Below are positions 1 to 64,000 of a stretch of DNA of 64,000 nt, in pieces. The position numbers and the translations under genes are program-made. The stretch comes from Leucobacter sp. UCMA 4100 (GTDB lineage Bacteria > Actinomycetota > Actinomycetes > Actinomycetales > Microbacteriaceae). Positions within the stretch are counted from its first letter, which is position 1; each line of letters begins with the position of its first letter. The notes beneath the pieces were generated by a model. The model was not told the DNA's origin and searched no databases. It was given only the letters and a program-made list of their open reading frames with translations. Where the stretch lies: NCBI RefSeq assembly GCF_027853335.1, contig NZ_JAFEUS010000002.1:1100514-1164513 (forward strand), written 5' to 3'.

Positions 1-417
1 ACCTCCGACCGCAGCGGCCGCGAGCAGGTCAAGCCCACCAATCGCGCCGGTACTGAAAAAGGTGCGCCCAGGGCCACCCTCGACGAGTTTCAGCCGCAGC
101 GCCTCGTCGGCGACGGCGCCAACCGAGACAACGAGCAGATCCTTCCCCGCAGCGACGACAGCAGGGCCCACCTCACGCACAGCCGGGCCACCGGCGCACT
201 CCACAACGAGGTCGGCACGCTCAAGCGCCTCAGTGAGGCTCAGCTCGGCGAGACCATCTGCAGCGGCCTTGCCCTGCCCCGGGGTGACGTGATCGCGCAC
301 GATCACGCCCGCGAGGCGGGCACCCGGCGTCGATCCGCTAGCAATGGCTCTCGCAACGCGAGAACCGATCGCGCCGTACCCGAGCACGGCGACCTGGAGC
401 AAAGCATCGTGTGTCAT
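1..417 (-). CDS. L-aspartate dehydrogenase-like protein, C-terminus outside window
   Basis: Only the first 139 codons are inside the window; the reading frame is open to the left edge. The product begins MTHDALLQVAVLGYGAIG, a Rossmann nucleotide-binding fold with the GxGxxG motif at about residues 13-18. Later come LVVECAGG and LLVVSVGAVAD, an arrangement known from L-aspartate dehydrogenase (NadX-type), which makes iminoaspartate or oxaloacetate from aspartate with NAD(P). It lies on the same strand as the alcohol dehydrogenase upstream, but a strong hairpin separates them, so it is probably transcribed on its own. The catalytic half is not visible, so another small oxidoreductase of the same fold remains possible. 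Confidence 0.6.
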   Translation of the reverse strand, partial: MTHDALLQVAVLGYGAIGSRVARAIASGSTPGARLAGVIVRDHVTPGQGKAAADGLAELSLTEALERADLVVECAGGPAVREVGPAVVAAGKDLLVVSVGAVADEALRLKLVEGGPGRTFFSTGAIGGLDLLAAAAVGG

Positions 418-450
418 GCCTCGATTGTGCCAGAGCCGCCCGAAAAGCAG

Positions 451-484
451 AGGGGCCGGGCCGCCTGAAAGCAACCCGGCCCCT
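451..484 (-). terminator. Hairpin terminator after the alcohol dehydrogenase
   Basis: A perfect 10-bp stem pairs AGGGGCCGGG (451-460) with CCCGGCCCCT (475-484) across a 14-nt loop. It starts 13 nt past the dehydrogenase stop codon. The minus strand continues with CTGCTTTTC, only a weak U tract. Confidence 0.65.
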
Positions 485-496
485 CATGCGCGCGGT

Positions 497-1531
497 TTAT
501 GGAACGAGAACGATGCGGCCCTGCACGTTGCCCTCGTGCAGCTCATCGAACGCCTTCACTGCATCATCGAGTGGGAAGCGCGTGACCTCGACGCCAATCT
601 TTCCGGCCTGAGCAAGCGCCACAACCTGGCGCATGTCAGAGCGGGTGCCGCCGTAGGCGCGCTCAATGTTCACGCCCCAGGGCAGGTCGTTCGCGCCAGC
701 AATGTACGAGAACGAGCCGCCGCCGAGGCCGACAAAACGAATCGCGCCACCGCCACGAACCACCGCAATGGCGGTGTCAATGGTGGGCTGCACGCCAACA
801 AAGTCGATGACAACGTCGGCGCCAACGCCTCCCGTCAGCTCGAGAATCTTCTTGGGCGCCTCGGCGTCGCTCTTGATCGCGACGGCACCGTGCTTCTCGG
901 CAAACTGCAGCTTTTGCGGGTCGGTATCGAGAGCGATGACACGCGCGCCGGTCGTAGCGAGCAGAATCTGCAGGCCCATGTGGCCAAGCCCACCGAGCCC
1001 CAGCACCACGACGGTTGCGTCGCCCGTCAGGCGGTCACGCACCGTGTTAATCGCGTGCATCGGGGTCAGCGCAGCATCGGCGAGCGGCGCCGCGAGCACG
1101 GGGTCAAGATCACCGATCGGGTCAAGGTGGCGTGCCTTCACCGCGATGTAGTCGGCCATGCCGCCTGCGGTACCGATACCGGGTGAGAGCGGAGCGAGGG
1201 CACCGCGGGGGCTCACGACCTCGCACTGGTTGTCGCGGCCTGCGAGGCACTCGCGGCACTGGCCACAACCCAGCACGAGCGAGACGATCGCTGCGTCGCC
1301 CGCGTTCCAGCCCTGTACATCTTCACCGAGCTTCTCAACGGTTCCGGCGACCTCGTGACCGAGCGTGCTGCCGATGAGCGGGTTATCGTCGCCCATCGCG
1401 ATGATGCTGATGTCAGAGTGGCACAGTCCAGCTCCTCCGACCTTGAGCAGTACCTCGTCGGGTTGAATCTCGGGAACAGGCTTCTCGAGCAGCTCGACCG
1501 TATTGTTTTTCACGTATGTAACAGCGCGCAT
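497..1531 (-). CDS. Zinc-dependent NAD(P) alcohol dehydrogenase
   Basis: A medium-chain dehydrogenase/reductase of 344 residues, the normal length for the family. The N-terminal catalytic domain carries the zinc ligands Cys37 in GLCHSD and the His-Glu pair in LGHEVAG. Four structural-zinc cysteines follow in GCGQCRECLAGRDNQC. The coenzyme domain has the GLGGLG turn at roughly residue 180. Upstream in-frame codons exist, but the start at 1531 (MRAVTYVKNN) is preferred because GAGGAC lies about 6 nt before it. The enzyme should interconvert an alcohol and an aldehyde or ketone in the cytoplasm; the substrate cannot be read from sequence. It ends at the hairpin described separately. Confidence 0.88.
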   Translation of the reverse strand: MRAVTYVKNNTVELLEKPVPEIQPDEVLLKVGGAGLCHSDISIIAMGDDNPLIGSTLGHEVAGTVEKLGEDVQGWNAGDAAIVSLVLGCGQCRECLAGRDNQCEVVSPRGALAPLSPGIGTAGGMADYIAVKARHLDPIGDLDPVLAAPLADAALTPMHAINTVRDRLTGDATVVVLGLGGLGHMGLQILLATTGARVIALDTDPQKLQFAEKHGAVAIKSDAEAPKKILELTGGVGADVVIDFVGVQPTIDTAIAVVRGGGAIRFVGLGGGSFSYIAGANDLPWGVNIERAYGGTRSDMRQVVALAQAGKIGVEVTRFPLDDAVKAFDELHEGNVQGRIVLVP

Positions 1532-1746
1532 TGCGTCCTCATTTCTGCTGACTGCACGGCGGCCTGCGGCCACCGTGATTCCTGGCCGGGCGTCATGTGG
1601 CGTCCAGTCGATAGTCTACCTGAGTCGCCTGGGCGTTCACGCTAAAGTGCATCTCCCGCGAAAGCACGCGCTCGTTCTGGCGCTTCGACGCGCGGTGACT
1701 GATAATACAGGTGTAGGCCAGTTGAGCCTCACGAAAGGAGCCCATC

Positions 1747-1983
1747 GTGGACATTGACGATCTCAGCAAAAAGGCAAGTGAAGCAGCAGGCAAGGTCAGC
1801 GATTTCGCCAAGGCCAACGCCGACAAGATTGAAGACGCTTTGAAGAGCGAGAAGGCCGAAGAAATCAGCGACAAGTTTCTCGATGGGGCCGCTGATCTCG
1901 CGAACAAGGTAACGGGCGGCAAGCACGCCGACAAGGTGCAGCAGGTGCGCGACACCATCGATAAGAACATCGGCGACAAGTAA
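1747..1983 (+). CDS. Small antitoxin-like protein (Rv0909/MT0933-like)
   Basis: A 78-residue, highly charged, helical protein with no cysteine and no membrane segment. The end, NKVTGGKHADKV, resembles the DEKTGGKYADKV-type tail of the actinobacterial MT0933-like antitoxin family. Members of that family are usually annotated as antitoxins, although many, like this one, have no adjacent toxin gene; a structural or stress role is equally possible. The start is GTG at 1747, with AAAGGAG ending 6 nt upstream. It is flanked by divergent and convergent genes and ends at a bidirectional hairpin, so it is a single-gene transcription unit. Confidence 0.7.
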   Translation: MDIDDLSKKASEAAGKVSDFAKANADKIEDALKSEKAEEISDKFLDGAADLANKVTGGKHADKVQQVRDTIDKNIGDK

Positions 1984-1997
1984 CACACGCCAGAACG

Positions 1998-2037
1998 CCG
2001 CGTGGCCGGGACCCTTCACTGGGCCCCGGCCACGCGG
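1998..2037. terminator. Bidirectional hairpin terminator
   Basis: A perfect 13-bp stem pairs CCGCGTGGCCGGG (1998-2010) with CCCGGCCACGCGG (2025-2037). It lies between the antitoxin-like gene and the convergent 5'-nucleotidase gene and can end both transcripts. There is no strong U tract on either side. Confidence 0.75.
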
Positions 2038-2054
2038 TATTGCGTTGTGAACGA

Positions 2055-4349
2055 CTAGCGGTCGTCAGCCCCAGGCGCGATGCCCACGGCTGAACGCCTC
2101 CGGGTGAGCACGAGCGCAAGGCCCACCGCGAGCGTCACAGCAGCGGCAGCGATCCAGCCGAGTGGCAGCTCGCCACCGGTGTTCGGCAACGCGTCGCGCC
2201 CCGAATCAGCGTGGTTGCCCGCGCCACCGTCAACCGCCACGAACTCTCCGCTGGTGCCGCCGTCAGTACCCCCGTCGGTGCCACCGCCGGTGCCGCCATC
2301 GGTCCCACCATCGGTGCCGCCGCCGGTGGTCTCTGCAACGGTCAGCTCGACGGCAAAGGTTGTGCCCGTCTCGCCGACCGTGAAGGCGAGCGTCTCGACT
2401 CCCGCGGCATCACTCGGAAGCGCAAAGCTGACCGTCGCCTTGCCCAGCTCGTCGTAGGCATGCTCGGGGTCTTTCTCGTCAGCCGGCCATTCGACCGAGA
2501 CCGGAGCGGTCGCGAGCGTCTTACCGTCGAGCTCGACGGCGACGTCACCGGGGGCAGGCTCGTTCGTGGTGAATGCGAGCGATGAGAGCTGCACCGTCAC
2601 GGTTTCTCCCGGCACAAACTGCTCGCTGGCAGGCTCACTCACCTGCACGCCGACAGCGCGCTGCGCGTAGCCTGGGGTCGCGGTCTCAAACTCCTTGAAC
2701 CAGTCGACCATTGAGGTCATATCGACGACGCCGGTGTCGGCCACGTTCGTGCCCTTGGCAAAGGTCACGAAGTTGTCGCCACCGCTCGCGAGAAACGAGT
2801 TAGCCGCGACGGTGTACTCGGCCGCGGGGTCGAGTGGCGCGCCATTGAAGGTGATCGAGGTGATGTGTTCACCCTGAGCCGCCTCGGGGTCGTAGGTGTA
2901 CGTCAACCCCTTCGAGACACCGAGCTTCAGGAAGGGGCGACTCGCACCCCCGGGCTGCCACTGCTCCTCGAGAATGCTCTTGATCTGCGCGCCCGTCAGG
3001 CTGAGCGTGTTCATCGTGTTGGCGAAGGGCTGCACCTCGGCGGCCTCGCGGTAGGTCACGACACCGTCACCCTCACCCATCGGGCTGCCGGCAAAGCGAA
3101 TATCGGTGCGAATGCCGCCCGGGTTAATGAACGCCATCTCGGCACCGGTGGTCGCCATCTGCACATCGGCCACAAAGTTGCCGATGGTTGATTCGCCGCC
3201 ACGGTGTTCAGAGGTGCCATCGGCCTTGCGTGCACGGTTGAAGTCGCCCGTCACCTTGCCTACCGGCTGCTTGCCGAGCTCTGCCGACTGCTCGGTGGCC
3301 TCATCGACAAGCTCGGCAACGCTCGGCACTGCGGCATACAACGGCCCGCCCTTGCCATCGGTGAGCGGCTTGTTCTCGTATTCGATCGAGACGAGTTCTT
3401 TGCTCTCCGGGTCAACCTCGAGCGACATGAGCCCAAAGTTCTCACCGTACTGCCCCGCCGAGACCACGAGACGCCCTTCGACCTCGTGGTTGTACACGAG
3501 GTGAGTGTGCGCCGAGACAATCGCGTCAATGTCATCATTCACGCCGTAGGCGATCTCTCCGAGGGGCGAATCGGGGGTGATGCTCGACAGTGCCGTCGTC
3601 TCGGCGCCCTCGTGCACGAGCAGCACAATCACGTCGGCCTCGCCGTTGGCGTCATCGCCGTCGGTGAGCTCGGCAGCGGCCGCATTGACCGAGTCAACGA
3701 TGCTGCGCACCTCGATTCCGTCCATTCCTGCGGGCGGCACGAGTGAATCAAGGTCTTCGGTTACCGCACCGATAAAGCCCACTCGCACGCCGTCAAGCTC
3801 CTTGACCCAGTGCGATTCAAGGGCGGTCTCACCGGTGTCGGTAAGAAACACGTTCGACGAGAGGTACTCCCAGTCGGCACGGTTCACGACGCGGTCTCGC
3901 AGGTCGGCCCACCCCTGGCCGAACTCGTGATTACCCGCGGCACTCACCTCAAGCCCGGCGGCGTTGAGGGCATCGATCGTGGGGTTGTCCTGCTGAATGA
4001 ATGAGGTAAAGGTCGTCGCGCCGATGAGGTCGCCCGCGGCGGCAAACACCGTATTGGGGTTGCTATCGCGCACCTCTTGCACGGCACCCGCAAGCACAGC
4101 AGCGCCAGCCGAGGCACCGTCAGCTTCGATACGTCCGTGAAAATCGTTAATGGTGACGACGTTAATCGAGACCGTTTCGGCCGGCTCTTCGGCCGCGAAC
4201 ACCGGGCTCACTGCCACTCCCGTGAACGCGAGCGCCGCAATGGCACCCGCCGCCACCACTCCGGTGTGGCGCTTGCGGTCGCGTTCTCGAGTCACCAGGG
4301 ATCTGGCTCTGACCGCCCCCGCCCCCGTTTCGCTCTGTGTACTCAGCAT
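2055..4349 (-). CDS. Cell-wall-anchored 5'-nucleotidase / 2',3'-cyclic phosphodiesterase
   Basis: A 764-residue exported protein. A basic N-terminus and a hydrophobic stretch ending PVFAAEEP form a signal peptide. The metallophosphatase domain has NDFHGR, AAGDLIGA, GNHEFGQG and SAHTHLVY, the metal-ligand motifs of the UshA/CpdB family. The C-terminal 5'-nucleotidase domain follows (INPGGIRTDI, SFLASGGDNF). Then come an Ig-like region, a Gly-Thr-Asp-Gly repeat linker, the sortase motif LPNTG, a hydrophobic helix and an arginine cluster. It should hydrolyse extracellular nucleotides and supply phosphate and nucleosides. The start at 4349 is chosen because AAGGAG lies 10 nt upstream and the signal peptide follows; a longer frame back to 5117 would run antisense to the riboswitch and ribD. 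Confidence 0.9.
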   Translation of the reverse strand: MLSTQSETGAGAVRARSLVTRERDRKRHTGVVAAGAIAALAFTGVAVSPVFAAEEPAETVSINVVTINDFHGRIEADGASAGAAVLAGAVQEVRDSNPNTVFAAAGDLIGATTFTSFIQQDNPTIDALNAAGLEVSAAGNHEFGQGWADLRDRVVNRADWEYLSSNVFLTDTGETALESHWVKELDGVRVGFIGAVTEDLDSLVPPAGMDGIEVRSIVDSVNAAAAELTDGDDANGEADVIVLLVHEGAETTALSSITPDSPLGEIAYGVNDDIDAIVSAHTHLVYNHEVEGRLVVSAGQYGENFGLMSLEVDPESKELVSIEYENKPLTDGKGGPLYAAVPSVAELVDEATEQSAELGKQPVGKVTGDFNRARKADGTSEHRGGESTIGNFVADVQMATTGAEMAFINPGGIRTDIRFAGSPMGEGDGVVTYREAAEVQPFANTMNTLSLTGAQIKSILEEQWQPGGASRPFLKLGVSKGLTYTYDPEAAQGEHITSITFNGAPLDPAAEYTVAANSFLASGGDNFVTFAKGTNVADTGVVDMTSMVDWFKEFETATPGYAQRAVGVQVSEPASEQFVPGETVTVQLSSLAFTTNEPAPGDVAVELDGKTLATAPVSVEWPADEKDPEHAYDELGKATVSFALPSDAAGVETLAFTVGETGTTFAVELTVAETTGGGTDGGTDGGTGGGTDGGTDGGTSGEFVAVDGGAGNHADSGRDALPNTGGELPLGWIAAAAVTLAVGLALVLTRRRSAVGIAPGADDR
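2254..2330 (-). repeat. Gly-Thr-Asp-Gly coding repeat in wall-spacer of the nucleotidase
   Basis: Short 9-12 bp units (GGTACCGACGGT-like on the minus strand) encode alternating GGTDGG and GGTGGG. This makes a flexible, probably wall-spanning linker just before the sorting signal. Such repeats can change length by slippage. Confidence 0.7.
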
Positions 4350-4533
4350 CGTTGGTCTTCTCCTTCGCGATATGTGGCGTTCGAGTTGTGCGGCACACCT
4401 GGCGCGATGGCCCGCAGACGGCCACACCCTTTCGAGCCTAGCCAGCGCCTGACGCCCAGACGACGAAACCTTTGGTGAACACGGGCCGCAAAGCGCATTC
4501 CCTGTGCCAGGCGAGTCACGGTATGCCACGCGC
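4350..4533. other. Divergent intergenic stretch between nucleotidase and riboflavin operon
   Basis: About 180 bases with no credible gene. It must hold the promoter of the minus-strand 5'-nucleotidase, whose ribosome-binding site AAGGAG lies directly next to 4350. I see no convincing palindrome here. Confidence 0.6.
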
Positions 4534-4563
4534 TCGACGGCTGTCAGGGTTCGGGAGTATGAT
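4534..4563 (+). promoter_or_regulatory. Promoter of the riboflavin operon
   Basis: A TATGAT -10 box (4558-4563) is preceded, after an 18-nt spacer, by TCGACG (4534-4539), a partial -35 match. Transcription would begin near 4570, immediately before the FMN aptamer. Confidence 0.55.
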
Positions 4564-4571
4564 GTGAATCG

Positions 4572-4712
4572 TGCTTCCGGGGTCGGTGAGAATCCGAACC
4601 GGCGGTGAGAGTCCGCGAGCTGGGTCATTCGATCTGGCAGATCTGGTGCAATTCCAGAACCGACGGTGATGAGCGTTTTTCGCTCTAGTCCGGATGAGAG
4701 GGTGCACGCAGG
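4572..4712 (+). promoter_or_regulatory. FMN riboswitch (RFN element)
   Basis: The conserved RFN blocks are all present in order: GGGGTCGGTGAGAATCC, ACCGGCGGTGAGAGTCCGCGA, a variable arm, GATCTGGTGCAATTCCAGA, ACCGACGGTGA and AGTCCGGATGAGAGG. This aptamer binds flavin mononucleotide and shuts down the riboflavin genes below it when FMN is plentiful. It sits directly upstream of ribD. The likely expression platform, a hairpin over the ribD start, is listed separately. Confidence 0.95.
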
Positions 4713-4741
4713 CGCTAGCTTTGCCGTACGCGGGCGAGCCG

Positions 4742-4776
4742 TCTGAACCCCGGCCGACCGTACCCAGAGGTTCAGA
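4742..4776 (+). promoter_or_regulatory. Start-sequestering hairpin, likely riboswitch expression platform
   Basis: TCTGAACC (4742-4749) is exactly complementary to GGTTCAGA (4769-4776). The right arm overlaps the end of the Shine-Dalgarno AGAGG (4766-4770) and the first base of the ribD start codon. There is no U-rich terminator between aptamer and gene, so control at translation initiation is the simplest reading (inference). Confidence 0.55.
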
Positions 4777-5897
4777 TGCAGCAAGACCCGCAGGCCGCAC
4801 GCCGCGAGGCGCTCGAAGAGGCAATGCGTCGTGCGCTCACGATCGCGAGGCGTGGCCCGAGCGACACCGTGAACCCGCAGGTTGGGTGCGTCATTCTCTC
4901 GCCCGCCCCAGACTTTCGTGTCGTGGCCGAGGGCTGGCACCGCGGCGTCGGCACCATGCACGCCGAGACTGACGCGCTCGCGCACCTCCCGGCAGAGTGG
5001 GCCGACCGCGCGAAAGAGCTCACGGCGGTCGTGACCCTCGAGCCCTGCAACCACACGGGCCACACTGGCCCCTGCGCGCTCGCCCTCATCGAGGCCGGTA
5101 TTGGGCACGTCGTGCACGCACTGCCCGACCCGGGCCAGCAGTCAAGCGGCGGGGCCGAACGGCTGCGCGAGGCTGGCGTCGAGGTGATCTCTGGCGTGTG
5201 CGAGGCCGAGGCCCGCGCCCTGCTCGCAGGCTGGCTCGCCAAGCAGCAGCACACGAAGCGTGACGGCGAGCCCGTCGCAAGGCCCCACGTCATCGCGAAG
5301 TGGGCCCAAACGCTCGATGGCCGCGCGGCGGCTGCCGACGGATCAAGCCAGTGGATCACCGGGCCCGCAGCCCGCGAACACGTGCACGCCGAACGCGCCT
5401 TGGCCGACGCCATTGCTGTCGCGACGGGCACGCTCTACGCTGACGACCCCTCGCTCACGGCGCGCGACGCCTCGGGCGCGCTCCTCGTCGAGGCCGCGCT
5501 GCAACCCTTGCCCGTTGTCTTCGGCCACCGGGAGGTTCCGGCCGATGCCGCGATTCGCAGGCATCCCGCGTTGCAGGGTCAGGTGAGCGGGGCACCGATC
5601 CACCTCACGGGCGATGATCTCGCGGCCGATCTCGCGATGCTCGGGGCCATGGGCATTCGCACGCTCTACGTCGAGGGCGGGCCGACGCTCGTGAGCTCGC
5701 TACTCGCCGCGGGCCTCGTTGACGAGCTGCACGTGTACCTCGCGCCGAAGCTCCTCGGCGGCGAGCGCGTCGCCATTCAAGAACTTGGAATTTCAAGCAT
5801 CACCGATGCGTTACACCTCACGGTAACGGGGGTTACTCGCTTAGGCGACGACCTGCTCGTGACCGCGATACCCGAAAACAGAGGAAGTGATCTGTAG
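4776..5897 (+). CDS. ribD: Bifunctional riboflavin biosynthesis deaminase/reductase RibD
   Basis: Catalyses deamination of diaminohydroxyphosphoribosylaminopyrimidine and then reduction of the ribose side chain. The 373 residues fit the usual two-domain protein. The N-terminal cytidine-deaminase-type domain has the zinc motif HAETDAL near residue 62 and PCNHTGHTGPC near residue 92. The C-terminal RibD reductase domain begins near KWAQTLDGR and includes the NADPH-site glycines in YVEGGPT. It is the first gene of a rib operon; its stop overlaps the GTG start of ribE by one base. Expression is governed by the FMN riboswitch upstream. Confidence 0.95.
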   Translation: MQQDPQAARREALEEAMRRALTIARRGPSDTVNPQVGCVILSPAPDFRVVAEGWHRGVGTMHAETDALAHLPAEWADRAKELTAVVTLEPCNHTGHTGPCALALIEAGIGHVVHALPDPGQQSSGGAERLREAGVEVISGVCEAEARALLAGWLAKQQHTKRDGEPVARPHVIAKWAQTLDGRAAAADGSSQWITGPAAREHVHAERALADAIAVATGTLYADDPSLTARDASGALLVEAALQPLPVVFGHREVPADAAIRRHPALQGQVSGAPIHLTGDDLAADLAMLGAMGIRTLYVEGGPTLVSSLLAAGLVDELHVYLAPKLLGGERVAIQELGISSITDALHLTVTGVTRLGDDLLVTAIPENRGSDL

Positions 5898-6559
5898 TGT
5901 TTACAGGACTCATCGAAGAGATTGGTGAGATCACCGCTATCGAACCGCAAACCGAGGCGATGCGCATCACGGTGCGCGGGCCGAAGGTGGTTTCTGACGC
6001 GAGCCACGGCGATTCAATTCAAGTGTCGGGCGTGTGCCTCACCGTGATTGAACAGACCGATTCGTCGTTCACCGCCGACGTCATGGCGCAGACGCTGAAG
6101 ATGTCGACGTTAGGCGGCCTCGAGGTCGGCAGTCGCGTCAACCTCGAACGCGCCGCCCGCGTCGACACTCGGCTGGGCGGCCACATCGTGCAGGGGCACG
6201 TCGACGGCGTGGCAACGCTCGTCTCGGTGACCCCGGGCGAACACTGGCGCGTGCTCCGTTTTGCGCTAGACCGCGAGCTCGCTGCACTGCTCGTCGACAA
6301 GGGCTCGGTCACCGTCTCGGGGGTATCGCTCACCGTCTCAGAGATCTCGGGGCCAGGCGAGGCCGAGCAGTGGTTTGAGGTATCACTCATTCCCGAGACC
6401 CTCACGGCCACAACGCTTGGCGCACTCGCCCCCGGCGACGAGGTCAATATCGAAACCGACATTATCGCGCGGCACGTTTCACGCATGCTCGCCTTTACCA
6501 ACAACTCTGCCGCGGCAGCCGCGAGCACCGATACCACCACCGAAGGGAACCGCTCATGA
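5897..6559 (+). CDS. ribE: Riboflavin synthase alpha subunit RibE
   Basis: Dismutates two 6,7-dimethyl-8-ribityllumazine molecules to riboflavin and the pyrimidine precursor. The 220-residue product starts with the hallmark MFTGLIEEIG and contains two lumazine-binding half-domains; the second opens with GGHIVQGHVDG near residue 95. The start is GTG at 5897, sharing one base with the ribD stop, and the end overlaps ribBA by ATGA, so the genes are translationally coupled. The C-terminal Ala-rich tail after the second domain is longer than minimal versions but ordinary. Confidence 0.95.
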   Translation: MFTGLIEEIGEITAIEPQTEAMRITVRGPKVVSDASHGDSIQVSGVCLTVIEQTDSSFTADVMAQTLKMSTLGGLEVGSRVNLERAARVDTRLGGHIVQGHVDGVATLVSVTPGEHWRVLRFALDRELAALLVDKGSVTVSGVSLTVSEISGPGEAEQWFEVSLIPETLTATTLGALAPGDEVNIETDIIARHVSRMLAFTNNSAAAAASTDTTTEGNRS

Positions 6560-7872
6560 GCCTGTCAACCATCGAAGAGGCCATCAACGCGATCAAGCTG
6601 GGCAAGCCCGTCATTGTCGCCGACAACGAGAACCGCGAGAACGAGGGCGACTTCATTCTCTCTGCCGAGCTCGCAACCCAGGAGTGGGTCGCGTGGTCGG
6701 TGAAGTACTCGAGCGGGCTCCTGTGCGCGCCGATGACCAACGAGATTGCCGACCGCATGGATCTGCCCATGATGGTGAAGCGCAACGAAGACGTACGCAC
6801 GACCGCCTACACCGTCACGGTCGACGCGGCCCACGGCGTCACGACCGGCATCAGCGCCGGCGACCGCGCCACGACGCTGCGCATTCTCGCTGACCCGAAT
6901 TCGGTTCCCACCGACGTCAACCGCCCCGGCCACATCTTGCCGCTGCGCGCCGTTGACGGCGGCGTGCGCGAGCGCGACGGCCACACCGAGGCAGCGGTTG
7001 AGCTTATGAAGCTCGCCGGCCTCTCGCCCGTCGCGATGATTGGCGAGGTCGTTGCCGACGACGGCGAGATGATGCGTCTCCCCGCGCTTAAAGAGCTCTC
7101 GGCGAGCGCCGGGGTTCCGGTCATCACGATCGAGCAGCTCATCGCCTACCTCAACGAGCACGACCCTCAAGGGTCAACCGAGTGCGTGAAGAGCCCCCGT
7201 CGCGTGAGCCTTCGCGCCGACACGCTCGTGCCCACGACGCACGGCGACCTGCACATGCGCGCCTACCGCGACCGCACCTACGGCATCGACCACGTCGCGC
7301 TCGTCTCACCCAAGACCGACTTCAGCGCCGACTCGGTGCTCGTGCGCGTGCACTCGGAGTGCATCACGGGCGAGGCCTTCGGCTCACTCAAGTGCGAGTG
7401 CGGCCCCCAGCTCGACGCCGCGCTCGACCTCATCGCTGCCGAGGGTGGCGTGGTGGTGTACCTGCGAGGCCAGGAGGGCCGCGGCATCGGGCTCGCGAAT
7501 AAGCTTCGCGCCTACCAGCTGCAGGAGCAGGGCATCGACACCCTCGACGCGAACATTCAGCTCGGCCTCCCCGCCGACTCGCGCGACTACACCGCGGCTG
7601 CCGACATCTTGACCGACCTCGGCGTCTCGAGCGTGCGCTTGCTCACGAACAACCCCGACAAGGTCGAGCAGCTGAGCGCCCGCGGCATCACCGTGGCCGA
7701 GCAGGTGCCGCTCGTGGTCGGCGTGACCGATAGCAACGCCGCCTACTTGAGCGTCAAGCGCGACCGCATGGGCCACACGCTGCCTGCCGACGTCGCGGTT
7801 GCCGAGGCATCGGCCGTAGCGGGTGGCGGATCAGCCGCTGGCGCCCCGGTCACGAACTCGGCCGCCGAATAG
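6556..7872 (+). CDS. ribBA: Bifunctional DHBP synthase / GTP cyclohydrolase II RibBA
   Basis: Supplies both precursors of riboflavin: dihydroxybutanone phosphate from ribulose 5-phosphate (RibB half) and the pyrimidine from GTP (RibA half). The RibB domain has ENRENEGDF near residue 25 and the RPGHILPL loop. The RibA domain has the zinc cysteines in HSECITGEAFGSLKCECGPQL and the GTP-site RGQEGRGIGL. The 438 residues match fused family members. The last ~35 residues are Ala/Gly/Ser-rich and probably disordered. It begins inside the ribE stop (ATGA). Confidence 0.95.
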   Translation: MSLSTIEEAINAIKLGKPVIVADNENRENEGDFILSAELATQEWVAWSVKYSSGLLCAPMTNEIADRMDLPMMVKRNEDVRTTAYTVTVDAAHGVTTGISAGDRATTLRILADPNSVPTDVNRPGHILPLRAVDGGVRERDGHTEAAVELMKLAGLSPVAMIGEVVADDGEMMRLPALKELSASAGVPVITIEQLIAYLNEHDPQGSTECVKSPRRVSLRADTLVPTTHGDLHMRAYRDRTYGIDHVALVSPKTDFSADSVLVRVHSECITGEAFGSLKCECGPQLDAALDLIAAEGGVVVYLRGQEGRGIGLANKLRAYQLQEQGIDTLDANIQLGLPADSRDYTAAADILTDLGVSSVRLLTNNPDKVEQLSARGITVAEQVPLVVGVTDSNAAYLSVKRDRMGHTLPADVAVAEASAVAGGGSAAGAPVTNSAAE

Positions 7873-7878
7873 TACTCT

Positions 7879-7903
7879 GCCGGGCCCTCCAGTGGGGCCC
7901 GGC
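7879..7903 (+). terminator. Hairpin between ribBA and ribH
   Basis: A perfect 9-bp GC stem, GCCGGGCCC (7879-7887) with GGGCCCGGC (7895-7903), lies 6 nt after ribBA and 35 nt before ribH. It has no U tract, so it may act as a partial attenuator or RNA-stability element rather than a full terminator. Confidence 0.45.
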
Positions 7904-7938
7904 GCATTCACATCGAAACGACTTTCAGGAGGATCATC

Positions 7939-8409
7939 ATGGCGGGTTCAGGAGCCCCATCACTCGCGATCGAGGCAGAGGGCCTTCGCGTCGCCGTGCT
8001 CGCAGGCAGCTGGCACGAAGAAATCATGAACGGGCTTATCGAGGGAGCCTGCAGCACGTTGCAGAGCGCGGGCGCCGAGTTCGAGCTGCACCGCGTCGCC
8101 GGCGCCTTCGAGCTTCCGGTCGCCGCTCAGGCGGCCCTCGCCGGTGAGTTCGACGCGGTCGTGTGCCTCGGCGTCATCGTGCGCGGCGGAACCCCGCACT
8201 TCGACTACGTCTGCAACGCGGTGACCGACGGGCTCACCCGCGTTGCCCTCGACACGGGCAAGGCCGTTGGCTTTGGGGTGCTCACCGTCGATACCGACGA
8301 GCAGGCGTTCCAGCGCTCGGGGCTGCCCGGGTCGCAGGAGTCAAAGGGCCAGGAGGCCGCTGAGGCCGCACTCAACACGGCGCTGCTCGTGTCGCAGCTG
8401 CGCGGCTAG
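7939..8409 (+). CDS. ribH: 6,7-dimethyl-8-ribityllumazine synthase RibH
   Basis: Condenses the ribityl pyrimidine with dihydroxybutanone phosphate to make lumazine, the substrate of riboflavin synthase. The 156 residues are typical. Recognisable motifs are VAVLAGSWHEEI near the N-terminus, VAGAFELPVAAQ, LGVIVRGGTPHFDYVC (with the catalytic-site His) and GVLTVDTDEQAF. A strong AGGAGG lies 8 nt before the ATG. It ends the rib operon and overlaps the convergent acetyltransferase gene by four bases. Confidence 0.95.
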   Translation: MAGSGAPSLAIEAEGLRVAVLAGSWHEEIMNGLIEGACSTLQSAGAEFELHRVAGAFELPVAAQAALAGEFDAVVCLGVIVRGGTPHFDYVCNAVTDGLTRVALDTGKAVGFGVLTVDTDEQAFQRSGLPGSQESKGQEAAEAALNTALLVSQLRG

Positions 8410-8990
8410 CGACGAGTCGCCATGGTCAGGTACTCGTCGCGCAACATGCCCATGAGTACCTGGTCGTGAAATGCCGAGCGGTGGTAGACCGCCGCTCGGC
8501 GCACGCCCTCTTCAACGAAGCCGAGCGAGGCGTAGAGCCCGCGGGCGCGAGTATTGAAGTGCCACACCTGCAACTCGACCTTGTTGACGCCCATCTCTTC
8601 AAAGGCGATGCGCAGCGCGGCGCGAACCGCGTCACGGCCGTGGCCGTTGCCCTGGTGTTCGGGGCCCACGATCACCGCGAGCGTGGCAATCATCGTGGGC
8701 GGGGTCACACCCCAGAGTGAAACGTGACCAACGAACTCTCCCTCGTGATTGATGAGCGAGTAGCCGCACGCCGAAGGTGTGTCGTTCTTGTTCCACATGC
8801 GAAACATCTCGGTGAGCGTGGCGTCATCGCCGACGGGCATACGGTCGGTTTGCATGATCGTCACCGACGGGTCACGCCACCACTCGCTGAGCTTCTCGGT
8901 GTCGCTCTCTCGAAACTGCCGAAGCCGCACGCTGCCCTCAACAAAGAGGCCGCCGGCCCACGCTTCAAGACCCTCACCGATTTCAGTCAT
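8406..8990 (-). CDS. GNAT-family N-acetyltransferase
   Basis: A 194-residue acetyltransferase of the RimJ/RimL type that acetylates an amine using acetyl-CoA. It has the RLRQFRESDTEKL start, the acetyl-CoA loop in VGPEHQGNGHGRDA, and NKVELQVWHFNTRARGLYASLGF near the C-terminus. The substrate is unknown; the closest described types act on ribosomal proteins, spermidine or antibiotics. The ATG at 8990 is preferred over a GTG at 9002 because GAAGGG lies 11 nt before the ATG but directly abuts the GTG. Confidence 0.85.
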   Translation of the reverse strand: MTEIGEGLEAWAGGLFVEGSVRLRQFRESDTEKLSEWWRDPSVTIMQTDRMPVGDDATLTEMFRMWNKNDTPSACGYSLINHEGEFVGHVSLWGVTPPTMIATLAVIVGPEHQGNGHGRDAVRAALRIAFEEMGVNKVELQVWHFNTRARGLYASLGFVEEGVRRAAVYHRSAFHDQVLMGMLRDEYLTMATRR

Positions 8991-9179
8991 TCGCTCAACC
9001 ACCCTTCAGGCCGCAGCACACCGCGCAGCCGCCACTCGACACCGTCGTCCACCTGGCGCTGGGCGCCCGTGTTCTCTGTGCACACTAACACAGCATTCTG
9101 GCCCTCCGAGAGGCCCGCAATCGCGCATGATTCCCTGGGCCACGGAGCCGCACATCAGATCTATTGCAGGCAGATGGGG

Positions 9180-9185
9180 TAGCGT
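9180..9185 (+). promoter_or_regulatory. Leaderless -10 box of the ABC exporter gene
   Basis: TAGCGT is followed by 7 nt and then the GTG start at 9193. There is no ribosome-binding site, so transcription probably begins at the start codon. Confidence 0.5.
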
Positions 9186-9192
9186 AGCGAGA

Positions 9193-11175
9193 GTGAACGA
9201 CGCCCCCGATACAAGCAATGCCGCGCTGTCCACCGCTCCCCCAGCCGGGACCAAGAAACGCAGTTCGCGCCCCGGCCGAAAACGCGGTCGCGAAGGCGCC
9301 GCGCCCAAGGGCCCGAGAGCGACCCTTGGCGAACTTTTGCCGTATCTCTTTGAGCAGAAAGCGCTGCTCACCGTCATCATTGTGCTGAGCCTGCTCGGGG
9401 CGATCACCTCGCTCGCACAGCCGCTCATCGTTGGCCAGGTCATCACGCGGGTGGGCGATGCAGAGCCGCTCGGCTGGCTCATCTGGGGCATCGTCGTGCT
9501 CGTCCTCTTCTCGGCACTCTTCAACAGCACGCAGCACTACCTGCTGCAGCGCATGGGCGAGGGCGTTGTGCTCTCGAGCCGCCGAACGCTCATCGCCAAG
9601 ATTTTGCACCTGCCCATTAGCGAGTTCGATCAGCGCCGCACGGGCGACCTCGTCTCACGCATCGGCTCTGACACGACCCTCCTGCGAGCGGTGCTCACTC
9701 AGGGGCTCGTCGAGGTCGTGGGCGGCGCCCTCATGTTTATCGGCGCGCTCATCGCGATGCTCATCATCGACCCGGTGCTCTTCGCGATCACCTTCGGGGT
9801 GCTGCTCGTTGCCCTGCTGCTCGTGCTGGCGCTCGGCTCACGCATCGGCCCCGCCGTTGCCCGTTCACAGGAGAAGGTGGGCGACCTCGCAGCGAGTGTG
9901 GATCGCGCGATCTCGTCGATCCGCACCATTCGCGCGGCCGGCGCGACCGAGCGCGAGGCAGCGACGATCACCGAGCAGGCCGAGTCGGCCTACGGCTACG
10001 GCCTCAAGGTCGCGCGCATCTCGGCGTTCATCGTTCCGGTCTCGTTTATCGCACTGCAGGTCTCGTTTCTCGCCGTGCTCGGCGCCGGTGGCTACCGCGT
10101 CGCGACGGGAACGCTCGAGATCTCGAGCCTCGTCGTGTTTCTCATTTTTCTCTTCATGCTCGTGCAGCCGCTCGGCCTCGCCTTCGGCGCGATCAATGCA
10201 GCAAACCAGGCGCTCGGCGCGCTCGGCCGCATTCAAGAGATCACGAGGCTCAGCACAGAGACCGAGCACGACGCCGAGATCGCGGCCGCGACGCCCGAGG
10301 GGCGCATCGTGCCGCTCGAGGTGCCAACGAGCGGCGACGTACCGGCGATCGCGCTCGACAACGTACACTTCACCTACCGCTCGGCCGCACCGTTCAGGCT
10401 CAGCGACGTGCCAGAGGGCTCAGGCCGGCGCGCAATGCGTGACTACGAGGCCGCACCGGCCGAGATCATCGAGACCCGCGTACTCAAGGGCGTGACTTTT
10501 GCGGTGCCGCGGGGCGCGCGCGTCGCGCTCGTGGGCCCGTCTGGCGCCGGCAAGTCGACCGTGCTCGGTCTCATCGAGCGCTTCTACGACCCCGACGAGG
10601 GCTCGCTGTCGCTGCACGGAACCGACCTTCGCGCGCTCGACCGCCAGGCCCTTCGCGCGCAGATCGGCTACGTCGAGCAAGACACCCCCATTCTCGCCGG
10701 AACCCTGCGAGACAACCTGCTCATCGGCGCACCCGACTCGAGCGACGCGGCCTGCACCCGGGTGCTCGAGGCCGTGAACCTCGGCACCGTTCTCACCCGC
10801 GACGGTTCGCAGGGGCTCGACACCCAGGTCGGCGAAGACGGCATCATGCTCTCGGGCGGCGAGAAGCAGCGCCTCGCGATCGCGCGCGCGCTGCTCACTG
10901 CCCCACCCATTCTGTTGCTCGACGAATCGACCGCATCGCTCGACGGCGTCAACGAGCGCCTCATGCGCGAGGCCCTCGACTCGGTCGCGACCGGGCGCAC
11001 GCTCGTCGTGATCGCGCACCGGCTCTCGACCGTGGTTGACTCAGACCTCATCGTCGTGCTCGACGGCGGCGAGGTCATCGGCCAGGGCACGCATGCCGAG
11101 CTCGTCGAGCAGGTGCCCCTGTACCGTGAGCTCGCGCAGCACCAGCTGCTCGTGCCGGCCGACACCGACGCCTAG
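9193..11175 (+). CDS. ABC exporter, fused membrane and ATPase domains
   Basis: A 660-residue half-transporter of the MsbA/LmrA type, working as a dimer in the cytoplasmic membrane. Residues ~1-45 are basic and disordered. Six membrane helices follow (roughly residues 55-335). The ATPase has Walker A GPSGAGKST, signature LSGGEKQRLAIARALL, Walker B ILLLDEST and a switch His in IAHRLST. Oddly, about 30 residues (roughly PFRLSD to IIETR) separate the aromatic A-loop VHFTYRS from the first strand RVLKGVTF; most relatives have only a few. The exported substrate is unknown. The longer frame upstream is rejected in favour of the leaderless GTG. Confidence 0.88.
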   Translation: MNDAPDTSNAALSTAPPAGTKKRSSRPGRKRGREGAAPKGPRATLGELLPYLFEQKALLTVIIVLSLLGAITSLAQPLIVGQVITRVGDAEPLGWLIWGIVVLVLFSALFNSTQHYLLQRMGEGVVLSSRRTLIAKILHLPISEFDQRRTGDLVSRIGSDTTLLRAVLTQGLVEVVGGALMFIGALIAMLIIDPVLFAITFGVLLVALLLVLALGSRIGPAVARSQEKVGDLAASVDRAISSIRTIRAAGATEREAATITEQAESAYGYGLKVARISAFIVPVSFIALQVSFLAVLGAGGYRVATGTLEISSLVVFLIFLFMLVQPLGLAFGAINAANQALGALGRIQEITRLSTETEHDAEIAAATPEGRIVPLEVPTSGDVPAIALDNVHFTYRSAAPFRLSDVPEGSGRRAMRDYEAAPAEIIETRVLKGVTFAVPRGARVALVGPSGAGKSTVLGLIERFYDPDEGSLSLHGTDLRALDRQALRAQIGYVEQDTPILAGTLRDNLLIGAPDSSDAACTRVLEAVNLGTVLTRDGSQGLDTQVGEDGIMLSGGEKQRLAIARALLTAPPILLLDESTASLDGVNERLMREALDSVATGRTLVVIAHRLSTVVDSDLIVVLDGGEVIGQGTHAELVEQVPLYRELAQHQLLVPADTDA

Positions 11176-11199
11176 TTCGCCGGTTTCGGCGCGCGCCGC

Positions 11200-12207
11200 T
11201 TAGGCCCTCGCGACCGCCAGGGCTGTCTCAAGCATGCGGTTCGAGAAAGCCCACTCGTTGTCGTACCACCCGACCACCTTGACGTGGTTACCGGCCTGGC
11301 GCATGAGGCCCCCGTCGATCACGACCGAGTGCGGGTCGCCGACGATGTCAGACGAGACGAGCGGATCATGCGATACCGCCAAGATCCCGTCGAGCCTCCC
11401 CCGTTCAGCCTCAGCGTAGGCCGCGAGCAGCGCTTCAACACTCACCTCGCGCGAGACGTGCGCCGTGAGCTCGATGAGCGATCCGCTGGGAACGGGAACG
11501 CGGATCGCGTCTCCCGACAGCTTGCCTTCAAGCTCAGGAATCACCGCCCCGATCGCGCGGGCCGCCCCCGTCGAGGTTGGCACGATGTTGAGCCCGGCCG
11601 CGCGGGCGCGCCGCAGGTCGCTGTGTGGGCCGTCGACGAGCATCTGGTCGCCGGTGTAGGCGTGCACTGTCGTCATCATGCCCTGCTCGATCGTCGCGAG
11701 GTCGTGCAGCACGCGGGCGATCGGAGCGATGGCGTTCGTCGTGCACGAGCCGTTCGACACGATCGTCGCCTGCCCGCCCCGGAGCGTTTCGTCATTCACA
11801 CCCATCACGATGGTCGCGTCGGCCCCCTTCGAGGGTGCGCTAACGAGCACGCGACGGGCACCAGCGCGCAGGTGGGCCCTCGAAGCCTCGGCCTTCGTGA
11901 AGCGACCCGTCGCTTCGAGCACGATATCGACCTCGAGCTCGCGCCACGGCAGGCGGGCAGGGTCGCGCTCGGCGTAGAGCGCAATCTCGTGCCCCTGAAC
12001 GCTGAGCTTCTCGCCCGCTACGCTCACGGGGTGCCCGAGCTTTCCATAGACGCTGTCGGCGCGCAGCAGCCACGCGAGCGTCTCTGGCGGCATCAGGTCG
12101 TTGATCGCAACGATCTGGAGCTCACCCCTCAGGTCTTCGCGCTCGAGCCAGGCGCGCAGCATGCCCCGGCCGATTCTTCCAAACCCATTCATTGCAATGC
12201 GTACCAT
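11200..12207 (-). CDS. Glyceraldehyde-3-phosphate dehydrogenase family protein
   Basis: Oxidises glyceraldehyde 3-phosphate to 1,3-bisphosphoglycerate with NAD(P). The 335 residues and motifs fit type I enzymes: AMNGFGRIGR, AINDL (an Asp that usually favours NAD), the catalytic Cys in SCTTNAIAP, HAYTGDQ, and GWYDNEWAFSNRM. The motif before the catalytic Cys reads SNGSC rather than the usual SNASC. It stands alone, with no glycolytic neighbours, so it may be a second paralogue rather than the main glycolytic enzyme. The start at 12207 has AAGGAG 6 nt upstream. Confidence 0.87.
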   Translation of the reverse strand: MVRIAMNGFGRIGRGMLRAWLEREDLRGELQIVAINDLMPPETLAWLLRADSVYGKLGHPVSVAGEKLSVQGHEIALYAERDPARLPWRELEVDIVLEATGRFTKAEASRAHLRAGARRVLVSAPSKGADATIVMGVNDETLRGGQATIVSNGSCTTNAIAPIARVLHDLATIEQGMMTTVHAYTGDQMLVDGPHSDLRRARAAGLNIVPTSTGAARAIGAVIPELEGKLSGDAIRVPVPSGSLIELTAHVSREVSVEALLAAYAEAERGRLDGILAVSHDPLVSSDIVGDPHSVVIDGGLMRQAGNHVKVVGWYDNEWAFSNRMLETALAVARA

Positions 12208-12385
12208 GACACTCCTTCGCAACGGCTTCGGCGCCGTTCACGACCTGCGAGCTGTCGCAAACCGCGCTCCCGCCACGTGCATGTGTTGTTCACCGGTTCT
12301 CTTCTGAGGCTACCCCTGACTGGCTCACATTTCACGCTTTTCTGGCACACCCACAGCCGCCCAAGCGGCGCGACCCCTGAGACGC

Positions 12386-12391
12386 TAAGAT
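12386..12391 (+). promoter_or_regulatory. Leaderless -10 box of dcd
   Basis: TAAGAT is followed by 6 nt and the GTG start at 12398. No ribosome-binding site is present. Confidence 0.55.
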
Positions 12392-12397
12392 TGCAAC

Positions 12398-13003
12398 GTG
12401 CTTCTTTCAGATCGTGACATCAAGGCAGAGCTCGCGTCTGGCCGCATCGCGCTCACTCCGAGCGACGTATCAATGGTGCAGCCCGCGAGCATCGACGTGC
12501 GCATCGACCGCTACTTCAGGCTGTTCAACAACCACAAGTACGCGGTGATCGACCCCTCGCAAGAGCAGCCCGAACTCACCCAGCTCGTCGAGGTCGACCC
12601 CAAGGAGGGGTTCATCCTGCATCCGGGCGAGTTCGTACTCGCCTCGACCTACGAGCAGGTCACCCTGCCCGACGATATTGCCGCGCGACTCGAGGGCAAG
12701 AGCTCACTCGGCCGCCTTGGCCTGCTCACCCACTCGACAGCGGGCTTCATCGACCCCGGCTTCGACGGCCACGTCACCCTCGAACTCTCGAACATGGCGA
12801 CACTGCCCATTCGCCTCTGGCCCGGCATGAAGATCGGCCAGCTGTGCTTCTTCAAGCTCTCGTCAGAGGCCGAGAACCCGTACGGCGCCGGCGCTACCCA
12901 CTCTCGCTACCTCGGCCAGAAGGGCCCGACCGCCTCGCGCTCGTACCTGAACTTTCACTGGACCGACGTCACCGTCACCGACGCGGGGGCTGACGGGAAC
13001 TGA
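12398..13003 (+). CDS. dcd: dCTP deaminase, probably bifunctional (dUMP-forming)
   Basis: Deaminates dCTP; the actinobacterial form also hydrolyses the resulting dUTP to dUMP, feeding thymidylate synthesis. The 201 residues are close to the mycobacterial enzyme. Key motifs are MLLSDRDI at the start, [18 protein letters not shown] (substrate lid and catalytic region), [14 protein letters not shown] with the catalytic Glu, and [10 protein letters not shown]. The [11 protein letters not shown] form matches the bifunctional mycobacterial type, but bifunctionality is inferred. It is a single-gene unit with a leaderless start. Confidence 0.92.
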
Positions 13004-13017
13004 CGGGCCGCCGCACC

Positions 13018-13641
13018 TTAGAAAGCGACCGCGCGCACCGGTGCCCCGTCGACGGCACCGAGGCGCAGTGGAAAGATGCCGAGGCGCTCTCGGTCGCCAA
13101 GAGCATCGAGCCCGCGCGCGTTCTCGACGATGAGGCCGTCTTGCCCAAGCACGACCGCGTGCACCGGGAAGTCAGCCGACGGGGTCTGATCGGGGCTCAG
13201 CGTGTCAACGACGAGCACGCGCATGCCGAGCTGCCAGAGCTTCTCGGCCGCCGCTTTGTCGATGAAGGGGTGCTCGAGGTACGCGGGCGTGCCGAAGTGT
13301 CGGTGCCAGCCCGTCGCGATCGCGACGATGCGCGGAACCTCGGTGAGGGCATCGAGCCCCAGCTCGCCCGCGGTCAGCGCGCGGCCGGCGGCGGCAACCC
13401 CCTCGGCATGAATGATGAGCGCCTCGCCGACGAGCTCGTCAAGCGAGACCTCGGCGAGGGTGCGCCCTCCCTGTACCGTGTGCGAGGGGGCATCGAGGTG
13501 GGTTCCGCTGTGGCTGCCGAGGTGCAGCTCGCTCACGGCCACCCCGTCACGCTCGAGCGTGAGGGCGTCGGCAATCGCCACCTCGGGGTCACCCGGATAC
13601 ACGGGCATCGCGGTACGCAGTTCGTGGCTGAGGTCGATCAT
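13018..13641 (-). CDS. Cyclase-family metal hydrolase (kynurenine formamidase-like)
   Basis: A 207-residue member of the family that includes bacterial kynurenine formamidase and isatin hydrolase. The metal and catalytic residues lie in HLGSHSGTHLDAPSH near residues 40-55, and the N-terminal motif MIDLSHELRTAMPVYPGDP is typical. Family members open an amide or lactam bond. No tryptophan-degradation genes lie nearby, so kynurenine as substrate is unproven. It is followed by dcd in convergent orientation and preceded by the repeat-rich gap at 13.65-14.03 kb. Confidence 0.82.
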   Translation of the reverse strand: MIDLSHELRTAMPVYPGDPEVAIADALTLERDGVAVSELHLGSHSGTHLDAPSHTVQGGRTLAEVSLDELVGEALIIHAEGVAAAGRALTAGELGLDALTEVPRIVAIATGWHRHFGTPAYLEHPFIDKAAAEKLWQLGMRVLVVDTLSPDQTPSADFPVHAVVLGQDGLIVENARGLDALGDRERLGIFPLRLGAVDGAPVRAVAF

Positions 13642-13727
13642 GTACTGATCCTTTCATTACATGCTGTGTGGGAGGGCGGGCCGGGGCGAGCGCGGGCCGG
13701 CTCCCGCGAGACTCGCTCGGTGGCGTG

Positions 13728-13797
13728 CGTTCTGGGCCGATCCGCCCTCGAGCGCATCGTTTTGGGCTAATCCACTCTCGAGCGCATCGTTTTTGCC
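13728..13797. repeat. Tandem 30-bp direct repeats (two full units and one partial)
   Basis: Unit 1 spans 13728-13757 and unit 2 spans 13758-13787. Each begins CGTT and ends CTCGAGCGCAT, and they differ at a few positions in the middle. A third, 10-bp partial copy (13788-13797) follows and runs into the palindrome. The array lies in a 389-bp gene-free gap (13642-14030) that otherwise holds only GC-rich simple sequence, including a doubled CGCGGCAGCCCCGAA. Confidence 0.75.
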
Positions 13798-13800
13798 GCT

Positions 13801-13852
13801 ACTTGACGAAAAGCAGGGTATTTTCGAAGAAACACCCTGCTTTTCGTCAAGT
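13801..13852. repeat. Dispersed palindromic element, copy 1
   Basis: The 19-nt arm starting ACTTGACGAAAAGCAGGG (13801-13819) is repeated in perfect inverted form at 13834-13852, around a 14-nt loop. The same arm sequence forms the palindrome at 62912-62963. Both copies lie in gene-free gaps between two minus-strand genes. It could be a REP-type extragenic element, a terminator or a non-autonomous mobile palindrome. Confidence 0.85.
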
Positions 13853-14030
13853 GGACGCGAATTCTGCAAACACAGGAGGGCAGAAGCGCGGCAGCCCCGA
13901 AACGCGGCAGCCCCGAAGCCCCAACCCACCGCAGCGGATCAGTCCCGGCCACCGGCCCGGAGGCAAGCAGCGCCGGGACAACGGGCCGCCGGAGCAGCGG
14001 GCCGCCGGGGCAGCCCGACCCGCCCCGCCC

Positions 14031-15422
14031 CTACTCGTCGGCGAGCGTCGGAATGCTCACGGTCTCGCCGAGGTGCCCCTTATCGGTACCCGCAAACCGC
14101 GCCCTCGTCGAGAGGCTCAGCACGAAGTAGAGCAGGAACGAGACGACGAACGCGGGAATGGTCGCGCCGATGGGGCTTGGCCAGACGTAGGTGAGTAGGT
14201 ATGACGCGCCGGCTCCGATGATCCACACGCCGACCGCGACCCAGTTGACGCCGCGGGTGTACCAGTAGCGGCCGCCCGAGTCGCGCAGGATGTCGTGCAT
14301 GTACGAGCGGCGCTTGATGAGGTAGTAGTCGACGATCATGATGGCGAAGACGGGCACGAAGAAGGCGCCGATCATCGTCAGGAAGTCGGTGAAGTGGTCG
14401 AGCAGGCCGAGCAGGGTTGAGCCCGCGATCGAGGTTCCGCCGAGCACGAGCGCGGTGGGCAAGAACTTCAGGCGCAGCTGCGGGCGGGCGTTGATGACCG
14501 AGGTGACCATGCCGTAGACGACCATCGTGTTCGTGGCCATGACCGAGAAGAAGATCACGAGGGCGAGCGGCGCACCGAAGCTGCCCACGATGACGGTCGG
14601 ATCAAACTCGGCCGCATCCTTGCCCGAGAGAATGACGTAGCTGAAGGCAACGAGGCCGAGCGTCATGGCGCACACCGTTGACAGCGTGTAGCCGATGCCC
14701 GAGCCGATCATGCCGGCCTTCGAGTTGCGCGCGAGGCGGTTGAAGTCGGCCGACAGCACCGTCCACGAGATCGCGGTCGAGATGACGATATCGAGCACCG
14801 TGATGCCGCTGAGGCCGAGGCTCTCATCGACGGGGATCGCCTGGTATTCACCGAGCGAGAAGGTCGAGAAGGCCGTGTAAAACACGTAGCCCATGATCGC
14901 GAGAATGAGCAACGCCATCCACGGCTCAACCTTCGCGATGCCCTCGTGGCCGAAGATCGCGAGGCAGACGACGAGGCTCTGGCAGAGCACCGAGAAGAGA
15001 ATGGGGTTCGAGAAGCCGGTGAGCTCGGCGACCAAGAAGTTCACCGTGACGCCGGCGAGCATCGCCTGCACCCAGCTCCAGCCCATGAGAATGATGACGT
15101 TCGCGGCGACCGGCAGCAGCGATCCGCGAAGGCCAAAGGCACCGCGGGTTGCGGCCATGGTGGGCAGACCGGTGCGGGTGCCGATGTTGCCGATGAGGGT
15201 GAGCACGATCATGCCGACGAGCGTGCCCGTGAGAATCATCGAGAAGGCGGTGCCAAACGAGACGCCGGGCACGAAGAGCGTGCCCGTGAGCAACGTGGTC
15301 ACGACGAGGTTCGCCGCGAGCCAGATCATGCCAATGCGGCCCATCGAGAGCGTTCCGCGTGCGGGTCCGGCGTCGTCGTTATTGGCCTGCAGGTAGGTTT
15401 CGAGGCGGCGGTAGATGTTCAC
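14031..15422 (-). CDS. NCS1-family permease (cytosine/purine/hydantoin type)
   Basis: A 463-residue integral membrane protein with about 12 hydrophobic helices. It matches the NCS1 (purine-cytosine permease) family, which imports nucleobases, allantoin or hydantoins with H+ or Na+. Typical elements include GWSWVQAMLAGV in helix 3 and DFNRLARNSK after SWTVLSA. The GTG start at 15422 overlaps the upstream NTF2-like gene by four bases, and GGGGAGG lies about 7 nt upstream. Being coupled to a ureohydrolase operon suggests it imports that enzyme's substrate or a precursor (inference). Confidence 0.85.
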   Translation of the reverse strand: MNIYRRLETYLQANNDDAGPARGTLSMGRIGMIWLAANLVVTTLLTGTLFVPGVSFGTAFSMILTGTLVGMIVLTLIGNIGTRTGLPTMAATRGAFGLRGSLLPVAANVIILMGWSWVQAMLAGVTVNFLVAELTGFSNPILFSVLCQSLVVCLAIFGHEGIAKVEPWMALLILAIMGYVFYTAFSTFSLGEYQAIPVDESLGLSGITVLDIVISTAISWTVLSADFNRLARNSKAGMIGSGIGYTLSTVCAMTLGLVAFSYVILSGKDAAEFDPTVIVGSFGAPLALVIFFSVMATNTMVVYGMVTSVINARPQLRLKFLPTALVLGGTSIAGSTLLGLLDHFTDFLTMIGAFFVPVFAIMIVDYYLIKRRSYMHDILRDSGGRYWYTRGVNWVAVGVWIIGAGASYLLTYVWPSPIGATIPAFVVSFLLYFVLSLSTRARFAGTDKGHLGETVSIPTLADE

Positions 15423-15838
15423 GCGCTTGCCTCCCCGGTGTATGCCGAGAGGTGCTCGTGCACGGCGATGAGGCCATCGCCGTCGACACGAAACACGATG
15501 GTCTCTTGCTCGGTGTAGCTCTCTTCGGCCCCGTCAACGAAGACGGTCGTATCGACGACGTGCGAGAAAACCGCGCCACCGGGGTATGCCGTGACAAGGG
15601 GCTTGCTCGAGGCGCAGCTCACGACGCGCCAGCCACCCTCGATCCAGCTCGCCCACAACGCCTCGTAGTCGGCGCGGGTGTCGAGCCTCGCGGGCTCGGG
15701 GTGAAAGATGAATGAGGTCTCGGGGGCAAACGCGGCAAAGTAGCGCTCGGTGTCGGTCGCCTCGAAAGCGGCAACGATATCGGCCGACGCGCGAAGCACC
15801 TCGGCCTCGGTCGGGGTGCGGAAGGGCTGGTCTGTCAT
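15419..15838 (-). CDS. NTF2/SnoaL-like small protein
   Basis: A 139-residue protein of the cone-shaped NTF2/SnoaL fold (DUF4440-like). It starts with the helix AEVLRASADIVAAFEATD, followed by ERYFAAFAPETSFIFH and beta strands ending HEHLSAY. Members serve as small hydrolases, isomerases or ligand-binding partners; no catalytic residue can be assigned. The ATG at 15838 has CGGAGA 5 nt upstream; in-frame sequence before it runs antisense to the ureohydrolase and is not coding. It lies between the ureohydrolase (80-nt gap) and the permease (4-nt overlap), so all three are probably cotranscribed. Confidence 0.78.
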   Translation of the reverse strand: MTDQPFRTPTEAEVLRASADIVAAFEATDTERYFAAFAPETSFIFHPEPARLDTRADYEALWASWIEGGWRVVSCASSKPLVTAYPGGAVFSHVVDTTVFVDGAEESYTEQETIVFRVDGDGLIAVHEHLSAYTGEASA

Positions 15839-15918
15839 GGTGTCTCCGTTGACTGTGGAGGGTGGGCGAAACATGGGTGTGGGCGCGCCATGCTGCGGCG
15901 CGCCCACGGGAAGGGATG

Positions 15919-16884
15919 TTAGGCGTCGCGCTCGGCTGCCGTGCGGCGGGCCATCGCGGTGACGAGCTCGTACACGACGTGGCTCGCGGCGACGGCGGTC
16001 ACCTGAGCGTGGTCGTATGCGGGGGCTACCTCGACGACGTCGGCGCCAACGATGTTGAGGTCGGCGATGCCGCGCAGGGCACGCAGCAGCTCGCGGCTCG
16101 TGAGGCCACCGGCCTCTGGTGTTCCCGTTCCGGGAGCGTGCGAGGGGTCGAGCACGTCGATATCGATCGAGATGTAGAGGGGCTTGTCGCCGATGCGGGC
16201 GCGCATGCGGTCGATCGCCGCCTGAATGCCGTTTTCTTCGACGTACTCGCTCGTGATGACGCTGAAGCCGAGCATCGTGTCGTCTTCGAGGTCTTTCTTG
16301 CTGTAGAGCGGGCCGCGAATGCCGAAGTGCATGCTCGACTCCATGTCGATGAGGCCCTCTTCTGACGCGCGGCGAAACGGGGTGCCGTGCGTCGTGGGAG
16401 CCCCAAAGTAGGTATCCCACGTGTCGAGGTGGGCGTCGAAGTGCAGCACGACGACGGGGCCGTGCTGCTTGTGAGCCGAGCGCAGGAGCGGCAGCGCAAT
16501 CGTATGGTCGCCACCGATCGTGACGATCTTCTCGACGCTCTCGTGCAGCTCATTCGCCGCCTCTTCGATCTGCATGACGGCCTCATCGAGGTTGAAGGGG
16601 TTCGCGACGATGTCACCCGCGTCGGCGACCTGCACGAGTTCGAACGGCGACGCGTCCTGAGCCGGGTTATAGGGGCGGATCAGCCGCGAGATCTCACGCA
16701 CGTGAGCGGGGCCGAAGCGTGCGCCGGGGCGAAAGCTCACACCGGTGTCGAAGGGCACGCCAACGATCGCGATATCGGTCTTCTCAACCTCGTCAATGCG
16801 CGGCAGCTTTGCGTACGTTGCGAAGCCTGCGTAGCGCGGGGTCTTGCTCGCGTCGACGGGGCCGACATGCTGTTCTGGAACCAC
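15919..16884 (-). CDS. Agmatinase-family ureohydrolase
   Basis: Hydrolyses a guanidino group to urea plus amine with a binuclear manganese centre. The metal-binding motifs are all present: [15 protein letters not shown] and [19 protein letters not shown]. The 321 residues fit agmatinase, guanidinobutyrase and guanidinopropionase alike. The GTG start at 16884 has AAAGGTG 5 nt upstream. It is divergent from an XRE-cupin regulator and leads an operon with an NTF2-like protein and an NCS1 permease. That transporter type hints at a small cyclic or guanidine-like substrate rather than agmatine, but this is inference. Confidence 0.85.
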
Positions 16885-16922
16885 GGTGTCACCTTTCGTG
16901 AGAGTTCTCAATACGAAACTTT

Positions 16923-16941
16923 TGTTACCTAACAGTAAACA
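16923..16941. promoter_or_regulatory. Imperfect palindrome between ureohydrolase and XRE-cupin genes
   Basis: TGTTAC (16923-16928) and GTAAACA (16935-16941) form an inverted repeat with one bulged base, in the 129-bp divergent promoter region. It is a candidate operator for the XRE-cupin protein. Confidence 0.4.
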
Positions 16942-17013
16942 CCATCGATGCCACGCTCGCAACGTGAGCCCGGAAGGAAGCCCCGTAGAATAAGGGGAGA
17001 CCCAGGAGGAAGC

Positions 17014-17595
17014 ATGCGATCGATCCACGCCCACGCGAGCGGCACCGAGCTTCGCATCGGCGCAAAATTGCGCTCGGCACGCAATGCCCAGCACATGACG
17101 ATCGAGCAGCTCGCGACCGCGACCGGGCTCTCGAAGAGCTTCATCAGCCGCGTCGAAAACGACTCAACCTCACCCTCGATCACAACGCTCGTGCAGCTGT
17201 GCCAGGTGCTCTCGGTGCCCGTCGGCGAGCTCTTCACCGAGACCAAGACGACGCTCGTGAAGCTCGACACCGCGCCCCTCATTAACCTCGGTGGGCAAAA
17301 TGTCGTCGAACGCCTCATCTCGGGCCGCGAGGAAAACCGGGCACAGATGATCCGCTCAACCGCCGAGCCCCACGCCCACGGCGGTGAGCGGCTCTACACG
17401 ATCTCAAGCGAGCTCGAAATGATGCACGTGGTCACGGGCCGGGTCACCGTCACCTTCGCCTCACACGAGGTCGAGATGCAGGCGGGCGACACCCTCTCGT
17501 TCAACGGCCGCGAGCCCCACACCTGGCGGGCACACGAAGAGGGTGCAGAGCTCGTCTGGACCCTCATTCCAGCGGCGTGGAGCGGATCAGCCTAG
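17014..17595 (+). CDS. XRE-family regulator with cupin sensor domain
   Basis: A 193-residue transcription factor. An N-terminal helix-turn-helix (about residues 12-66) has the typical [23 protein letters not shown]-terminal cupin (about residues 110-190), including [13 protein letters not shown] and the closing FNGREPHTW, probably binds a small ligand. This architecture commonly controls amine, amino-acid or nucleobase catabolism next to it. The start at 17014 has AGGAGG 5 nt upstream. It is divergent from the ureohydrolase operon, which it probably regulates. Confidence 0.88.
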
Positions 17596-17685
17596 CGGTT
17601 GTCGATACCCACCACACGAATCGAAGTTTGTCGTAGGCCCTTGTTATGATCGGCTCAGCTATAGCCCCGACAGAGAGGTCATCGC

Positions 17686-19701
17686 ATGAGCGCCTACCCA
17701 CACCTCAGTTCGCCGGTTACGATCGGCAATATCACCCTGCCCAACCGTACGGTCATGGGGTCGATGCACCTGGGTCTTGAAGAACACCCGCAGGGGTTCG
17801 AGCGCATGGCGGCGTTCTATGCCGAGCGCGTGCGCGGCGGCACTTCGCTCATCGTTACGGGCGGCATCGGGCCCAACGCCGCGGGTGCGCTGACGCAGGG
17901 CGGCGCCACCATGACCTCCGAGCAAGACGTCGAGAAGCACCGGCTCGTGACCGACGCGGTGCACGAGGCCGGCGGCCACATCATCATGCAGCTCTTGCAT
18001 GGCGGCCGCTATTCGACCCACCCCGACCTCGTTGCCCCCTCGGCACTGCAGGCGCCCATCAACCGCTTCTCGCCACGCGCCATGACGGCCGAAGAGATCG
18101 AGAGCACCATCGTCGAGTTCGGCGAGGCGGCGAAGCTTGCACTCGAGGCCGGCTACGACGGTGTCGAGGTCATGGGCTCAGAGGGCTACCTCATCAACGA
18201 GTTCTGCTCGCCCGCAACCAACCAGCGAGATGACGAGTGGGGCGGCACCTCTGAGAAGCGGCGCGCCTTCGCTCTCGCCGTCACCGAACAGGTGCGCTCG
18301 GCCCTCGGCCCAGACGCGCTGCTCTCGTACCGCATCTCGGTTGCCGACCTCGTGCCGCACGGCATGAGCGTTGGCGAGACGCTCGAACTCGCCCAGCAAC
18401 TCGAGCCGCTCGGCGTCGACATGTTCGTCACCGGCATCGGCTGGCACGAGGCACGCGTTCCAACGATCGCCACGAGCGTTCCGCGCGCAGCCTTCATTGA
18501 CTTCACCGAGGCGCTGCACTCGGTCGCCACGATTCCCGTCGTCGCGACGAACCGCATCAACACCCCAGAGGTAGCCGAAGAGATTCTCAGCGCCGGCCGC
18601 GCCGATCTCGTCGCGCTCGCGAGGCCCCTGCTCGCCGACCCCGAGTTCGCCGGCAAGGCAACCCGCGGCGAGGGCGACCGCATCAACACCTGCATCGCCT
18701 GCAACCAGGCCTGCCTCGACCATATTTTTGCCGGCAAGGTCGCCTCGTGCCTCGTGAACCCCCGAGCGGGTCGCGAAACCGAGCTGGTGCTCTTGCCCAC
18801 CCGAACGAAGCGCAGCGTCGCCGTCGTTGGCGGCGGTGTCGCGGGCATGGCCGCGGCCACCTCGGCCGCATCACGAGGCTTCGCCGTGACGCTCTTCGAG
18901 GCACGCGACTCGGTTGGCGGCCAGTTCGACATGGCCATGCGCATTCCCGGCAAAGAAGAATTCACCGAAACCATTCGCTACTTTCTCGGCGAGCTCGACC
19001 GCCACGGCGTTACCGTGAAGCTCGGCGCGCAAGCGACCGCGAGCGACCTTGAGGGCTTCGATGAGGTCATCATCGCGACCGGCGTTTCACCGCGCATTCC
19101 CGCGCTGCCTGGCGTCGACCTGCCCCACGTGGCCTCGTACGCCCAGGTGCTGCGCGGCGAGCACACAGCCGGCGAACGCGTCGTCATTCTCGGCGCGGGC
19201 GGCATCGGCTTCGACACCGCAGAGTTTCTCACCCAGAAGGGGCCCTCGCACGCCCTCAATGCGGCAGCCTTTCGCGAGAGCTGGGGCATCACCGAAGACC
19301 CAACCGTTCCAGGCGCGGTCGGCAAGCCGCAGGCCGTCGAGAGCGCCCGCGCCGTGACGATATTGCAGCGCAAAGCGACCAAGGCGGGGGCCGGCCTCGG
19401 CCTCACCACGGGCTGGATTCACCGAGCCGAAGTGCAACGCCGCGGCGTGCGCACCATGGTCGGCGTTCAATACGACGAGATCGTCGCCGAGGGCATTCGC
19501 GTCACGATCGAGGGCGAGCAGCAGCTCATCGAGGCCGACACCGTCGTGCTGTGCACCGGCCAAGAGTCGGTCATCACCCTCGCCAACGAACTCGACGCGC
19601 TCGGCCGCAGCTACCACCTCATCGGCGGCGCAAAGCTCGCCGGCGAGCTCGACGCCAAGCGAGCCATTCGTGAGGGCACCGAGGTCGCTGCCGCGCTGTA
19701 A
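17686..19701 (+). CDS. FadH-type 2,4-dienoyl-CoA reductase / NADH:flavin oxidoreductase
   Basis: A 671-residue flavoprotein, the same length as E. coli FadH. The N-terminal half is an old-yellow-enzyme barrel binding FMN (LLHGGRYS, GYDGVEVMGSEGYLINEF). The 4Fe-4S cluster cysteines follow in CIACNQACLDHIFAGKVASC. The C-terminal half binds FAD and NADPH (VVGGGVAGMAAA, VVILGAGGIG). FadH reduces 2,4-dienoyl-CoA during oxidation of unsaturated fatty acids, but related enzymes act on trimethylamine, bile acids or enones, so substrate certainty is moderate. AGAGGT precedes the ATG, and TTATGAT near 17644 may be the -10 region. It is monocistronic. Confidence 0.82.
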   Translation: MSAYPHLSSPVTIGNITLPNRTVMGSMHLGLEEHPQGFERMAAFYAERVRGGTSLIVTGGIGPNAAGALTQGGATMTSEQDVEKHRLVTDAVHEAGGHIIMQLLHGGRYSTHPDLVAPSALQAPINRFSPRAMTAEEIESTIVEFGEAAKLALEAGYDGVEVMGSEGYLINEFCSPATNQRDDEWGGTSEKRRAFALAVTEQVRSALGPDALLSYRISVADLVPHGMSVGETLELAQQLEPLGVDMFVTGIGWHEARVPTIATSVPRAAFIDFTEALHSVATIPVVATNRINTPEVAEEILSAGRADLVALARPLLADPEFAGKATRGEGDRINTCIACNQACLDHIFAGKVASCLVNPRAGRETELVLLPTRTKRSVAVVGGGVAGMAAATSAASRGFAVTLFEARDSVGGQFDMAMRIPGKEEFTETIRYFLGELDRHGVTVKLGAQATASDLEGFDEVIIATGVSPRIPALPGVDLPHVASYAQVLRGEHTAGERVVILGAGGIGFDTAEFLTQKGPSHALNAAAFRESWGITEDPTVPGAVGKPQAVESARAVTILQRKATKAGAGLGLTTGWIHRAEVQRRGVRTMVGVQYDEIVAEGIRVTIEGEQQLIEADTVVLCTGQESVITLANELDALGRSYHLIGGAKLAGELDAKRAIREGTEVAAAL

Positions 19702-19710
19702 GAACGCGCG

Positions 19711-21705
19711 CTACGGGCGCGTGATCTTCTCGTCGCGGGCGGCCTGCTTCTGCAGCATCTCGTTGTAGGCGAGGAGCTCGGCCTCGCCCGAGCGGTCGGC
19801 GGCGCGGTCCTTGCGCTTCTGTACGCGGTCATCGTCACGCATCCACAGAATTGCGACGGCAACGGCAAGCGCGAGGGTCGGCAACTCACCGATGCCCCAG
19901 GCGATCGATCCGCCCTGTGATTGGTCTTCAAGCGGCGGCAGGCCCCACGTTCGACCCATCGCACCGAACCACTCGGGCAGCATCATCGTGTTCATCGACA
20001 TGATCGTCACGCCGAAGAAGGCGTGCGAGGCCATCGTCGCAAAGAGAATCACGAGCCGAATCGGGTAGCTCGAGCGATACGGCACGGGGTCGATGCCGAC
20101 CATCGCGAGCGCGAAGAGGTAACCCGAAATCAAGAAGTGAATGATCATCCACTGGTGGCCGAGGTGCTCGCGCATCGCCCAGCCAAGAATCGGCGAGAAG
20201 TAGAACACCCAGAGCGAACCGGCAAAGATGACGGCCGCGACAACGGGGTTCGTGATGAACTTCGACCACGGCGTGTGAATGGCCCACATGACCCACTCGC
20301 GCGCACCCCACGAGCCGTCGTGGCGCTTCGGAACCGCACGCAGAAGCAGCGTCACGGGGCCAGCGAGCACGAGCAGCAGCGGAATGAGCATCGTGAGCAT
20401 CATGTGCCCGAGCATGTGCACGCTAAAGAGGTAACGCTCGTAGAGGTTCAGCGCGCCGTTCGTGGTGTAAAAGAGCACCGCGAGGCCGAGCAGCCACGAG
20501 ATCGTGCGGCCCACGGGCCACTTGTCGCCGCGCTTGCGCAGCACCCACACGCCCGCGAGGTACAGCACCGCACCGAAGACCGGAACCAGGGTCCAGAGCA
20601 GGTCAAACTTCCAGCCGGTGATGTACCCCATCGGCGTGAGCTCGGGAGGCAGCGGATCGCCCGTGAGCCACTCGGCAGGCCCAATCGCGCCGCCCGACTC
20701 TGAGGCCGCCTCGATGGGAACCGGCGTCTGCGTGCGCCCGAGCGCCGCGGCGAGACCCGACGCGATGCCCATGACGGCGAGCTCAACGACAACGACCTGA
20801 CCGAAGGCGCGCCTGCCGCGATCGCTCGCGCCAATCTTGGGAATCATGATGAGACGGTGCACCGCGCCGAAAATACCGAGGGCAACGATGGCGCCCGTCT
20901 TCAGCATGACCACCATGCCATAGCCGGTGCCAAACAGGTCTTCCATGGTGCCGATGCGCAACATTGCGCTCACGATGCCCGAGAGGGCCACCGCGACAAA
21001 GGCGAAGAGGGCGAGGAACGAGTAGCGCTCGGTGATGACCTGAATGCGCTGCCGGTCGACCACCCGCGAGACGACGATGAGGGCGACCAGGCCGCCGATC
21101 CACACCGCGGCTCCGAGCATGTGAATGAAGAGTGTGTTGACCGCCTGCGCGTGACCAGCGGCGCCCTGCGCGTGGCCCTGCTGCGCGAGCGGGAAGAGCG
21201 TCAGCACCGAGACAACGAAAGCTGCGAGTACCCAGCGGCGGTCTTGAACGGCAAAGCACATCACCGTCGAAATGGCCCCGAGCAGCATCATGAGCACCCA
21301 GAGCTTACCGAGGTCAATCTCAGTCGCGAACTGGGCGAGACTTGCACCAAAGCTCTCGTCGAACGAGAAGTCCTGGCCCGTCATGTCGAGGTACATGAAC
21401 ACGAAGGCCGCGGTCGATGCGGCCGTCAGCGTTGCCGCGGCTCCCGCCGCGAGATCGAGCACGGCGCGCAGTTCGGCGCCCTCGCCCTTGAGCGCCCACA
21501 CGGCGAGCAGCAGCGAGCCAATGAGCACGCCACCCGAGAGGTTCACGAGCATGCGCGCGAGCGGTACCGCGTACCGAACCACGTCGCCCGGATCGAGCAT
21601 TGGGCGTGGAGCGCCCGCGCCACCCACCTGCATTCCGACGAAGCAGGCGATGACGCTCACGATGATGAGGGTAGCTGGGGCAAATACCCGAAGACTTCTT
21701 GGCAC
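19711..21705 (-). CDS. CopD-CtaG fusion: copper handling / cytochrome oxidase assembly membrane protein
   Basis: A 664-residue protein with about 15 hydrophobic segments. The N-terminal ~330 residues form a copper-resistance-D-type domain (HAQAVNTLFIHMLGAAVWIGG). The C-terminal half is a CtaG (caa3-type) domain, with histidines in YLFSVHMLGHMMLTM and HQWMIIHFLISG. This fusion is widespread in actinobacteria and is thought to deliver copper to cytochrome c oxidase. The GTG at 21705 has an in-frame stop four codons upstream and a TAGTCT box 6 nt before it, consistent with a leaderless start. Confidence 0.87.
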   Translation of the reverse strand: MPRSLRVFAPATLIIVSVIACFVGMQVGGAGAPRPMLDPGDVVRYAVPLARMLVNLSGGVLIGSLLLAVWALKGEGAELRAVLDLAAGAAATLTAASTAAFVFMYLDMTGQDFSFDESFGASLAQFATEIDLGKLWVLMMLLGAISTVMCFAVQDRRWVLAAFVVSVLTLFPLAQQGHAQGAAGHAQAVNTLFIHMLGAAVWIGGLVALIVVSRVVDRQRIQVITERYSFLALFAFVAVALSGIVSAMLRIGTMEDLFGTGYGMVVMLKTGAIVALGIFGAVHRLIMIPKIGASDRGRRAFGQVVVVELAVMGIASGLAAALGRTQTPVPIEAASESGGAIGPAEWLTGDPLPPELTPMGYITGWKFDLLWTLVPVFGAVLYLAGVWVLRKRGDKWPVGRTISWLLGLAVLFYTTNGALNLYERYLFSVHMLGHMMLTMLIPLLLVLAGPVTLLLRAVPKRHDGSWGAREWVMWAIHTPWSKFITNPVVAAVIFAGSLWVFYFSPILGWAMREHLGHQWMIIHFLISGYLFALAMVGIDPVPYRSSYPIRLVILFATMASHAFFGVTIMSMNTMMLPEWFGAMGRTWGLPPLEDQSQGGSIAWGIGELPTLALAVAVAILWMRDDDRVQKRKDRAADRSGEAELLAYNEMLQKQAARDEKITRP

Positions 21706-21711
21706 CCTTCC

Positions 21712-21717
21712 AGACTA
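21712..21717 (-). promoter_or_regulatory. Leaderless -10 box of the CopD-CtaG gene
   Basis: On the minus strand TAGTCT is followed by GGAAGG and the GTG start at 21705. GGAAGG abuts the start directly and could not work as a normal ribosome-binding site. Confidence 0.45.
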
Positions 21718-21739
21718 CTGCCAGGCTGCTTGAAACGCT

Positions 21740-21796
21740 CTGGGGGCGGCACAGCTCAAGAAGCACGAAAGCCCCCAGAACATTCTGAAATGTTCT
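21740..21796 (-). terminator. Tandem hairpins downstream of HU
   Basis: Two overlapping hairpins follow the HU gene: AGAACATT/AATGTTCT (arms 21777-21784 and 21789-21796, loop CTGA) and CTGGGGGC/GCCCCCAG (21740-21747 and 21771-21778). A third short stem (CGCTTC/GAAGCG, 21853-21871) lies next to the HU stop. They probably end the HU transcript. Confidence 0.6.
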
Positions 21797-21874
21797 CCGG
21801 CACGTGCGGCTTCGAGGCCGCGGGCGGAGCCCACTTCAGAATATTCCAGGGGCGCTTCGTGAAAGGAAGCGGTG

Positions 21875-22153
21875 TTACTTGACCGAAGCCTTGAGCTTCG
21901 AGCCAACCGATACCTTGACGCGCTTGCCAGCAGGAATCTGGATGCTCTCGCCGGTACGGGGGTTGTGGCCGGTGCGTGCAGCGGTTGCTACAGCCTCGAA
22001 TGAGAGCCAGCCGGGGATCGAAACCTTGCCGCCATCAGCGACGGTCTCTGAGATAGCAGCGAAGACGCCGTCGAGCACGCTCGAAACGGTAGCCTGGCTC
22101 TGGCCGGTCTCGGCAGCAACCTTAGCGACAAGCTCAGTCTTGTTCAGTGACAT
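21875..22153 (-). CDS. hup: HU-family nucleoid DNA-binding protein
   Basis: A 92-residue histone-like protein that bends and compacts DNA. It opens MSLNKTELVAKVAAETG and has the DNA-binding arm TGHNPRTGESIQIPAGK near residues 60-77. It lacks the long Lys/Ala-rich C-terminal tail seen in mycobacterial HU, so it is the short bacterial form. The ATG at 22153 has GGAAGGA 6 nt upstream; the longer in-frame extension would cross the leader hairpin. It is a single-gene unit with a structured leader. Confidence 0.93.
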   Translation of the reverse strand: MSLNKTELVAKVAAETGQSQATVSSVLDGVFAAISETVADGGKVSIPGWLSFEAVATAARTGHNPRTGESIQIPAGKRVKVSVGSKLKASVK

Positions 22154-22508
22154 TTTCTGTCCTTCCAAGGGCCCGACATTTCTGCCTTCTTGGGCCCTAA
22201 CGTTTCTTCTTGGTTTCCCTCGCACATGACGAGGCTGATCAAGTGATCGCTACGAATCTACACCAGATTTCGCTGAAACATGCCACATTTCGCCAAAAAT
22301 CTCGGCCTTTCGCAAAAACTGACGCCCTTCTGCGTCACATGCCTTCACACGCGCACCAGATCACCGAGAATCGCCCGAATTTTGGCCCTTTTCAGGCGAT
22401 CCATGGCTATACTATGCCGCGGATCCCGGTGGTCACGACGCCCGCTCGGGCACCGGTCGCAGCCCGGCAACCGATTGCCGCGGCCCACCCCTCGTGACCC
22501 GCAAAGCA
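22154..22508. other. A/T-richer gene-free stretch with the HU leader
   Basis: No gene is visible. On the minus strand it must hold the HU promoter and leader. The leader forms a hairpin AGGGCCC (22168-22174) with GGGCCCT (22192-22198) just upstream of the HU ribosome-binding site. On the plus strand a TATACTAT box at about 22410 faces a hairpin at 22509, so a short RNA is conceivable but unsupported. Confidence 0.4.
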
Positions 22509-22542
22509 CAAGAGGCGGAGCCCCGAAGGGATCCGCCTCTTG
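22509..22542 (-). terminator. Terminator of the rpmB-rpmG-rpsN operon
   Basis: A perfect 11-bp stem pairs CAAGAGGCGGA (22509-22519) with TCCGCCTCTTG (22532-22542), beginning 21 nt after the rpsN stop codon. Confidence 0.75.
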
Positions 22543-22563
22543 ATTGAAGTCTCAGACTCGCTG

Positions 22564-22869
22564 TTACCAGCTCGACTTGGTGATGCCGGGAAGCTCACCA
22601 CGGTGAGCCATCTCACGGAAGCGAACACGGCTGATGCCGTACTTCGTGAGCACGCCACGGGGGCGGCCGTCGATGACGTCACGTGAGCGAACGCGTACGG
22701 GTGACGCGTTGCGGGGGAGCTTCTGGAGCCCGCGACGAGCTGCCTCGCGGCTCTCGTCGGTTCCGTTGGGATCGATGAGCGCTTTCTTGAGCTCGATGCG
22801 CTTCTCAGCGTAGCGAGCAACAACTTCCTGGCGCTGCTTGTTCTTAGCGATCATGCTTTTCTTCGCCAT
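22564..22869 (-). CDS. rpsN: 30S ribosomal protein S14, zinc-free form
   Basis: A 101-residue S14 (uS14) protein of the small-subunit head. It starts [13 protein letters not shown] and ends [17 protein letters not shown], both diagnostic. The CxxC pairs of the zinc-ribbon form are absent and no cysteine is present, so this is the longer 'C-minus' type. It follows rpmG by only 3 nt in the order L28-L33-S14. In Streptomyces and mycobacteria a similar cluster of zinc-free paralogues is repressed by Zur; whether that applies here, where these may be the only copies, is unknown. Confidence 0.95.
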
Positions 22870-22872
22870 GGA

Positions 22873-23040
22873 TTAACGCTCCTCTCGGAATTCAACGTGC
22901 TTGCGGATGACCGGATCGTACTTCTTGAGCACGAGGCGGTCGGGGTTGTTGCGACGGTTCTTGCGGGTCACGTACGTGAACCCGGTGCCTGCCGTCGAAC
23001 GCAGCTTGATGATCGGACGTACGTCTTTATCTTTAGCCAT
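22873..23040 (-). CDS. rpmG: 50S ribosomal protein L33, zinc-free form
   Basis: A 55-residue protein, [18 protein letters not shown] at the start and [10 protein letters not shown] at the end, clearly bL33. The zinc-binding cysteine pairs seen in the other L33 form are missing; there is no cysteine at all. Its ATG overlaps the rpmB stop codon by one base (TAATG), and rpsN follows after 3 nt. It is short enough to be missed by length-limited gene callers. Confidence 0.95.
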
Positions 23041-23276
23041 TAGAGCTTCACCCCACGCTTCTGCAGATCTGCAACCACAGCCTCGATACCGCGTGCGTCA
23101 ACAACCTTGATACCCCGAGTCGACAGGGTAAGGGTTACCTTGCGGCCGAGTGAGGGCACGAAGTAAGACTTCTTCTGAATGTTCGGATCGAACCGACGCT
23201 TGGTGCGACGGTGCGAGTGCGAAATGCTGTGACCGAAGCCTGGAGTGGCTCCCGTCACCTGGCACACTGCTGCCAT
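23040..23276 (-). CDS. rpmB: 50S ribosomal protein L28, zinc-free form
   Basis: A 78-residue bL28 with the family signature [20 protein letters not shown] and the closing [13 protein letters not shown]. One cysteine remains but the CxxC pair is absent, as in the mycobacterial RpmB2 form. It heads the three-gene ribosomal operon. The ATG at 23276 has AAGGAG about 8 nt upstream. The sequence around the start (23273-23287) contains AATCATT, the core of actinobacterial Zur boxes, discussed as a finding. Confidence 0.95.
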
Positions 23277-23447
23277 AATGATTCTCCTTGAATACCGTGA
23301 GACCGTTGCCGGCCTCACCCAAGATCTCTTGTCGGCGTATGAGGCGGTTGCCCCATACACGGCGTGTGCAGGTGGAAGCTACACAGCCAATCAACAAGAC
23401 TACGGGAAAACACGCCCGGCCACAAGCGAAAACCTTGGCCTCGCGGC

Positions 23448-23453
23448 TAGCAT
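23448..23453 (+). promoter_or_regulatory. Leaderless -10 box of the EamA gene
   Basis: TAGCAT is followed by GGCTGC and the ATG at 23460; there is no ribosome-binding site. Confidence 0.5.
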
Positions 23454-23459
23454 GGCTGC

Positions 23460-24341
23460 ATGACACACGAGCAGGGAACCCGCGCGCAAGCATCGGGGCT
23501 CGCGCTCGTCATTCTCAGCCAGCTCTCGATGCAGTTTGGGGCGGGCATCGCGACCTTCCTCTTTCCGCACGTGGGCGCCACCGGCACCGTCATGCTGCGC
23601 CTCTTCATGTCGACCGCCGTGCTGTTCGTGGTGCTGCGGCCCCGACTGCGCGGGCTCAGCCGCAAAGCGTTGCTCGCGGCGGCAGGCCTCGGCGTCGCCC
23701 TCGCTTCAATGAACACGCTCATCTACCTCGCCTTCGACCGCATTCCGCTCGGCGCGGCCGTGACCTTCGAGATGCTCGGCCCGCTCATGCTCGCGGTCGT
23801 GCTCTCGCGCAAGCTCTCGAGCTGGCTTCTCGCGCTCGTCGCGGGGGTAGGCGTGTGGCTCGTGAGCGGCGCATTCCCCTTTGGCCAGGGTGCAGAGGGG
23901 GCTGCGGGCCTCGATCCGCTCGGTGTCGCCCTCGCGTTGCTCGCGGGCGCAAGCTGGGCCGGGTACATCGTCTTCACCCGCGCCACCGTTTCGCTCTTTC
24001 GCGGGGCCGAGGGGCTCGCGGTCGCAATGCTCTTTGCCTCGGTGTGCATCGCCCCGTTCATGGTGACGGTCGACGACCTTTCCGCTTTTCTCAACCCAAC
24101 CGTGCTGCTGCTCGGCCTCGTCGTCGCGCTCCTCTCTTCTGCCCTGCCCTACGGCATCGAACAGCTCGCGATTCGCCGGCTGCCCACCTCGCTCTTCGCG
24201 ATGCTCATGAGCCTCTCGCCCGTCATGGCGACGCTCGCGGGGTTCGTCTTGCTCGGCCAGTCAATGAGCCTCGTCGAACTCGCCGGTATCACCTGCGTCG
24301 TCACCGCAACCGCAGTCGCACTGCGCGGCCAGGCCCGGTGA
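23460..24341 (+). CDS. EamA-family (DMT superfamily) exporter
   Basis: A 293-residue membrane protein with about 10 hydrophobic helices and two EamA repeats. Its profile, including the PLGAAVTFEMLGPLMLAV region and PYGIEQLAIRRLPTSLFA, resembles RhtA-type threonine/homoserine exporters. The exported metabolite is not determinable from sequence. It is transcribed away from the ribosomal protein operon, with a leaderless start, and is followed 39 nt later by an independently promoted SGNH hydrolase gene. Confidence 0.85.
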   Translation: MTHEQGTRAQASGLALVILSQLSMQFGAGIATFLFPHVGATGTVMLRLFMSTAVLFVVLRPRLRGLSRKALLAAAGLGVALASMNTLIYLAFDRIPLGAAVTFEMLGPLMLAVVLSRKLSSWLLALVAGVGVWLVSGAFPFGQGAEGAAGLDPLGVALALLAGASWAGYIVFTRATVSLFRGAEGLAVAMLFASVCIAPFMVTVDDLSAFLNPTVLLLGLVVALLSSALPYGIEQLAIRRLPTSLFAMLMSLSPVMATLAGFVLLGQSMSLVELAGITCVVTATAVALRGQAR

Positions 24342-24367
24342 CGCACCGCTTTCGCCGCGACGGGCGA

Positions 24368-24373
24368 TACAGT
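24368..24373 (+). promoter_or_regulatory. Leaderless -10 box of the SGNH hydrolase gene
   Basis: TACAGT is followed by 7 nt and the ATG at 24381, with no ribosome-binding site. Confidence 0.5.
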
Positions 24374-24380
24374 AGAGCCT

Positions 24381-25163
24381 ATGAGCGCGTTTGAGCTGCG
24401 CCACCCGATTCGGTACGTGGCGATTGGCGACAGTTTTACCGAGGGCATGGGCGACGAACGCCCCGACGGCACGCTACGCGGTTGGGCCGACCTCGTGGCC
24501 CAGGGGCTCGCCGACGCAACGGGAGAGACCGTGCTCTACGCCAACCTCGCGGTGCGGGGCCGCTTGCTCGACGCCATCATCGACGAACAGCTCGAACCGG
24601 CGCTCTCACTCGAGCCGACGCTGCTGAGCCTTAACGGCGGCGGCAACGACATGCTGCGGCCCGGAACGAACCTCGAGTCGATTCTTCAGCGCACGCGCGA
24701 CGCCATGTCTCGCGTCGCAGCGGCTGGCGTGCAACCGCTGCTCCTCGCGGGACCGAACCCGACCGGCGGTATTCCGAGCGGCGGCACCGTCAAGGCCAAG
24801 GGCGACGCGCTCGTGGCCGCGGTCGGCGACATCACGAACGCTCTCGGAATCGCCTACACCGACAACTGGTCAGACCCCGAGCTGCCAGCACATCAGTACT
24901 GGTCACACGACCGACTGCACTTAGGCCCCGTGGGCCACACCCGGGTCGCGCACAACGTGCTCGGCACTCTCTCGCTTCCCGTGCCCGCCGATTGGGTCAC
25001 GGCCGCCGCCGCAACACCAAAGCCGACCCTGCGCCAAAACCTTCGCTACGGTCGCGAACACGTTTTGCCGTGGATCGGCCGCCGGCTCACCGGCCGCTCA
25101 AGCGGCGACGGGCGCACGGGAAAGCACCTCGAGTGGATCGAAGTGCCTCCCCGCACCCGCTAG
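24381..25163 (+). CDS. SGNH/GDSL-family hydrolase
   Basis: A 260-residue esterase-type protein without a signal peptide. Block I is AIGDSFTEGMGDE (nucleophile Ser near residue 18), block III is SLNGGGNDM, and block V is SHDRLHLGPVGH with the catalytic Asp-x-x-His. The ~60 C-terminal residues are basic. Family members cleave esters or acyl groups from lipids or sugars; the substrate is unknown. The gene is convergent with gluD and overlaps its stop region by four bases. Confidence 0.87.
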   Translation: MSAFELRHPIRYVAIGDSFTEGMGDERPDGTLRGWADLVAQGLADATGETVLYANLAVRGRLLDAIIDEQLEPALSLEPTLLSLNGGGNDMLRPGTNLESILQRTRDAMSRVAAAGVQPLLLAGPNPTGGIPSGGTVKAKGDALVAAVGDITNALGIAYTDNWSDPELPAHQYWSHDRLHLGPVGHTRVAHNVLGTLSLPVPADWVTAAAATPKPTLRQNLRYGREHVLPWIGRRLTGRSSGDGRTGKHLEWIEVPPRTR

Positions 25164-25990
25164 CCTGCGCGTTTAGCGTCGAGCGTGCGTGCCGTGCGGC
25201 GCCCGATCCACGAAACCGTGAGGTTAATCGTGAGGTACATGACGACCGCAACAACCCAGAAGGTAAACATGTAGCGGTTACCGAAGAACGTCTCGAGAAG
25301 CTTCGACTGTCTTGCCAGCTCATCGTAGGCGACGATGTACCCGAGCGAGGTGTCTTTCAGCAGGACCACGATCTGCGCGATAATAATCGGCAGCATCTGC
25401 TTGAAGGCCTGCGGAAACTCAATGAGAAAACGCGTCGCCGTCGGGGTGAGCCCGACCGAGAGGCCTGCCTCGCGCTGCCCCTTGTTGAGCGAGACAATAC
25501 CGGCACGAAGCGCCTCGCCGATGATCGCTCCGTTATAAATCGCAAGCGCGACAACGACCGCGATGAACGAGGTCGTCGAGGCAACGAGCAGGATGAAGAG
25601 CATCATGAGCAGAACGGGCATGCCCCTGAAGAACTCGAGCACGATCGTGACGGGAATTCTGATCCACTTCGTGTCGGCCATGCGGCCAAAGACAAAGAGC
25701 ACACCAATGATGAGGGCGCCGATCGTCGCGACAGCTGCCGCTCTGAGCGTATTCAGCGCGCCCTGACCGAGCACCTGCCACACGCGACCGTCGGCGAGCA
25801 CATCCCACCTCGTGGGGTCAAACATGCCGGGGGTCTCAGCACCGTTGGCCGAGATACGCGGCTGATAGAGCTGCCAACCGACCCACGCGAGCAGGCCAAC
25901 AATGAGCAGCACGCCAACGATCGAAATGAGGCGTGAGCGCTTCAGCGCTTTCGGTCCAGGAGCGTCGTAGAGAACTGTTGCCTGTGTCAT
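25160..25990 (-). CDS. gluD: Amino-acid ABC transporter permease (GluD-type)
   Basis: A 276-residue permease of the polar amino-acid (HisM) type, with a longer N-terminus than GluC. It has about six hydrophobic segments and the EAA loop EALRAGIVSLNKGQREAGLSVGLT that contacts the ATPase. It is the last gene of the gluA-gluB-gluC-gluD cluster; its ATG overlaps the gluC stop. By analogy with the corynebacterial glutamate uptake system it should import glutamate or a related amino acid. Confidence 0.87.
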   Translation of the reverse strand: MTQATVLYDAPGPKALKRSRLISIVGVLLIVGLLAWVGWQLYQPRISANGAETPGMFDPTRWDVLADGRVWQVLGQGALNTLRAAAVATIGALIIGVLFVFGRMADTKWIRIPVTIVLEFFRGMPVLLMMLFILLVASTTSFIAVVVALAIYNGAIIGEALRAGIVSLNKGQREAGLSVGLTPTATRFLIEFPQAFKQMLPIIIAQIVVLLKDTSLGYIVAYDELARQSKLLETFFGNRYMFTFWVVAVVMYLTINLTVSWIGRRTARTLDAKRAG

Positions 25991-26637
25991 CGCAGCACCT
26001 GTACCTTCTTTTCAATCGCCCCGGCGATCAGCCCGAGCGGAACGGTGATGAGCAGGTAGAACACGGCGACGCCCGCAAGAATCGCGAGCACCTCGTTGCC
26101 GTGACTGTTGGTGAGCTGCCTCGCAACGCCGAAGAGCTCGACCACGAAGAATCCACCGGCAACCGACGTGTTCTTCGTCAATGCGATGAACACGTTAATG
26201 AGCGGCGGAACAACCATGCGAAGCGCCTGCGGCAAAATCACGATCGTGAGGGTCTGCCCGAAGCTGAGACCGATCGACCGTGACGCCTCGGCCTGTCCAA
26301 CGGGAACACCGTTGATACCGCTACGAAGCGCCTCGGCGACGAACGGCGAGGTGTAGATCGCGAGCGCGATCATCGCGAGCACCTCGTACGGCGGCCGGTT
26401 CGGGGCGATGAGCGGCAAGACGAACACGAAGAACATGAACATCAGCGTTAGCGGCACATTGCGAACGAGCTCCGTGTAGCCCGCCGCGAATACCCTCAGC
26501 GAGGGCACCGGCGAAATGCGCATCGCCGCAACGAGGAGACCGATGACCATGGCACCGGCACCCCCGACGAGCAGCAGTCGCAGGGTCATCAAGAACCCCG
26601 CGAGCACCGCGTCGATATTTTCGAAAAGCACACTCAC
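25987..26637 (-). CDS. gluC: Amino-acid ABC transporter permease (GluC-type)
   Basis: A 216-residue partner permease with five hydrophobic segments and the EAA loop EALRSGINGVPVGQAEASRSIGLS. The GTG start at 26637 is preferred over an ATG at 26658 because GGAAGG lies about 9 nt upstream of the GTG. It forms the heterodimeric membrane channel with GluD and overlaps it by four bases. It is separated from gluB by a strong hairpin. Confidence 0.87.
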   Translation of the reverse strand: MSVLFENIDAVLAGFLMTLRLLLVGGAGAMVIGLLVAAMRISPVPSLRVFAAGYTELVRNVPLTLMFMFFVFVLPLIAPNRPPYEVLAMIALAIYTSPFVAEALRSGINGVPVGQAEASRSIGLSFGQTLTIVILPQALRMVVPPLINVFIALTKNTSVAGGFFVVELFGVARQLTNSHGNEVLAILAGVAVFYLLITVPLGLIAGAIEKKVQVLR

Positions 26638-26659
26638 TGTGTTTTTCCTTCCGTGCATC

Positions 26660-26685
26660 GGGGCGGAGGCCTAAGCCTCCGCCCC
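26660..26685 (-). terminator. Intercistronic hairpin between gluB and gluC
   Basis: An 11-bp perfect stem, GGGGCGGAGGC (26660-26670) with GCCTCCGCCCC (26675-26685), has a 4-nt loop CTAA. It lies between the binding-protein gene and the permease genes and may keep binding-protein mRNA more abundant, as in other ABC operons. Confidence 0.6.
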
Positions 26686-26701
26686 GTATGGTGCTGACCG
26701 T

Positions 26702-27568
26702 CTAGTAGCGCTCAACCGCTGGCGGGGTTGGCGTGCTCAGCACGACACCCGCGGTGTTCTCCCAAGCCTTAGCCCAGCGACCATCGTCGTAGGCCTTCTC
26801 AAGCGAGTCGTTGATGAAGTTGCGGAACGCTTCGTCGTCCTTCTTCAGGCCGATGCCATATGGCTCTTCGGTGAAGGGGTTCTCAACAACCTCGAACTCA
26901 CCGGGGTTCTGATCGGCGAGGCCCGCAAGAATCACGTTGTCGGTCGAAACCGCGGCTGCCTTGCCTGCGCGAAGCGGCTCGAGGCAGTTCGAGTAGGTGT
27001 CGGTCGCCATCGTGTCTTTCACACCCTCGGTCTTGAGGTTTTCAAGCGAGGTTGAGCCGGTCACTGAGCAGACCGTCTTGTCGAGAACATCGTCGATGCC
27101 CTTGATGTCGTCGGTTCCAGCGAGCACGAGCAGATCCTGACCCGCGATGTAGTACGGCCCCGCGAACGAGATGACCTCTTTACGAGTGTCGTTAATCGTG
27201 TAGGTCGCGACCACAATGTCGACCTTGCCATTTTCGATGAACGGTTCGCGGTTTGCCGAGACGGTCTCTACCCACTCGATATCCTTCTCGGGGTCAAGAC
27301 CGAGCTCTGCAGCGATGATCTTCGCGACCTCGATGTCAAAGCCTTCTGGGCTGTCAAGACCCTTCAACCCAAAGAGGGGCTGGTCAAACTTCGTGCCGAC
27401 GGTAATCTTGCCAGCATCTTGCAGCTTGGCCATCGTCGTGCCAGCCTCGAACTCAACGGCCTCGGGCTTCGGGCCCGCCTCTTCGTTGCCGCCCTTGTCT
27501 GATGAACATCCCGTGAGCAACAGTGCTCCCGCGGCGACAAGCACCGCTGCCTTTTTCATGAACTTCAT
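26702..27568 (-). CDS. gluB: Amino-acid ABC transporter binding lipoprotein (GluB-type)
   Basis: A 288-residue extracellular solute-binding protein. The signal peptide MKFMKKAAVLVAAGALL is followed by the lipobox LTGC, so it is a membrane-anchored lipoprotein. The mature part is a family-3 binding fold: ITVGTKFDQPLFGLKG, GFDIEVAKIIAAELG and VDIVVATYTINDTRKEVISF. It captures glutamate or a related amino acid for GluCD. The ATG at 27568 has AAAGGAA upstream, and the gene follows gluA by 65 nt. Confidence 0.9.
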   Translation of the reverse strand: MKFMKKAAVLVAAGALLLTGCSSDKGGNEEAGPKPEAVEFEAGTTMAKLQDAGKITVGTKFDQPLFGLKGLDSPEGFDIEVAKIIAAELGLDPEKDIEWVETVSANREPFIENGKVDIVVATYTINDTRKEVISFAGPYYIAGQDLLVLAGTDDIKGIDDVLDKTVCSVTGSTSLENLKTEGVKDTMATDTYSNCLEPLRAGKAAAVSTDNVILAGLADQNPGEFEVVENPFTEEPYGIGLKKDDEAFRNFINDSLEKAYDDGRWAKAWENTAGVVLSTPTPPAVERY

Positions 27569-27633
27569 ACCATCGTTCCTTTCTCGAAGCGCACCGGGTT
27601 ACTGATGCGCAATCACGTTTGGCCTCGTAAGCC

Positions 27634-28413
27634 CTAGTGGCCAAGGATCTTCGAGAGAAAATCCTTCGCGCGTGAGGTTTGGGGGTTCGTGAAGAAGTCT
27701 TCTGGCTTTGCCTCTTCAACGATCTGGCCATCGGCCATAAAAATAATGCGATCGGCTGCACGGCGCGCAAAGCCCATCTCGTGCGTCACGGCGACCATCG
27801 TCATGCCCTCGTTGGCGAGCGAGATCATCGTGTCGAGCACCTCGTTAATCATCTCGGGGTCGAGTGCCGAGGTTGGCTCGTCGAGAAGAATGAGCTTGGG
27901 GTTCATGGCGAGTGAACGCGCGATCGCAGCGCGCTGCTGCTGACCACCCGAGAGCTGCGACGGTAGCTTGCCAGCCTGGTTCGCGATGCCCACCCGATCG
28001 AGCAGCTTCATCGCGAGCTCTTCGGCTTCTTTCTTCTTCATGCCGCGCACCTTGATCGGCCCGAGCGTGACGTTCTCGAGAATCGTCTTGTGCGCGAACA
28101 GGTTAAACGATTGAAAGACCATGCCAACGTCTGCGCGAAGCTTTGCAAGCTCCTTGCCCTCAGATGGCAGTGGGATACCGTCAATCGTGATCTCACCATC
28201 GTCGATCGTTTCAAGGCGGTTAATCGCACGGCACAGCGTTGATTTACCCGAGCCCGATGGGCCGAGCACAACAACGACCTCGCCACGCCCCACGGTCGTG
28301 TTGATGTTGTTGAGAACGTGAAGGTCGCCATAGTGCTTATTGACGTCCTTGATGATTACCAGGGGCTCGTGCTCTGAAACTACGCGCACAGCCGTTGTGT
28401 TGCCGTTAGTCAT
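27634..28413 (-). CDS. gluA: Amino-acid ABC transporter ATPase (GluA-type)
   Basis: A 259-residue ATPase with Walker [11 protein letters not shown]-loop MVFQSFNLF, signature [13 protein letters not shown], Walker [15 protein letters not shown] and switch His in AVTHEMG. It powers the GluBCD importer. It is the first gene of the cluster. No Shine-Dalgarno precedes the ATG, although a TATGAA-like box sits only 3 nt upstream, so the start may be slightly misplaced. A GCTCAC/GTGAGC palindrome lies about 80 bp upstream. Confidence 0.9.
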
Positions 28414-28493
28414 ATCTTCATAGTGCGCGCGATGATCACCTCACGCAAACCATGACGCACGCATAACGCCCGAGGGATACACCGACCTTTCCC

Positions 28494-28508
28494 GCTCACA
28501 TAGTGAGC
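28494..28508. promoter_or_regulatory. Palindrome upstream of gluA
   Basis: GCTCAC and GTGAGC flank ATA in a perfect 15-bp inverted repeat about 80 bp upstream of gluA, within the 205-bp gap between gluA and zur. It is a candidate operator; the protein that binds it is unknown. Confidence 0.35.
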
Positions 28509-28618
28509 TTCAGGCGGCTATAACCAACAAATGGCGGCAACCATCGTGCCCCAATTGTTACCAACCCCGCCAGTGGCATTCCGCATACCGAATGACGGAT
28601 ATAAGCGTCAAGTGTCGC

Positions 28619-29020
28619 CTATTGGCAATCCTGACACAGCCCGAAAATGTCGATCTCGTGGCTTGGCTCGGTGAAACCGTGTTCACGAGCCACCCGCTGC
28701 GACCAGTCTTCAACGATCTGTGCGTTGATCTCTTCGGTGCGGCCACAGTTGCGACAGATGAGGTGGTGGTGGTGCCCCTTCACCTCGCAGGCAAAGAACA
28801 GCGTCTCTCCCGTTGGTGAGAGGATCGTGTCGGCCTCGCTCGATTCGACGAGCGAAGAGAGAGCGCGGTATACCGTCGCGAGACCGATAGCCGACCCCTG
28901 ATCGCGCAAATCAGCGTGTAGCTGTTGCGCTGAGACGAACCCTTCGACGTGTTCAAGTGCGTCGCGAACAGCTGCTTGCTGCCAGGTTCTGCGTCTCGGA
29001 GTCTGTGGCTGAGTGGTCAT
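28619..29020 (-). CDS. zur: Fur-family zinc uptake regulator, Zur-like
   Basis: A 133-residue metal-responsive repressor. The N-terminal winged helix has FVSAQQLHADLRDQG and IGLATVYRALSSL. The dimer/metal domain has GHHHHLICRNCGRTEEI, HGFTEPSHEIDIFG and the C-terminal CQDCQ. The HGFT...EIFG and GxCxxC ending closely resemble mycobacterial Zur (FurB), with CxxC pairs for structural zinc. The ATG at 29020 is preferred over a start 33 nt upstream because of the spacing from GGGG and the usual family length. It would repress zinc uptake and related genes when zinc is sufficient. Confidence 0.8.
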   Translation of the reverse strand: MTTQPQTPRRRTWQQAAVRDALEHVEGFVSAQQLHADLRDQGSAIGLATVYRALSSLVESSEADTILSPTGETLFFACEVKGHHHHLICRNCGRTEEINAQIVEDWSQRVAREHGFTEPSHEIDIFGLCQDCQ

Positions 29021-29072
29021 CGTACCCCCAAGGTTTGGCCTTTGGCGTACCACAATGGTACCCGACCGCGCC

Positions 29073-30557
29073 TCACACTAGGCTTTGAAAACTGAGATCT
29101 GGTGCGCGCAGTCCATACTGTGCGCGCAGCGCCTCTTTCGCCGCGTACCAGCCGGAGAGCCCGTGCACCCCCGGCCCCGGCGGGGTCGACGACGAGGCCA
29201 GGTACAGGCCCACGACGGGTGAGCGCCACGGTTTCGCCTTCAGCGTCGGCCTCGCGATGAGCTGCGGCAACGAAACCGCGCCCGCGCTGAAGTCGCCGCC
29301 GTGGTAATTACGGTTATACCGGCTCAGTTCATCGGCCGTCGTCTGCTTCACCGCGACGATTCGGTCCCTGAAGCCCGGCGCGAAACGCTCGATCTGCCTG
29401 ATGACTCGCTCACGCATGTCTTCGTTCGACCCCGCGGGAACGTGCGTGTAGCTCCACACGGCGTGCGCCCCAGCAGGGTTGCGGTCAGGGTCAAAGGCCG
29501 TTGGCTGCGCGAGCAGCACGTATGGTTGCCCAGGGTGCCGTCCCTTCGCGACCTGCGCCTCAGCGTGCGCACCCTGCGCCCGGGTGCCCCCGAGGTGCAC
29601 GGTCGGCGCCTCGTGCACGCGCTCATCTCTCCAAGGAATCGGCCCGTCGAGCACAAAGTCAACCTTCGTCGCCCCGTCACCGTATGAGAAGCGCTCGAGC
29701 GACCTGCGGTACCGCTCCGGGAGCTTCCTCGCGGCAATGCGCGCAAAGCCACGAGCAGAGGTGTCAAAAAGCACCGTCTCGAAGCCGTCGAGCTGGCCAA
29801 TATCGTCAATCGCCATGCTCGTTTCGATGCGCCCGCCGTGAGCCAGCAGATCGTCGGCGAGCACGTCGGCAATGCGCTGCGATCCGCCAATGGGCACCGG
29901 CCAGCCGCTCGCGTGGCCGAGCGTGCCGAGCACGACGCCAACCGCGGCGGTTGCGAGGTTAGGCATTCTGCCGATGCTGTGGGCCGCGACGCCAGAGATG
30001 AGTGCGGGGGCGGCCTCCTCGTGAAACCTGAGGTTCCACAACGGTGTTCCCTGCTCGGCCGTGCGCAGACCCGTCGCGATCGTCGCGAGAAGGTTTGCGG
30101 GCAGGCGCAGCATCGATCCGCCAAGGGCAAAATCAACCACGCCGTCGACTCGCTTCAGCAGTGGCTCGTAGAGCCTGCGGTAGGCCTCACCGTCGCGGCC
30201 GAGCTCGGCTGCCGTGCGGTTCAGGTCACGGTAGGCGATCGCGGCACGGTCGCCAGCGGCGCCGTCGAGCGGGTTCGCGTACGAGGCCTCGGGCACGGCA
30301 AAGCGCATGCGCTTCGTGAGCTCAAACTCGCGAAAGAACCCCGTGGCAAGCGCCATCGGGTGAATCGCAGAGCAGACGTCATGCAACACCCCCGGCTGCA
30401 CGACCTCCATCGTTCTCGTGCCACCACCGATCGTCTCGGCGGCTTCGTACACGGTCACGTCGAGCCCGGCCCGCGCGAGGGTGACGGCCGCGGCAAGCCC
30501 GTTCGGTCCAGAACCAACAACGGCGGCACGGGCGGAGCGTGGGCGGCTAGTCGTCAT
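29073..30557 (-). CDS. FAD-dependent oxidoreductase, phytoene-desaturase-like (PYROXD2-type)
   Basis: A 494-residue flavoprotein with the FAD-binding Rossmann motif VVGSGPNGLAAAVTLARAG at the N-terminus and YEAAETIGGGTRT after it. The C-terminal GLYLASSSTPPGPGVHGLSGW is the second FAD-contact region typical of the CrtI/PYROXD2 group. No carotenoid genes are nearby, so this is more likely one of the uncharacterised PYROXD2-like enzymes. It starts leaderless (TACACT, 7 nt, ATG) just downstream of a hairpin ending the cytochrome b operon. Confidence 0.8.
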   Translation of the reverse strand: MTTSRPRSARAAVVGSGPNGLAAAVTLARAGLDVTVYEAAETIGGGTRTMEVVQPGVLHDVCSAIHPMALATGFFREFELTKRMRFAVPEASYANPLDGAAGDRAAIAYRDLNRTAAELGRDGEAYRRLYEPLLKRVDGVVDFALGGSMLRLPANLLATIATGLRTAEQGTPLWNLRFHEEAAPALISGVAAHSIGRMPNLATAAVGVVLGTLGHASGWPVPIGGSQRIADVLADDLLAHGGRIETSMAIDDIGQLDGFETVLFDTSARGFARIAARKLPERYRRSLERFSYGDGATKVDFVLDGPIPWRDERVHEAPTVHLGGTRAQGAHAEAQVAKGRHPGQPYVLLAQPTAFDPDRNPAGAHAVWSYTHVPAGSNEDMRERVIRQIERFAPGFRDRIVAVKQTTADELSRYNRNYHGGDFSAGAVSLPQLIARPTLKAKPWRSPVVGLYLASSSTPPGPGVHGLSGWYAAKEALRAQYGLRAPDLSFQSLV

Positions 30558-30564
30558 GTGTTTG

Positions 30565-30570
30565 AGTGTA
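30565..30570 (-). promoter_or_regulatory. Leaderless -10 box of the FAD oxidoreductase gene
   Basis: On the minus strand TACACT is followed by 7 nt and the ATG at 30557. It abuts the tail of the upstream hairpin. Confidence 0.5.
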
Positions 30571-30605
30571 CAGCCGCTCCGCTCCAGACGAGGAAGCGGC
30601 CGTAC
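30568..30605 (-). terminator. Hairpin after the cytochrome b gene
   Basis: GTACAGCCGCT (30568-30578) pairs with AGCGGCCGTAC (30595-30605) with a single mismatch, starting 12 nt after the cytochrome b stop. It probably ends the etfBA-cytochrome b transcript. Confidence 0.55.
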
Positions 30606-30617
30606 AGTGCAACCCGT

Positions 30618-32345
30618 TTAGCGGTTACTGACCTTGCCAAAGGCGCTGGCGATCGGCGCGAGCACGAGCGGCTTGCACGCAAACCATCCCGCGACCGTGA
30701 TCGCGATCGAGAGCGCGAACAGCCAGAAGCCCGTCCAGTTGACCACGTCGGTGCCGGCAAACATGTGGTTGAGGTTGCGCAGCGCCCCCGTCGCGAAGAC
30801 GAGAAAGACGTGAATGAGAATGAAGAGCACGAAGAAGAGCATCGTCGGGAAGTGCACGGCGCGAGCAAGCGGCGCCGGGAACATCTTGTTGAGCTTCTCA
30901 GCGTCCTTCGGCCACCACTCGCTCATGCGCACGCCGGTGATGATCGCGATGGGCGATGCAACGAACACGACGAGGAAGTACATGATCTGCTGCAGGCTGT
31001 TGTAGTTGACCCAGCCGTTTTCGACGGGCCAGTCGAGCGTCATGTACTGCAGCAGCGACGAGGCGGCGTTCGGGAACACTTCCCAGCTCGTCGGCACGAT
31101 GCGCATCCAGTGGCCCGAGGCGAAGAGCAGCACCACGAAGATGAGCCCGTTCACGATCCACAGAATGTCGAGCGACGTGTGCAGCCACAGGTTAATGCTG
31201 ATCTTCTTGCCGCCCTTCTTGGGCGTCCAGAAGGCTGGCGGCTGCTGTTGCGTACGAACGAGCAGACCAGAGCGAATGATGAGCACCATCAGGAAGATGT
31301 TGAAGAAGTGCCCCCAGCGCGCCCATGCAGGGAAGCCGGGCTCGCTCGATTCGGGCAGTTCGTACTCGCCCGGGTAGCGTTCGAGCCACTCGGGAACCCC
31401 TGGAAGCGTTGTCACGCCCCTCGCCGCGAGCACGAGAATCGCAGCGGCGACGATCGCTCCAAGGCCGCCGAGCACGACAACCTTGACCCACCAGGCAAGC
31501 TGTTTGCCGCGGATCATGATCGGTTCACGCTTCGGCTTAGCTGGTGCCGCCTTGGCCGCCGGCTGGGTGGCTGGCTTCTGAGCCTGAGCCACCGGTTGGG
31601 CCTGCGCGGCGGGCTGCGCCTGCGCCTCTGGCTGGGCAGCGGGCTCGGCCTGTGCCGCTGGTGCTGGCGCTGGTTCTGCGACCGGGGCTGCGGGCTGCGC
31701 GGCCGGGGCCTGCGCGGCGGGTGCCGCCGCTGGGGCCGTCGGAGCAACCGGAACCGCCTGCAGCGCGACGCCCTCTGGCGGCCACGGTTCCCCGCAGGCC
31801 ACTCGCGGTAAGCCGCGACGCAGCGCGACCTCTCTGAGTTCTGCGGGGGCAGCGGTCGCTGCCGCCGCGGGAGCCGCGCTCGGCGTGGCTGCTGCGGGAG
31901 CCGCCTCGGCTGCCGGCTCTGTCGCTACCGCTGCTGCTGGGGCTGACGCTGCGTCAGTGCTTGCGGCTGGTGCTGCGGCAGGAGCCGCTGCAGGGGCAGC
32001 CGCAGGAGCGGCTCCGGGGAGCGTGCCACCAGCTGGCCAGGGTTCACCGCCTGCGACGCGGGGCAAGCCCTGCCGCAATACCTGAGCCGAGCCTGCCTGC
32101 GGGGCCGGGGCCACCGGCTGAGCCGGGGCTTCCTGCTCGGGAGCCTGCTGCGCTACGGGCGCCTGAGCGGTTGCCTCTTGCACCGCTTGCGCTGGGGCGG
32201 GCGCCGCGACGGGAGCATCAGCGACCGGGGCCGGGGCGGCCTGAACGGTCGCCTCGGTCGTGGCCAACGCTCCGCCCGCGGGCCACGGTTCTCCGCCAGG
32301 GGTGCGCGGCAGTCCTTGCCGCACCTGGCCCGTGTACGTTGCCAT
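30618..32345 (-). CDS. Membrane cytochrome b-type protein with repeat-bearing Ala/Pro-rich N-terminus
   Basis: A 575-residue protein in two parts. Residues ~1-275 are low-complexity Ala/Pro/Gln and carry three copies of a conserved motif, RQGLPRTPGGEPWP-like, at about residues 9-24, 91-106 and 176-191. Residues ~285-570 form a membrane domain with about six helices and candidate heme histidines in WGHFFNIF, NLWLHTSLDI, FASGHWMR, RAVHFPTM and ILIHVFLVF, resembling the cytochrome b of formate dehydrogenases and hydrogenases. It starts 2 nt after the etfA stop, so it probably accepts electrons from ETF for the quinone pool (inference). The function of the repeated motif is not recognised. Confidence 0.75.
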   Translation of the reverse strand: MATYTGQVRQGLPRTPGGEPWPAGGALATTEATVQAAPAPVADAPVAAPAPAQAVQEATAQAPVAQQAPEQEAPAQPVAPAPQAGSAQVLRQGLPRVAGGEPWPAGGTLPGAAPAAAPAAAPAAAPAASTDAASAPAAAVATEPAAEAAPAAATPSAAPAAAATAAPAELREVALRRGLPRVACGEPWPPEGVALQAVPVAPTAPAAAPAAQAPAAQPAAPVAEPAPAPAAQAEPAAQPEAQAQPAAQAQPVAQAQKPATQPAAKAAPAKPKREPIMIRGKQLAWWVKVVVLGGLGAIVAAAILVLAARGVTTLPGVPEWLERYPGEYELPESSEPGFPAWARWGHFFNIFLMVLIIRSGLLVRTQQQPPAFWTPKKGGKKISINLWLHTSLDILWIVNGLIFVVLLFASGHWMRIVPTSWEVFPNAASSLLQYMTLDWPVENGWVNYNSLQQIMYFLVVFVASPIAIITGVRMSEWWPKDAEKLNKMFPAPLARAVHFPTMLFFVLFILIHVFLVFATGALRNLNHMFAGTDVVNWTGFWLFALSIAITVAGWFACKPLVLAPIASAFGKVSNR

Positions 32346-32347
32346 GG

Positions 32348-33316
32348 CTACTTCTTTCGTGATTCAAGCGCGGCGATGAGCTGCGGCACCACCTCGAAGA
32401 GATCACCAACAACGCCAAAGTCTGCCACCTCGAAGATGGGGGCGTCAGCGTCTTTGTTAATCGCAACGATGGTTTTCGCGGTCTGCATGCCAGCGCGGTG
32501 CTGAATGGCGCCCGAGATACCGAGGGCGATGTACAGCTGCGGCGAAACCGAAACACCGGTCTGCCCCACCTGATAAGTATGGGGCACCCAGCCCGCGTCG
32601 ACCGCGGCGCGTGATGCGCCCACGGCGGCGCCGAGCTGATCGGCGAGCTGCTCAACGAGCGAGAACTGCTCCTGCGACCCGAGGCCGCGGCCACCCGAAA
32701 CGACCGTTGCTGCCCCCAGCAGCTCGGGGCGTGACGACACCGCGGTTTCCTCTTCGAACGACTCGATCGTCCCGGCGGGCTTGCCCGAAGCCTCGACCAT
32801 GAGTGTCTCTTGCACGAGCGCCTGAGCTGCTGCGCGGGCGTCGACCGACCCCTGACGGAGCGTCACGACCGGTGCGCCAAACGTCGCCGTCGAGGTGGTG
32901 TTGTAGGCACCGCCGTACACCGAGTGCGAGGCGACAACGCCGAGGTCGTCGCGGGCAATGCCGATCGCATCGACCGAGATCGCGCGCTTCGTGCGCACCG
33001 CGAGACGAGCAGCCGCGTCACGACCGTCGACCGACTGTGAGAGCACGATAGCGTCGGGCTGCACGAGGTCGGCAGCCTGAGCGAGCGCGTCAACGAGCGG
33101 AACCCCGAGGGCACCCTCGGGAGCCTCGGCAACGAGCACCTGTGCCGCACCGAGCTCGGCGAGCGCCGCAGCGTGCGCCGCGTCGCCCACAATGAGCGCG
33201 ACCGGCGTGCCTACCTGCGAGGCAGCACCGATGAGTTCTGCCGCGCTCTTAGCGAGCGCACCCGAGGGGGTCGTCTCAGCGAGAACGAGAATTGAATCCT
33301 GAGCAAAATCAGCCAT
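32348..33316 (-). CDS. etfA: Electron transfer flavoprotein alpha subunit
   Basis: A 322-residue subunit carrying the FAD of the ETF heterodimer. The C-terminal domain has the FAD signature region [21 protein letters not shown], the loop [18 protein letters not shown] and [16 protein letters not shown], all diagnostic. ETF collects electrons from acyl-CoA dehydrogenases, such as the one at 35.7-36.9 kb. It sits 11 nt downstream of etfB and 2 nt upstream of the cytochrome b gene. Confidence 0.93.
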
Positions 33317-33327
33317 TGTAACGCTCC

Positions 33328-34104
33328 CTATACCAGTCGGTTCTCGGCCAGGAACTCGGCGAGCTTCTCGCCCGCGTCGCCCTCGTCGGTAATCTTGATG
33401 CCGGCCTCGCGAGGCGGCTTTTCAGCGACCGTGAGCATGATCGAGCGCGCAACCTCTGGGTTGTCGGCTGCGACCTCGAGGTCGGCCAGGGTCAGGGTTT
33501 CCAGTGGCTTCTTCTTAGCCGCCATGATGCCCTTAAAGTTCGGGAAGCGGGGGTCGGGAAGCGTTTCGGTAATCGATACCACAGCGGGAAGCGAGGCGCT
33601 CACGCGCTGCACTCCGCCGTCAACCGGGCGCGATCCACTCACCTTGCCATCGGCAATCTCGAGCGAAGAAAGGCCCGAGAGGTACGCCGCGCCAAGGTTC
33701 TCGGCGACGGCCGCTGGAACCATACCGCTCGCGCCATCGGTCGAAACGTTGCCCGCGATGACGAGATCAAACCCTGCGCGGCGGATCGCTGCCGAGAGCG
33801 CCTCTGCCGTCAACGTCACGTCTGCGCCGAGGAGCGCCTCATCGGCGATGTGGATCGCGCTGCCCGCGCCCATCGCGAGCGCCTTGCGCACGGTCGCGAC
33901 TGTTCCGTCTGGTGCGAGTGCAAGCGCCACGACCTCGGTACCCTCGTTCGCCTCTGCGTACGTGAGGGCGGCCTCCATGGCACGCTCGGTAATTTCATCG
34001 AGCACGGCGTCACTCGCCGCGCGATCTGCTAGACCGGTTTCTAGGTTGAGCTTACGGTCACCGTAGGTGTCTGGCACCTCTTTGACCAAGACGATCAACT
34101 TCAT
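33328..34104 (-). CDS. etfB: Electron transfer flavoprotein beta subunit
   Basis: A 258-residue subunit that binds AMP and docks to dehydrogenases. Typical regions are [43 protein letters not shown] and [20 protein letters not shown]; the last is the recognition loop and AMP-site segment. The ATG at 34104 (TGGAGA 5 nt upstream) is chosen over a longer frame. A TAAGAT -10 box lies at 34134-34139. It heads the etfB-etfA-cytochrome b operon and is divergent from a MarR regulator. Confidence 0.93.
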
Positions 34105-34156
34105 CGTTTCTCCATTCAGTCTTTCCCACAATTATCTTAGCCCGTCTCATATGGAG

Positions 34157-34174
34157 GTATACAAATAGGCATAC
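34157..34174. promoter_or_regulatory. Candidate operator between etfB and marR
   Basis: GTATAC (34157-34162) and GCATAC (34169-34174) form an imperfect inverted repeat, which can also be read as a direct GGTATAC/GGCATAC repeat, upstream of the etfB -10 box. It lies in the 146-bp divergent region and may bind the MarR protein. Confidence 0.35.
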
Positions 34175-34250
34175 GGCATCCCAACGTGCAAAGAAAGGAA
34201 TATATGCTCGCTATGGTTATTGAGTACGAAAACGAACCGAGGAGCGGCTG

Positions 34251-34796
34251 ATGAAGCGAAACCGGCCGATGCGCATCGACCCCATTGCTGAGGCGAAACG
34301 TCAGTGGACGAACCACGGCTGGGAAGAAGCGTCACCCGGCATGGCCGCGTATACCTCGATCATGAGGGTGCACCAGCTCATGCTCTCTGACGTCGAGCAG
34401 GTACTGAAGCCCCTCAGTCTTTCTTTTGCACGGTACGAGCTACTTCGCCTGCTCGCCTTTTCTCGCGAGGGCCGCATGCCTATGTCGAGCGTTGTCTCGA
34501 GGCTGCAGGTACACCCCGCGAGTGTGACGAGCATCGTCGACCGTCTCGTGCTTGATGGATACATGAAACGGGAATCGCACCCCACCGACGGCAGGGCAAC
34601 GATGCTCGTTATTACCCCCGCCGGCAGCGACATTTGCGACCGGGCTACCGAGGCGCTCAACCGTGAATCGTTTGAGCCCTTCGATATGCCCGAGGAAGAC
34701 ACCAACGCGCTCATCGGCATTCTCGCTCGCTACCGCAAGCGCGCTGGCGACTTCGAAGACCCGACGCCGAAGCCTGAGTCACTCGAAGAGTTCTAG
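34251..34796 (+). CDS. MarR-family transcriptional regulator
   Basis: A 181-residue winged-helix regulator. The DNA-binding part includes LSLSFARYELLRLL, VSRLQVHPASVTSIVDRLVLDG and the wing HPTDGRATMLVITPAG. Typical MarR proteins are around 150 residues; this one has extra N- and C-terminal tails. GAGGAG lies 6 nt before the ATG. It is divergent from etfB and convergent with mmsB, so etf genes are its most likely targets; related regulators often sense acyl-CoA or aromatic ligands. Confidence 0.88.
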   Translation: MKRNRPMRIDPIAEAKRQWTNHGWEEASPGMAAYTSIMRVHQLMLSDVEQVLKPLSLSFARYELLRLLAFSREGRMPMSSVVSRLQVHPASVTSIVDRLVLDGYMKRESHPTDGRATMLVITPAGSDICDRATEALNRESFEPFDMPEEDTNALIGILARYRKRAGDFEDPTPKPESLEEF

Positions 34797-34815
34797 GCCC
34801 CGGCACCGCCAGGAG

Positions 34816-35727
34816 CTATGCTCCCGGTTCTTCGGCACCCTCGCGAATCACGTTGATGATGCCTGAGAAGTCGGTCGTGGCGCCATCGCCCTCGGCATAC
34901 GCCGCATAGATGCGCTCTGCGTGCAGCCCGAGAGCCGCCTGCATACCCGTTGTCTCAATTGCGTGGCGTGCGAGACCCAGATCTTTGGCCATGAGCGCGC
35001 CGCTAAAACCAGGCTGGTAGTCGCGGTTCGCCGGCGAAGTCGGGACAGGCCCCGGCACCGGGCAGTTCGTCGTGAGCGCCCAGCACTGGCCTGAAGCATT
35101 CGCCGCCACGTCATACAGTGCCTCGTGGCTCAGACCCAGCTGCTCGCCGAGCACGAAAGCCTCGGCGACGGCAATCTGCGAGATGCCGAGAATCATGTTG
35201 TTGCACACCTTCGCGGCCTGGCCGAGCCCCGACGATCCGCAGTGCACAATGCGTTTGCCCATGACCTCCAGGAGGGGAAGCGCCTCGCTAAAGTCGCCCT
35301 GTTCGCCGCCCACCATGAAGGCGAGCGTTGCCTGCTCGGCCCCAACGACGCCGCCAGAAACCGGCGCATCGAGGGCACGGTGGCCCGCCTCGCGCACCGC
35401 ATCGGCGGCCTGGCGCGACTCTTCGACCGAGATTGTCGAGCAGTCAAGAAAGAGCGTGCCGGGCTTTGCCTCTGAAAGAAGCCCCGGGGCCGCTGCGCTG
35501 CCGTAGACCGCGAGCACATGCTTGCCTGCCGGCAGCATCGTGATCACGATATCGGCTTCGCGGGTCGCCTGCTCTGCCGAGTCAGCAATTTCGACCCCGC
35601 GATCACGAGCAGCGTCGCGCAGTTCGGCAACGAGGTCGAAGCCGAGCACTCGATGCCCGGCACCGGCGAGGTTCGCGGCCATGGGCGCGCCCATGTGCCC
35701 CAGCCCTACAAAAGCGATCGTGGTCAT
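34816..35727 (-). CDS. mmsB: 3-hydroxyisobutyrate dehydrogenase
   Basis: Oxidises 3-hydroxyisobutyrate to methylmalonate semialdehyde in valine degradation. The 303 residues show AFVGLGHMGAPMAANLAGAG (NAD site), DAPVSGGVVGAEQATL, and the catalytic Lys in GLGQAAKVCNNM. The ATG at 35727 overlaps the acyl-CoA dehydrogenase stop by ATGA and has AAAGGAG 8 nt upstream; an ATG six bases earlier is too close to that site. It ends the mmsA-acyl-CoA dehydrogenase-mmsB operon. Confidence 0.92.
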   Translation of the reverse strand: MTTIAFVGLGHMGAPMAANLAGAGHRVLGFDLVAELRDAARDRGVEIADSAEQATREADIVITMLPAGKHVLAVYGSAAAPGLLSEAKPGTLFLDCSTISVEESRQAADAVREAGHRALDAPVSGGVVGAEQATLAFMVGGEQGDFSEALPLLEVMGKRIVHCGSSGLGQAAKVCNNMILGISQIAVAEAFVLGEQLGLSHEALYDVAANASGQCWALTTNCPVPGPVPTSPANRDYQPGFSGALMAKDLGLARHAIETTGMQAALGLHAERIYAAYAEGDGATTDFSGIINVIREGAEEPGA

Positions 35728-36893
35728 GCGCATTGCTCCTTTCGTTTGCCCGCCAGCATGCTCTTGCCAACGATGGTGTTCATGATTTCGTTCGTTCCCT
35801 CGAGAATCTGGTGCACCCTGAGGTCGCGCACGACGCGCTCGATGCCGTACTCCTGCAGGTAGCCGTAGCCGCCGTGCAGTTGCAGCGCGCTGTTCGCCAC
35901 CTCGAAGCAGGCATCAGTCGCGAAGCGCTTCGCCATGGCGCAGGCCACCGCAACCTCCGGATGATCATGATCCATGTAGGCCGCCGCCCGCTGCAGCATC
36001 GCACGCGAAGCCTGCAGCTTCGTCTCCATGTCAGCGAGCACAAACACCACCGACTGCAGCTCTGAGAGCGGGGCACCGAAGGCCTCGCGCTCCTGCACGT
36101 AGGTCAGCGCACGGTCGACCGCCCACTGTGCACCGCCGAGCGAGCAGGCCGCAATGTTGATGCGGCCGCCATTGAGGCCGCGCATGGCGAAGGTAAAGCC
36201 CTCGCCCTCCTGGCCCAGAAGGTTTGCCGCTGGAACCCGAACGTCTTCAAAAATGACCTGCCTGGTCGGCTGCGCGTTCCACCCCATCTTGCGTTCGTTC
36301 GGGCCGAACGAGAGGCCCTCGCTCCCTGCCGGAACGATAAACGCGCTCACGCCCTTTGGCCCGGGACCTCCGGTGCGGGCCATGACGAGGTACACCTGCG
36401 TCGACCCGGCACCCGAGATGAACTGCTTCGTACCGTTGAGCACGTAGTGATCGCCGTCACGCACCGCCGAGGTCGCCAATGCAGCCGCATCAGAGCCCGC
36501 GCCGGGCTCAGTCAGGCAGTAACTGCAGAGGTCGGTCATCTCGACGATGCCGGGTAGCCACTGTGCCCGCTGCTCGGCGTTGCCGAACGTGTCGATCATC
36601 CACGCCACCATATTGTGAATCGAGATGTAGGCGGCAACCGCGATGTCGCCCTTCGCGAGCTCCTCAAAAATGGCGATTGCGTCACTGCGAGTGAGGCCTA
36701 TGCCGTACTCATCAGAAACATAGAGGCCACCGAGGCCAAGCTCACCCGCCTGCCTCAGAGTGTCAACGGGAAAGATTTTTTCGGCGTCTCGCTCGCTCGC
36801 GTAGGGCACGAGCTCTGCCTGGGTGAAGTCGCGCACCGCGTCGATGATCGCGTTGCGCTCTTCATTGTCGCCCGGGGTTTGCGTCCAATGCAT
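35724..36893 (-). CDS. Acyl-CoA dehydrogenase, probably isobutyryl-CoA dehydrogenase
   Basis: A 389-residue flavoprotein that introduces a double bond into a short acyl-CoA and passes electrons to ETF. Landmarks are YCLTEPGAGSDAAAL and FISGAGSTQVYLVMARTG (FAD site), RVPAANLLGQEGEGF, HGGYGYLQEYGIERVVRDLR, and the catalytic Glu in ILEGTNEIM. Isobutyryl-CoA as substrate is inferred from its position between mmsA and mmsB. The start has AGGGGAC about 8 nt upstream. Confidence 0.9.
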   Translation of the reverse strand: MHWTQTPGDNEERNAIIDAVRDFTQAELVPYASERDAEKIFPVDTLRQAGELGLGGLYVSDEYGIGLTRSDAIAIFEELAKGDIAVAAYISIHNMVAWMIDTFGNAEQRAQWLPGIVEMTDLCSYCLTEPGAGSDAAALATSAVRDGDHYVLNGTKQFISGAGSTQVYLVMARTGGPGPKGVSAFIVPAGSEGLSFGPNERKMGWNAQPTRQVIFEDVRVPAANLLGQEGEGFTFAMRGLNGGRINIAACSLGGAQWAVDRALTYVQEREAFGAPLSELQSVVFVLADMETKLQASRAMLQRAAAYMDHDHPEVAVACAMAKRFATDACFEVANSALQLHGGYGYLQEYGIERVVRDLRVHQILEGTNEIMNTIVGKSMLAGKRKEQCA

Positions 36894-36905
36894 GGCACGG
36901 TCCCC

Positions 36906-38423
36906 TTAATCCATCGTCGGCATGACGAAACTTGCGCCACCCGAGGCTTGTTCTTTGGCACCCGATGGCCAGCGGCTCGTGACGGTCTTAGTCTTCGTGT
37001 AGAAGCGGAAGCCGTCGGTGCCGTGCTGATTCAAGTCGCCAAAGCCAGACTTCTTCCACCCGCCAAAGGTGTAGTAGGCGATCGGCACCGGAATCGGCAC
37101 GTTCACGCCAACCATGCCCACGTTGACTCGGGCGCTGAAGTCGCGCGCCGTGTCGCCGTCGCGGGTAAAGATCGCCACACCGTTGCCGTACTCGTGGTCG
37201 GTCGCGAGCGCGAGCGCCTCTTCGTAGTCACCGGCGCGCACAACCGCGAGCACGGGGCCGAAGATCTCTTCGCGGTAAATCGCCATGTCGCGAGTGACCC
37301 CGTCAAACAGCGTAGGCCCAAGGTAGAAGCCGTTCTCGTAGCCCTCGAGCGTGAAGCCGCGCCCGTCGACCACGAGTGACGCGCCCTCATCGATGCCCTG
37401 CTGAATGTAGCCCTCGACGCGCTCTTTCGCCTGACTCGTGACGAGCGGGCCGTAGTCGGCGCCCTCGTCAAACGAGTGCCCCACCTTGAGCTCGGCCACA
37501 CGCTCGGTCAGCTTCGCAACGAGCGCGTTCGCGGTCTCTTCGCCGACCGGAACAGCGACCGAGATCGCCATGCAGCGCTCACCCGCCGATCCGTAGCCAG
37601 CGCCGAGCAGCGCATCGACGGCGTCGTCGAGATCGGCATCGGGCATGATAATGAGGTGGTTCTTCGCGCCGCCGAAGCACTGCGCACGCTTGCCGTTTGC
37701 CGCCGCGCGCTCGTAAATGTACTGCGCAATGGGGGTCGATCCGACAAAGCCAATCGCCTGCACACGCTCGTCGTCGAGCAAAACGTCAACGGCTTCTTTG
37801 TCGCCGTTGACGACGGTGAAGATGCCGTCTGGCAGGCCCGCCTCTTTCCAGAGTTCTGCGAGACGCAGCGGAACCGAGGGGTCACGCTCTGATGGCTTCA
37901 GGATAAAGGCGTTGCCCGCCGCAATGGCCGGCCCACACTTCCACAGGGGAATCATCGCGGGAAAGTTAAAGGGAGTAATGCCGGCAACAACACCGAGCGG
38001 CTGCCGCATCGAGAACACATCGATGCCGGTGCCCGCGGCCGAGCTGTACTCGCCCTTCAAGAGATGCGGTGCGCCGATCGAAAACTCGATGACCTCGGCT
38101 CCACGCTGAATATCACCCATCGAGTCAGCGACCGTCTTACCATGCTCACGCGAGAGGGTTCGAGCGAGCTCGGGGCTCTCAGCATTCAGCAGCTGCAAGA
38201 ACTTCATGAACACTCGGGCACGCTTCTGCGGGTTGGTCGCTGCCCAACCGGGCTGCGCGGCCTCGGCCGTCGCGATTGCCCGCTCGACCTCCTGCTTACT
38301 CGCGAGCGGCACACGGGCCTGCACCTCACCGGTGCTCGGGTTCCAGACGTCGCTGAATCGGCCTGATGAGCCAAACACGTGCGCGCCCTGAATGAAGTGA
38401 GTGAGTTCGGGTAGATCAGTCAC
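36906..38423 (-). CDS. mmsA: CoA-acylating methylmalonate-semialdehyde dehydrogenase
   Basis: Converts methylmalonate semialdehyde to propionyl-CoA with NAD and CoA. The 505 residues match the MmsA family: RQPLGVVAGITPFNFPAMIPLW, FVGSTPIAQYIYERAAANGKR, and the catalytic Cys in GSAGERCMAIS. The C-terminus has PIPVPIAYYTFGGWK. The GTG start at 38423 has AAAGGAG 5 nt upstream. It heads the valine operon; its product can feed the 2-methylcitrate operon at 58-62 kb. A palindrome overlaps its likely -10 box. Confidence 0.93.
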   Translation of the reverse strand: MTDLPELTHFIQGAHVFGSSGRFSDVWNPSTGEVQARVPLASKQEVERAIATAEAAQPGWAATNPQKRARVFMKFLQLLNAESPELARTLSREHGKTVADSMGDIQRGAEVIEFSIGAPHLLKGEYSSAAGTGIDVFSMRQPLGVVAGITPFNFPAMIPLWKCGPAIAAGNAFILKPSERDPSVPLRLAELWKEAGLPDGIFTVVNGDKEAVDVLLDDERVQAIGFVGSTPIAQYIYERAAANGKRAQCFGGAKNHLIIMPDADLDDAVDALLGAGYGSAGERCMAISVAVPVGEETANALVAKLTERVAELKVGHSFDEGADYGPLVTSQAKERVEGYIQQGIDEGASLVVDGRGFTLEGYENGFYLGPTLFDGVTRDMAIYREEIFGPVLAVVRAGDYEEALALATDHEYGNGVAIFTRDGDTARDFSARVNVGMVGVNVPIPVPIAYYTFGGWKKSGFGDLNQHGTDGFRFYTKTKTVTSRWPSGAKEQASGGASFVMPTMD

Positions 38424-38462
38424 GGTACTCCTTTTATGTCATCGTCGACAACAACTCGAAAG

Positions 38463-38480
38463 TAGTTGGGGTTCCAACTA
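38463..38480 (-). promoter_or_regulatory. Operator-like palindrome over the mmsA -10 box
   Basis: TAGTTGG (38463-38469) and CCAACTA (38474-38480) are perfect inverted arms around a 4-nt centre. On the minus strand a TATAGT -10 box (38477-38482) overlaps one arm, with CTGTCA 18 nt further upstream as a possible -35. A repressor bound here would block the mmsA promoter. Confidence 0.5.
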
Positions 38481-38520
38481 TATCGGTTGTGGGCCAATAA
38501 TGACAGGTATGGAATCTCGC

Positions 38521-39804
38521 CTACTCATTCACTGGCTGAGAGCCGCCCTCTCTCGATTCAAGAGCCAGCTCCCCCACAAGCATCCGCTTTGCGACTTCGC
38601 TCAGCATGTCCAAGCCGGCAAGAAGGTCTTCGTCTCTGGTGTATTCAGCAACGTTGTGCGAAATACCCTCCACACTCGGCACAAAAAGCATCACGGTTGG
38701 GGCAATATCTTTCATATTCGTTGAGTCATGCCCGGCAATTGTAAACACACGATCATGCGTAAATCCCAGTTCCTCCACAACACTCTGCGCAAGCGCCACC
38801 CCTTCTTCCTGATAAGGATTTTGCGCCCATGAATGTTCTGCGATGATCGACATCTGCGTTCTCGTCGACTCGCAGATCAACTCACTCCCCGTTATGAGCT
38901 TTTGCACTGCTTGCTCAAGCACTTGCGTCGAGGGAGAGCGCAAATCAAGCAAGATTGTAGCTTCACTCGCAACAACGACAGGCGAGTTTGGGTAAACCTG
39001 AATTTCCCCGACAGCAGTATGGAGTTGCCCAGGCTTGAACAGAGAGGTCACATCATGCGCAGCAACGATCATCTGTGCGGCAGCGAGCAACGCGTCTTTC
39101 CGGTCTTCCATGAGCGTTGAACCGCTATGGGCCTGCTGCCCCGAAAACCGGAGTTCAAATTTGTGAGCAGCCCATGTTGCATGAACGAGCCCAATCGTCA
39201 CGCCTTTTTCGTCCATGTCGCGCCCTTGCTCAACATGAATTTCGGCATAACTTGACACTGGCAATGCCTCGAAACTACCTCTCTCACCAAGAGCGTCTAA
39301 GGCTTCACGCACCGTGCATCCTGAGCTGTCACGACTTTTCAGCGCATCTTCGAGCTCCATCTTGCCCGTAAACACCGAGCTCCCCATCAAGGAAGGTTTA
39401 AAACGAGAGCCTTCCTCATTAAACCAATTCACAACCGCAATATTCTTCGTCGGCTGCAGTGACAAGGTTTGAGCATCAGCAATTGCGCGTTTCGCGGCAA
39501 AGGCAGCAGCTAAAACACCATATGCACCATCAAATCGACCTGCTGTAGGTTGGGAGTCGAGATGCGACCCCATGAGCACGTAAGGCTGCCCCGGATGAAA
39601 TTCATACAGTGCAAAAAGATTTCCTATTGCGTCTCGTTCAACTCGAAAACCCCAGCTCCTCATCAATGTTTCAAACCATTCACGTTGTTGACCGTCTGCA
39701 GCACTCGCGGCTTCCCGATGCACCCCTAAGGTCCCTGAAACGGCCCCGAATTGCGAGAGCTCTTCCCATTTTTCTAGAAAGCTCATCCCTGATGCCTCGT
39801 TCAT
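38521..39804 (-). CDS. M20-family Zn hydrolase (carbamoylase / allantoate amidohydrolase type)
   Basis: A 427-residue member of the AmaB/HyuC/AllC group, which cleaves ureido or N-carbamoyl groups to free amine, CO2 and ammonia. Metal and catalytic residues are visible: GSHLDSQPTAGRFDGAYG, the Glu pair in NWFNEEGSRF, HVEQG, and the late His in IAGHDSTNM. The dimerisation lid lies between. The ATG at 39804 has AGGAG 5 nt upstream. It is the last gene of the operon with an AruI-like decarboxylase and a guanidino-modifying enzyme. Codon third positions are less G/C-rich than in flanking core genes. Confidence 0.83.
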   Translation of the reverse strand: MNEASGMSFLEKWEELSQFGAVSGTLGVHREAASAADGQQREWFETLMRSWGFRVERDAIGNLFALYEFHPGQPYVLMGSHLDSQPTAGRFDGAYGVLAAAFAAKRAIADAQTLSLQPTKNIAVVNWFNEEGSRFKPSLMGSSVFTGKMELEDALKSRDSSGCTVREALDALGERGSFEALPVSSYAEIHVEQGRDMDEKGVTIGLVHATWAAHKFELRFSGQQAHSGSTLMEDRKDALLAAAQMIVAAHDVTSLFKPGQLHTAVGEIQVYPNSPVVVASEATILLDLRSPSTQVLEQAVQKLITGSELICESTRTQMSIIAEHSWAQNPYQEEGVALAQSVVEELGFTHDRVFTIAGHDSTNMKDIAPTVMLFVPSVEGISHNVAEYTRDEDLLAGLDMLSEVAKRMLVGELALESREGGSQPVNE

Positions 39805-39838
39805 TTTTCTCCTATCGCATTCGAGCAACGGACAGCTT

Positions 39839-41458
39839 TCACTGTCTCCATGCCTGACTCATAAAGTTGTTCATTCCGAGGTGGATCAGAGTGGGTGCAG
39901 TACGTTCAAACGCTAAGGCCACTGCGCTTTGAAGCTCTTCCGGGGTCATCACTGTTTCTGCATGACACCCAAAGCCCTTTGCCAAGGCCCCATAGTCTGG
40001 CTGCTTTAAAGACACGGCATATGGTTCGATCCCGGCGCTCAACATGTTCTGTTCAATTTCTGCATAACCGCCGTTATCGAGAACAACAACAGGGAGTCCA
40101 AGATGTTGCTCGCTAGCGGTGGCAAGTTCTTGAATACTGAACATGAGTGCACCATCGCCGAGTAAGCTCACGACCCGCGTGGCAGGATTAGCAATCTTTG
40201 CTCCGATGGCCGCTGGTAGCCCATACCCCAAAGTCGCGTAGCCATCAGTAGTAATAAACCGTTCTGAGCCTCTCATACACGCCGCAAGTACCGTCCCTTG
40301 CCAAGAGACCTGGGAACTATCGCCCGTCAGAATCACTGAACCGCTTCCAGCATCGCTTCGAGCTGCGGTAAGTACTCTTTCATGGAGCACGGCCCAAGTT
40401 GCCAAAGCTTCATTCTTCGAATTTGCTGCTTCACCCTGAAGCTGCTTCAGCCACGATTCACGCGGGGCAACGAGCTCGGAGGTGCGTATCTCAAGTAACT
40501 GCCGCAAGAAATCACCAGTATCTGCTAACACCGGAACAGTCGCAGGAACATGCTTGTTGAGCTGTTTTCGGTCAAGGTCGCAACGGATCACAACCGCCTC
40601 GGCGCTCAGCTCTGAGTTACGCAGCTCTGTCCCGAGAGCAAGGATCACGTCAGCACGCGCAAAGGGCGCAAACCCCTGAGAACCACCGGCTAGTGCCCCA
40701 ATACTCAGACGGTGCTCCTCGTCGATCGCAGCTTTGCCCTGAACCGTGGTGATAACAGGCACCTCGTACCTCTCAGCAAAGCGCTGAAGGTCCTCCCCAG
40801 CAGAGTGTGAACCGCCACCAGCAACAATAAGAGGTCTCTCAGCATTACGAATAAGTGAAAGAGTTTGATGAAGTGCTTTTGACGCTGGGCCCACTTCGGG
40901 CTTTCGCCATGGCAAAGGTTCTGTCCCAGAGGTTATTTGCTCGATACGGTCGGTCGGTATTTCAAGATGGTATGCTCGCCGGCGACCAGCCTTAAAGTGC
41001 AGAAAAATATTGTTTATTGCAGTTTCAACCGCCTCACGGTTTTCTGCTCGAATACTCTCTTCAGCGAAATTATTAATCCCAGAACGTTGGTCCTTTGTTT
41101 CGTGCAAGAAACCAAGCTCAAGCCTTTCCGCACCGGACGGAACTCCTGGAGAGATCACGAGCAGGGGAACGCTGTCAGCGTAGGCATTGGCGATACCAGT
41201 GATACAGTTCGTTACTCCTGGTCCGCTGGTCGCGATAACAACTCCAGGTCGCCCAGAACTTTTTGCGTATCCGTCGGCGGCATAAACAGCCCCCTGCTCG
41301 TGCCTCGTGAGAACGTGCGAGATGCCACACTGCGCAAGCCCTCGATAAATTTCGATGTTATGAGTGCCAGGTATCCCAAAAACAGTGCGCACACCGTGAG
41401 CATATAAACACGCTGCTATGAAAGATCCAAGACTCTCTTCGCGTTCAGCGATTGACAT
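39839..41458 (-). CDS. ThDP-dependent decarboxylase, AruI-like (acetolactate-synthase superfamily)
   Basis: A 539-residue ThDP enzyme in the usual Pyr-central-PP order. The catalytic Glu lies in TRHEQGAVYAADGYA, the central domain includes LIVAGGGSHSAGED, and the ThDP/Mg site is LLGDGALMFSIQELATA with the downstream DNGGY. Features such as FGIPGTHNIEIYRGL, RHEQG and the HETKDQ region resemble AruI, the 5-guanidino-2-oxopentanoate decarboxylase of the arginine transaminase route, more than true acetolactate synthase. That specificity is inferred and is supported by the adjacent guanidino-modifying gene. It is lower in G+C than core genes, like its operon neighbours. Confidence 0.75.
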   Translation of the reverse strand: MSIAEREESLGSFIAACLYAHGVRTVFGIPGTHNIEIYRGLAQCGISHVLTRHEQGAVYAADGYAKSSGRPGVVIATSGPGVTNCITGIANAYADSVPLLVISPGVPSGAERLELGFLHETKDQRSGINNFAEESIRAENREAVETAINNIFLHFKAGRRRAYHLEIPTDRIEQITSGTEPLPWRKPEVGPASKALHQTLSLIRNAERPLIVAGGGSHSAGEDLQRFAERYEVPVITTVQGKAAIDEEHRLSIGALAGGSQGFAPFARADVILALGTELRNSELSAEAVVIRCDLDRKQLNKHVPATVPVLADTGDFLRQLLEIRTSELVAPRESWLKQLQGEAANSKNEALATWAVLHERVLTAARSDAGSGSVILTGDSSQVSWQGTVLAACMRGSERFITTDGYATLGYGLPAAIGAKIANPATRVVSLLGDGALMFSIQELATASEQHLGLPVVVLDNGGYAEIEQNMLSAGIEPYAVSLKQPDYGALAKGFGCHAETVMTPEELQSAVALAFERTAPTLIHLGMNNFMSQAWRQ

Positions 41459-41497
41459 CTCTACGTTCTCCTTAAACTTCCCTAGCTCAGCCGCGAG

Positions 41498-42499
41498 CTA
41501 GTTCCAATCACGAATGAGTTCAGTAGTCGAGCAATGAATATTGCCGCCATTGTTAATGATTTCTTCGTAATCGATGAGCGTCACTTCGAACCCTCGGTTA
41601 CGCAACATTGCCGCCGTATTCGGGTAAATCGAAGCCATGATGAGGCGCCCAGGTTCCACCATGAGTGAATTACACGAGTTCTGCTCGTCAACATGGGGAT
41701 GAATAATCTCGAACCCATGCTGCTCAAGCTTCGCGAGGTACTCATACGGCAGGCGATGAGGGTTTGCCATCACTGTTTTCTCGTCCAGCACCATGAACTG
41801 TCCGTCAGTGTGAATGGTATATCCGGGAAGTGGGACACGAATAAGCTCAATTCCTAGCGGCATCAACAAGCGTTCCAGCTGATCAGCACCTTCTTCGTTA
41901 CAGCGAATAGAGGTACCGTAAGCAGCAAGATCCTTTCTCAGCATGTGGAACGACCCGCCCTCGACCAGACCTGAACCCGTAATAGTTCCAAGAATCGGCA
42001 TGCCGAGCGCTGCTACAGCCTGCGTCATGCTGGCTTCTTCTCCTCTACGCATACGAGGCGCCAAACGAGTGATAATTGCACCGCCTGGAACAGTAATAAT
42101 AGGGTCTCGCGTATAGACTGACTTCGTAAATGTTGAAGGCAAATCCGGCGCAAATACAACATTGACGCCTTCAGCTTTCAGAGCTTCCACGAGCTGGTTA
42201 TGCTCGTCATACACTTTCTCCATATCAGGTGGAGTCTGTCGCTTGTAATACCAGTTACGTTCAGGGTCAACGAGCGCTTGAGCTTCTTCGCTCCAGCAGT
42301 CCTCACGAATGTCGGCCATTCCAATATTTGGCTTACGCACAATGGCCATCCGCAACTTGCTGGTTTCATCCGCTCGCCCCCACCGATGCCCCCAGTTCGC
42401 TTCAAGCTCATCTACTTCACTGAACACCGGCTCAGCCTCTGGGCCGAGCAGCTTGTGAAAGTAGTTTTCTGCAGGACCATAAAAGTCTCCGCTTGTCAT
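41498..42499 (-). CDS. Guanidino-group-modifying enzyme (deiminase/amidinotransferase superfamily)
   Basis: A 333-residue GME-fold protein. The catalytic set is recognisable: acidic residue in GLVEGGSFHML, His in TIHTDGQFMVLDE, and nucleophile Cys in GGNIHCSTTELIRD at the C-terminus. Superfamily members hydrolyse or transfer the amidino group of arginine-like compounds through a thiouronium intermediate (arginine deiminase, agmatine deiminase, dimethylargininase, amidinotransferases). It does not match standard ArcA closely, so the exact substrate is open. The ATG at 42499 has GAAAGGA about 6 nt upstream. It lies between an amino-acid transporter and the AruI-like decarboxylase. Confidence 0.8.
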   Translation of the reverse strand: MTSGDFYGPAENYFHKLLGPEAEPVFSEVDELEANWGHRWGRADETSKLRMAIVRKPNIGMADIREDCWSEEAQALVDPERNWYYKRQTPPDMEKVYDEHNQLVEALKAEGVNVVFAPDLPSTFTKSVYTRDPIITVPGGAIITRLAPRMRRGEEASMTQAVAALGMPILGTITGSGLVEGGSFHMLRKDLAAYGTSIRCNEEGADQLERLLMPLGIELIRVPLPGYTIHTDGQFMVLDEKTVMANPHRLPYEYLAKLEQHGFEIIHPHVDEQNSCNSLMVEPGRLIMASIYPNTAAMLRNRGFEVTLIDYEEIINNGGNIHCSTTELIRDWN

Positions 42500-42561
42500 G
42501 GGTTTTCCTTTCTTTTTGTGCACACTCGAATCAGGCCATCGGCCTATGAGTGAGTTCTTGG

Positions 42562-43335
42562 CTACAAAACGTGTTGTAAGAATGCGTGAGTCCGGCTGGA
42601 CGCCGCTTCAGAGAAAAAGTGTTGCGGCGTCGCGTCTTCGTGAACGCGGCCCGCGTCGAAGAGCAACACTCGATTCGCAACGTTACGAGCAAAACCCACT
42701 TCATGAGTGACCACGATCATGGTCATGCCTTCAGCAGCCAGATCTTCCATAACGTTTAAAACTTCACGAACGAGTTCAGGGTCAAGCGCCGACGTGGGCT
42801 CATCGAATAACATTATTTTTGGCTTAAGAACCAGGGCACGAGCAATTGCAACTCGCTGTTGCTGCCCTCCAGAGAGCTCACCCGGAAACTTGGTTGCAAA
42901 GCCGCCAAGGCCAACCCTTTCCAACATGGCTCGTGAGACTTCTCGGTTTTCCGCTTTAGTCCCACGCCGGTGAACCCCTAACGCAAGCTGAATGTTTTGC
43001 TCGACTGACATATGTGGGAACAAATTAAAATTTTGAAACACCATGCCCACAGTCGACCGGTCTTCAGCCAGTTGTCGCTCGCTTGCAGGTACCACATTGC
43101 CTCGTCGCTCACGCTGCCCGACAAGTTCACCCTCAAAATAGATACGACCGCTGTCGATCGGTTCAAGCAAAGCCAGGCTTCGCAGGAAAGTAGATTTTCC
43201 AGACCCTGAGGGGCCCAAGATCGCGGTAACTTCTCCCTCCGTTGTTTCAAAGGAAACATCATCGACAGCCGGCTTTTCATGATAGGTCTTAGTGATATTC
43301 TGCGCTGCTAACAGCTTCTGCCCAGCCCTAGACAT
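42562..43335 (-). CDS. Amino-acid ABC transporter ATPase
   Basis: A 257-residue GlnQ/HisP-type ATPase with Walker [11 protein letters not shown]-loop MVFQNFNLFPH, signature [13 protein letters not shown], Walker [15 protein letters not shown] and switch His in VVTHEVG. It overlaps the permease gene by 8 nt and follows the binding protein and permease in one operon. It should energise import of an amino acid or guanidino compound used by the downstream enzymes. Confidence 0.9.
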   Translation of the reverse strand: MSRAGQKLLAAQNITKTYHEKPAVDDVSFETTEGEVTAILGPSGSGKSTFLRSLALLEPIDSGRIYFEGELVGQRERRGNVVPASERQLAEDRSTVGMVFQNFNLFPHMSVEQNIQLALGVHRRGTKAENREVSRAMLERVGLGGFATKFPGELSGGQQQRVAIARALVLKPKIMLFDEPTSALDPELVREVLNVMEDLAAEGMTMIVVTHEVGFARNVANRVLLFDAGRVHEDATPQHFFSEAASSRTHAFLQHVL

Positions 43336-44065
43336 TTGACACCTCCAAAGATTCGGTTCGAGTAGTCACTTTCTTCAAACGCTTTGGGCTGCTCTTCCAT
43401 GAATATTTACGCTCTAATCTGCTCTGAGCCACCATGAAGAGAGACACCAAGACGAGGTAGTACAGCGCAGCGGCCGAATAGTATTCGGCAAAGCTAAAGG
43501 TTCGCGATACATCTTGCGCAGCCGTATATAGGAGTTCTTGCAAGGAAATAACCGATCCAAGACTCGTCATCTTGACCATATTGATGAACTGATTTCCTGT
43601 AGGAGGAATCGCCACCCGGACCATCTGCGGAATTTGGATGTGCCAAATCGTGCTCCAGGGTTTGAGACCAAGCGCTTTTCCAGCCTCGATCTGCCCAGGT
43701 GGGATCGCTGAGAGAGCTGAACGTAAAATCTCAGCCATAAGCGCGGTTTCGAGCAGGGTGAGTCCAAAGAAAGCCCCTAGATATGGCGTAAACCAGCCTT
43801 GTTTCAGAACGGGGAGGACTTGCGGCAATGCATTCCAGATCAGGATCAGAATGAGTAGTGCTGGAATTGCCCTGAACAGCCACACATACCCTGCACTGAG
43901 CAGACGAATTGCACGGTTCTTACTGTCCCTCCCGAGAGCTAGGAAAAAGCCAAGCACTGTCGCGACAGCTTGAACAATGACCGCTAATGAAATCGCAGTC
44001 ACCGCCCCAATGAGGTAACTCGTCGAGAAGAGCGCTTCAAAGAAGACCTGCGGATCAAAGGTCAT
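43328..44065 (-). CDS. Amino-acid ABC transporter permease
   Basis: A 245-residue single permease of the polar amino-acid type, with about five hydrophobic helices. The EAA loop is AEILRSALSAIPPGQIEAGKALGLK, and IPPTGNQFINMVKMTSLG is also typical. Only one permease gene is present, so the channel is probably a homodimer. It overlaps the binding-protein gene by four bases. Confidence 0.88.
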   Translation of the reverse strand: MTFDPQVFFEALFSTSYLIGAVTAISLAVIVQAVATVLGFFLALGRDSKNRAIRLLSAGYVWLFRAIPALLILILIWNALPQVLPVLKQGWFTPYLGAFFGLTLLETALMAEILRSALSAIPPGQIEAGKALGLKPWSTIWHIQIPQMVRVAIPPTGNQFINMVKMTSLGSVISLQELLYTAAQDVSRTFSFAEYYSAAALYYLVLVSLFMVAQSRLERKYSWKSSPKRLKKVTTRTESLEVSNV

Positions 44066-44919
44066 GGTTTCGTCACCAATTCTGGGGTAACGATTCGATC
44101 AGGTGAAAGACCATACTTCTCGGCAAAGCTTGCGAATGTTCCGTCATCGGTAAGTTTCTTCGCCGCCTCGATCATCGTTGGCGTCAACTCACTATTTTTG
44201 GGCAAGAACATACCGAAATTGGTCTCAGCCGGAAAAATCGTATCGGCTACTTCGAACCCTTCACCAAGAGTTTTTGCTGCTTGTACCGCAGCAACGTCTG
44301 TTTCAATTGTTGCGTCAACGCGACCATTCTGAAGAGCCGCAACAGTCTCAGGCAATTCTGGATACACAGATAACTCAATTCCTGGTTTGCCAGCAGCTTC
44401 AAGCTCCTCGCTGAGCGAACGCAGTATCTGTTCATTTGCCGACGCACCCTGCACCGCGACTCGCACACCTGACAGATCTTCAGCAGAGGTAAGGTTTAGC
44501 GGATTTCCATCTTCAACAATGAGCGCCGGCCCCGTAGTTAAGTACGGAACAGCATCAGTCTTCTCGGCTCGCTCTTCATTCAAATAAAGTCCTGACCGCA
44601 GCACGTCGCACCTGCCAGAGAGAAGAGCGGGAAGTAGACCGTCAAACGCAGAGACATTCAGTTCGACCTTCAAGTCCAGTTCATCAGCAATCGCCCGAAT
44701 CGAGTCCAGATCAAAGCCTTGCCAATCGCCCGAGTCATTCCAATACAAAGGTTCGTATGCGTTCTTTGATATGCAGACCGTGAGGTCACCTTTATTGACC
44801 ACAGGTAGGGCTTCGGCACCATCTGCATCTGCGGAAGGCGATGAGCCACAAGCTGAAAGAGAAATAGCCACCGCTACTCCCAGCATGCCACCGACAATCT
44901 TTACACTTTTTGAATTCAT
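44062..44919 (-). CDS. Amino-acid ABC transporter binding lipoprotein
   Basis: A 285-residue family-3 solute-binding protein. The signal peptide ends in the lipobox LSAC, giving a lipid-anchored receptor. The mature domain has LTVCISKNAYEPLYWNDSG, GFDLDSIRAIADEL and the second-lobe region VRVAVQGASANEQILRSL. It is the first gene of the accessory operon, preceded by GAGGAGG, and is divergent from the MocR-type regulator across 77 bp. Confidence 0.9.
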   Translation of the reverse strand: MNSKSVKIVGGMLGVAVAISLSACGSSPSADADGAEALPVVNKGDLTVCISKNAYEPLYWNDSGDWQGFDLDSIRAIADELDLKVELNVSAFDGLLPALLSGRCDVLRSGLYLNEERAEKTDAVPYLTTGPALIVEDGNPLNLTSAEDLSGVRVAVQGASANEQILRSLSEELEAAGKPGIELSVYPELPETVAALQNGRVDATIETDVAAVQAAKTLGEGFEVADTIFPAETNFGMFLPKNSELTPTMIEAAKKLTDDGTFASFAEKYGLSPDRIVTPELVTKP

Positions 44920-44960
44920 GATTCCTCCTCGTCATTGGTTCGGATCTGGAATTCAAAGAT

Positions 44961-44981
44961 AGTGCAGAATAAGTGTGAATA
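44961..44981. promoter_or_regulatory. Direct repeats in the divergent MocR/transporter promoter
   Basis: AGTGCAGAATA (44961-44971) and AGTGTGAATA (44972-44981) are adjacent direct repeats in the 77-bp region. MocR-type regulators often bind direct repeats, so this is a candidate site. Confidence 0.4.
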
Positions 44982-44984
44982 GAA

Positions 44985-44990
44985 TATATT
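44985..44990 (+). promoter_or_regulatory. Leaderless -10 box of the MocR-type gene
   Basis: TATATT is followed by 6 nt and the ATG at 44997; no ribosome-binding site is present. Confidence 0.5.
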
Positions 44991-44996
44991 TATCTT

Positions 44997-46355
44997 ATGA
45001 ATGATACTTTGCCGGTTCTTGACATCATTCGGAAGCACATGCTCCGTTTCGAAGCTGATGCACTCGTCGATGCAGTAATGCTGCTCGCACGAAACGGCAA
45101 ATTGCCTCCAGGAACTCGACTACCACGCATCAATGACATGACCGAAGCCCTCGGCCTTTCAACTTCGACAATCAGTCGGGCTTGGTCGAGTCTCGTACAA
45201 ATGGGAATCATAGAAACGAGACGCCGGGGCGGAACTTTTATCGCCGCGCCCGTTGAAGCCACTTCCTACAGGCTCAAAGGAGTTTCACGAACGGCTTTCA
45301 TTCACCACCTAGCACCTGGGTACCCAGACCCAAACCTTCAGGTTGATCTCAAACCTCTCCTCATTCGCGTAGCTGAAGAGGGCAAGTTTCACGGCTATCC
45401 CGGCAAAGATCAAATTTCAGAACCACTCAGGGAAGCAGTCCTCGCCCGCATCGGTTACACGCCTGATCGCATGCTTCTGGACACCGAGATTATCGGCGCA
45501 TTACCCCGTATATTGCAGGCGCTCGGCCACCGCGGGGCGGCCATCGGCATCGGCAATCCAGAATTTGCGCTCTACAAAAGCATCATCAAGCAAGCCGGAA
45601 TGACACCCGCCCCAATTACCTTTTCACGCACAGGTTATGATCTCGTGGAAATCGAATCTGCCCTAAAATCGGGGGTTCGTGTACTCCTGTTGCAGACAAG
45701 AGTCCAAAACCCCACAGGCTTCCTTGTCCCGACAGAGAATCTTGCTCATATAGCCAACCTTCTCAAGGCTTACGATGCAACAGCAATTGAAGTAGATCAC
45801 CACGGAAACCTTGCTCCCGAGGCCCCCATACGGCTGGCTTCTTTAGCCCCTGAACATGTCATCCTGATGTCGGCATTTTCAAAAGAGATCCATCCCGATA
45901 TTCGGGTAAGCGCCATCACCGGCCCCGCGATGATCATGGAACGGATCTCGGTCTGGCGCAGCGGAGGCGAATGGGTGAGCGCAATAAACGCAAAACTACT
46001 TGAAATTGCCCTCACCGACGCTCATGTTGCTTCAACTGTTAAACAGGCACGCCACGAGTATGCAGCAAGGAGGAACATCTTTATTCAGCGCTTTGCAACC
46101 GCTGGCATAGAAATTCATTCAGCAGCGGGTCTCTGCCTGTGGATTCCCGTCCGCTCAGAAGAAGACACTGTCCTGCGCCTCGCTGCTCAAAGTATTTCCG
46201 TCGCCCGGGGCTCAGCGTATCTCGCAGCGAAAAACGAAGGTCAGGAACACGTCTTCCTTTCTTTAGGAGGGCTCCGTGAAAACTCGGAGTACCTGAGCCA
46301 ACGGATTCTCGAAGCCTCTCTCGTACTCCCACCTGATATGGGCTACTTTGCGTAA
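44997..46355 (+). CDS. MocR-type regulator (GntR HTH fused to aminotransferase fold)
   Basis: A 452-residue regulator. The N-terminal GntR winged helix (about residues 15-80) includes LPPGTRLPRINDMTEALGLSTSTISRAW. The C-terminal ~350 residues are a class-I aminotransferase-like PLP domain with TRVQNPTGF and a candidate PLP lysine in MSAFSKEIHPDIRVS. The usual Asp-x-Tyr PLP contact is replaced by EVDHHGNL, so PLP chemistry may differ. It is divergent from the accessory operon it presumably regulates. The gene shares that operon's lower G+C. Confidence 0.82.
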   Translation: MNDTLPVLDIIRKHMLRFEADALVDAVMLLARNGKLPPGTRLPRINDMTEALGLSTSTISRAWSSLVQMGIIETRRRGGTFIAAPVEATSYRLKGVSRTAFIHHLAPGYPDPNLQVDLKPLLIRVAEEGKFHGYPGKDQISEPLREAVLARIGYTPDRMLLDTEIIGALPRILQALGHRGAAIGIGNPEFALYKSIIKQAGMTPAPITFSRTGYDLVEIESALKSGVRVLLLQTRVQNPTGFLVPTENLAHIANLLKAYDATAIEVDHHGNLAPEAPIRLASLAPEHVILMSAFSKEIHPDIRVSAITGPAMIMERISVWRSGGEWVSAINAKLLEIALTDAHVASTVKQARHEYAARRNIFIQRFATAGIEIHSAAGLCLWIPVRSEEDTVLRLAAQSISVARGSAYLAAKNEGQEHVFLSLGGLRENSEYLSQRILEASLVLPPDMGYFA

Positions 46356-46434
46356 TAACTCCGCTAAATTCCTGTACCGACCGAAGCGCAAGGAAGTCGA
46401 AGCCCACTCCCAGTTATTCGTGAACAGCTCGCGA

Positions 46435-47307
46435 TTACACGCGAACAGCGATGAGCGGCTCTGCCCGCCGTGGCTCAGGCCGAAACTCACCCTTCAACAC
46501 ATCATGGAAAAACCGTTCAACCGCGGGAATAAGGGGAAACCCGTCGTGCCCAATGCCCGGAATCACATCGGCACGACACGAAACACCGTTTTGCCGTAGA
46601 TTTTCTCGGTACGCACGCATCCGTTCGATCCGCGTCATTCCCTGCCCCTCAAGGCCCGGCTTCCAGTACCGACTACTCCTGTCGTTAATCTCCCAAGTCT
46701 CAACATCAGCGCCACCGATGACTAATTGAATAGGCACGTCACGAATGCTCTGCAGGTCGGGCTCGATGCCGAAGCGCTCCGCCATCCCCGCGGTGCCCAA
46801 CCACCACTCCTGCGAAGGGTCAAGCATCGTGATACGCCCCGGCGCCCCAATCGAGCACCCGAGAAGCTTCTCGGGATGAAGGTAGAGAAAACGGTGGGCA
46901 AAGTGGCCGCCGCCAGAAAACCCATGGAGCAGGAACCGCTCACCGTCAACCGGAAAGACCTGCGATACCTCACGAATCATCTCGAGCAAGATGAGGTCAA
47001 AGCGAATGCCCTCGTACTCTAAAAATTTGTAGTTATGCAGGTCATCGGGATCGCCAATCGCTGCAGGAAACAGCGGCGCCAGCAAGATACAGCGAGCGTC
47101 TTCGCAAAACTGCGCAAAGGCATTGCGATATTCGGCAGCGTCACGGTCGGTGCTGTGCTGGATCACGACGAGAGGGTACCGGTCAGGGTCGCCAGGGAGC
47201 CGATCTGGAACGTACAGGCAGTAACTGAAACGCTGATCGATGCGCGATGCGAAAAACGTCGTCGCGCCTTCACGGTAAAGATTTCGGGATTCAATAAAAA
47301 CGTCCAC
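46435..47307 (-). CDS. Alpha/beta hydrolase (esterase/polyester hydrolase-like)
   Basis: A 290-residue alpha/beta hydrolase without a signal peptide. The nucleophile elbow is LHGFSGGGHFAHR near residue 135, and a candidate catalytic His lies in PGIGHDGFPL; the Asp is probably in VIGGADVETW. FSYCLYVPD and the overall order recall Esterase-D/PHB-depolymerase-like enzymes. The substrate is unknown. The GTG start at 47307 has AAAGGA 5 nt upstream. It is divergent from the ArsR-type regulator and convergent with the MocR-type gene. Confidence 0.8.
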   Translation of the reverse strand: MDVFIESRNLYREGATTFFASRIDQRFSYCLYVPDRLPGDPDRYPLVVIQHSTDRDAAEYRNAFAQFCEDARCILLAPLFPAAIGDPDDLHNYKFLEYEGIRFDLILLEMIREVSQVFPVDGERFLLHGFSGGGHFAHRFLYLHPEKLLGCSIGAPGRITMLDPSQEWWLGTAGMAERFGIEPDLQSIRDVPIQLVIGGADVETWEINDRSSRYWKPGLEGQGMTRIERMRAYRENLRQNGVSCRADVIPGIGHDGFPLIPAVERFFHDVLKGEFRPEPRRAEPLIAVRV

Positions 47308-47380
47308 GGGATCCTTTCTTCGCGATCCCCCTTTGGTCGCGAACCTTACGTGCGACGCTACGTCACACTGAGCGCGCAGG

Positions 47381-47394
47381 CGGTACGATTACCG
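47381..47394. promoter_or_regulatory. Palindrome between hydrolase and ArsR-type genes
   Basis: CGGTA and TACCG flank CGAT as a perfect inverted repeat in the 120-bp divergent region, about 35 bp upstream of the regulator start. It is a candidate autoregulatory operator. Confidence 0.35.
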
Positions 47395-47427
47395 AACAAT
47401 CGATAATCATGAGGAGGCCATTTCCCA

Positions 47428-48510
47428 ATGCCCATCACGATGCATTTCGAAGGGGTCACACCAGACCAACTCATCGTTCGCCCCGATCCGCTCGCGGAGC
47501 TCGGGGCACTCCTTCACGCCCTCTCATTTCAAGATCACCACCCGCTTGCAGAGCCGCTCATTGGTCACGCGAAACAAACCGACAACGGCGGCACGCTACG
47601 ACAGCACTTGAACCGGTTTCTCCCGCTCTATGGCCCCTTGCGCTCGCGCCTACTCTTCCCGCTAGACCAGACCCCCCACGAAGCAACCACGATCACCGAT
47701 CAACTCACCCTCTTGGCCCAACTTCCCGTCGAGCGGTTTATCATTCTTGCCGCCGACAGCCTCACCGAAGACGCAGGGCGGCCCGTCAGCAGTACCATCA
47801 GAGACTCCACACAGGAACAAGCACAGTTCTTCAGACGGGTCGAACGAATCTCAATGAGTCGCCTTGAGCTCGCGCGCGACCTGGTTCTCTCGCCAGAAAC
47901 GGTGCGGTGGCAGCTCATTGAGTTTCTCCAATCCGCTTGGAAAGCGTGGATGGGGCCCGTCTGGAAAGCCTCGGCACCGAACCTTGCACGCCATGCGGAG
48001 CTCCTCTCAAGCAGGCTCAGCTCGGTCGGGCTCCTGGCACTCTCGGAAAGAATACCCGAAATCACCATCCCGTCAGACGAAACGGCCATCGTCGACAAGG
48101 TCTACAACGACACCGTACGGGTCGCAGGGCGCCCACTCATCATCGTGCCCTCGGCACTCGTTTCACCACACCTTCACATTCAGTTCGCCCCGGGCCTTCC
48201 GATCGTCATCCAGTACGACGTTGATGCCCCCAGTTCGCCTCGAGTCGCTGAGGTGTTTGAGCGTATTCAAACCCTCGCAGACCCCGTTCGCCTCGGCATA
48301 TGCCGCATGATTTTGAGACGCCCCTCAACAACGCTTGATATTGCCGAAGAGCTGCGCACGACATCACCCCTCATCTCTCGGCATTTGCGGCGCCTTCGGC
48401 AAGCAGGCCTCGTGCGAACGCAACGTCAGGGCAAATACGTCTACTACTCACTCAACACCGAAACAGTTGCCGCACTCGGCCCCCACTTTCTCACAACGCT
48501 GAGGCGCTGA
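47428..48510 (+). CDS. ArsR-type winged-helix regulator with large N-terminal domain (DUF5937-like)
   Basis: A 360-residue protein. The last ~90 residues form an ArsR-type winged helix (FERIQTLADPVRLGICRMIL, LRTTSPLISRHLRRLRQAGLVRTQRQGKYVYYSL). The first ~260 residues resemble the DUF5937 region found before such helices in actinobacteria and presumably sense a ligand. No metal-binding CxC motif is present. GAGGAGG lies 9 nt before the ATG. Targets are probably the divergent hydrolase and perhaps the C45 gene downstream (158-nt gap). Confidence 0.82.
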   Translation: MPITMHFEGVTPDQLIVRPDPLAELGALLHALSFQDHHPLAEPLIGHAKQTDNGGTLRQHLNRFLPLYGPLRSRLLFPLDQTPHEATTITDQLTLLAQLPVERFIILAADSLTEDAGRPVSSTIRDSTQEQAQFFRRVERISMSRLELARDLVLSPETVRWQLIEFLQSAWKAWMGPVWKASAPNLARHAELLSSRLSSVGLLALSERIPEITIPSDETAIVDKVYNDTVRVAGRPLIIVPSALVSPHLHIQFAPGLPIVIQYDVDAPSSPRVAEVFERIQTLADPVRLGICRMILRRPSTTLDIAEELRTTSPLISRHLRRLRQAGLVRTQRQGKYVYYSLNTETVAALGPHFLTTLRR

Positions 48511-48549
48511 AGCCAAACTTCTCACGGTGAAAACTTGCAAGTTCATTCA

Positions 48550-48581
48550 TGTAGTGCGCTACTGTATACCTGAACACTACA
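48550..48581. promoter_or_regulatory. CACTACA motif pair upstream of the C45 hydrolase
   Basis: TGTAGTG (48550-48556) and CACTACA (48575-48581) are inverted copies flanking a TGTATACC stretch that may be the -10 region. The same CACTACA sequence occurs twice upstream of the RpiR-GntR regulator and ABC operon at 50.85-50.90 kb. Confidence 0.5.
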
Positions 48582-48668
48582 CATTATCTGGCTCATTTAG
48601 ACGCTTTGCGTCAGAACTAGGTAGCGTTCATTACATACCGCAGTTCACTCAGTTTGAAGGAGTCACCG

Positions 48669-49805
48669 TTGACCAACTCTCAGCAATTTTCCCTGCCCCT
48701 CATTGATATCAGCGGCACGCCCAGGGAACGCGGCCTGCAGTACGGCAAGCAGGCCAAACAACAGATCGCAGCTTCAATTGACTTCTACCAGCGTGCGTTC
48801 AAACAGGCTTCGGGCCTTGAGTGGACCGAGATCTGTGCGCGAGCAGAGGCATGGGTAGCGCCCGCTACCGAATACGCGCCTGACCTTGTCGAAGAGGTCA
48901 GAGCAATCGCCGAGGGCTCAGGTTTCGACTTCCTCGAGCTGATGGCGATCAACGCGCGTGGAGAGATCATCTACGACAAGCGCTTCGCAGACCTGCAGGG
49001 CGGCGAATGCACCACCTACGCACTGTCACCCGAGGCCGCGGGCGACGGACACTCGTACGCTGGGCAAAACTGGGACTACCTCTGTGGCGCCATCGACTCA
49101 ATCATCATGCTTCGCGTTCGCGGCGAGAATGAACCCGACATCATCATGCAGATCGAGGCAGGCCAGGTAGGCCGTCACGGCGCCAACGGAGCCGGCATCG
49201 CGATGCAGGTCAACGGACTCGGCGGGCGATACGGCTACGAAGGGTACGGGGTTCCGCAGCCCTTCGTACGCCGACGGGTGCTCCAGTCAACCTCGCTCAA
49301 CGAGGCCATGGATCGAGTGTTCAAAGCAGACCAGCAGATCGGCGCAAACTACCTTCTCGCGACCCGCGAGGGCTTCTCGATCAGCCTCGAGACAACTCCG
49401 GCCGAACGCACCGCCTGGAAGTACGCGAGCGATGGGGTTCTCGTACACGGAAACCACCACGAGGTGCACATCCCCACCGGTCAGCCCGGCCCGTACATGC
49501 CCATGGCGGTCGACTCGCTCTACCGAGTCCCCCTGGTCGAGGGGCGCCTGAAGTCAGCAAAGAACGCAGCTGACACCGACACAACCCGCGCCAGCATTGT
49601 GCACGCCCTATCGAATGAAACGTTTGCACCGAACTCGGTGTGTGCCCTACCCGACCTGTCACTCCCTGACACCAAGCAGTGGCAGACCGTGACCGCGTCA
49701 ATCGTCGATCTCACGACGGGCGAGTACCTGCTCGCTGACGGGCTTCCATCACAGCGCTCGCTCAAGGCGCTGCCGTGGAACCTCTACGAGTCAGCGAGCG
49801 CCTAG
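48669..49805 (+). CDS. C45-family Ntn hydrolase (acyl-CoA:6-APA acyltransferase-like)
   Basis: A 378-residue protein of the isopenicillin N acyltransferase-like family. These precursors cleave themselves just before a cysteine that becomes the N-terminal nucleophile; here it is most likely the Cys in QGGECTTYAL near residue 115. Other typical parts are GTPRERGLQYGKQAK at the start and GQNWDY after the cleavage site. Relatives hydrolyse or transfer acyl groups on amides, peptides or beta-lactams. The TTG at 48669 has AAGGAG 6 nt upstream. It overlaps the convergent regulator by four bases and is near an oligopeptide-type transporter. Confidence 0.82.
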   Translation: MTNSQQFSLPLIDISGTPRERGLQYGKQAKQQIAASIDFYQRAFKQASGLEWTEICARAEAWVAPATEYAPDLVEEVRAIAEGSGFDFLELMAINARGEIIYDKRFADLQGGECTTYALSPEAAGDGHSYAGQNWDYLCGAIDSIIMLRVRGENEPDIIMQIEAGQVGRHGANGAGIAMQVNGLGGRYGYEGYGVPQPFVRRRVLQSTSLNEAMDRVFKADQQIGANYLLATREGFSISLETTPAERTAWKYASDGVLVHGNHHEVHIPTGQPGPYMPMAVDSLYRVPLVEGRLKSAKNAADTDTTRASIVHALSNETFAPNSVCALPDLSLPDTKQWQTVTASIVDLTTGEYLLADGLPSQRSLKALPWNLYESASA

Positions 49806-50755
49806 AGCTCGTAGAGTTCTTGCCTGATCTGGCGGGCGCGATGCAGGTGTGACGAAATAATCGCTACCGCCAGATCTCCCTCACGACGGTCTATCGCGTC
49901 AGTAAGGTCTTCGTGCTGCTGAAGCGACTCTTCCCTGCGCCCTGGGGCGGTAAGTGTTGTCCCGTTCCAACGGTCGAGCTGGTCACTCAAAAACCGCACG
50001 AGGGAAATAAGCGTTCGGTCACCAGAGGCTTTCCAAGTCGCCGCGTGAAACCTCCGGTTGCCGTCAGCCAGCAACTCAATCACCTGATCGTCACCAGTGA
50101 GTTCACGCATCTCCTGGTTAATCCGACGCATCGCCAAGAGATCACCCTCTTTACGGTTGGTGCATGCTTTTCGCACCAGAGCACTGTTGAGCAGAATGTA
50201 AGCGTCGTACTGCTCAATCATTTCATCGACGGTTTGCACGGGGACCGTGATGCCCCGATGGTCTCGAACGATCAGCTGAGATTGCTCAAGAAGTCTTACC
50301 GCTTCGCGTATCGGGGTGCGGCTCACGCCGAGTCGATCGGCAAGTTCCGCTTCGGTGACACGGACCCCACTCGCAAGTTCTCCCGTAAGAATCTGCCTCC
50401 GCAATTCTTCGTGAACATCAGATTGCGCGATTCTTGCGTTGGTAACCGTGGCAGGAGGAACGGAGCGGATCGACCTTCGCTGTTCCGTGACGGGTTTTCC
50501 GTTGCTCAAATAGTCACGAATCGCGTGTTTCATATCGCGTAGACCGGCATAGCCGAGCTTATTGGCCGTGCGAATGACGCTCGCGTCGCTCACCCCAGAT
50601 TCTTGACCAATACGCATCGCAGATTCCATAATTGCCTGGTCTGGGGCAGCCAAAACATAGGCAATCACACGCCCCTCAGCTGATTGCGGCTTGGGGTCAA
50701 GCTGCCGCACCCTGTCAAGCAACGAACCAGCGGGCACCATTGCCTCAGCTTTCAT
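49802..50755 (-). CDS. Regulator with fused RpiR-type and GntR/FCD DNA-binding domains
   Basis: A 317-residue protein with two different helix-turn-helix domains. Residues ~10-88 (SLLDRVRQLDPKPQSAEGRV, ESGVSDASVIRTANKLGYAG, then LRDMKHAIRDYL) match the N-terminal domain of RpiR regulators, but no SIS sugar-phosphate domain follows. Residues ~110-175 are a GntR winged helix ([26 protein letters not shown]), and ~180-315 an FCD ligand domain. The ATG at 50755 is chosen because GGAGGT lies 6 nt upstream; a GTG at 50761 is too close. It is divergent from the oligopeptide-type ABC operon. Confidence 0.85.
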   Translation of the reverse strand: MKAEAMVPAGSLLDRVRQLDPKPQSAEGRVIAYVLAAPDQAIMESAMRIGQESGVSDASVIRTANKLGYAGLRDMKHAIRDYLSNGKPVTEQRRSIRSVPPATVTNARIAQSDVHEELRRQILTGELASGVRVTEAELADRLGVSRTPIREAVRLLEQSQLIVRDHRGITVPVQTVDEMIEQYDAYILLNSALVRKACTNRKEGDLLAMRRINQEMRELTGDDQVIELLADGNRRFHAATWKASGDRTLISLVRFLSDQLDRWNGTTLTAPGRREESLQQHEDLTDAIDRREGDLAVAIISSHLHRARQIRQELYEL

Positions 50756-50851
50756 CGTCACACCTCCGTCTCAGTAGCGCCTGCGACACAGGCCCCTCGC
50801 CTGCACATTACCGCGTCTCCAAGTATTTTATTGAAGCCAGACGGATTTTGA

Positions 50852-50895
50852 GTAACAAGCACTACAAATATCAGTAATAAACACTACAAGATTGA
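50852..50895. promoter_or_regulatory. Tandem 22-bp operator-like repeats
   Basis: Two adjacent imperfect 22-bp repeats (50852-50873 and 50874-50895) each contain AAGCACTACAA or AAACACTACAA. The cores are exactly 22 bp, two helical turns, apart. They lie in the A/T-rich 363-bp gap (50756-51118) between the RpiR-GntR regulator and the ABC operon; I see no gene in that gap. Confidence 0.6.
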
Positions 50896-51118
50896 TGAAA
50901 AAGCACCAGAGAGGCGCTCAGCGATACCCCTCAAAATATGGCATAAAATATGGCCGTTAACGCAATAATTCAAACTTGATCAAAGAAAATTTGCTCTTGC
51001 ATACATCAGTGTGATTTGATTACACCACACGACCGGGAATCAGCAAACGTCCGTCAACGATGAGGGTGGCCCAAACTGTTGTTTCCTGTTCGGAAGACCA
51101 CGACAAAGGAGTACATCC

Positions 51119-52675
51119 ATGCGGAAACCCGCCATAGGGCTCATCTCGATCGGAGCCATAGCCCTCGCACTCACTGCTTGTTCCCCCAGCGCCGGTGAAT
51201 CTGGAAACGCTGAAGAGCGTGTCATGACGATCGCCATGAACGCTCAACCCCCAAACCTTGACCCGCATGTATCGACGGCAACGGCAACCGCCTCGATTTC
51301 CCGCAACATTCTCGAAACACTGCTCACGACTGACGGCGACCGGAACGTCGTGCCGATGCTCGCCGAGTCGTACGAGACCAATGCCGACGGTACCGTCTAC
51401 ACGTTCACGCTTCGCTCAGGCGTCACATTCCATGACGGCAGCGCACTCGATGCCGAAGATGTCGTTGCTTCGATGGAACGCTGGGACCGTCTCTCGGGCC
51501 CAGGACAGAGCACCTTCGCTGATGCAGAATGGGCCGCTACCGACGACCTGACGGTAACGCTCACGCTTCCTGCGCCAAGCTTCACGGTGCCGATTGCACT
51601 GTCAAGCGGCCGTGAGCAGTTTGCCGGCATCTACCCTTCCGAGGTCGTGGAAGCAGCCGGCGACGACGCCATTGAAGATGTCATCGGTACCGGCCCGTTC
51701 ATGCTCGACGAGTGGGTTCCCGATCAGAAGCTCGTCTTGAACAAGTTTGACGATTACAGCCCGACCGAAGGCCCCATCGACGGGCTCTCGGGTGACAGGA
51801 CCGCGCAAACTGCGGGCTTGAAGTACGTGTTTGTGGCTGACGCTTCAACACGAATCCTAGGCCTGCAGACCGGTGAATATGATGCTGTGCCCGAAATTCC
51901 TTACGACAACGCTGCCGATGTTCTCGATGACCCGGCTCTGCGAGCAGGTTCGACTCCTGGCACGCTGCTCAACCTGTACTACAACAAGGCAGAGGGCCTC
52001 TTCAGTAATGTCAAGGCCCGCCAAGCTGTCGACACGCTCCTCGACCGCGAAAGCATCATGAAAGCCGCAGTGGTCGACGATGAGTTCTTTGCACTCACAC
52101 CACACATGATGATGGCTGACCAAGAGGGCCAGTGGAAATCATCGGTGGGCGCAGACAGTTACAACCCCAACGACCCAGAAAAAGCAAAGAAGCTTCTCGA
52201 AGAGGCCGGCTACCAGGGCGAGACGATTAAGATGATCGTCACCCGCGACTACTCAGAGGCTTACAACGCCGCTGTAGTCATTCAGGAAGAGCTCCAGAGT
52301 ATCGGCGCAACCGTCTCGCTCGACACCTACGACTGGCCCACGTTCAGCGAGATTCGCAACGACCCATCAGCGTATGACCTCACCGTGATTCCGAACACTC
52401 CGAAGAACGATCCGGGTTCGCTCGTCTTCATGCGTAATGATTTCGCAGGCTTCACTGAAAGCCCCGAGCTTGACGCGCTCTTGCAGACTTTCCGCAACTC
52501 AGCCACGCTCGAAGAGGCCCAGTCGCACTACGACGAGCTGCAGCAGTGGTTCATCGATTACATTCCTGTGAGCAAGATCGGTGATGCTTACGGCGTGCAC
52601 GCAACGACCCTCGAAGTAGAGCAACTTCCCGTCGACGACAGCATTATTTGGTGGGCAGCTCGCTTCACTGAGTAG
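51119..52675 (+). CDS. Oligopeptide/nickel-type ABC transporter binding lipoprotein
   Basis: A 518-residue family-5 solute-binding protein. The signal peptide ends with the lipobox LTAC near residue 21. Family landmarks include NAQPPNLDPHVSTA, VVPMLAESYETNADGTVYTFTLRSGVTFHDG and VIGTGPFMLDEW. Relatives bind peptides, glutathione, opines, sugars or other polar compounds; the ligand here is unknown. It leads the four-gene operon binding protein-permease-permease-double ATPase. Confidence 0.9.
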   Translation: MRKPAIGLISIGAIALALTACSPSAGESGNAEERVMTIAMNAQPPNLDPHVSTATATASISRNILETLLTTDGDRNVVPMLAESYETNADGTVYTFTLRSGVTFHDGSALDAEDVVASMERWDRLSGPGQSTFADAEWAATDDLTVTLTLPAPSFTVPIALSSGREQFAGIYPSEVVEAAGDDAIEDVIGTGPFMLDEWVPDQKLVLNKFDDYSPTEGPIDGLSGDRTAQTAGLKYVFVADASTRILGLQTGEYDAVPEIPYDNAADVLDDPALRAGSTPGTLLNLYYNKAEGLFSNVKARQAVDTLLDRESIMKAAVVDDEFFALTPHMMMADQEGQWKSSVGADSYNPNDPEKAKKLLEEAGYQGETIKMIVTRDYSEAYNAAVVIQEELQSIGATVSLDTYDWPTFSEIRNDPSAYDLTVIPNTPKNDPGSLVFMRNDFAGFTESPELDALLQTFRNSATLEEAQSHYDELQQWFIDYIPVSKIGDAYGVHATTLEVEQLPVDDSIIWWAARFTE

Positions 52676-52680
52676 CCCCA

Positions 52681-52711
52681 CGGGGTGGCCGCCGCAAGGC
52701 CGGCCACCCCG
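52681..52711 (+). terminator. Hairpin between binding-protein and permease genes
   Basis: CGGGGTGGCCG (52681-52691) pairs perfectly with CGGCCACCCCG (52701-52711), followed by CTTCTTATT. It may lower expression of the downstream genes relative to the binding protein. Confidence 0.55.
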
Positions 52712-52740
52712 CTTCTTATTCCTGCAGGAAGGACCTCGAC

Positions 52741-53706
52741 TTGCTCTCATACGTAGGTAAGCGACTGCTGGCACTGTTGCCGGTGCTCTTTGTCGTTTCA
52801 ATCGTCATTTTTTCTCTCGTACACATCACCCCTGGTGATCCGGCAATGACCATCTTGGGTCCCGAAGCGACTCCCGACCAGCTTGCTGAGCTACGGGAAC
52901 AGCTCGGCCTCAACCAGCCGCTCCTCAGCCAGTACTTCTCCTGGGTTGGAGGAATTCTCACCGGTGACTTCGGTGATTCCTTGTTCCTCAAAAAGCCAGT
53001 GTTAACGGCGATCGCCGATAACATCATGCCCACGATTCAGCTCGCTCTGCTTGCGCAAATCATCACGATCATTGTCGCGGTTCCTCTCGGCACACTCGCC
53101 GCTAAACGCCGCGGCAGCCTGCTCGACAACGGCGTGCAAGGTCTGACCCTGATTGGCATGGCCGTGCCCAGCTTCGTCTTGGGCCTCATCCTTGTCTTGG
53201 TCTTTTCAGTTGGGCTGAGGCTCCTGCCAGTCGCCGGCTACGTCAATATATTCACAGACCCGTCAGAGGGCTTCCGCTACCTTCTGCTTCCGGCAATCTC
53301 ACTCGGAACAGTGCAGGCTGCGTTCTTGACCCGCACCACTCGCGCTTCGGTGCTTGATGTGCTCAGCGCCGATTACATTGACGCGGCACGGTCACGGGGC
53401 GTCTCTGAGCGTCGTCTCCTGTTTCGCCACTCGTTGCGCAACGCAGGTCTTCCCATCCTGACGGTCATCGGCCTCAGCTTTGGCGGGCTCGTCACCGGAG
53501 CGGTGGTCACTGAAACGATCTTCAACATTCCGGGAATCGGCTCGCTGCTCGTCAACTCGATCACGCGCCGCGACTACGCCGTCATTCAGGGCGTCGTACT
53601 TTTCACCACCCTCATCTACCTCACGGTCAACCTCATTATTGACCTGTTGTACGGGCTCGTTGACCCCAGAGTTCGATTGACCACTTCGAAAGGAGCTGCC
53701 CGATGA
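52741..53706 (+). CDS. Oligopeptide-type ABC transporter permease (DppB-like)
   Basis: A 321-residue permease with about six hydrophobic helices. It starts LLSYVGKRLLALLPVLFVVS and has FSLVHITPGDPA and the EAA loop DYIDAARSRGVSERRLLFRHSLRNAG. The TTG start at 52741 has AAGGA 8 nt upstream. It pairs with the next gene, which begins within its stop codon. Confidence 0.9.
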   Translation: MLSYVGKRLLALLPVLFVVSIVIFSLVHITPGDPAMTILGPEATPDQLAELREQLGLNQPLLSQYFSWVGGILTGDFGDSLFLKKPVLTAIADNIMPTIQLALLAQIITIIVAVPLGTLAAKRRGSLLDNGVQGLTLIGMAVPSFVLGLILVLVFSVGLRLLPVAGYVNIFTDPSEGFRYLLLPAISLGTVQAAFLTRTTRASVLDVLSADYIDAARSRGVSERRLLFRHSLRNAGLPILTVIGLSFGGLVTGAVVTETIFNIPGIGSLLVNSITRRDYAVIQGVVLFTTLIYLTVNLIIDLLYGLVDPRVRLTTSKGAAR

Positions 53707-54659
53707 CACAGCAACCTGTGCCAAGCACCGAGCTTCTGAATATCGCGCCCAAAGCGAAACACGGGATCGGCGCGCGGATCCTCTCTAATCGACCGCTCGT
53801 TTTTGGCGGCCTGATCGTCCTGCTGGTCTTCGCGTGCGCCTTCCTGATTCCCCTCATCGTCGGCCTCGACCCGTATGCTGTTGACTCAGCAAAAAGGCTG
53901 CAACCTGCTTCTGCCGACCATCTCTTTGGTACCGATACCTTTGGCCGCGATCTCTTCGCGCGAATTCTTGTTGGGGCGTCTACCTCGCTCATCGTCGGCA
54001 CAAGCGTCGCGGTGCTGAGTTCGATTCTTGGAACCGCCATCGGCGTTCTCGCGAGCTTCTTCCCCCGTCTCGACATGGTTCTTATGCGCATCTGCGATGG
54101 CCTCATGTCGATTCCGGCCATGCTGCTTGCCGTCGCGCTCTCGGCCTCGCTTGGACCGAGCGTGCCAAACCTCATCATTGCGCTCACGGTCGTCTTCACC
54201 CCCAACGTGGCACGACTCGTGCGCTCAAAAGCAATGTCTGTGAAGTCAGAAGTGTTCGTTGAAGCAAGTCTTGCCCAAGGTGCAACTCCGATCCACATCA
54301 TGATTCGGCATATTCTGCCGAACACGCTATCGGTACTCGCGGTTCAGTCGACCTTTATTTTCGCTGACTCAATCATCACCGAAGCCGCCCTCAGCTTTCT
54401 TGGAGCGGGCGTTCCCACACCAGCACCAAGCTGGGGCAATATCTTGTACGACGGGAAAGCGGTCATTCTGCAGGCACCCCACATGGTGATCCTCGGCAGC
54501 GTGACCCTCATTATCACGGTCATCGGCCTGAACCTGCTGGGCGATGGTCTCAGGGACCTCGTCGATCGTCGCAGCGTCGCTGCCAGCCCAGGTGGCGTGA
54601 TCGCGCGCCTCTTCGGCACGGCGAAGACCACGAACCGAAAGAACGGAGCCTCAGAATGA
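53703..54659 (+). CDS. Oligopeptide-type ABC transporter permease (DppC-like)
   Basis: A 318-residue partner permease. It has the DHLFGTDTFGRDLFARILVG region, the EAA loop VFVEASLAQGATPIHIMIRHILPN, and FLGAGVPTPAPSWGNIL, all typical of DppC/OppC. AAAGGAG lies 8 nt upstream of the ATG. It overlaps both neighbours by four bases. Confidence 0.9.
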   Translation: MTQQPVPSTELLNIAPKAKHGIGARILSNRPLVFGGLIVLLVFACAFLIPLIVGLDPYAVDSAKRLQPASADHLFGTDTFGRDLFARILVGASTSLIVGTSVAVLSSILGTAIGVLASFFPRLDMVLMRICDGLMSIPAMLLAVALSASLGPSVPNLIIALTVVFTPNVARLVRSKAMSVKSEVFVEASLAQGATPIHIMIRHILPNTLSVLAVQSTFIFADSIITEAALSFLGAGVPTPAPSWGNILYDGKAVILQAPHMVILGSVTLIITVIGLNLLGDGLRDLVDRRSVAASPGGVIARLFGTAKTTNRKNGASE

Positions 54660-56311
54660 GCATTCCTCTGCGTATTGACAACCTCAGCGTCGATATCAGC
54701 GGTCGCGCTGGTCACGTGCGCCCAGTCGACGGCATCTCGCTCGAGGTGGGTGACCAGGAAATTCTTGCCGTTGTTGGCGAATCTGGATCAGGAAAGACGA
54801 TCACGGCCCGAGCAATCCTGGGCCTACTCCCTTCGGGGGCGACCACCGGCGGTGCCATCTTTGTGAACGGCAAAGAGGTGCTCACCGCTTCATCGAAAGA
54901 GTTGAGAGCGCTCCGCGGAAGTGACGCCGCGATGGTCTTCCAAGAGCCCTCGACCGCACTCAACCCGGTCTACTCCATCGGCTGGCAGATGGAGGAAGGT
55001 CTTCGAGCTCACGGCGCCCTCAATCGAGCTGAACGCCGTTCGAAGGCAATCGCAATGCTCCGAGCCGTTGGTATTCCCGAGCCTGAGCGGCGGATCGATG
55101 ACTATCCACACCAATTTTCTGGCGGACAGAAACAGCGCATCGTCATCGCCATGGCGCTCGCTTTGGAACCGCGCATCATCATCGCAGACGAACCAACGAC
55201 GGCACTCGACGTCACCGTTCAGGCAGAAATTCTTGATCTGCTCAGACGATGCCGCGATGAGCTCGGCGCGTCAATCGTGCTCATCACGCACAACATGGGA
55301 GTTGTGGCCGACCTTGCCGACCGTGTCGCAGTCATGTTTCGCGGTCATATTGTCGAAGATGCTCCGGTACAAGAGCTCTTTGAACGCCCACGTGATCCGT
55401 ACACCCAGAAGTTGCTCAAGGCGGTTCCAAAGCTCGGTTCGGGGCGCATCGCTACCTCGCAGTCGCAGCCCTCAGAACCAGCCCCCGCGGCCGCTGAGCC
55501 TGTGCTCACCACTGAGAACCTCGAGATTTCATATCCGGGGCAGTTTCGCAAGAAAGCGTTCGTTGCCGTAAGCGGTGTCAACATCACCATCAATCCCGGC
55601 GAGGTCTACGGCCTCGTGGGCGAATCTGGTTCGGGCAAAAGCACCATTGGGAAAGCTCTCGCTGGCATCACCACTGTCACCGGCGGGTCTCTGCGGCTAC
55701 TGGGTCAGGACGTAACGCGACTGAAGCCGCGTGAGATGCGCGACCTTCGTAAGCGTGTGGGGTTCGTTTTTCAAGACCCAGCGGCCTCATTTAACTCGTT
55801 TTTCTCAGTGTTTCAGTGCATCGCTGAACCAGCAACGATTCACCGAACGTACCCTCAGCGCAACCAATTGCGTGAGCGCGTCTTTGAGCTTCTCGATGCT
55901 GTCGAGCTGCCCCGCAGCATGGCAGAGCGGGCTCCCCACGAGCTTTCGGGAGGGCAACGGCAACGTGTCGGTCTTGCCCGAGCACTGATCTTGGGGCCAG
56001 AGTTCGTGATTGCCGATGAGCCAACGAGCGCCCTCGATGTCTCGGTGCAGGCAAGGGTGCTGGAGCTCTTTTCGTCGCTCCAGCAAGAACTCGGCTTTGC
56101 GTCGCTCTTCATCACCCATGATCTCGCCGTGGTCGAGCAGCTTGCCGACACCGTCGGCGTGCTTCGTGCGGGAACTCTCGTTGAGCAGGGCGATACCGCC
56201 CAGGTGCTTCTATCGCCAAAGCACGAGTACACCGCCCGTTTGGTAAACGCCGTGCCTGTCCCTGACCCTGTGGAACAGGCTGCCAGGCGAGCGCTGCGCC
56301 TTCAGCAATAG
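54656..56311 (+). CDS. Double ATPase of the oligopeptide-type ABC transporter (DppD-DppF fusion)
   Basis: A 551-residue protein with two complete ATPase domains. Domain 1 has GESGSGKTITARA, FSGGQKQRIVIAMAL, IIADEPTTALDV. Domain 2 (from about residue 285) has GESGSGKSTIGKA, LSGGQRQRVGLARAL and [12 protein letters not shown]. Each ends with the extra C-terminal RDPYTQKLLKAVP or KHEYTARLVNAVP segment common in DppD/DppF. The two are usually separate genes; fusions are known. It ends at a very strong terminator. Confidence 0.9.
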   Translation: MSIPLRIDNLSVDISGRAGHVRPVDGISLEVGDQEILAVVGESGSGKTITARAILGLLPSGATTGGAIFVNGKEVLTASSKELRALRGSDAAMVFQEPSTALNPVYSIGWQMEEGLRAHGALNRAERRSKAIAMLRAVGIPEPERRIDDYPHQFSGGQKQRIVIAMALALEPRIIIADEPTTALDVTVQAEILDLLRRCRDELGASIVLITHNMGVVADLADRVAVMFRGHIVEDAPVQELFERPRDPYTQKLLKAVPKLGSGRIATSQSQPSEPAPAAAEPVLTTENLEISYPGQFRKKAFVAVSGVNITINPGEVYGLVGESGSGKSTIGKALAGITTVTGGSLRLLGQDVTRLKPREMRDLRKRVGFVFQDPAASFNSFFSVFQCIAEPATIHRTYPQRNQLRERVFELLDAVELPRSMAERAPHELSGGQRQRVGLARALILGPEFVIADEPTSALDVSVQARVLELFSSLQQELGFASLFITHDLAVVEQLADTVGVLRAGTLVEQGDTAQVLLSPKHEYTARLVNAVPVPDPVEQAARRALRLQQ

Positions 56312-56325
56312 CACCAATGCCAAAG

Positions 56326-56368
56326 GGTGAGGGGAGGGACAGTTTCTCAGACTGTCCCTCCCCTCACC
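56326..56368 (+). terminator. Strong terminator after the oligopeptide-type ABC operon
   Basis: A perfect 18-bp stem joins GGTGAGGGGAGGGACAGT (56326-56343) and its complement (56351-56368) across a 7-nt loop, followed by GTTTG. Confidence 0.85.
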
Positions 56369-56440
56369 GTTTGCTGCGTCACGCCTCACATCGGATGCAC
56401 GAGTGCGGCGACTATTGACGGTTCAATGGCTGTGCACCAC

Positions 56441-56985
56441 TTAGCTTTCAGCGCCGACAAACTCCGTCGGCAACACCACCAGCTTCTCGTTCGCAAACTC
56501 ACGCACTCCGCAGCGCCCAAGCTCGCGCCCGATGCCCGATCGCTTGACACCGCCGAACGGCAGTGCCGGGTTACTGCCCCGTGGCCCGTTGACCAAAACC
56601 ATGCCCGTTTCGACCTCAGCGACAAACCGGCGAGCATGCTCGATCGAGTCGGTATAGACCGTCGCGCCAAGCCCGTACGGCGAATCGTTCGCGATCGCGA
56701 TCGCCTCGTCGACGGTTTCAGCCGGAGTCAGCATCGCGATCGGCCCAAAGAGCTCCGTCGACCAAATTCGGTTGCTCCGATCAGGTTCGACGATCATAAA
56801 CGGAGCAAGGTCACGGCTTTCACTCTCAATGCCGTCCAAATTTCCGCGAACATCAAGCCCATCAGTAACCTCGCCACGCAGGTGTTCGCGCAGCTCGTTC
56901 GCCGCCCTTTCGCTCGACATCGGACCAAGCTTCGTCTCTTCTGAAAACTGAAGAGAGGCATCGATGAGCGCATTGGCATCCCAGC
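56441..56985 (-). pseudogene. Aldehyde dehydrogenase remnant, C-terminal ~180 residues only
   Basis: The frame encodes the C-terminal part of a succinate-semialdehyde-dehydrogenase-like protein: LGPMSSERAANELREHLR, ELFGPIAMLTPAETVDEAIAIAN, YGLGATVYTDS and LPFGGVKRSGIGRELG. The N-terminal ~270 residues, with the NAD site and the catalytic Cys region, are missing. Upstream of about 56985 the frame only reads through the thiolase terminator hairpin, so homology stops near there. It cannot be catalytically active and marks a deletion or integration boundary at the right edge of the accessory region. Confidence 0.8.
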
Positions 56986-56997
56986 CTCCCAAACGCA

Positions 56998-57031
56998 TTG
57001 AGGTGGGGAGTCTCTCGACTCCCCACCTCAA
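56998..57031 (-). terminator. Terminator of the prp operon
   Basis: A perfect 14-bp stem, TTGAGGTGGGGAGT (56998-57011) with its complement (57018-57031), lies 19 nt after the thiolase stop. The minus strand continues GCGTTTGGG. Confidence 0.8.
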
Positions 57032-57050
57032 TGACCAGCTTGGCGTTGTA

Positions 57051-58250
57051 CTACGCGTCGTACCGGCGAATCAGCGCCGCGAGCGCCTGTCCGCCGCCAA
57101 TGCACATCGTGACGACCGCGTACTCGAGGTCGCGGCGGTGCAGGTCGAGCGCCGCACGCACGGTGAGAATCGCGCCGGTCGCGCCGACCGGGTGGCCGAG
57201 GGCGATCGCGCCGCCGTAGGGGTTCACCTTTTCGGGGTCGAGGCCAGCGTCGCGCACGACGGCAACCGCCTGGGCTGCGAAGGCCTCGTTGACTTCGAAC
57301 ACGTCGACGTCAGCCGGGGTGAGCCCGGTGCGCTTCCAGAGCTTCTCGAGCGCGATCACGGGGGCGTAGCCCATGAGCTCGGGTTCGAGGGCCGCGGTCG
57401 CGACCGCCTCGAGGGTCACGAGGCCCTTGAGGCCGCGCTCCCGCACGTCTGACTCGCGCATGAGCACGGTTGCGGCGCCACCGTCGTTGATGCCCGATGA
57501 GTTGCCCGCGGTCACTGAACCCTCGGGGTCGAAGGCGGGGCGCAGGCCACCGAGCACCTCAAGCGTTGTGCTTGGCTTCGGGTGCTCATCGGTCGAGACC
57601 TCGACCGGCTTGCGTCCGCCCGACGAGACCGCAATGATCTCTTCGGCAAACGCAGCCTTCGCGGCCGCCGAGTCGGCACGACGCTGCGACTCGAGTGCGA
57701 ACTCGTCTTGCATGTCACGGCTAATGCCGTACTTGTTGGCGACGTTCACCGCGGTGAAGCCCATGTGCTTCTTGCTGAACGGATCTGTCAGAATCGCGAG
57801 GGTGCCGTCGAGCAGCTTCCGGTCTCCCAGACGAGCATTGCCACGGGCACCGAACTCGATGAACGGCGTGCGCGACATCGACTCGTTGCCGCCGGCTACG
57901 GCGACGTCGAGGCCGCCCTCGCCACCATCCCACAGGAGTTCTTGCGCTGCCGACCAGATGGCCTGCAGACCCGATCCGCACAAGCGGTTCACGTTGAACG
58001 CAGGAACCGAGCGGTCAAGACCGGCTTCGAGTGCCACGCGACGCGCGTTGTAGGCGTCGGGGCCCACCTGCGAGATGCAGCCCATGACGACCTCGCCGAC
58101 CTCGGCAGGCGCGATCCCGGAGCGCTTCAGCGCCTCGACAGTGGCAGCCGCGCCGAGCTCGTACGCATCGACCTCGGCGAGCGATCCGCCGAACGAGCCG
58201 ATGGGGGTGCGGGCACCGCCAACGATGACGACTTTTTCTTTCGCGGCCAT
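57051..58250 (-). CDS. Acetyl-CoA acetyltransferase (thiolase)
   Basis: A 399-residue thiolase that condenses or cleaves acyl-CoA. The nucleophile Cys is in NRLCGSGLQAI near residue 90, the His is in GGAIALGHPVGATG, and the second Cys is in CIGGGQALA, all intact. Length is normal. It starts 2 nt after prpC and ends the prp operon; here it might serve branched-chain or odd-chain acyl-CoA breakdown, or acetoacetyl-CoA metabolism. Confidence 0.92.
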   Translation of the reverse strand: MAAKEKVVIVGGARTPIGSFGGSLAEVDAYELGAAATVEALKRSGIAPAEVGEVVMGCISQVGPDAYNARRVALEAGLDRSVPAFNVNRLCGSGLQAIWSAAQELLWDGGEGGLDVAVAGGNESMSRTPFIEFGARGNARLGDRKLLDGTLAILTDPFSKKHMGFTAVNVANKYGISRDMQDEFALESQRRADSAAAKAAFAEEIIAVSSGGRKPVEVSTDEHPKPSTTLEVLGGLRPAFDPEGSVTAGNSSGINDGGAATVLMRESDVRERGLKGLVTLEAVATAALEPELMGYAPVIALEKLWKRTGLTPADVDVFEVNEAFAAQAVAVVRDAGLDPEKVNPYGGAIALGHPVGATGAILTVRAALDLHRRDLEYAVVTMCIGGGQALAALIRRYDA

Positions 58251-58252
58251 GG

Positions 58253-59443
58253 CTATGCCCCGGCCTCTGCCTCGCGCTGCTGCGCCTCAAGATCGGCGGC
58301 GGTCGCGACGTAGCCATCGATGTGGCGCTCGTCGGGGCCGTTATATGCCGAGAGCGGGCGAATGAGCGCGTTCGACTGGGTCTGCTCCATGATGTGCGCG
58401 GTCCAGCCCGTCACGCGTGAGGCGATGAAGAGCGGGGTGAAAGTGAGCACATCGAAGCCGATGAGGTCGTATGCGGGGCCCGAGGGGTAATCGAGGTTCG
58501 GGTAGATGCCCTTGCGGCTCACGAACTCGCCCTCGAGCGCGTCGTACATCGCAAGCACGTCGGGGCGCTCGTAGTGATCGACGAGACGATCAAGCGCCTG
58601 CTTCATCGTGGGCACGCGCGAGTCGCCGCGCTTGTACACGCGGTGGCCGAAGCCCATGATCTTGCGCTTCTCAGCGAGCGCCTTGTCGAGCCACGGCACG
58701 ACGTTGTCGGCCGACTCGATCTCGTTAAAGATGTGTAGCACGGCCTCGTTTGCCCCGCCGTGCAGCGGGCCCTTGAGCGCGCCGATCGCGCCGACGACGG
58801 CCGAGTAGAGGTCAGAGAGCGTCGAGGTGATGACGCGGGCGGTGAAGGTCGACGCGTTGAACGAGTGCTCTGCGTAGAGAATCATCGACTGGTTGAAGGC
58901 TTCGACCACGACGGGGTCGGCTTCTTCACCGAAGGTCATCCAAAGAAAGTTCGCCGCGTAGTCGAGGTCATCGCGGGCGGGCACGATCGCTTCGCCACGA
59001 CGGCGGCGCTGGCCGTACGAGACAATCGCGGGCAGGGCTGCGAAGAGGCGGATCGAGCGATCGAGATTCTCTTCAGGGCTTCCCGCGGCGTCGAGCACCG
59101 ATCCCGAGCCAGAGGTATCTGAGGCACCGATGACCGAGACGGCGGTGCGCACCTCGTCCATCGGGTGAGCATCGAGCGGCAAAAGGTCGATCGCGGCCTT
59201 GACGTTCGGCGCGAGCTCACGGTGCTGGCGCTCTTTGGCGCGCAGGGCTGCGAGCTGCGTGTCGGTCGGCAGTTCACCGTTCCACAGCAGAAACGCGACG
59301 GCCTCGAACGGCTGGGTCGCCGCGAGCTCCTGAACGGGGTAGCCGCGGTAGAGCAGGCTGTTGGTCTCGGGGTTGACCTTCGAGACGGCCGTGTAATCAA
59401 CGGTGACGCCTGCGAGGCCCTTGTGAATTTCGGCTTCTGCCAT
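58253..59443 (-). CDS. prpC: 2-methylcitrate synthase
   Basis: Condenses propionyl-CoA with oxaloacetate. The 396-residue citrate-synthase-fold protein has LLYRGYPVQELA, HSFNASTFTARV, GPLHGGANEAV and MGFGHRVYKRGDSR, the last two holding active-site histidines. The compact type and its position between prpB and thiolase point to the methylcitrate enzyme rather than the TCA citrate synthase. AAAGGAG precedes the ATG. It follows prpB after a 174-bp gap containing a hairpin. Confidence 0.92.
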   Translation of the reverse strand: MAEAEIHKGLAGVTVDYTAVSKVNPETNSLLYRGYPVQELAATQPFEAVAFLLWNGELPTDTQLAALRAKERQHRELAPNVKAAIDLLPLDAHPMDEVRTAVSVIGASDTSGSGSVLDAAGSPEENLDRSIRLFAALPAIVSYGQRRRRGEAIVPARDDLDYAANFLWMTFGEEADPVVVEAFNQSMILYAEHSFNASTFTARVITSTLSDLYSAVVGAIGALKGPLHGGANEAVLHIFNEIESADNVVPWLDKALAEKRKIMGFGHRVYKRGDSRVPTMKQALDRLVDHYERPDVLAMYDALEGEFVSRKGIYPNLDYPSGPAYDLIGFDVLTFTPLFIASRVTGWTAHIMEQTQSNALIRPLSAYNGPDERHIDGYVATAADLEAQQREAEAGA

Positions 59444-59560
59444 GATCGCTCCTTTGCGTAAGGTGTCGTACTACGCGTACTTCGGTGAGGGTTGGCCGAT
59501 CGTTTCCCTCATGCCACCGTATCGCGGAGTGACCCGGTAAAGCGAGAAAAACGACCGAGC

Positions 59561-59602
59561 GGTGCCGGGGGCGCAGCGCTCCTCCGCTACGCCCCCGGCA
59601 CC
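59561..59602 (-). terminator. Hairpin between prpB and prpC
   Basis: GGTGCCGGGGGCG (59561-59573) pairs perfectly with CGCCCCCGGCACC (59590-59602), and inner bases extend the stem. It starts 15 nt past the prpB stop and may give partial termination, so prpC could be attenuated or have its own promoter within 59444-59560. Confidence 0.6.
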
Positions 59603-59617
59603 GCGGGGTCTTCGGTG

Positions 59618-60517
59618 TTACTTCTTGACCTCGAAGTTGAACACGCTGGTGTCGAAGTGGTTGTATGCCTCGTAATCGATGAGCTCGTAGAGGTCAGCAC
59701 GGTGCTGCATCTCGTCAAGCTTCGAGGTGAGGTGGCCCTCTTCGTTGAGCGTGTCGAGCGCGCGGCCCGTCGCACCCATCGCGATGCGCAGCATCGAAAC
59801 CGGCCAGATGACGATATTCACGCCGATTGCGGCGAGCTCTTCGCTCGAGAAGAGGTCGCTCTTACCGAACTCGGTCATGTTCGCGAGAATCGGCACATCG
59901 AGTGCGTCGCGCATGGCCTTGAACTCGTCGAGCGAGCGCATGGCCTCGGGGAAGATCGCGTCGGCGCCAGCCTCGACGAGGGCCTTCGCGCGGGCAATCG
60001 CCGCGTCCATGCCCTCGGCCGCACGAATGTCGGTGCGGGCCATGATGAGAAAGTTCTCGTCACGGCGCGCGTCGACGGCGGCGCGAATGCGCTTGATGGC
60101 GGTGTCTTCGTCAACGACGGCCTTGCCGTCGAGGTGGCCGCAACGCTTCGGGTTGATCTGGTCTTCGATGTGGCAGCCCGCGAGCCCCGCATCTTCGAGC
60201 GTCTGAATCGTGCGGGCCACGTTCATGGGCTCGCCGAAGCCGGTGTCAGCGTCAACGATCGCGGGCAGCTCGGTCATGCGCGCGATCTGCTGCGCGCGGC
60301 CGGCAACCTCAGTGAGGGTCGTGAGCCCGATGTCGGGCAGACCGAGGTCGGCCGAGAGCACGGCTCCCGAGATGTAGACCCCGTCGAAGCCCTTCTCTTC
60401 AATGAGCCTCGCCGAGAGCGGGTTGAAGGCGCCGGGAAAGCGCAACAGCTCGCCCGAGTTCAGCTTTTCCCGAAAGATGCGGCGCTTCTCGGCGGGGGTG
60501 GTCTTTGCGTACAGCAT
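59618..60517 (-). CDS. prpB: 2-methylisocitrate lyase
   Basis: Splits 2-methylisocitrate to pyruvate and succinate. The 299 residues match the family: RFPGAFNPLSARLIEEKGFDG, DADTGFGEP, EDQINPKRCGHLDGK with the catalytic Cys, and IMARTDIRAAEG. Its ATG overlaps the prpD stop by one base (TAATG), so the two are translationally coupled. Confidence 0.95.
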   Translation of the reverse strand: MLYAKTTPAEKRRIFREKLNSGELLRFPGAFNPLSARLIEEKGFDGVYISGAVLSADLGLPDIGLTTLTEVAGRAQQIARMTELPAIVDADTGFGEPMNVARTIQTLEDAGLAGCHIEDQINPKRCGHLDGKAVVDEDTAIKRIRAAVDARRDENFLIMARTDIRAAEGMDAAIARAKALVEAGADAIFPEAMRSLDEFKAMRDALDVPILANMTEFGKSDLFSSEELAAIGVNIVIWPVSMLRIAMGATGRALDTLNEEGHLTSKLDEMQHRADLYELIDYEAYNHFDTSVFNFEVKK

Positions 60518-62043
60518 TAGAAGAGTCCCTTCGGTGCTGCTGCGAGGTCGAGCAGGCCCGACTTCGCAACGATATTGAGTTCCTGCACCTCTGCGGCGCT
60601 GAGCTCGGGCAGGCGCTGAACGAGCTCAAGGAAGCGCTCGATCTCGGCCTGCTCAAGCACCGGCTCGGCGAGCAGGCGGAACTTGGCAATGTAGTTCTCG
60701 CGCATGAACGGCTTTGCGCCGAGGGGGTGCGCGTCGGCTACGGCGATCTCGTCGACGATCTTGGTGCCGTCGGTGAGCACGATCTCAACGCGGCCGCCGA
60801 AGGCCTTCTCGTTGGGGTCGATTGAGTGGTAGCGGCGGGTCCACTCGGCGTCTTCGGCCGTCGTGATCTTGTTCCACAGCGTTACCGTGTCTTCGCGACC
60901 CGCACGCTCAGGCGTGTACGAGTCAACGTGGTGCCAGCCGCCGTCTTGCAGCGCGACCGCGAAGATGTAGGGAATCGAGTGGTCGAGCGTTTCACGTGAA
61001 GCGGCAGGGTCGTACTTCTGCGGATCGTTCGCGCCCGAGCCAATCACGTAGTGCGTGTGGTGGCTCGTGTGAATGACGATCGACTCGACAGCCGCGCCGC
61101 CCTGCAGTTCAGGGTGCTCGGTGTGCAGCTTGCGTGCGAGGTCGATGAGGGCCTGGGCCTGGTACTCGGCCGAGTGCTCCTTGGTGTAGGTGTCGAGAAT
61201 CGCGCGCTTCGCCTCGCCCTTAGCGGGAAGCGGCACCTCGTAGGCAGCCTCGGGGCCGTCGAGCAGCCACGCGATGACGCTGTCTTCACCCTCGTAGATG
61301 GGGCTTGGCGAGGTCTGCCCGCGCATTGCGCGGTCGACTGCTTCAACGGCCATCTTGCCGGCGAACGCGGGAGCGTGTGCCTTCCAAGTCGAGATCTCGC
61401 CCTTACGGCTCTGGCGGGTCGCGGTCGTGGTGTGCAGTGCCTGCGAAACGGCCTGGTAGATGGTCGTTGCGTCGAGCCCGAGCAGGGTGCCAATACCGGC
61501 AGCCGCTGAGGGGCCGAGGTGTGCGACGTGGTCGATCTTGTGCTTGTGCAGGCAGATCGCGCGCACGAGATCAACCTGAATCTCGTAGCCGGTCGCGATG
61601 CCGCGAACGAGCGCACGGCCGTCAGCACCGACGTGCTGGGCTACCGCGAGAATCGGCGGAATGTTATCGCCCGGGTGCGAGTACTCCGCCGCCAGGAAGG
61701 TGTCGTGGTAGTCGAGCTCGCGAACCGCGACGCCGTTTGCCCACGCGGCCCACTCGGGGCTCGTGCGCTCTGCGTTTTCAACGCCGAAGATCGTCGCGCC
61801 CTTGCCGCCGGTCGAGGCGGGGTGCGAGAGGGCCTGTGCGCGTGACGCGATGATGGGGCCACGGTTCAGCGAGGCGGCAGCCACCGACGCGTTGTCGATG
61901 ATGCGGTTGATGATCATGTCAACGACATCGGCCTCGACCTCGACGGGGTCGACGGCGACCTCTGCGATTTTCCAGGCGAGCTGGCCCTCGCGGGGCAGAT
62001 CCTCTTCACTCTTGTATACGCGTACGTGATGATTCACGGTCAT
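60517..62043 (-). CDS. prpD: 2-methylcitrate dehydratase
   Basis: Dehydrates 2-methylcitrate to 2-methyl-cis-aconitate. The 508 residues fit the iron-sulfur-independent PrpD family: [55 protein letters not shown] and [27 protein letters not shown] lies about 8 nt before the ATG. Its start overlaps the gntR stop (ATGA), placing the regulator in the same operon. Confidence 0.94.
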
Positions 62044-62699
62044 GATGCTGCTCCTTCTGCTAGCGATTGAAGAATTGAAGTCAGTGCGTTGTGCAGGTGC
62101 ACGTGCGTCGCGTGGGCCGCGAGGTCGGGGTCGCCCGCCGCGATGGCCTCGGCGATGAGTCGATGCTCGGCGACCGAGCTCTCGAGCCGCATGTGGTTGT
62201 CGCGGGCAAGCTGCCTGGCTCGCACGAGATGGGTGCGGATCACTCGCAGCGCCGACACGAGATACGAGTTATCGACCGCGACGTCGAGCGCCCGATCGAA
62301 GCGCCGAATGAGCTCGTAGTACTCGTCGATGTTCGTTTCGCTCGACACCTGCACGGCGCCGAAGTCGGCAGCGAGACTCGCGAACTCGTCGCGGTCTGCC
62401 CGCTGGGCACCGAGCCTCGCCGCGGTCTCTTCGAGTGCGCGACGTGCCTCGAACAACCGGCGAATGTCGGCGGCGTCGAACCCCGTCACGACGGTCGTGC
62501 GCGGTGACTGCTGCTTTGCGAGCCCGTCGGCGATGAGCCTGCCGATCGCCTCACGCATGGGCGTGCGGCTGACGCCGAGCCGTGTGGCCTGCTCGACCTC
62601 GCCGAGCACGGTGCCGGGGGCGAGCTCGCCACTCTGAATTTCAGACACCAGTGTTGCGTAGGCCCTGTCGCCCGCCCGCATTTCCTTCACTGGCTTCAT
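62040..62699 (-). CDS. GntR-family (FCD) regulator of the methylcitrate operon
   Basis: A 219-residue regulator. The N-terminal winged helix includes [30 protein letters not shown], and the FCD domain includes [17 protein letters not shown] and [15 protein letters not shown] with candidate metal-ligand histidines. It is translationally coupled to prpD and so probably controls that operon, perhaps by sensing a methylcitrate-cycle intermediate. The ATG at 62699 follows TACACT by 6 nt with no Shine-Dalgarno, suggesting a leaderless start; the box is one half of a palindromic operator. Confidence 0.87.
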
Positions 62700-62705
62700 A
62701 CCTAC

Positions 62706-62711
62706 AGTGTA
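62706..62711 (-). promoter_or_regulatory. Leaderless -10 box of the prp operon
   Basis: On the minus strand TACACT is followed by 6 nt and the ATG at 62699. Confidence 0.5.
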
Positions 62712-62717
62712 TACACT
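62706..62717. promoter_or_regulatory. Palindromic operator at the prp operon promoter
   Basis: AGTGTATACACT is a perfect 12-bp palindrome centred on GTATAC, a core often bound by FCD-type GntR proteins. It contains the -10 box, so binding would block transcription. Confidence 0.6.
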
Positions 62718-62911
62718 AATGCGCAAAAGTACAGCTGTTCACGAAGAATTCACGTTTAGCGCATACACAGGGTGGGCGTTCGCGGCCGAGGGTGCGGCTG
62801 GCGGCACGCCGCTATGGGCTGCGACGCTACGGGAGCGGCCGGCGGCGGGTGCGGGCGCGGCCGGCGGCGCGCACCGGCCGCCACGGCCCCTTGCACCCCT
62901 TTTTCGCGTTT

Positions 62912-62963
62912 ACTTGACGAAAAGCAGGGTGTTTCAGCCAAAACACCCTGCTTTTCGTCAAGT
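62912..62963. repeat. Dispersed palindromic element, copy 2
   Basis: A perfect 23-bp inverted repeat (arms 62912-62934 and 62941-62963, loop 6 nt) uses the same ACTTGACGAAAAGCAGGG arm as the element at 13801-13852. It lies in the 359-bp gene-free gap 62700-63058, which otherwise holds the prp promoter at its left end and GC-rich simple sequence. Confidence 0.88.
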
Positions 62964-63058
62964 AGATCGGCGGCGGGCAGGCGCGACCGCCCAAAGCGAA
63001 CGACACCGACACAGCCCGCGACCGGATACGACGCGGGCTACGCGGGCGACGCGGCCAG

Positions 63059-63511
63059 CTACGGGACGACCAGCACGACCGGTTCGGCGACGCAGGCGGG
63101 GCGATCCGCACCCTCGATCTCGATCGTGACCGCGAAGACGACCTGCACACCACGCTCGCCGGGCTCGACCGCGGCGATGCGGGCGTGGGCCCGCACGCGG
63201 GATCCGACAGGGACGGGCGACGGGAAGCGCACGCGGTTGAGCCCATAGTTGAGCAGCATGGTCACGCCCTCGACGCGGTAGATCTCACCCATCATCGACG
63301 CGATAAGGCTCAGCGTGAGGTATCCGTGGGCGATCGTCGCGCCGGTCGGGGTTTCGGCCGCGCGTTCGGGATCGACGTGGATCCACTGCCGGTCATTGGT
63401 TGTTTCGGCGAACGCGTCGATGCGAGCCTGGTCGATCGTGTGCCACTCGGAGAAGCCGAGGTCGTCGCCCGCGGCAGCCTCGAGTGCGGCGGCTCCGGTG
63501 AAGACCCTCAT
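63059..63511 (-). CDS. MaoC-family enoyl hydratase/dehydratase
   Basis: A 150-residue single hot-dog protein. The hydratase motif is ETTNDRQWIHVDPERA, with the catalytic Asp and His, followed by TIAHGYLTLSLIASMM. Members hydrate enoyl-CoA or dehydrate 3-hydroxyacyl intermediates. Its ATG overlaps the stop of the FabG-type reductase gene upstream (ATGA), so the two probably act on the same 3-hydroxyacyl/3-oxoacyl thioester. Confidence 0.88.
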   Translation of the reverse strand: MRVFTGAAALEAAAGDDLGFSEWHTIDQARIDAFAETTNDRQWIHVDPERAAETPTGATIAHGYLTLSLIASMMGEIYRVEGVTMLLNYGLNRVRFPSPVPVGSRVRAHARIAAVEPGERGVQVVFAVTIEIEGADRPACVAEPVVLVVP

Positions 63512-64000
63512 GATGTTGGCCCGCCCGCGACGTAGAGCACCTGACCCGAGGTGTAGCTCGCGCCCTCGCTCACAAAGAAAGCGACGGCGTGGGCAATGTC
63601 TTCGGGGCGGCCGGTGCGCGCGACCGGAATCTGCTTGGCAGCCGCGGCGAGGAAGTCGTCGAGCGGCATACCGACGCGCTCGGCGGTCTGGGCAATCATG
63701 TCGGTCTCGATGAAACCGGGGGCGATCGCGTTCACGGTGACCCCGAACTTGCCGAGCTCAATCGCGAGGGTCTTCGTGAAGCCCTGCAGCCCGGCCTTCG
63801 CCGCCGAGTAGTTCGCCTGGCCGCGGTTGCCGAGCGCCGAGGTGCTCGAGAGGTTGACGATGCGCCCCCAGCCAGCCTCGGTCATGTGGCTTTGTACGGC
63901 GCGGCTCATGAGGAAGGATCCGCGCAGGTGCACGGTCATGACCGAATCCCAGTCGTCGGCCGTCATCTTAAACAGCATGTTGTCGCGAATGATGCCAGCG
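63508..64000 (-). CDS. 3-oxoacyl-ACP/CoA reductase (FabG-type SDR), N-terminus outside window
   Basis: The frame continues past the right edge; codons before the first internal Met read AGIIRDN, the well-known NNAG-I-RDN region of FabG. Visible parts are the catalytic IVNLSSTSALGNRGQANYSAAKAG with Ser, Tyr and Lys, and APGFIETDM. About the last 165 residues are present. It reduces a 3-oxoacyl thioester with NADPH and is coupled to the MaoC-type hydratase. Confidence 0.9.
   Translation of the reverse strand, partial: AGIIRDNMLFKMTADDWDSVMTVHLRGSFLMSRAVQSHMTEAGWGRIVNLSSTSALGNRGQANYSAAKAGLQGFTKTLAIELGKFGVTVNAIAPGFIETDMIAQTAERVGMPLDDFLAAAAKQIPVARTGRPEDIAHAVAFFVSEGASYTSGQVLYVAGGPTS

Follow-up and report, generated by a model that had tools for sequence, protein, structure and literature searches.

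The locus described here raises the question of how electrons leave ETF for menaquinone in a Leucobacter, and of what a motif repeated in the disordered tail of a cytochrome, encoded directly after the ETF genes, might contribute to this step. The window, i.e., the whole stretch of DNA that was analysed (64,000 nucleotides of Leucobacter sp. UCMA 4100), belongs to a genome of 2.84 Mb. None of 120 family genomes has ETF-QO (PF05187), for which the same search was positive in 3 of 14 control genomes, and a search of the window's whole genome (G000) for PF02754, which marks EtfD, gave no match, so that the ETF-to-quinone step is without a known enzyme there. Among the matches listed for the open-licence PMC literature, none describes, in its title or the start of its abstract, the motif or the cytochrome as an ETF partner.

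The cytochrome and its repeat-bearing tail

The gene and its motif copies were placed as follows (positions in the window, mean pLDDT from the AF2 model):
30618–32345, minus strand: 575-residue cytochrome b561 bearing a disordered tail at its N-terminus, a proposed diheme ETF:menaquinone oxidoreductase (PF01292, AF2, FdnI-like fold)
32280–32321, minus strand: motif copy 1, residues 9–22 (block 11–20, mean pLDDT 76)
32034–32075, minus strand: motif copy 2, residues 91–104 (block 91–100, mean pLDDT 69)
31779–31820, minus strand: motif copy 3, Cys variant, residues 176–189 (blocks 171–200, mean pLDDT 75–78)

The protein belongs to the prokaryotic cytochromes b561 by its PF01292 match at residues 338–530 (39.5 bits, curated cut-off 30.1), which was the sole Pfam match at E values of up to 1, with neither PF05187 nor a CCG/4Fe-4S domain. 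Its closest named relative is from Leucobacter chinensis (94% in the best segment). The N-terminal 280 residues form an Ala/Pro/Gln-rich tail, in which the pattern R[RQ]GLPRxx[GC]GEPWP occurs three times (core G at residues 11, 93, and 178; core sequences RQGLPRTPGGEPWP, RQGLPRVAGGEPWP, and RRGLPRVACGEPWP for copies 1, 2, and 3); shuffling the tail 20000 times never produced it. An earlier note on this DNA had described three motif copies in the disordered N-terminus of a cytochrome b, and this was confirmed, the cores agreeing with the residue ranges it gave; its linkers of about 60 residues were too short, as the start-to-start spacings of 82 and 85 residues leave linkers of approximately 68 and 71. 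The Cys that it had read in place of Gly in the third copy is real but not conserved (Gly stands at the same place in the same-genus genome G051, locus L004), and a role of this Cys as a redox site was rejected for that reason. At amino acids common to two copies, synonymous codons exceed identical ones (9 vs. 4 for copies 1 and 2, 6 vs. 3 for copies 1 and 3, 9 vs. 2 for copies 2 and 3), so that the copies look old and kept at the protein level.

The membrane part of the protein comprises the following features:
30621–31508, minus strand: membrane domain, residues 280–575, six predicted TM helices (hydropathy, loop charges, AF2 helices)
31308–31310, minus strand: His346, predicted heme ligand (invariant in 99/99 rows)
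31179–31181, minus strand: His389, predicted heme ligand (invariant in 99/99 rows)
30852–30854, minus strand: His498, predicted heme ligand (invariant in 99/99 rows)
30810–30812, minus strand: His512, predicted heme ligand (invariant in 99/99 rows)

Hydropathy gave six helices, the last one as two overlapping windows, and the K+R counts of the loops (5, 5, and 3 inside vs. 3, 1, and 1 outside) predict an inside N-terminus. From residue 281 on, mean pLDDT of the AF2 model exceeds 80 in all ten-residue blocks but one. The nearest fold was FdnI (1kqf_C; Z 11.7, model residues 335–536 on chain residues 7–191; Foldseek probability 1.00, best E only 0.02), followed by E. coli superoxide oxidase (Z 11.2) and HyaC (Z 10.1); a fold Z of this level can arise among helical bundles, and the PF01292 match agrees with an FdnI-like fold. 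The four invariant His (counted without L199 and L200) and the FdnI-like model agree with two predicted bis-His hemes in a four-helix bundle. The b-type subunits FdnI and HyaC (PF01292) have the same fold and four His with like spacing, those of FdnI being what we take to be its heme ligands; the window cytochrome differs from FdnI by an extra first helix, a predicted orientation opposite to that of FdnI (whose N-terminus is presumably inside), a proposed soluble flavoprotein donor, and the motif tail. The sequence suggests that the bundle is inverted relative to FdnI via the extra first helix, and if the orientation assumed for FdnI is right, the entry heme (His389/498) would be cytoplasmic and the quinone-side heme (His346/512) would face outward.

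A relative of the heme module was found at L200:4335–6122 as a cytochrome fused to a C-terminal molybdopterin oxidoreductase domain (Oxidored_molyb, PF00174, with PF01292); it is ~40–50% identical over residues 100–280 of the 294-residue query, and this one locus carries no motif. The same heme module thus probably serves other donors.

In the tail, mean pLDDT is 41–47 in the first two linkers and 52–63 in the third, and copy 3 is modelled as a hairpin with flanking strands 169–174 and 193–198. The copies may have raised values because they form a small fold, or simply because they are conserved in the alignment. A motif that serves the cytochrome itself, by self-association or as an intramolecular cap or regulator and possibly as a mini-fold, would fit the contrast of copies (69–78) and linkers as well as the hairpin strands, yet we consider it distinctly unlikely: membrane domains with and without the tail hardly differ (the filter for residues specific to the motif class retained only positions 563 and 569), the raised pLDDT may just mirror the alignment, and two to four copies on drifting linkers better suit binding from a distance.

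Distribution of the motif and its link to ETF genes

Upstream of the cytochrome gene, the window holds these genes:
32348–33316, minus strand: etfA, ETF alpha subunit (PF00766 and PF01012; among solved chains, mitochondrial ETF alpha is nearest, followed by 1efp)
33328–34131, minus strand: etfB, ETF beta subunit (PF01012; listed ORF, likely ATG start at 34104)
34816–38423, minus strand: valine-catabolism genes, i.e., 3-hydroxyisobutyrate dehydrogenase, acyl-CoA dehydrogenase, and methylmalonate-semialdehyde dehydrogenase

The end of etfA and the start of the cytochrome gene are 2 bases apart, and etfB-etfA encode a canonical ETF, with the ETF and ETF_alpha domains over their cut-offs. In the valine-catabolism block, TIGR01692 and TIGR01722 were over cut-off and acyl-CoA dehydrogenase-type models matched below theirs; these neighbours are a likely electron source of the ETF. 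A divergent MarR-like ORF (named by reading; no NCBIfam family) sits between etfB and this block, and an FAD oxidoreductase with sub-cut-off CrtI/CrtO matches (29073–30557) lies downstream of the cytochrome on the same strand.

A motif profile of 23 positions was built from 28 copies. As the earlier note had advised, carriers were sought by profile search: within the window's genome, the only strong sites were the three copies in the cytochrome (E 4e-12 to 1.6e-10; next-best match E 0.089), and in the loci fetched from other genomes the motif sat on ETF-linked cytochromes. At E < 1e-4, it was found in 19 of the 150 genomes of the family search (33/150 at E 0.01). The order search gave 47/347 genomes (family groups f1, f6, f7, f9, and f10; mostly two to four copies) and the phylum search 3/396, the window's own included and all in f1, with at most 25 (order) or 22 (phylum) candidates scored per genome, so that copies may be missed. 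Named carriers include Leucobacter, Microbacterium, Arthrobacter, Pseudarthrobacter, Brevibacterium, Gulosibacter, Agromyces, and Sinomonas. The motif is hence not absent from orthologues, the outcome that the earlier note had set against its own proposal; those in several genera mostly carry two to four copies. A PHROGs search gave no match, a PDB sequence search with the motif only weak ones (best E 0.04), and the 32 plasmid records with relatives were all below 60% identity, none covering 80% of the query.

Among 80 named loci, 57 have three copies, 15 four, 4 two, 1 one, and 3 none; two of the motif-less loci have a contig end as their start, and the remaining one is from a Corynebacterium record. 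Copy 1 begins at residues 2–7 in 76 of the 77 motif-bearing named loci, and the median spacing is 85 (range 50–179). Between orthologues within a group, motif identity is 0.87–0.96; the linkers are of low complexity and variable length, and their identity, 0.87 in the one group that is a same-genus pair, is 0.30–0.52 in the other four. In 282 distinct copies, G is present in 282, L in 279, P in 281, the R before in 279, the R after in 279, and W in 270, counts in which the finding profile itself favours the core letters. In the decayed tails examined, GEPWP was lost first and R[RQ]GL retained (some loci lack the whole tail), so that, judged from the sequences, the Arg-flanked GL core looks like the essential part of the motif. 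In a Corynebacterium MAG (L312:3299–4900), the same cytochrome (67% identical in the best segment) occurs with no etfA in the locus; its Ala/Pro/Gly tail is without GLPR and carries another short motif, PMKL, twice, possibly a motif swap.

These data bear on the idea of a tail that is only a spacer or a membrane-surface brush, with the motif as a partnerless leftover of repeat expansion. Such a tail would account for low-complexity linkers of variable length and for the loss of GEPWP or of the entire tail in some loci, but it appears very improbable in view of the synonymous codon divergence between copies with fixed residues, the motif identity far above that of the linkers in four of five groups, and the core R, G, L, P, and R each in at least 279/282 copies, though the finding profile favours these.

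The link to ETF was assessed in a table of 101 loci, comprising the window and 100 regions that were the author's selection from a larger number of places, in five classes: 52 ETF-linked with the motif, 6 ETF-linked with a tail without motif over threshold, 15 ETF-linked and tail-less, and 28 not ETF-linked (classes of 27 and 1). The motif was present in 52/73 ETF-linked loci, i.e., those with etfA upstream on the same strand (73/101), vs. 0/28 of the others; L115, where an assembly gap breaks the frame of the tail and one copy is visible, and L117, where the start is set downstream of a core copy, were counted as motif-less. Every strong motif locus fetched had the cytochrome domain with etfA just upstream, and the genes directly before the cytochrome in motif loci were etfA, plus etfB where the locus extends far enough. 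The 80 named loci had the motif together with etfA in 77 cases, one without the other in 0, and neither in 3; since they were picked on a ranking of their resemblance to the complete protein, the 77/77 is biased. With 15/73 ETF-linked cytochromes tail-less, the motif cannot be a strict general requirement for oxidising ETF.

This pattern was weighed against a docking partner different from ETF, which might be an acyl-CoA dehydrogenase, a complex of the respiratory chain, or a scaffold, with the tail building a metabolon around the cytochrome. The adjoining acyl-CoA dehydrogenase and valine-catabolism genes, a multivalency that suits scaffolding, and the AF2 model without docking on EtfA alone (see below) would be in line with it. 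We nevertheless regard it as unlikely, as the motif tracks etfA and is carried by 0/28 loci without it, no other protein of the window's genome has a strong match, and the genes directly before the cytochrome in motif loci encode ETF. The earlier note had named ETF or a dehydrogenase as partners, and for the dehydrogenase as direct partner, the only separate argument is a gene nearby.

In the family sample, EtfA (PF00766) was over cut-off in 31/120 genomes and the cytochrome was found in 58/120; all 31 EtfA-positive genomes also had the cytochrome (compared by eye; Fisher p 5e-13, kinship ignored), and the 17 of the 19 family motif genomes that fall within these 120 were all EtfA-positive. One genome (G031) had an EtfA match below cut-off and no cytochrome, and in another (G018) the two are on different contigs, so they are not always neighbours. 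As 27/58 cytochrome-positive genomes are without EtfA over cut-off, the membrane domain also has other uses; the neighbours of standalone homologues, nine ORFs from eight loci, included no constant partner, and four of these ORFs were without any Pfam match. Three genomes (G006, G089, and G096) have three EtfA and three cytochrome matches each, and at G006:C1:2837467–2841090 two equal-score cytochrome matches lie 1.9 kb apart on opposite strands in an apparent inverted duplication. PF02754 was searched in 12 motif carriers; five had no match (the window's genome, G089, G096, G106, and G007) and seven had matches in unsorted CCG proteins, so that another ETF acceptor is possible in those seven.

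Another enzyme might oxidise ETF, with the cytochrome doing a different job, e.g., as a superoxide-oxidase-like b561. In its favour are the rank of E. coli superoxide oxidase as second-best fold match (Z 11.2), the cytochrome-positive genomes without EtfA, the standalone homologues, and the unsorted CCG proteins; opposed to it are the cytochrome in 31/31 EtfA-positive genomes, the 0/120 result for ETF-QO, the lack of a CCG match in the window's genome, and etfA upstream on the same strand in 73/101 loci. Taken together, we judge this explanation to be quite improbable.

Contact candidates on ETF

EtfA (52) and EtfB (51) of motif loci were compared with those of the 15 tail-less loci, and 21 positions passed the class filter (11 in EtfA, 10 in EtfB). 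Six contact candidates were picked from these after the fact, i.e., EtfA R122, G126, and T145 and EtfB L30, L34, and I231. Conservation in motif vs. tail-less loci was 51/52 vs. 0/15 for EtfA R122, 52/52 vs. 2/15 for EtfA G126, 51/51 vs. 2/15 for EtfB L34, and 51/51 vs. 1/15 for EtfB I231. Of the six residues, tail-less loci keep 0–3, and loci with decayed tails that retain the core keep 5 or 6. A third ETF-linked paralogue in G096 (L129) has a 150-residue tail without motif over threshold and an ETF with 1/6 of the candidate residues.

A tree without the filtered sites still groups the motif-type ETFs (support 99, 55 rows), so that kinship may explain the residue pattern; L115 was excluded from the trees, and the careful tree was built without a further five rows that were long or near-identical. 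Motif and ETF type appear to have been inherited largely as one block, and the pattern could be mere kinship. A test on independent pairs had a median p of 1, with too few pairs. The locus L135, which has the motif and a motif-type ETF and whose cytochrome falls among those of the other class in two trees, was considered as a natural chimaera, a case in which the tail would have moved together with the ETF, and dropped, since AU tests do not reject its ordinary placement (p 0.94 and 0.65; better likelihood). An ETF docking surface common to mycobacteria was also rejected, as five mycobacterial ETFs are without the candidate residue set; six Streptomyces ETFs likewise lack the full set of motif-associated residues.

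In an AF2 model of EtfA read through into the tail (L106), no docking was seen and copies 2 and 3 had pLDDT values of ~35–46; the model contains EtfA without EtfB, and only five alignment rows cover the tail. Overall, the motif is best read as docking ETF, a reasonably probable reading that draws on conservation, exclusivity, operon context, and the analogy to EtfD described below. The docking role that the earlier note had suggested for ETF is thus favoured by these four lines, and the AF2 model and the 15/73 tail-less loci speak against it.

Comparison with EtfD and the proposed electron route

In mycobacteria, EtfD (Rv0338c/MSMEG_0690) carries electrons from ETF to menaquinone by means of one heme b and FeS clusters, of which two sit in CCG domains; its C-terminal tail of 30 kDa is disordered with conserved interspersed repeats, an AlphaFold3 model suggests that ETF binds via this tail, and in FadF and DgcB, which are related to EtfD, the tail is short or missing (PMC13083937). 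EtfB was among 49 proteins brought down by EtfD immunoprecipitation (PMC8593149). The EtfD tails of four loci (L205, L206, L209, and L210) have at least four repeats like PVKGLGIAAGAKRPGAKK with Ala/Pro-rich linkers and one copy at the C-terminus, and the EtfD-like proteins of Streptomyces (L201–L204; genus by reading) have no repeat tail. A profile of the EtfD repeat (KGLGIAAGAKRPGAKK-type) matched in 23/335 genomes of the class, all of group f22 and with a CCG domain in the same ORF in the 23/23 loci checked; in the window's genome it had no match at E 1e-4. Homology of the window motif and the EtfD repeat was rejected (hhalign probability 0.1%), only the [KR]-G-L core being alike.

Both proteins are membrane acceptors (for the cytochrome as proposed here) on a route from ETF to menaquinone, and both have a long disordered Ala/Pro-rich tail with interspersed repeats of similar core (K-G-L in EtfD, R-G-L in the cytochrome) and one copy at the end of the protein. 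Relatives with a short tail or none also occur on both sides, namely FadF and DgcB and the tail-less cytochromes here. The resemblance is one of architecture; they differ in the motif profiles, which do not match, in the cofactors (FeS clusters and one heme b vs. a b561 with four invariant His, in which no FeS domain was found), in the end that bears the tail (C-terminal vs. N-terminal), and in gene order, EtfA and EtfD being far apart or on different contigs in 5/5 mycobacteria. ETF-QO (ETFDH) has the same proposed role, ETF to quinone, but its PF05187 domain is not in the window cytochrome.

The best explanation of the whole, which we hold with moderate confidence, makes the cytochrome an ETF:menaquinone oxidoreductase whose motif serves as a multivalent docking peptide for ETF; the presence of two hemes, the passage of electrons to menaquinone, the identity of the docked partner as ETF, and the weakness of the binding are the parts that we infer. 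According to this model, etfB-etfA and the cytochrome gene would form an electron-input module, in which acyl-CoA dehydrogenases would reduce ETF, ETF would pass its electrons to the membrane diheme cytochrome b561, and the latter would reduce menaquinone. The cytoplasmic N-terminal tail with its two to four copies (core R[RQ]GLPR, then GGEPWPP) would dock ETF weakly and reversibly and so raise its concentration at the membrane, and the flexible Ala/Pro linkers would allow docked ETF to reach the electron-entry heme. The inverted bundle would take up electrons on its cytoplasmic side and reduce menaquinone close to the outer face, perhaps with help from the proton motive force. The potential of menaquinone lies below that of the acyl-CoA couple, and a potential-driven step is known for Bacillus succinate dehydrogenase; given the order of the two potentials, such a step would make sense here. 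For menaquinone, a value of −74 mV is given in PMC10734219.

That two unrelated actinobacterial ETF acceptors, the FeS protein EtfD of mycobacteria and a diheme cytochrome b of the window's order, independently grew ETF-docking repeat tails, and that the cytochrome stands for an unrecognised family of potential-driven, inverted-diheme ETF:menaquinone oxidoreductases, is put forward tentatively, as a possibility somewhat short of probable; if true, repeat tails would be a general way of keeping a soluble flavoprotein with many partners, i.e., a promiscuous one, close to the membrane. The cytochrome is accordingly offered as a new candidate ETF:menaquinone oxidoreductase and as the second candidate ETF acceptor, after EtfD, with repeats in a disordered tail. 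If this is right, a candidate enzyme would be named for Leucobacter, Microbacterium, Arthrobacter, and Brevibacterium, and a defined peptide would be at hand for probing how ETF is recruited to membranes, a question left by the 2026 EtfD structure. Most likely, the cytochrome brings electrons from the breakdown of fat and amino acids into the respiratory chain of some soil actinobacteria.
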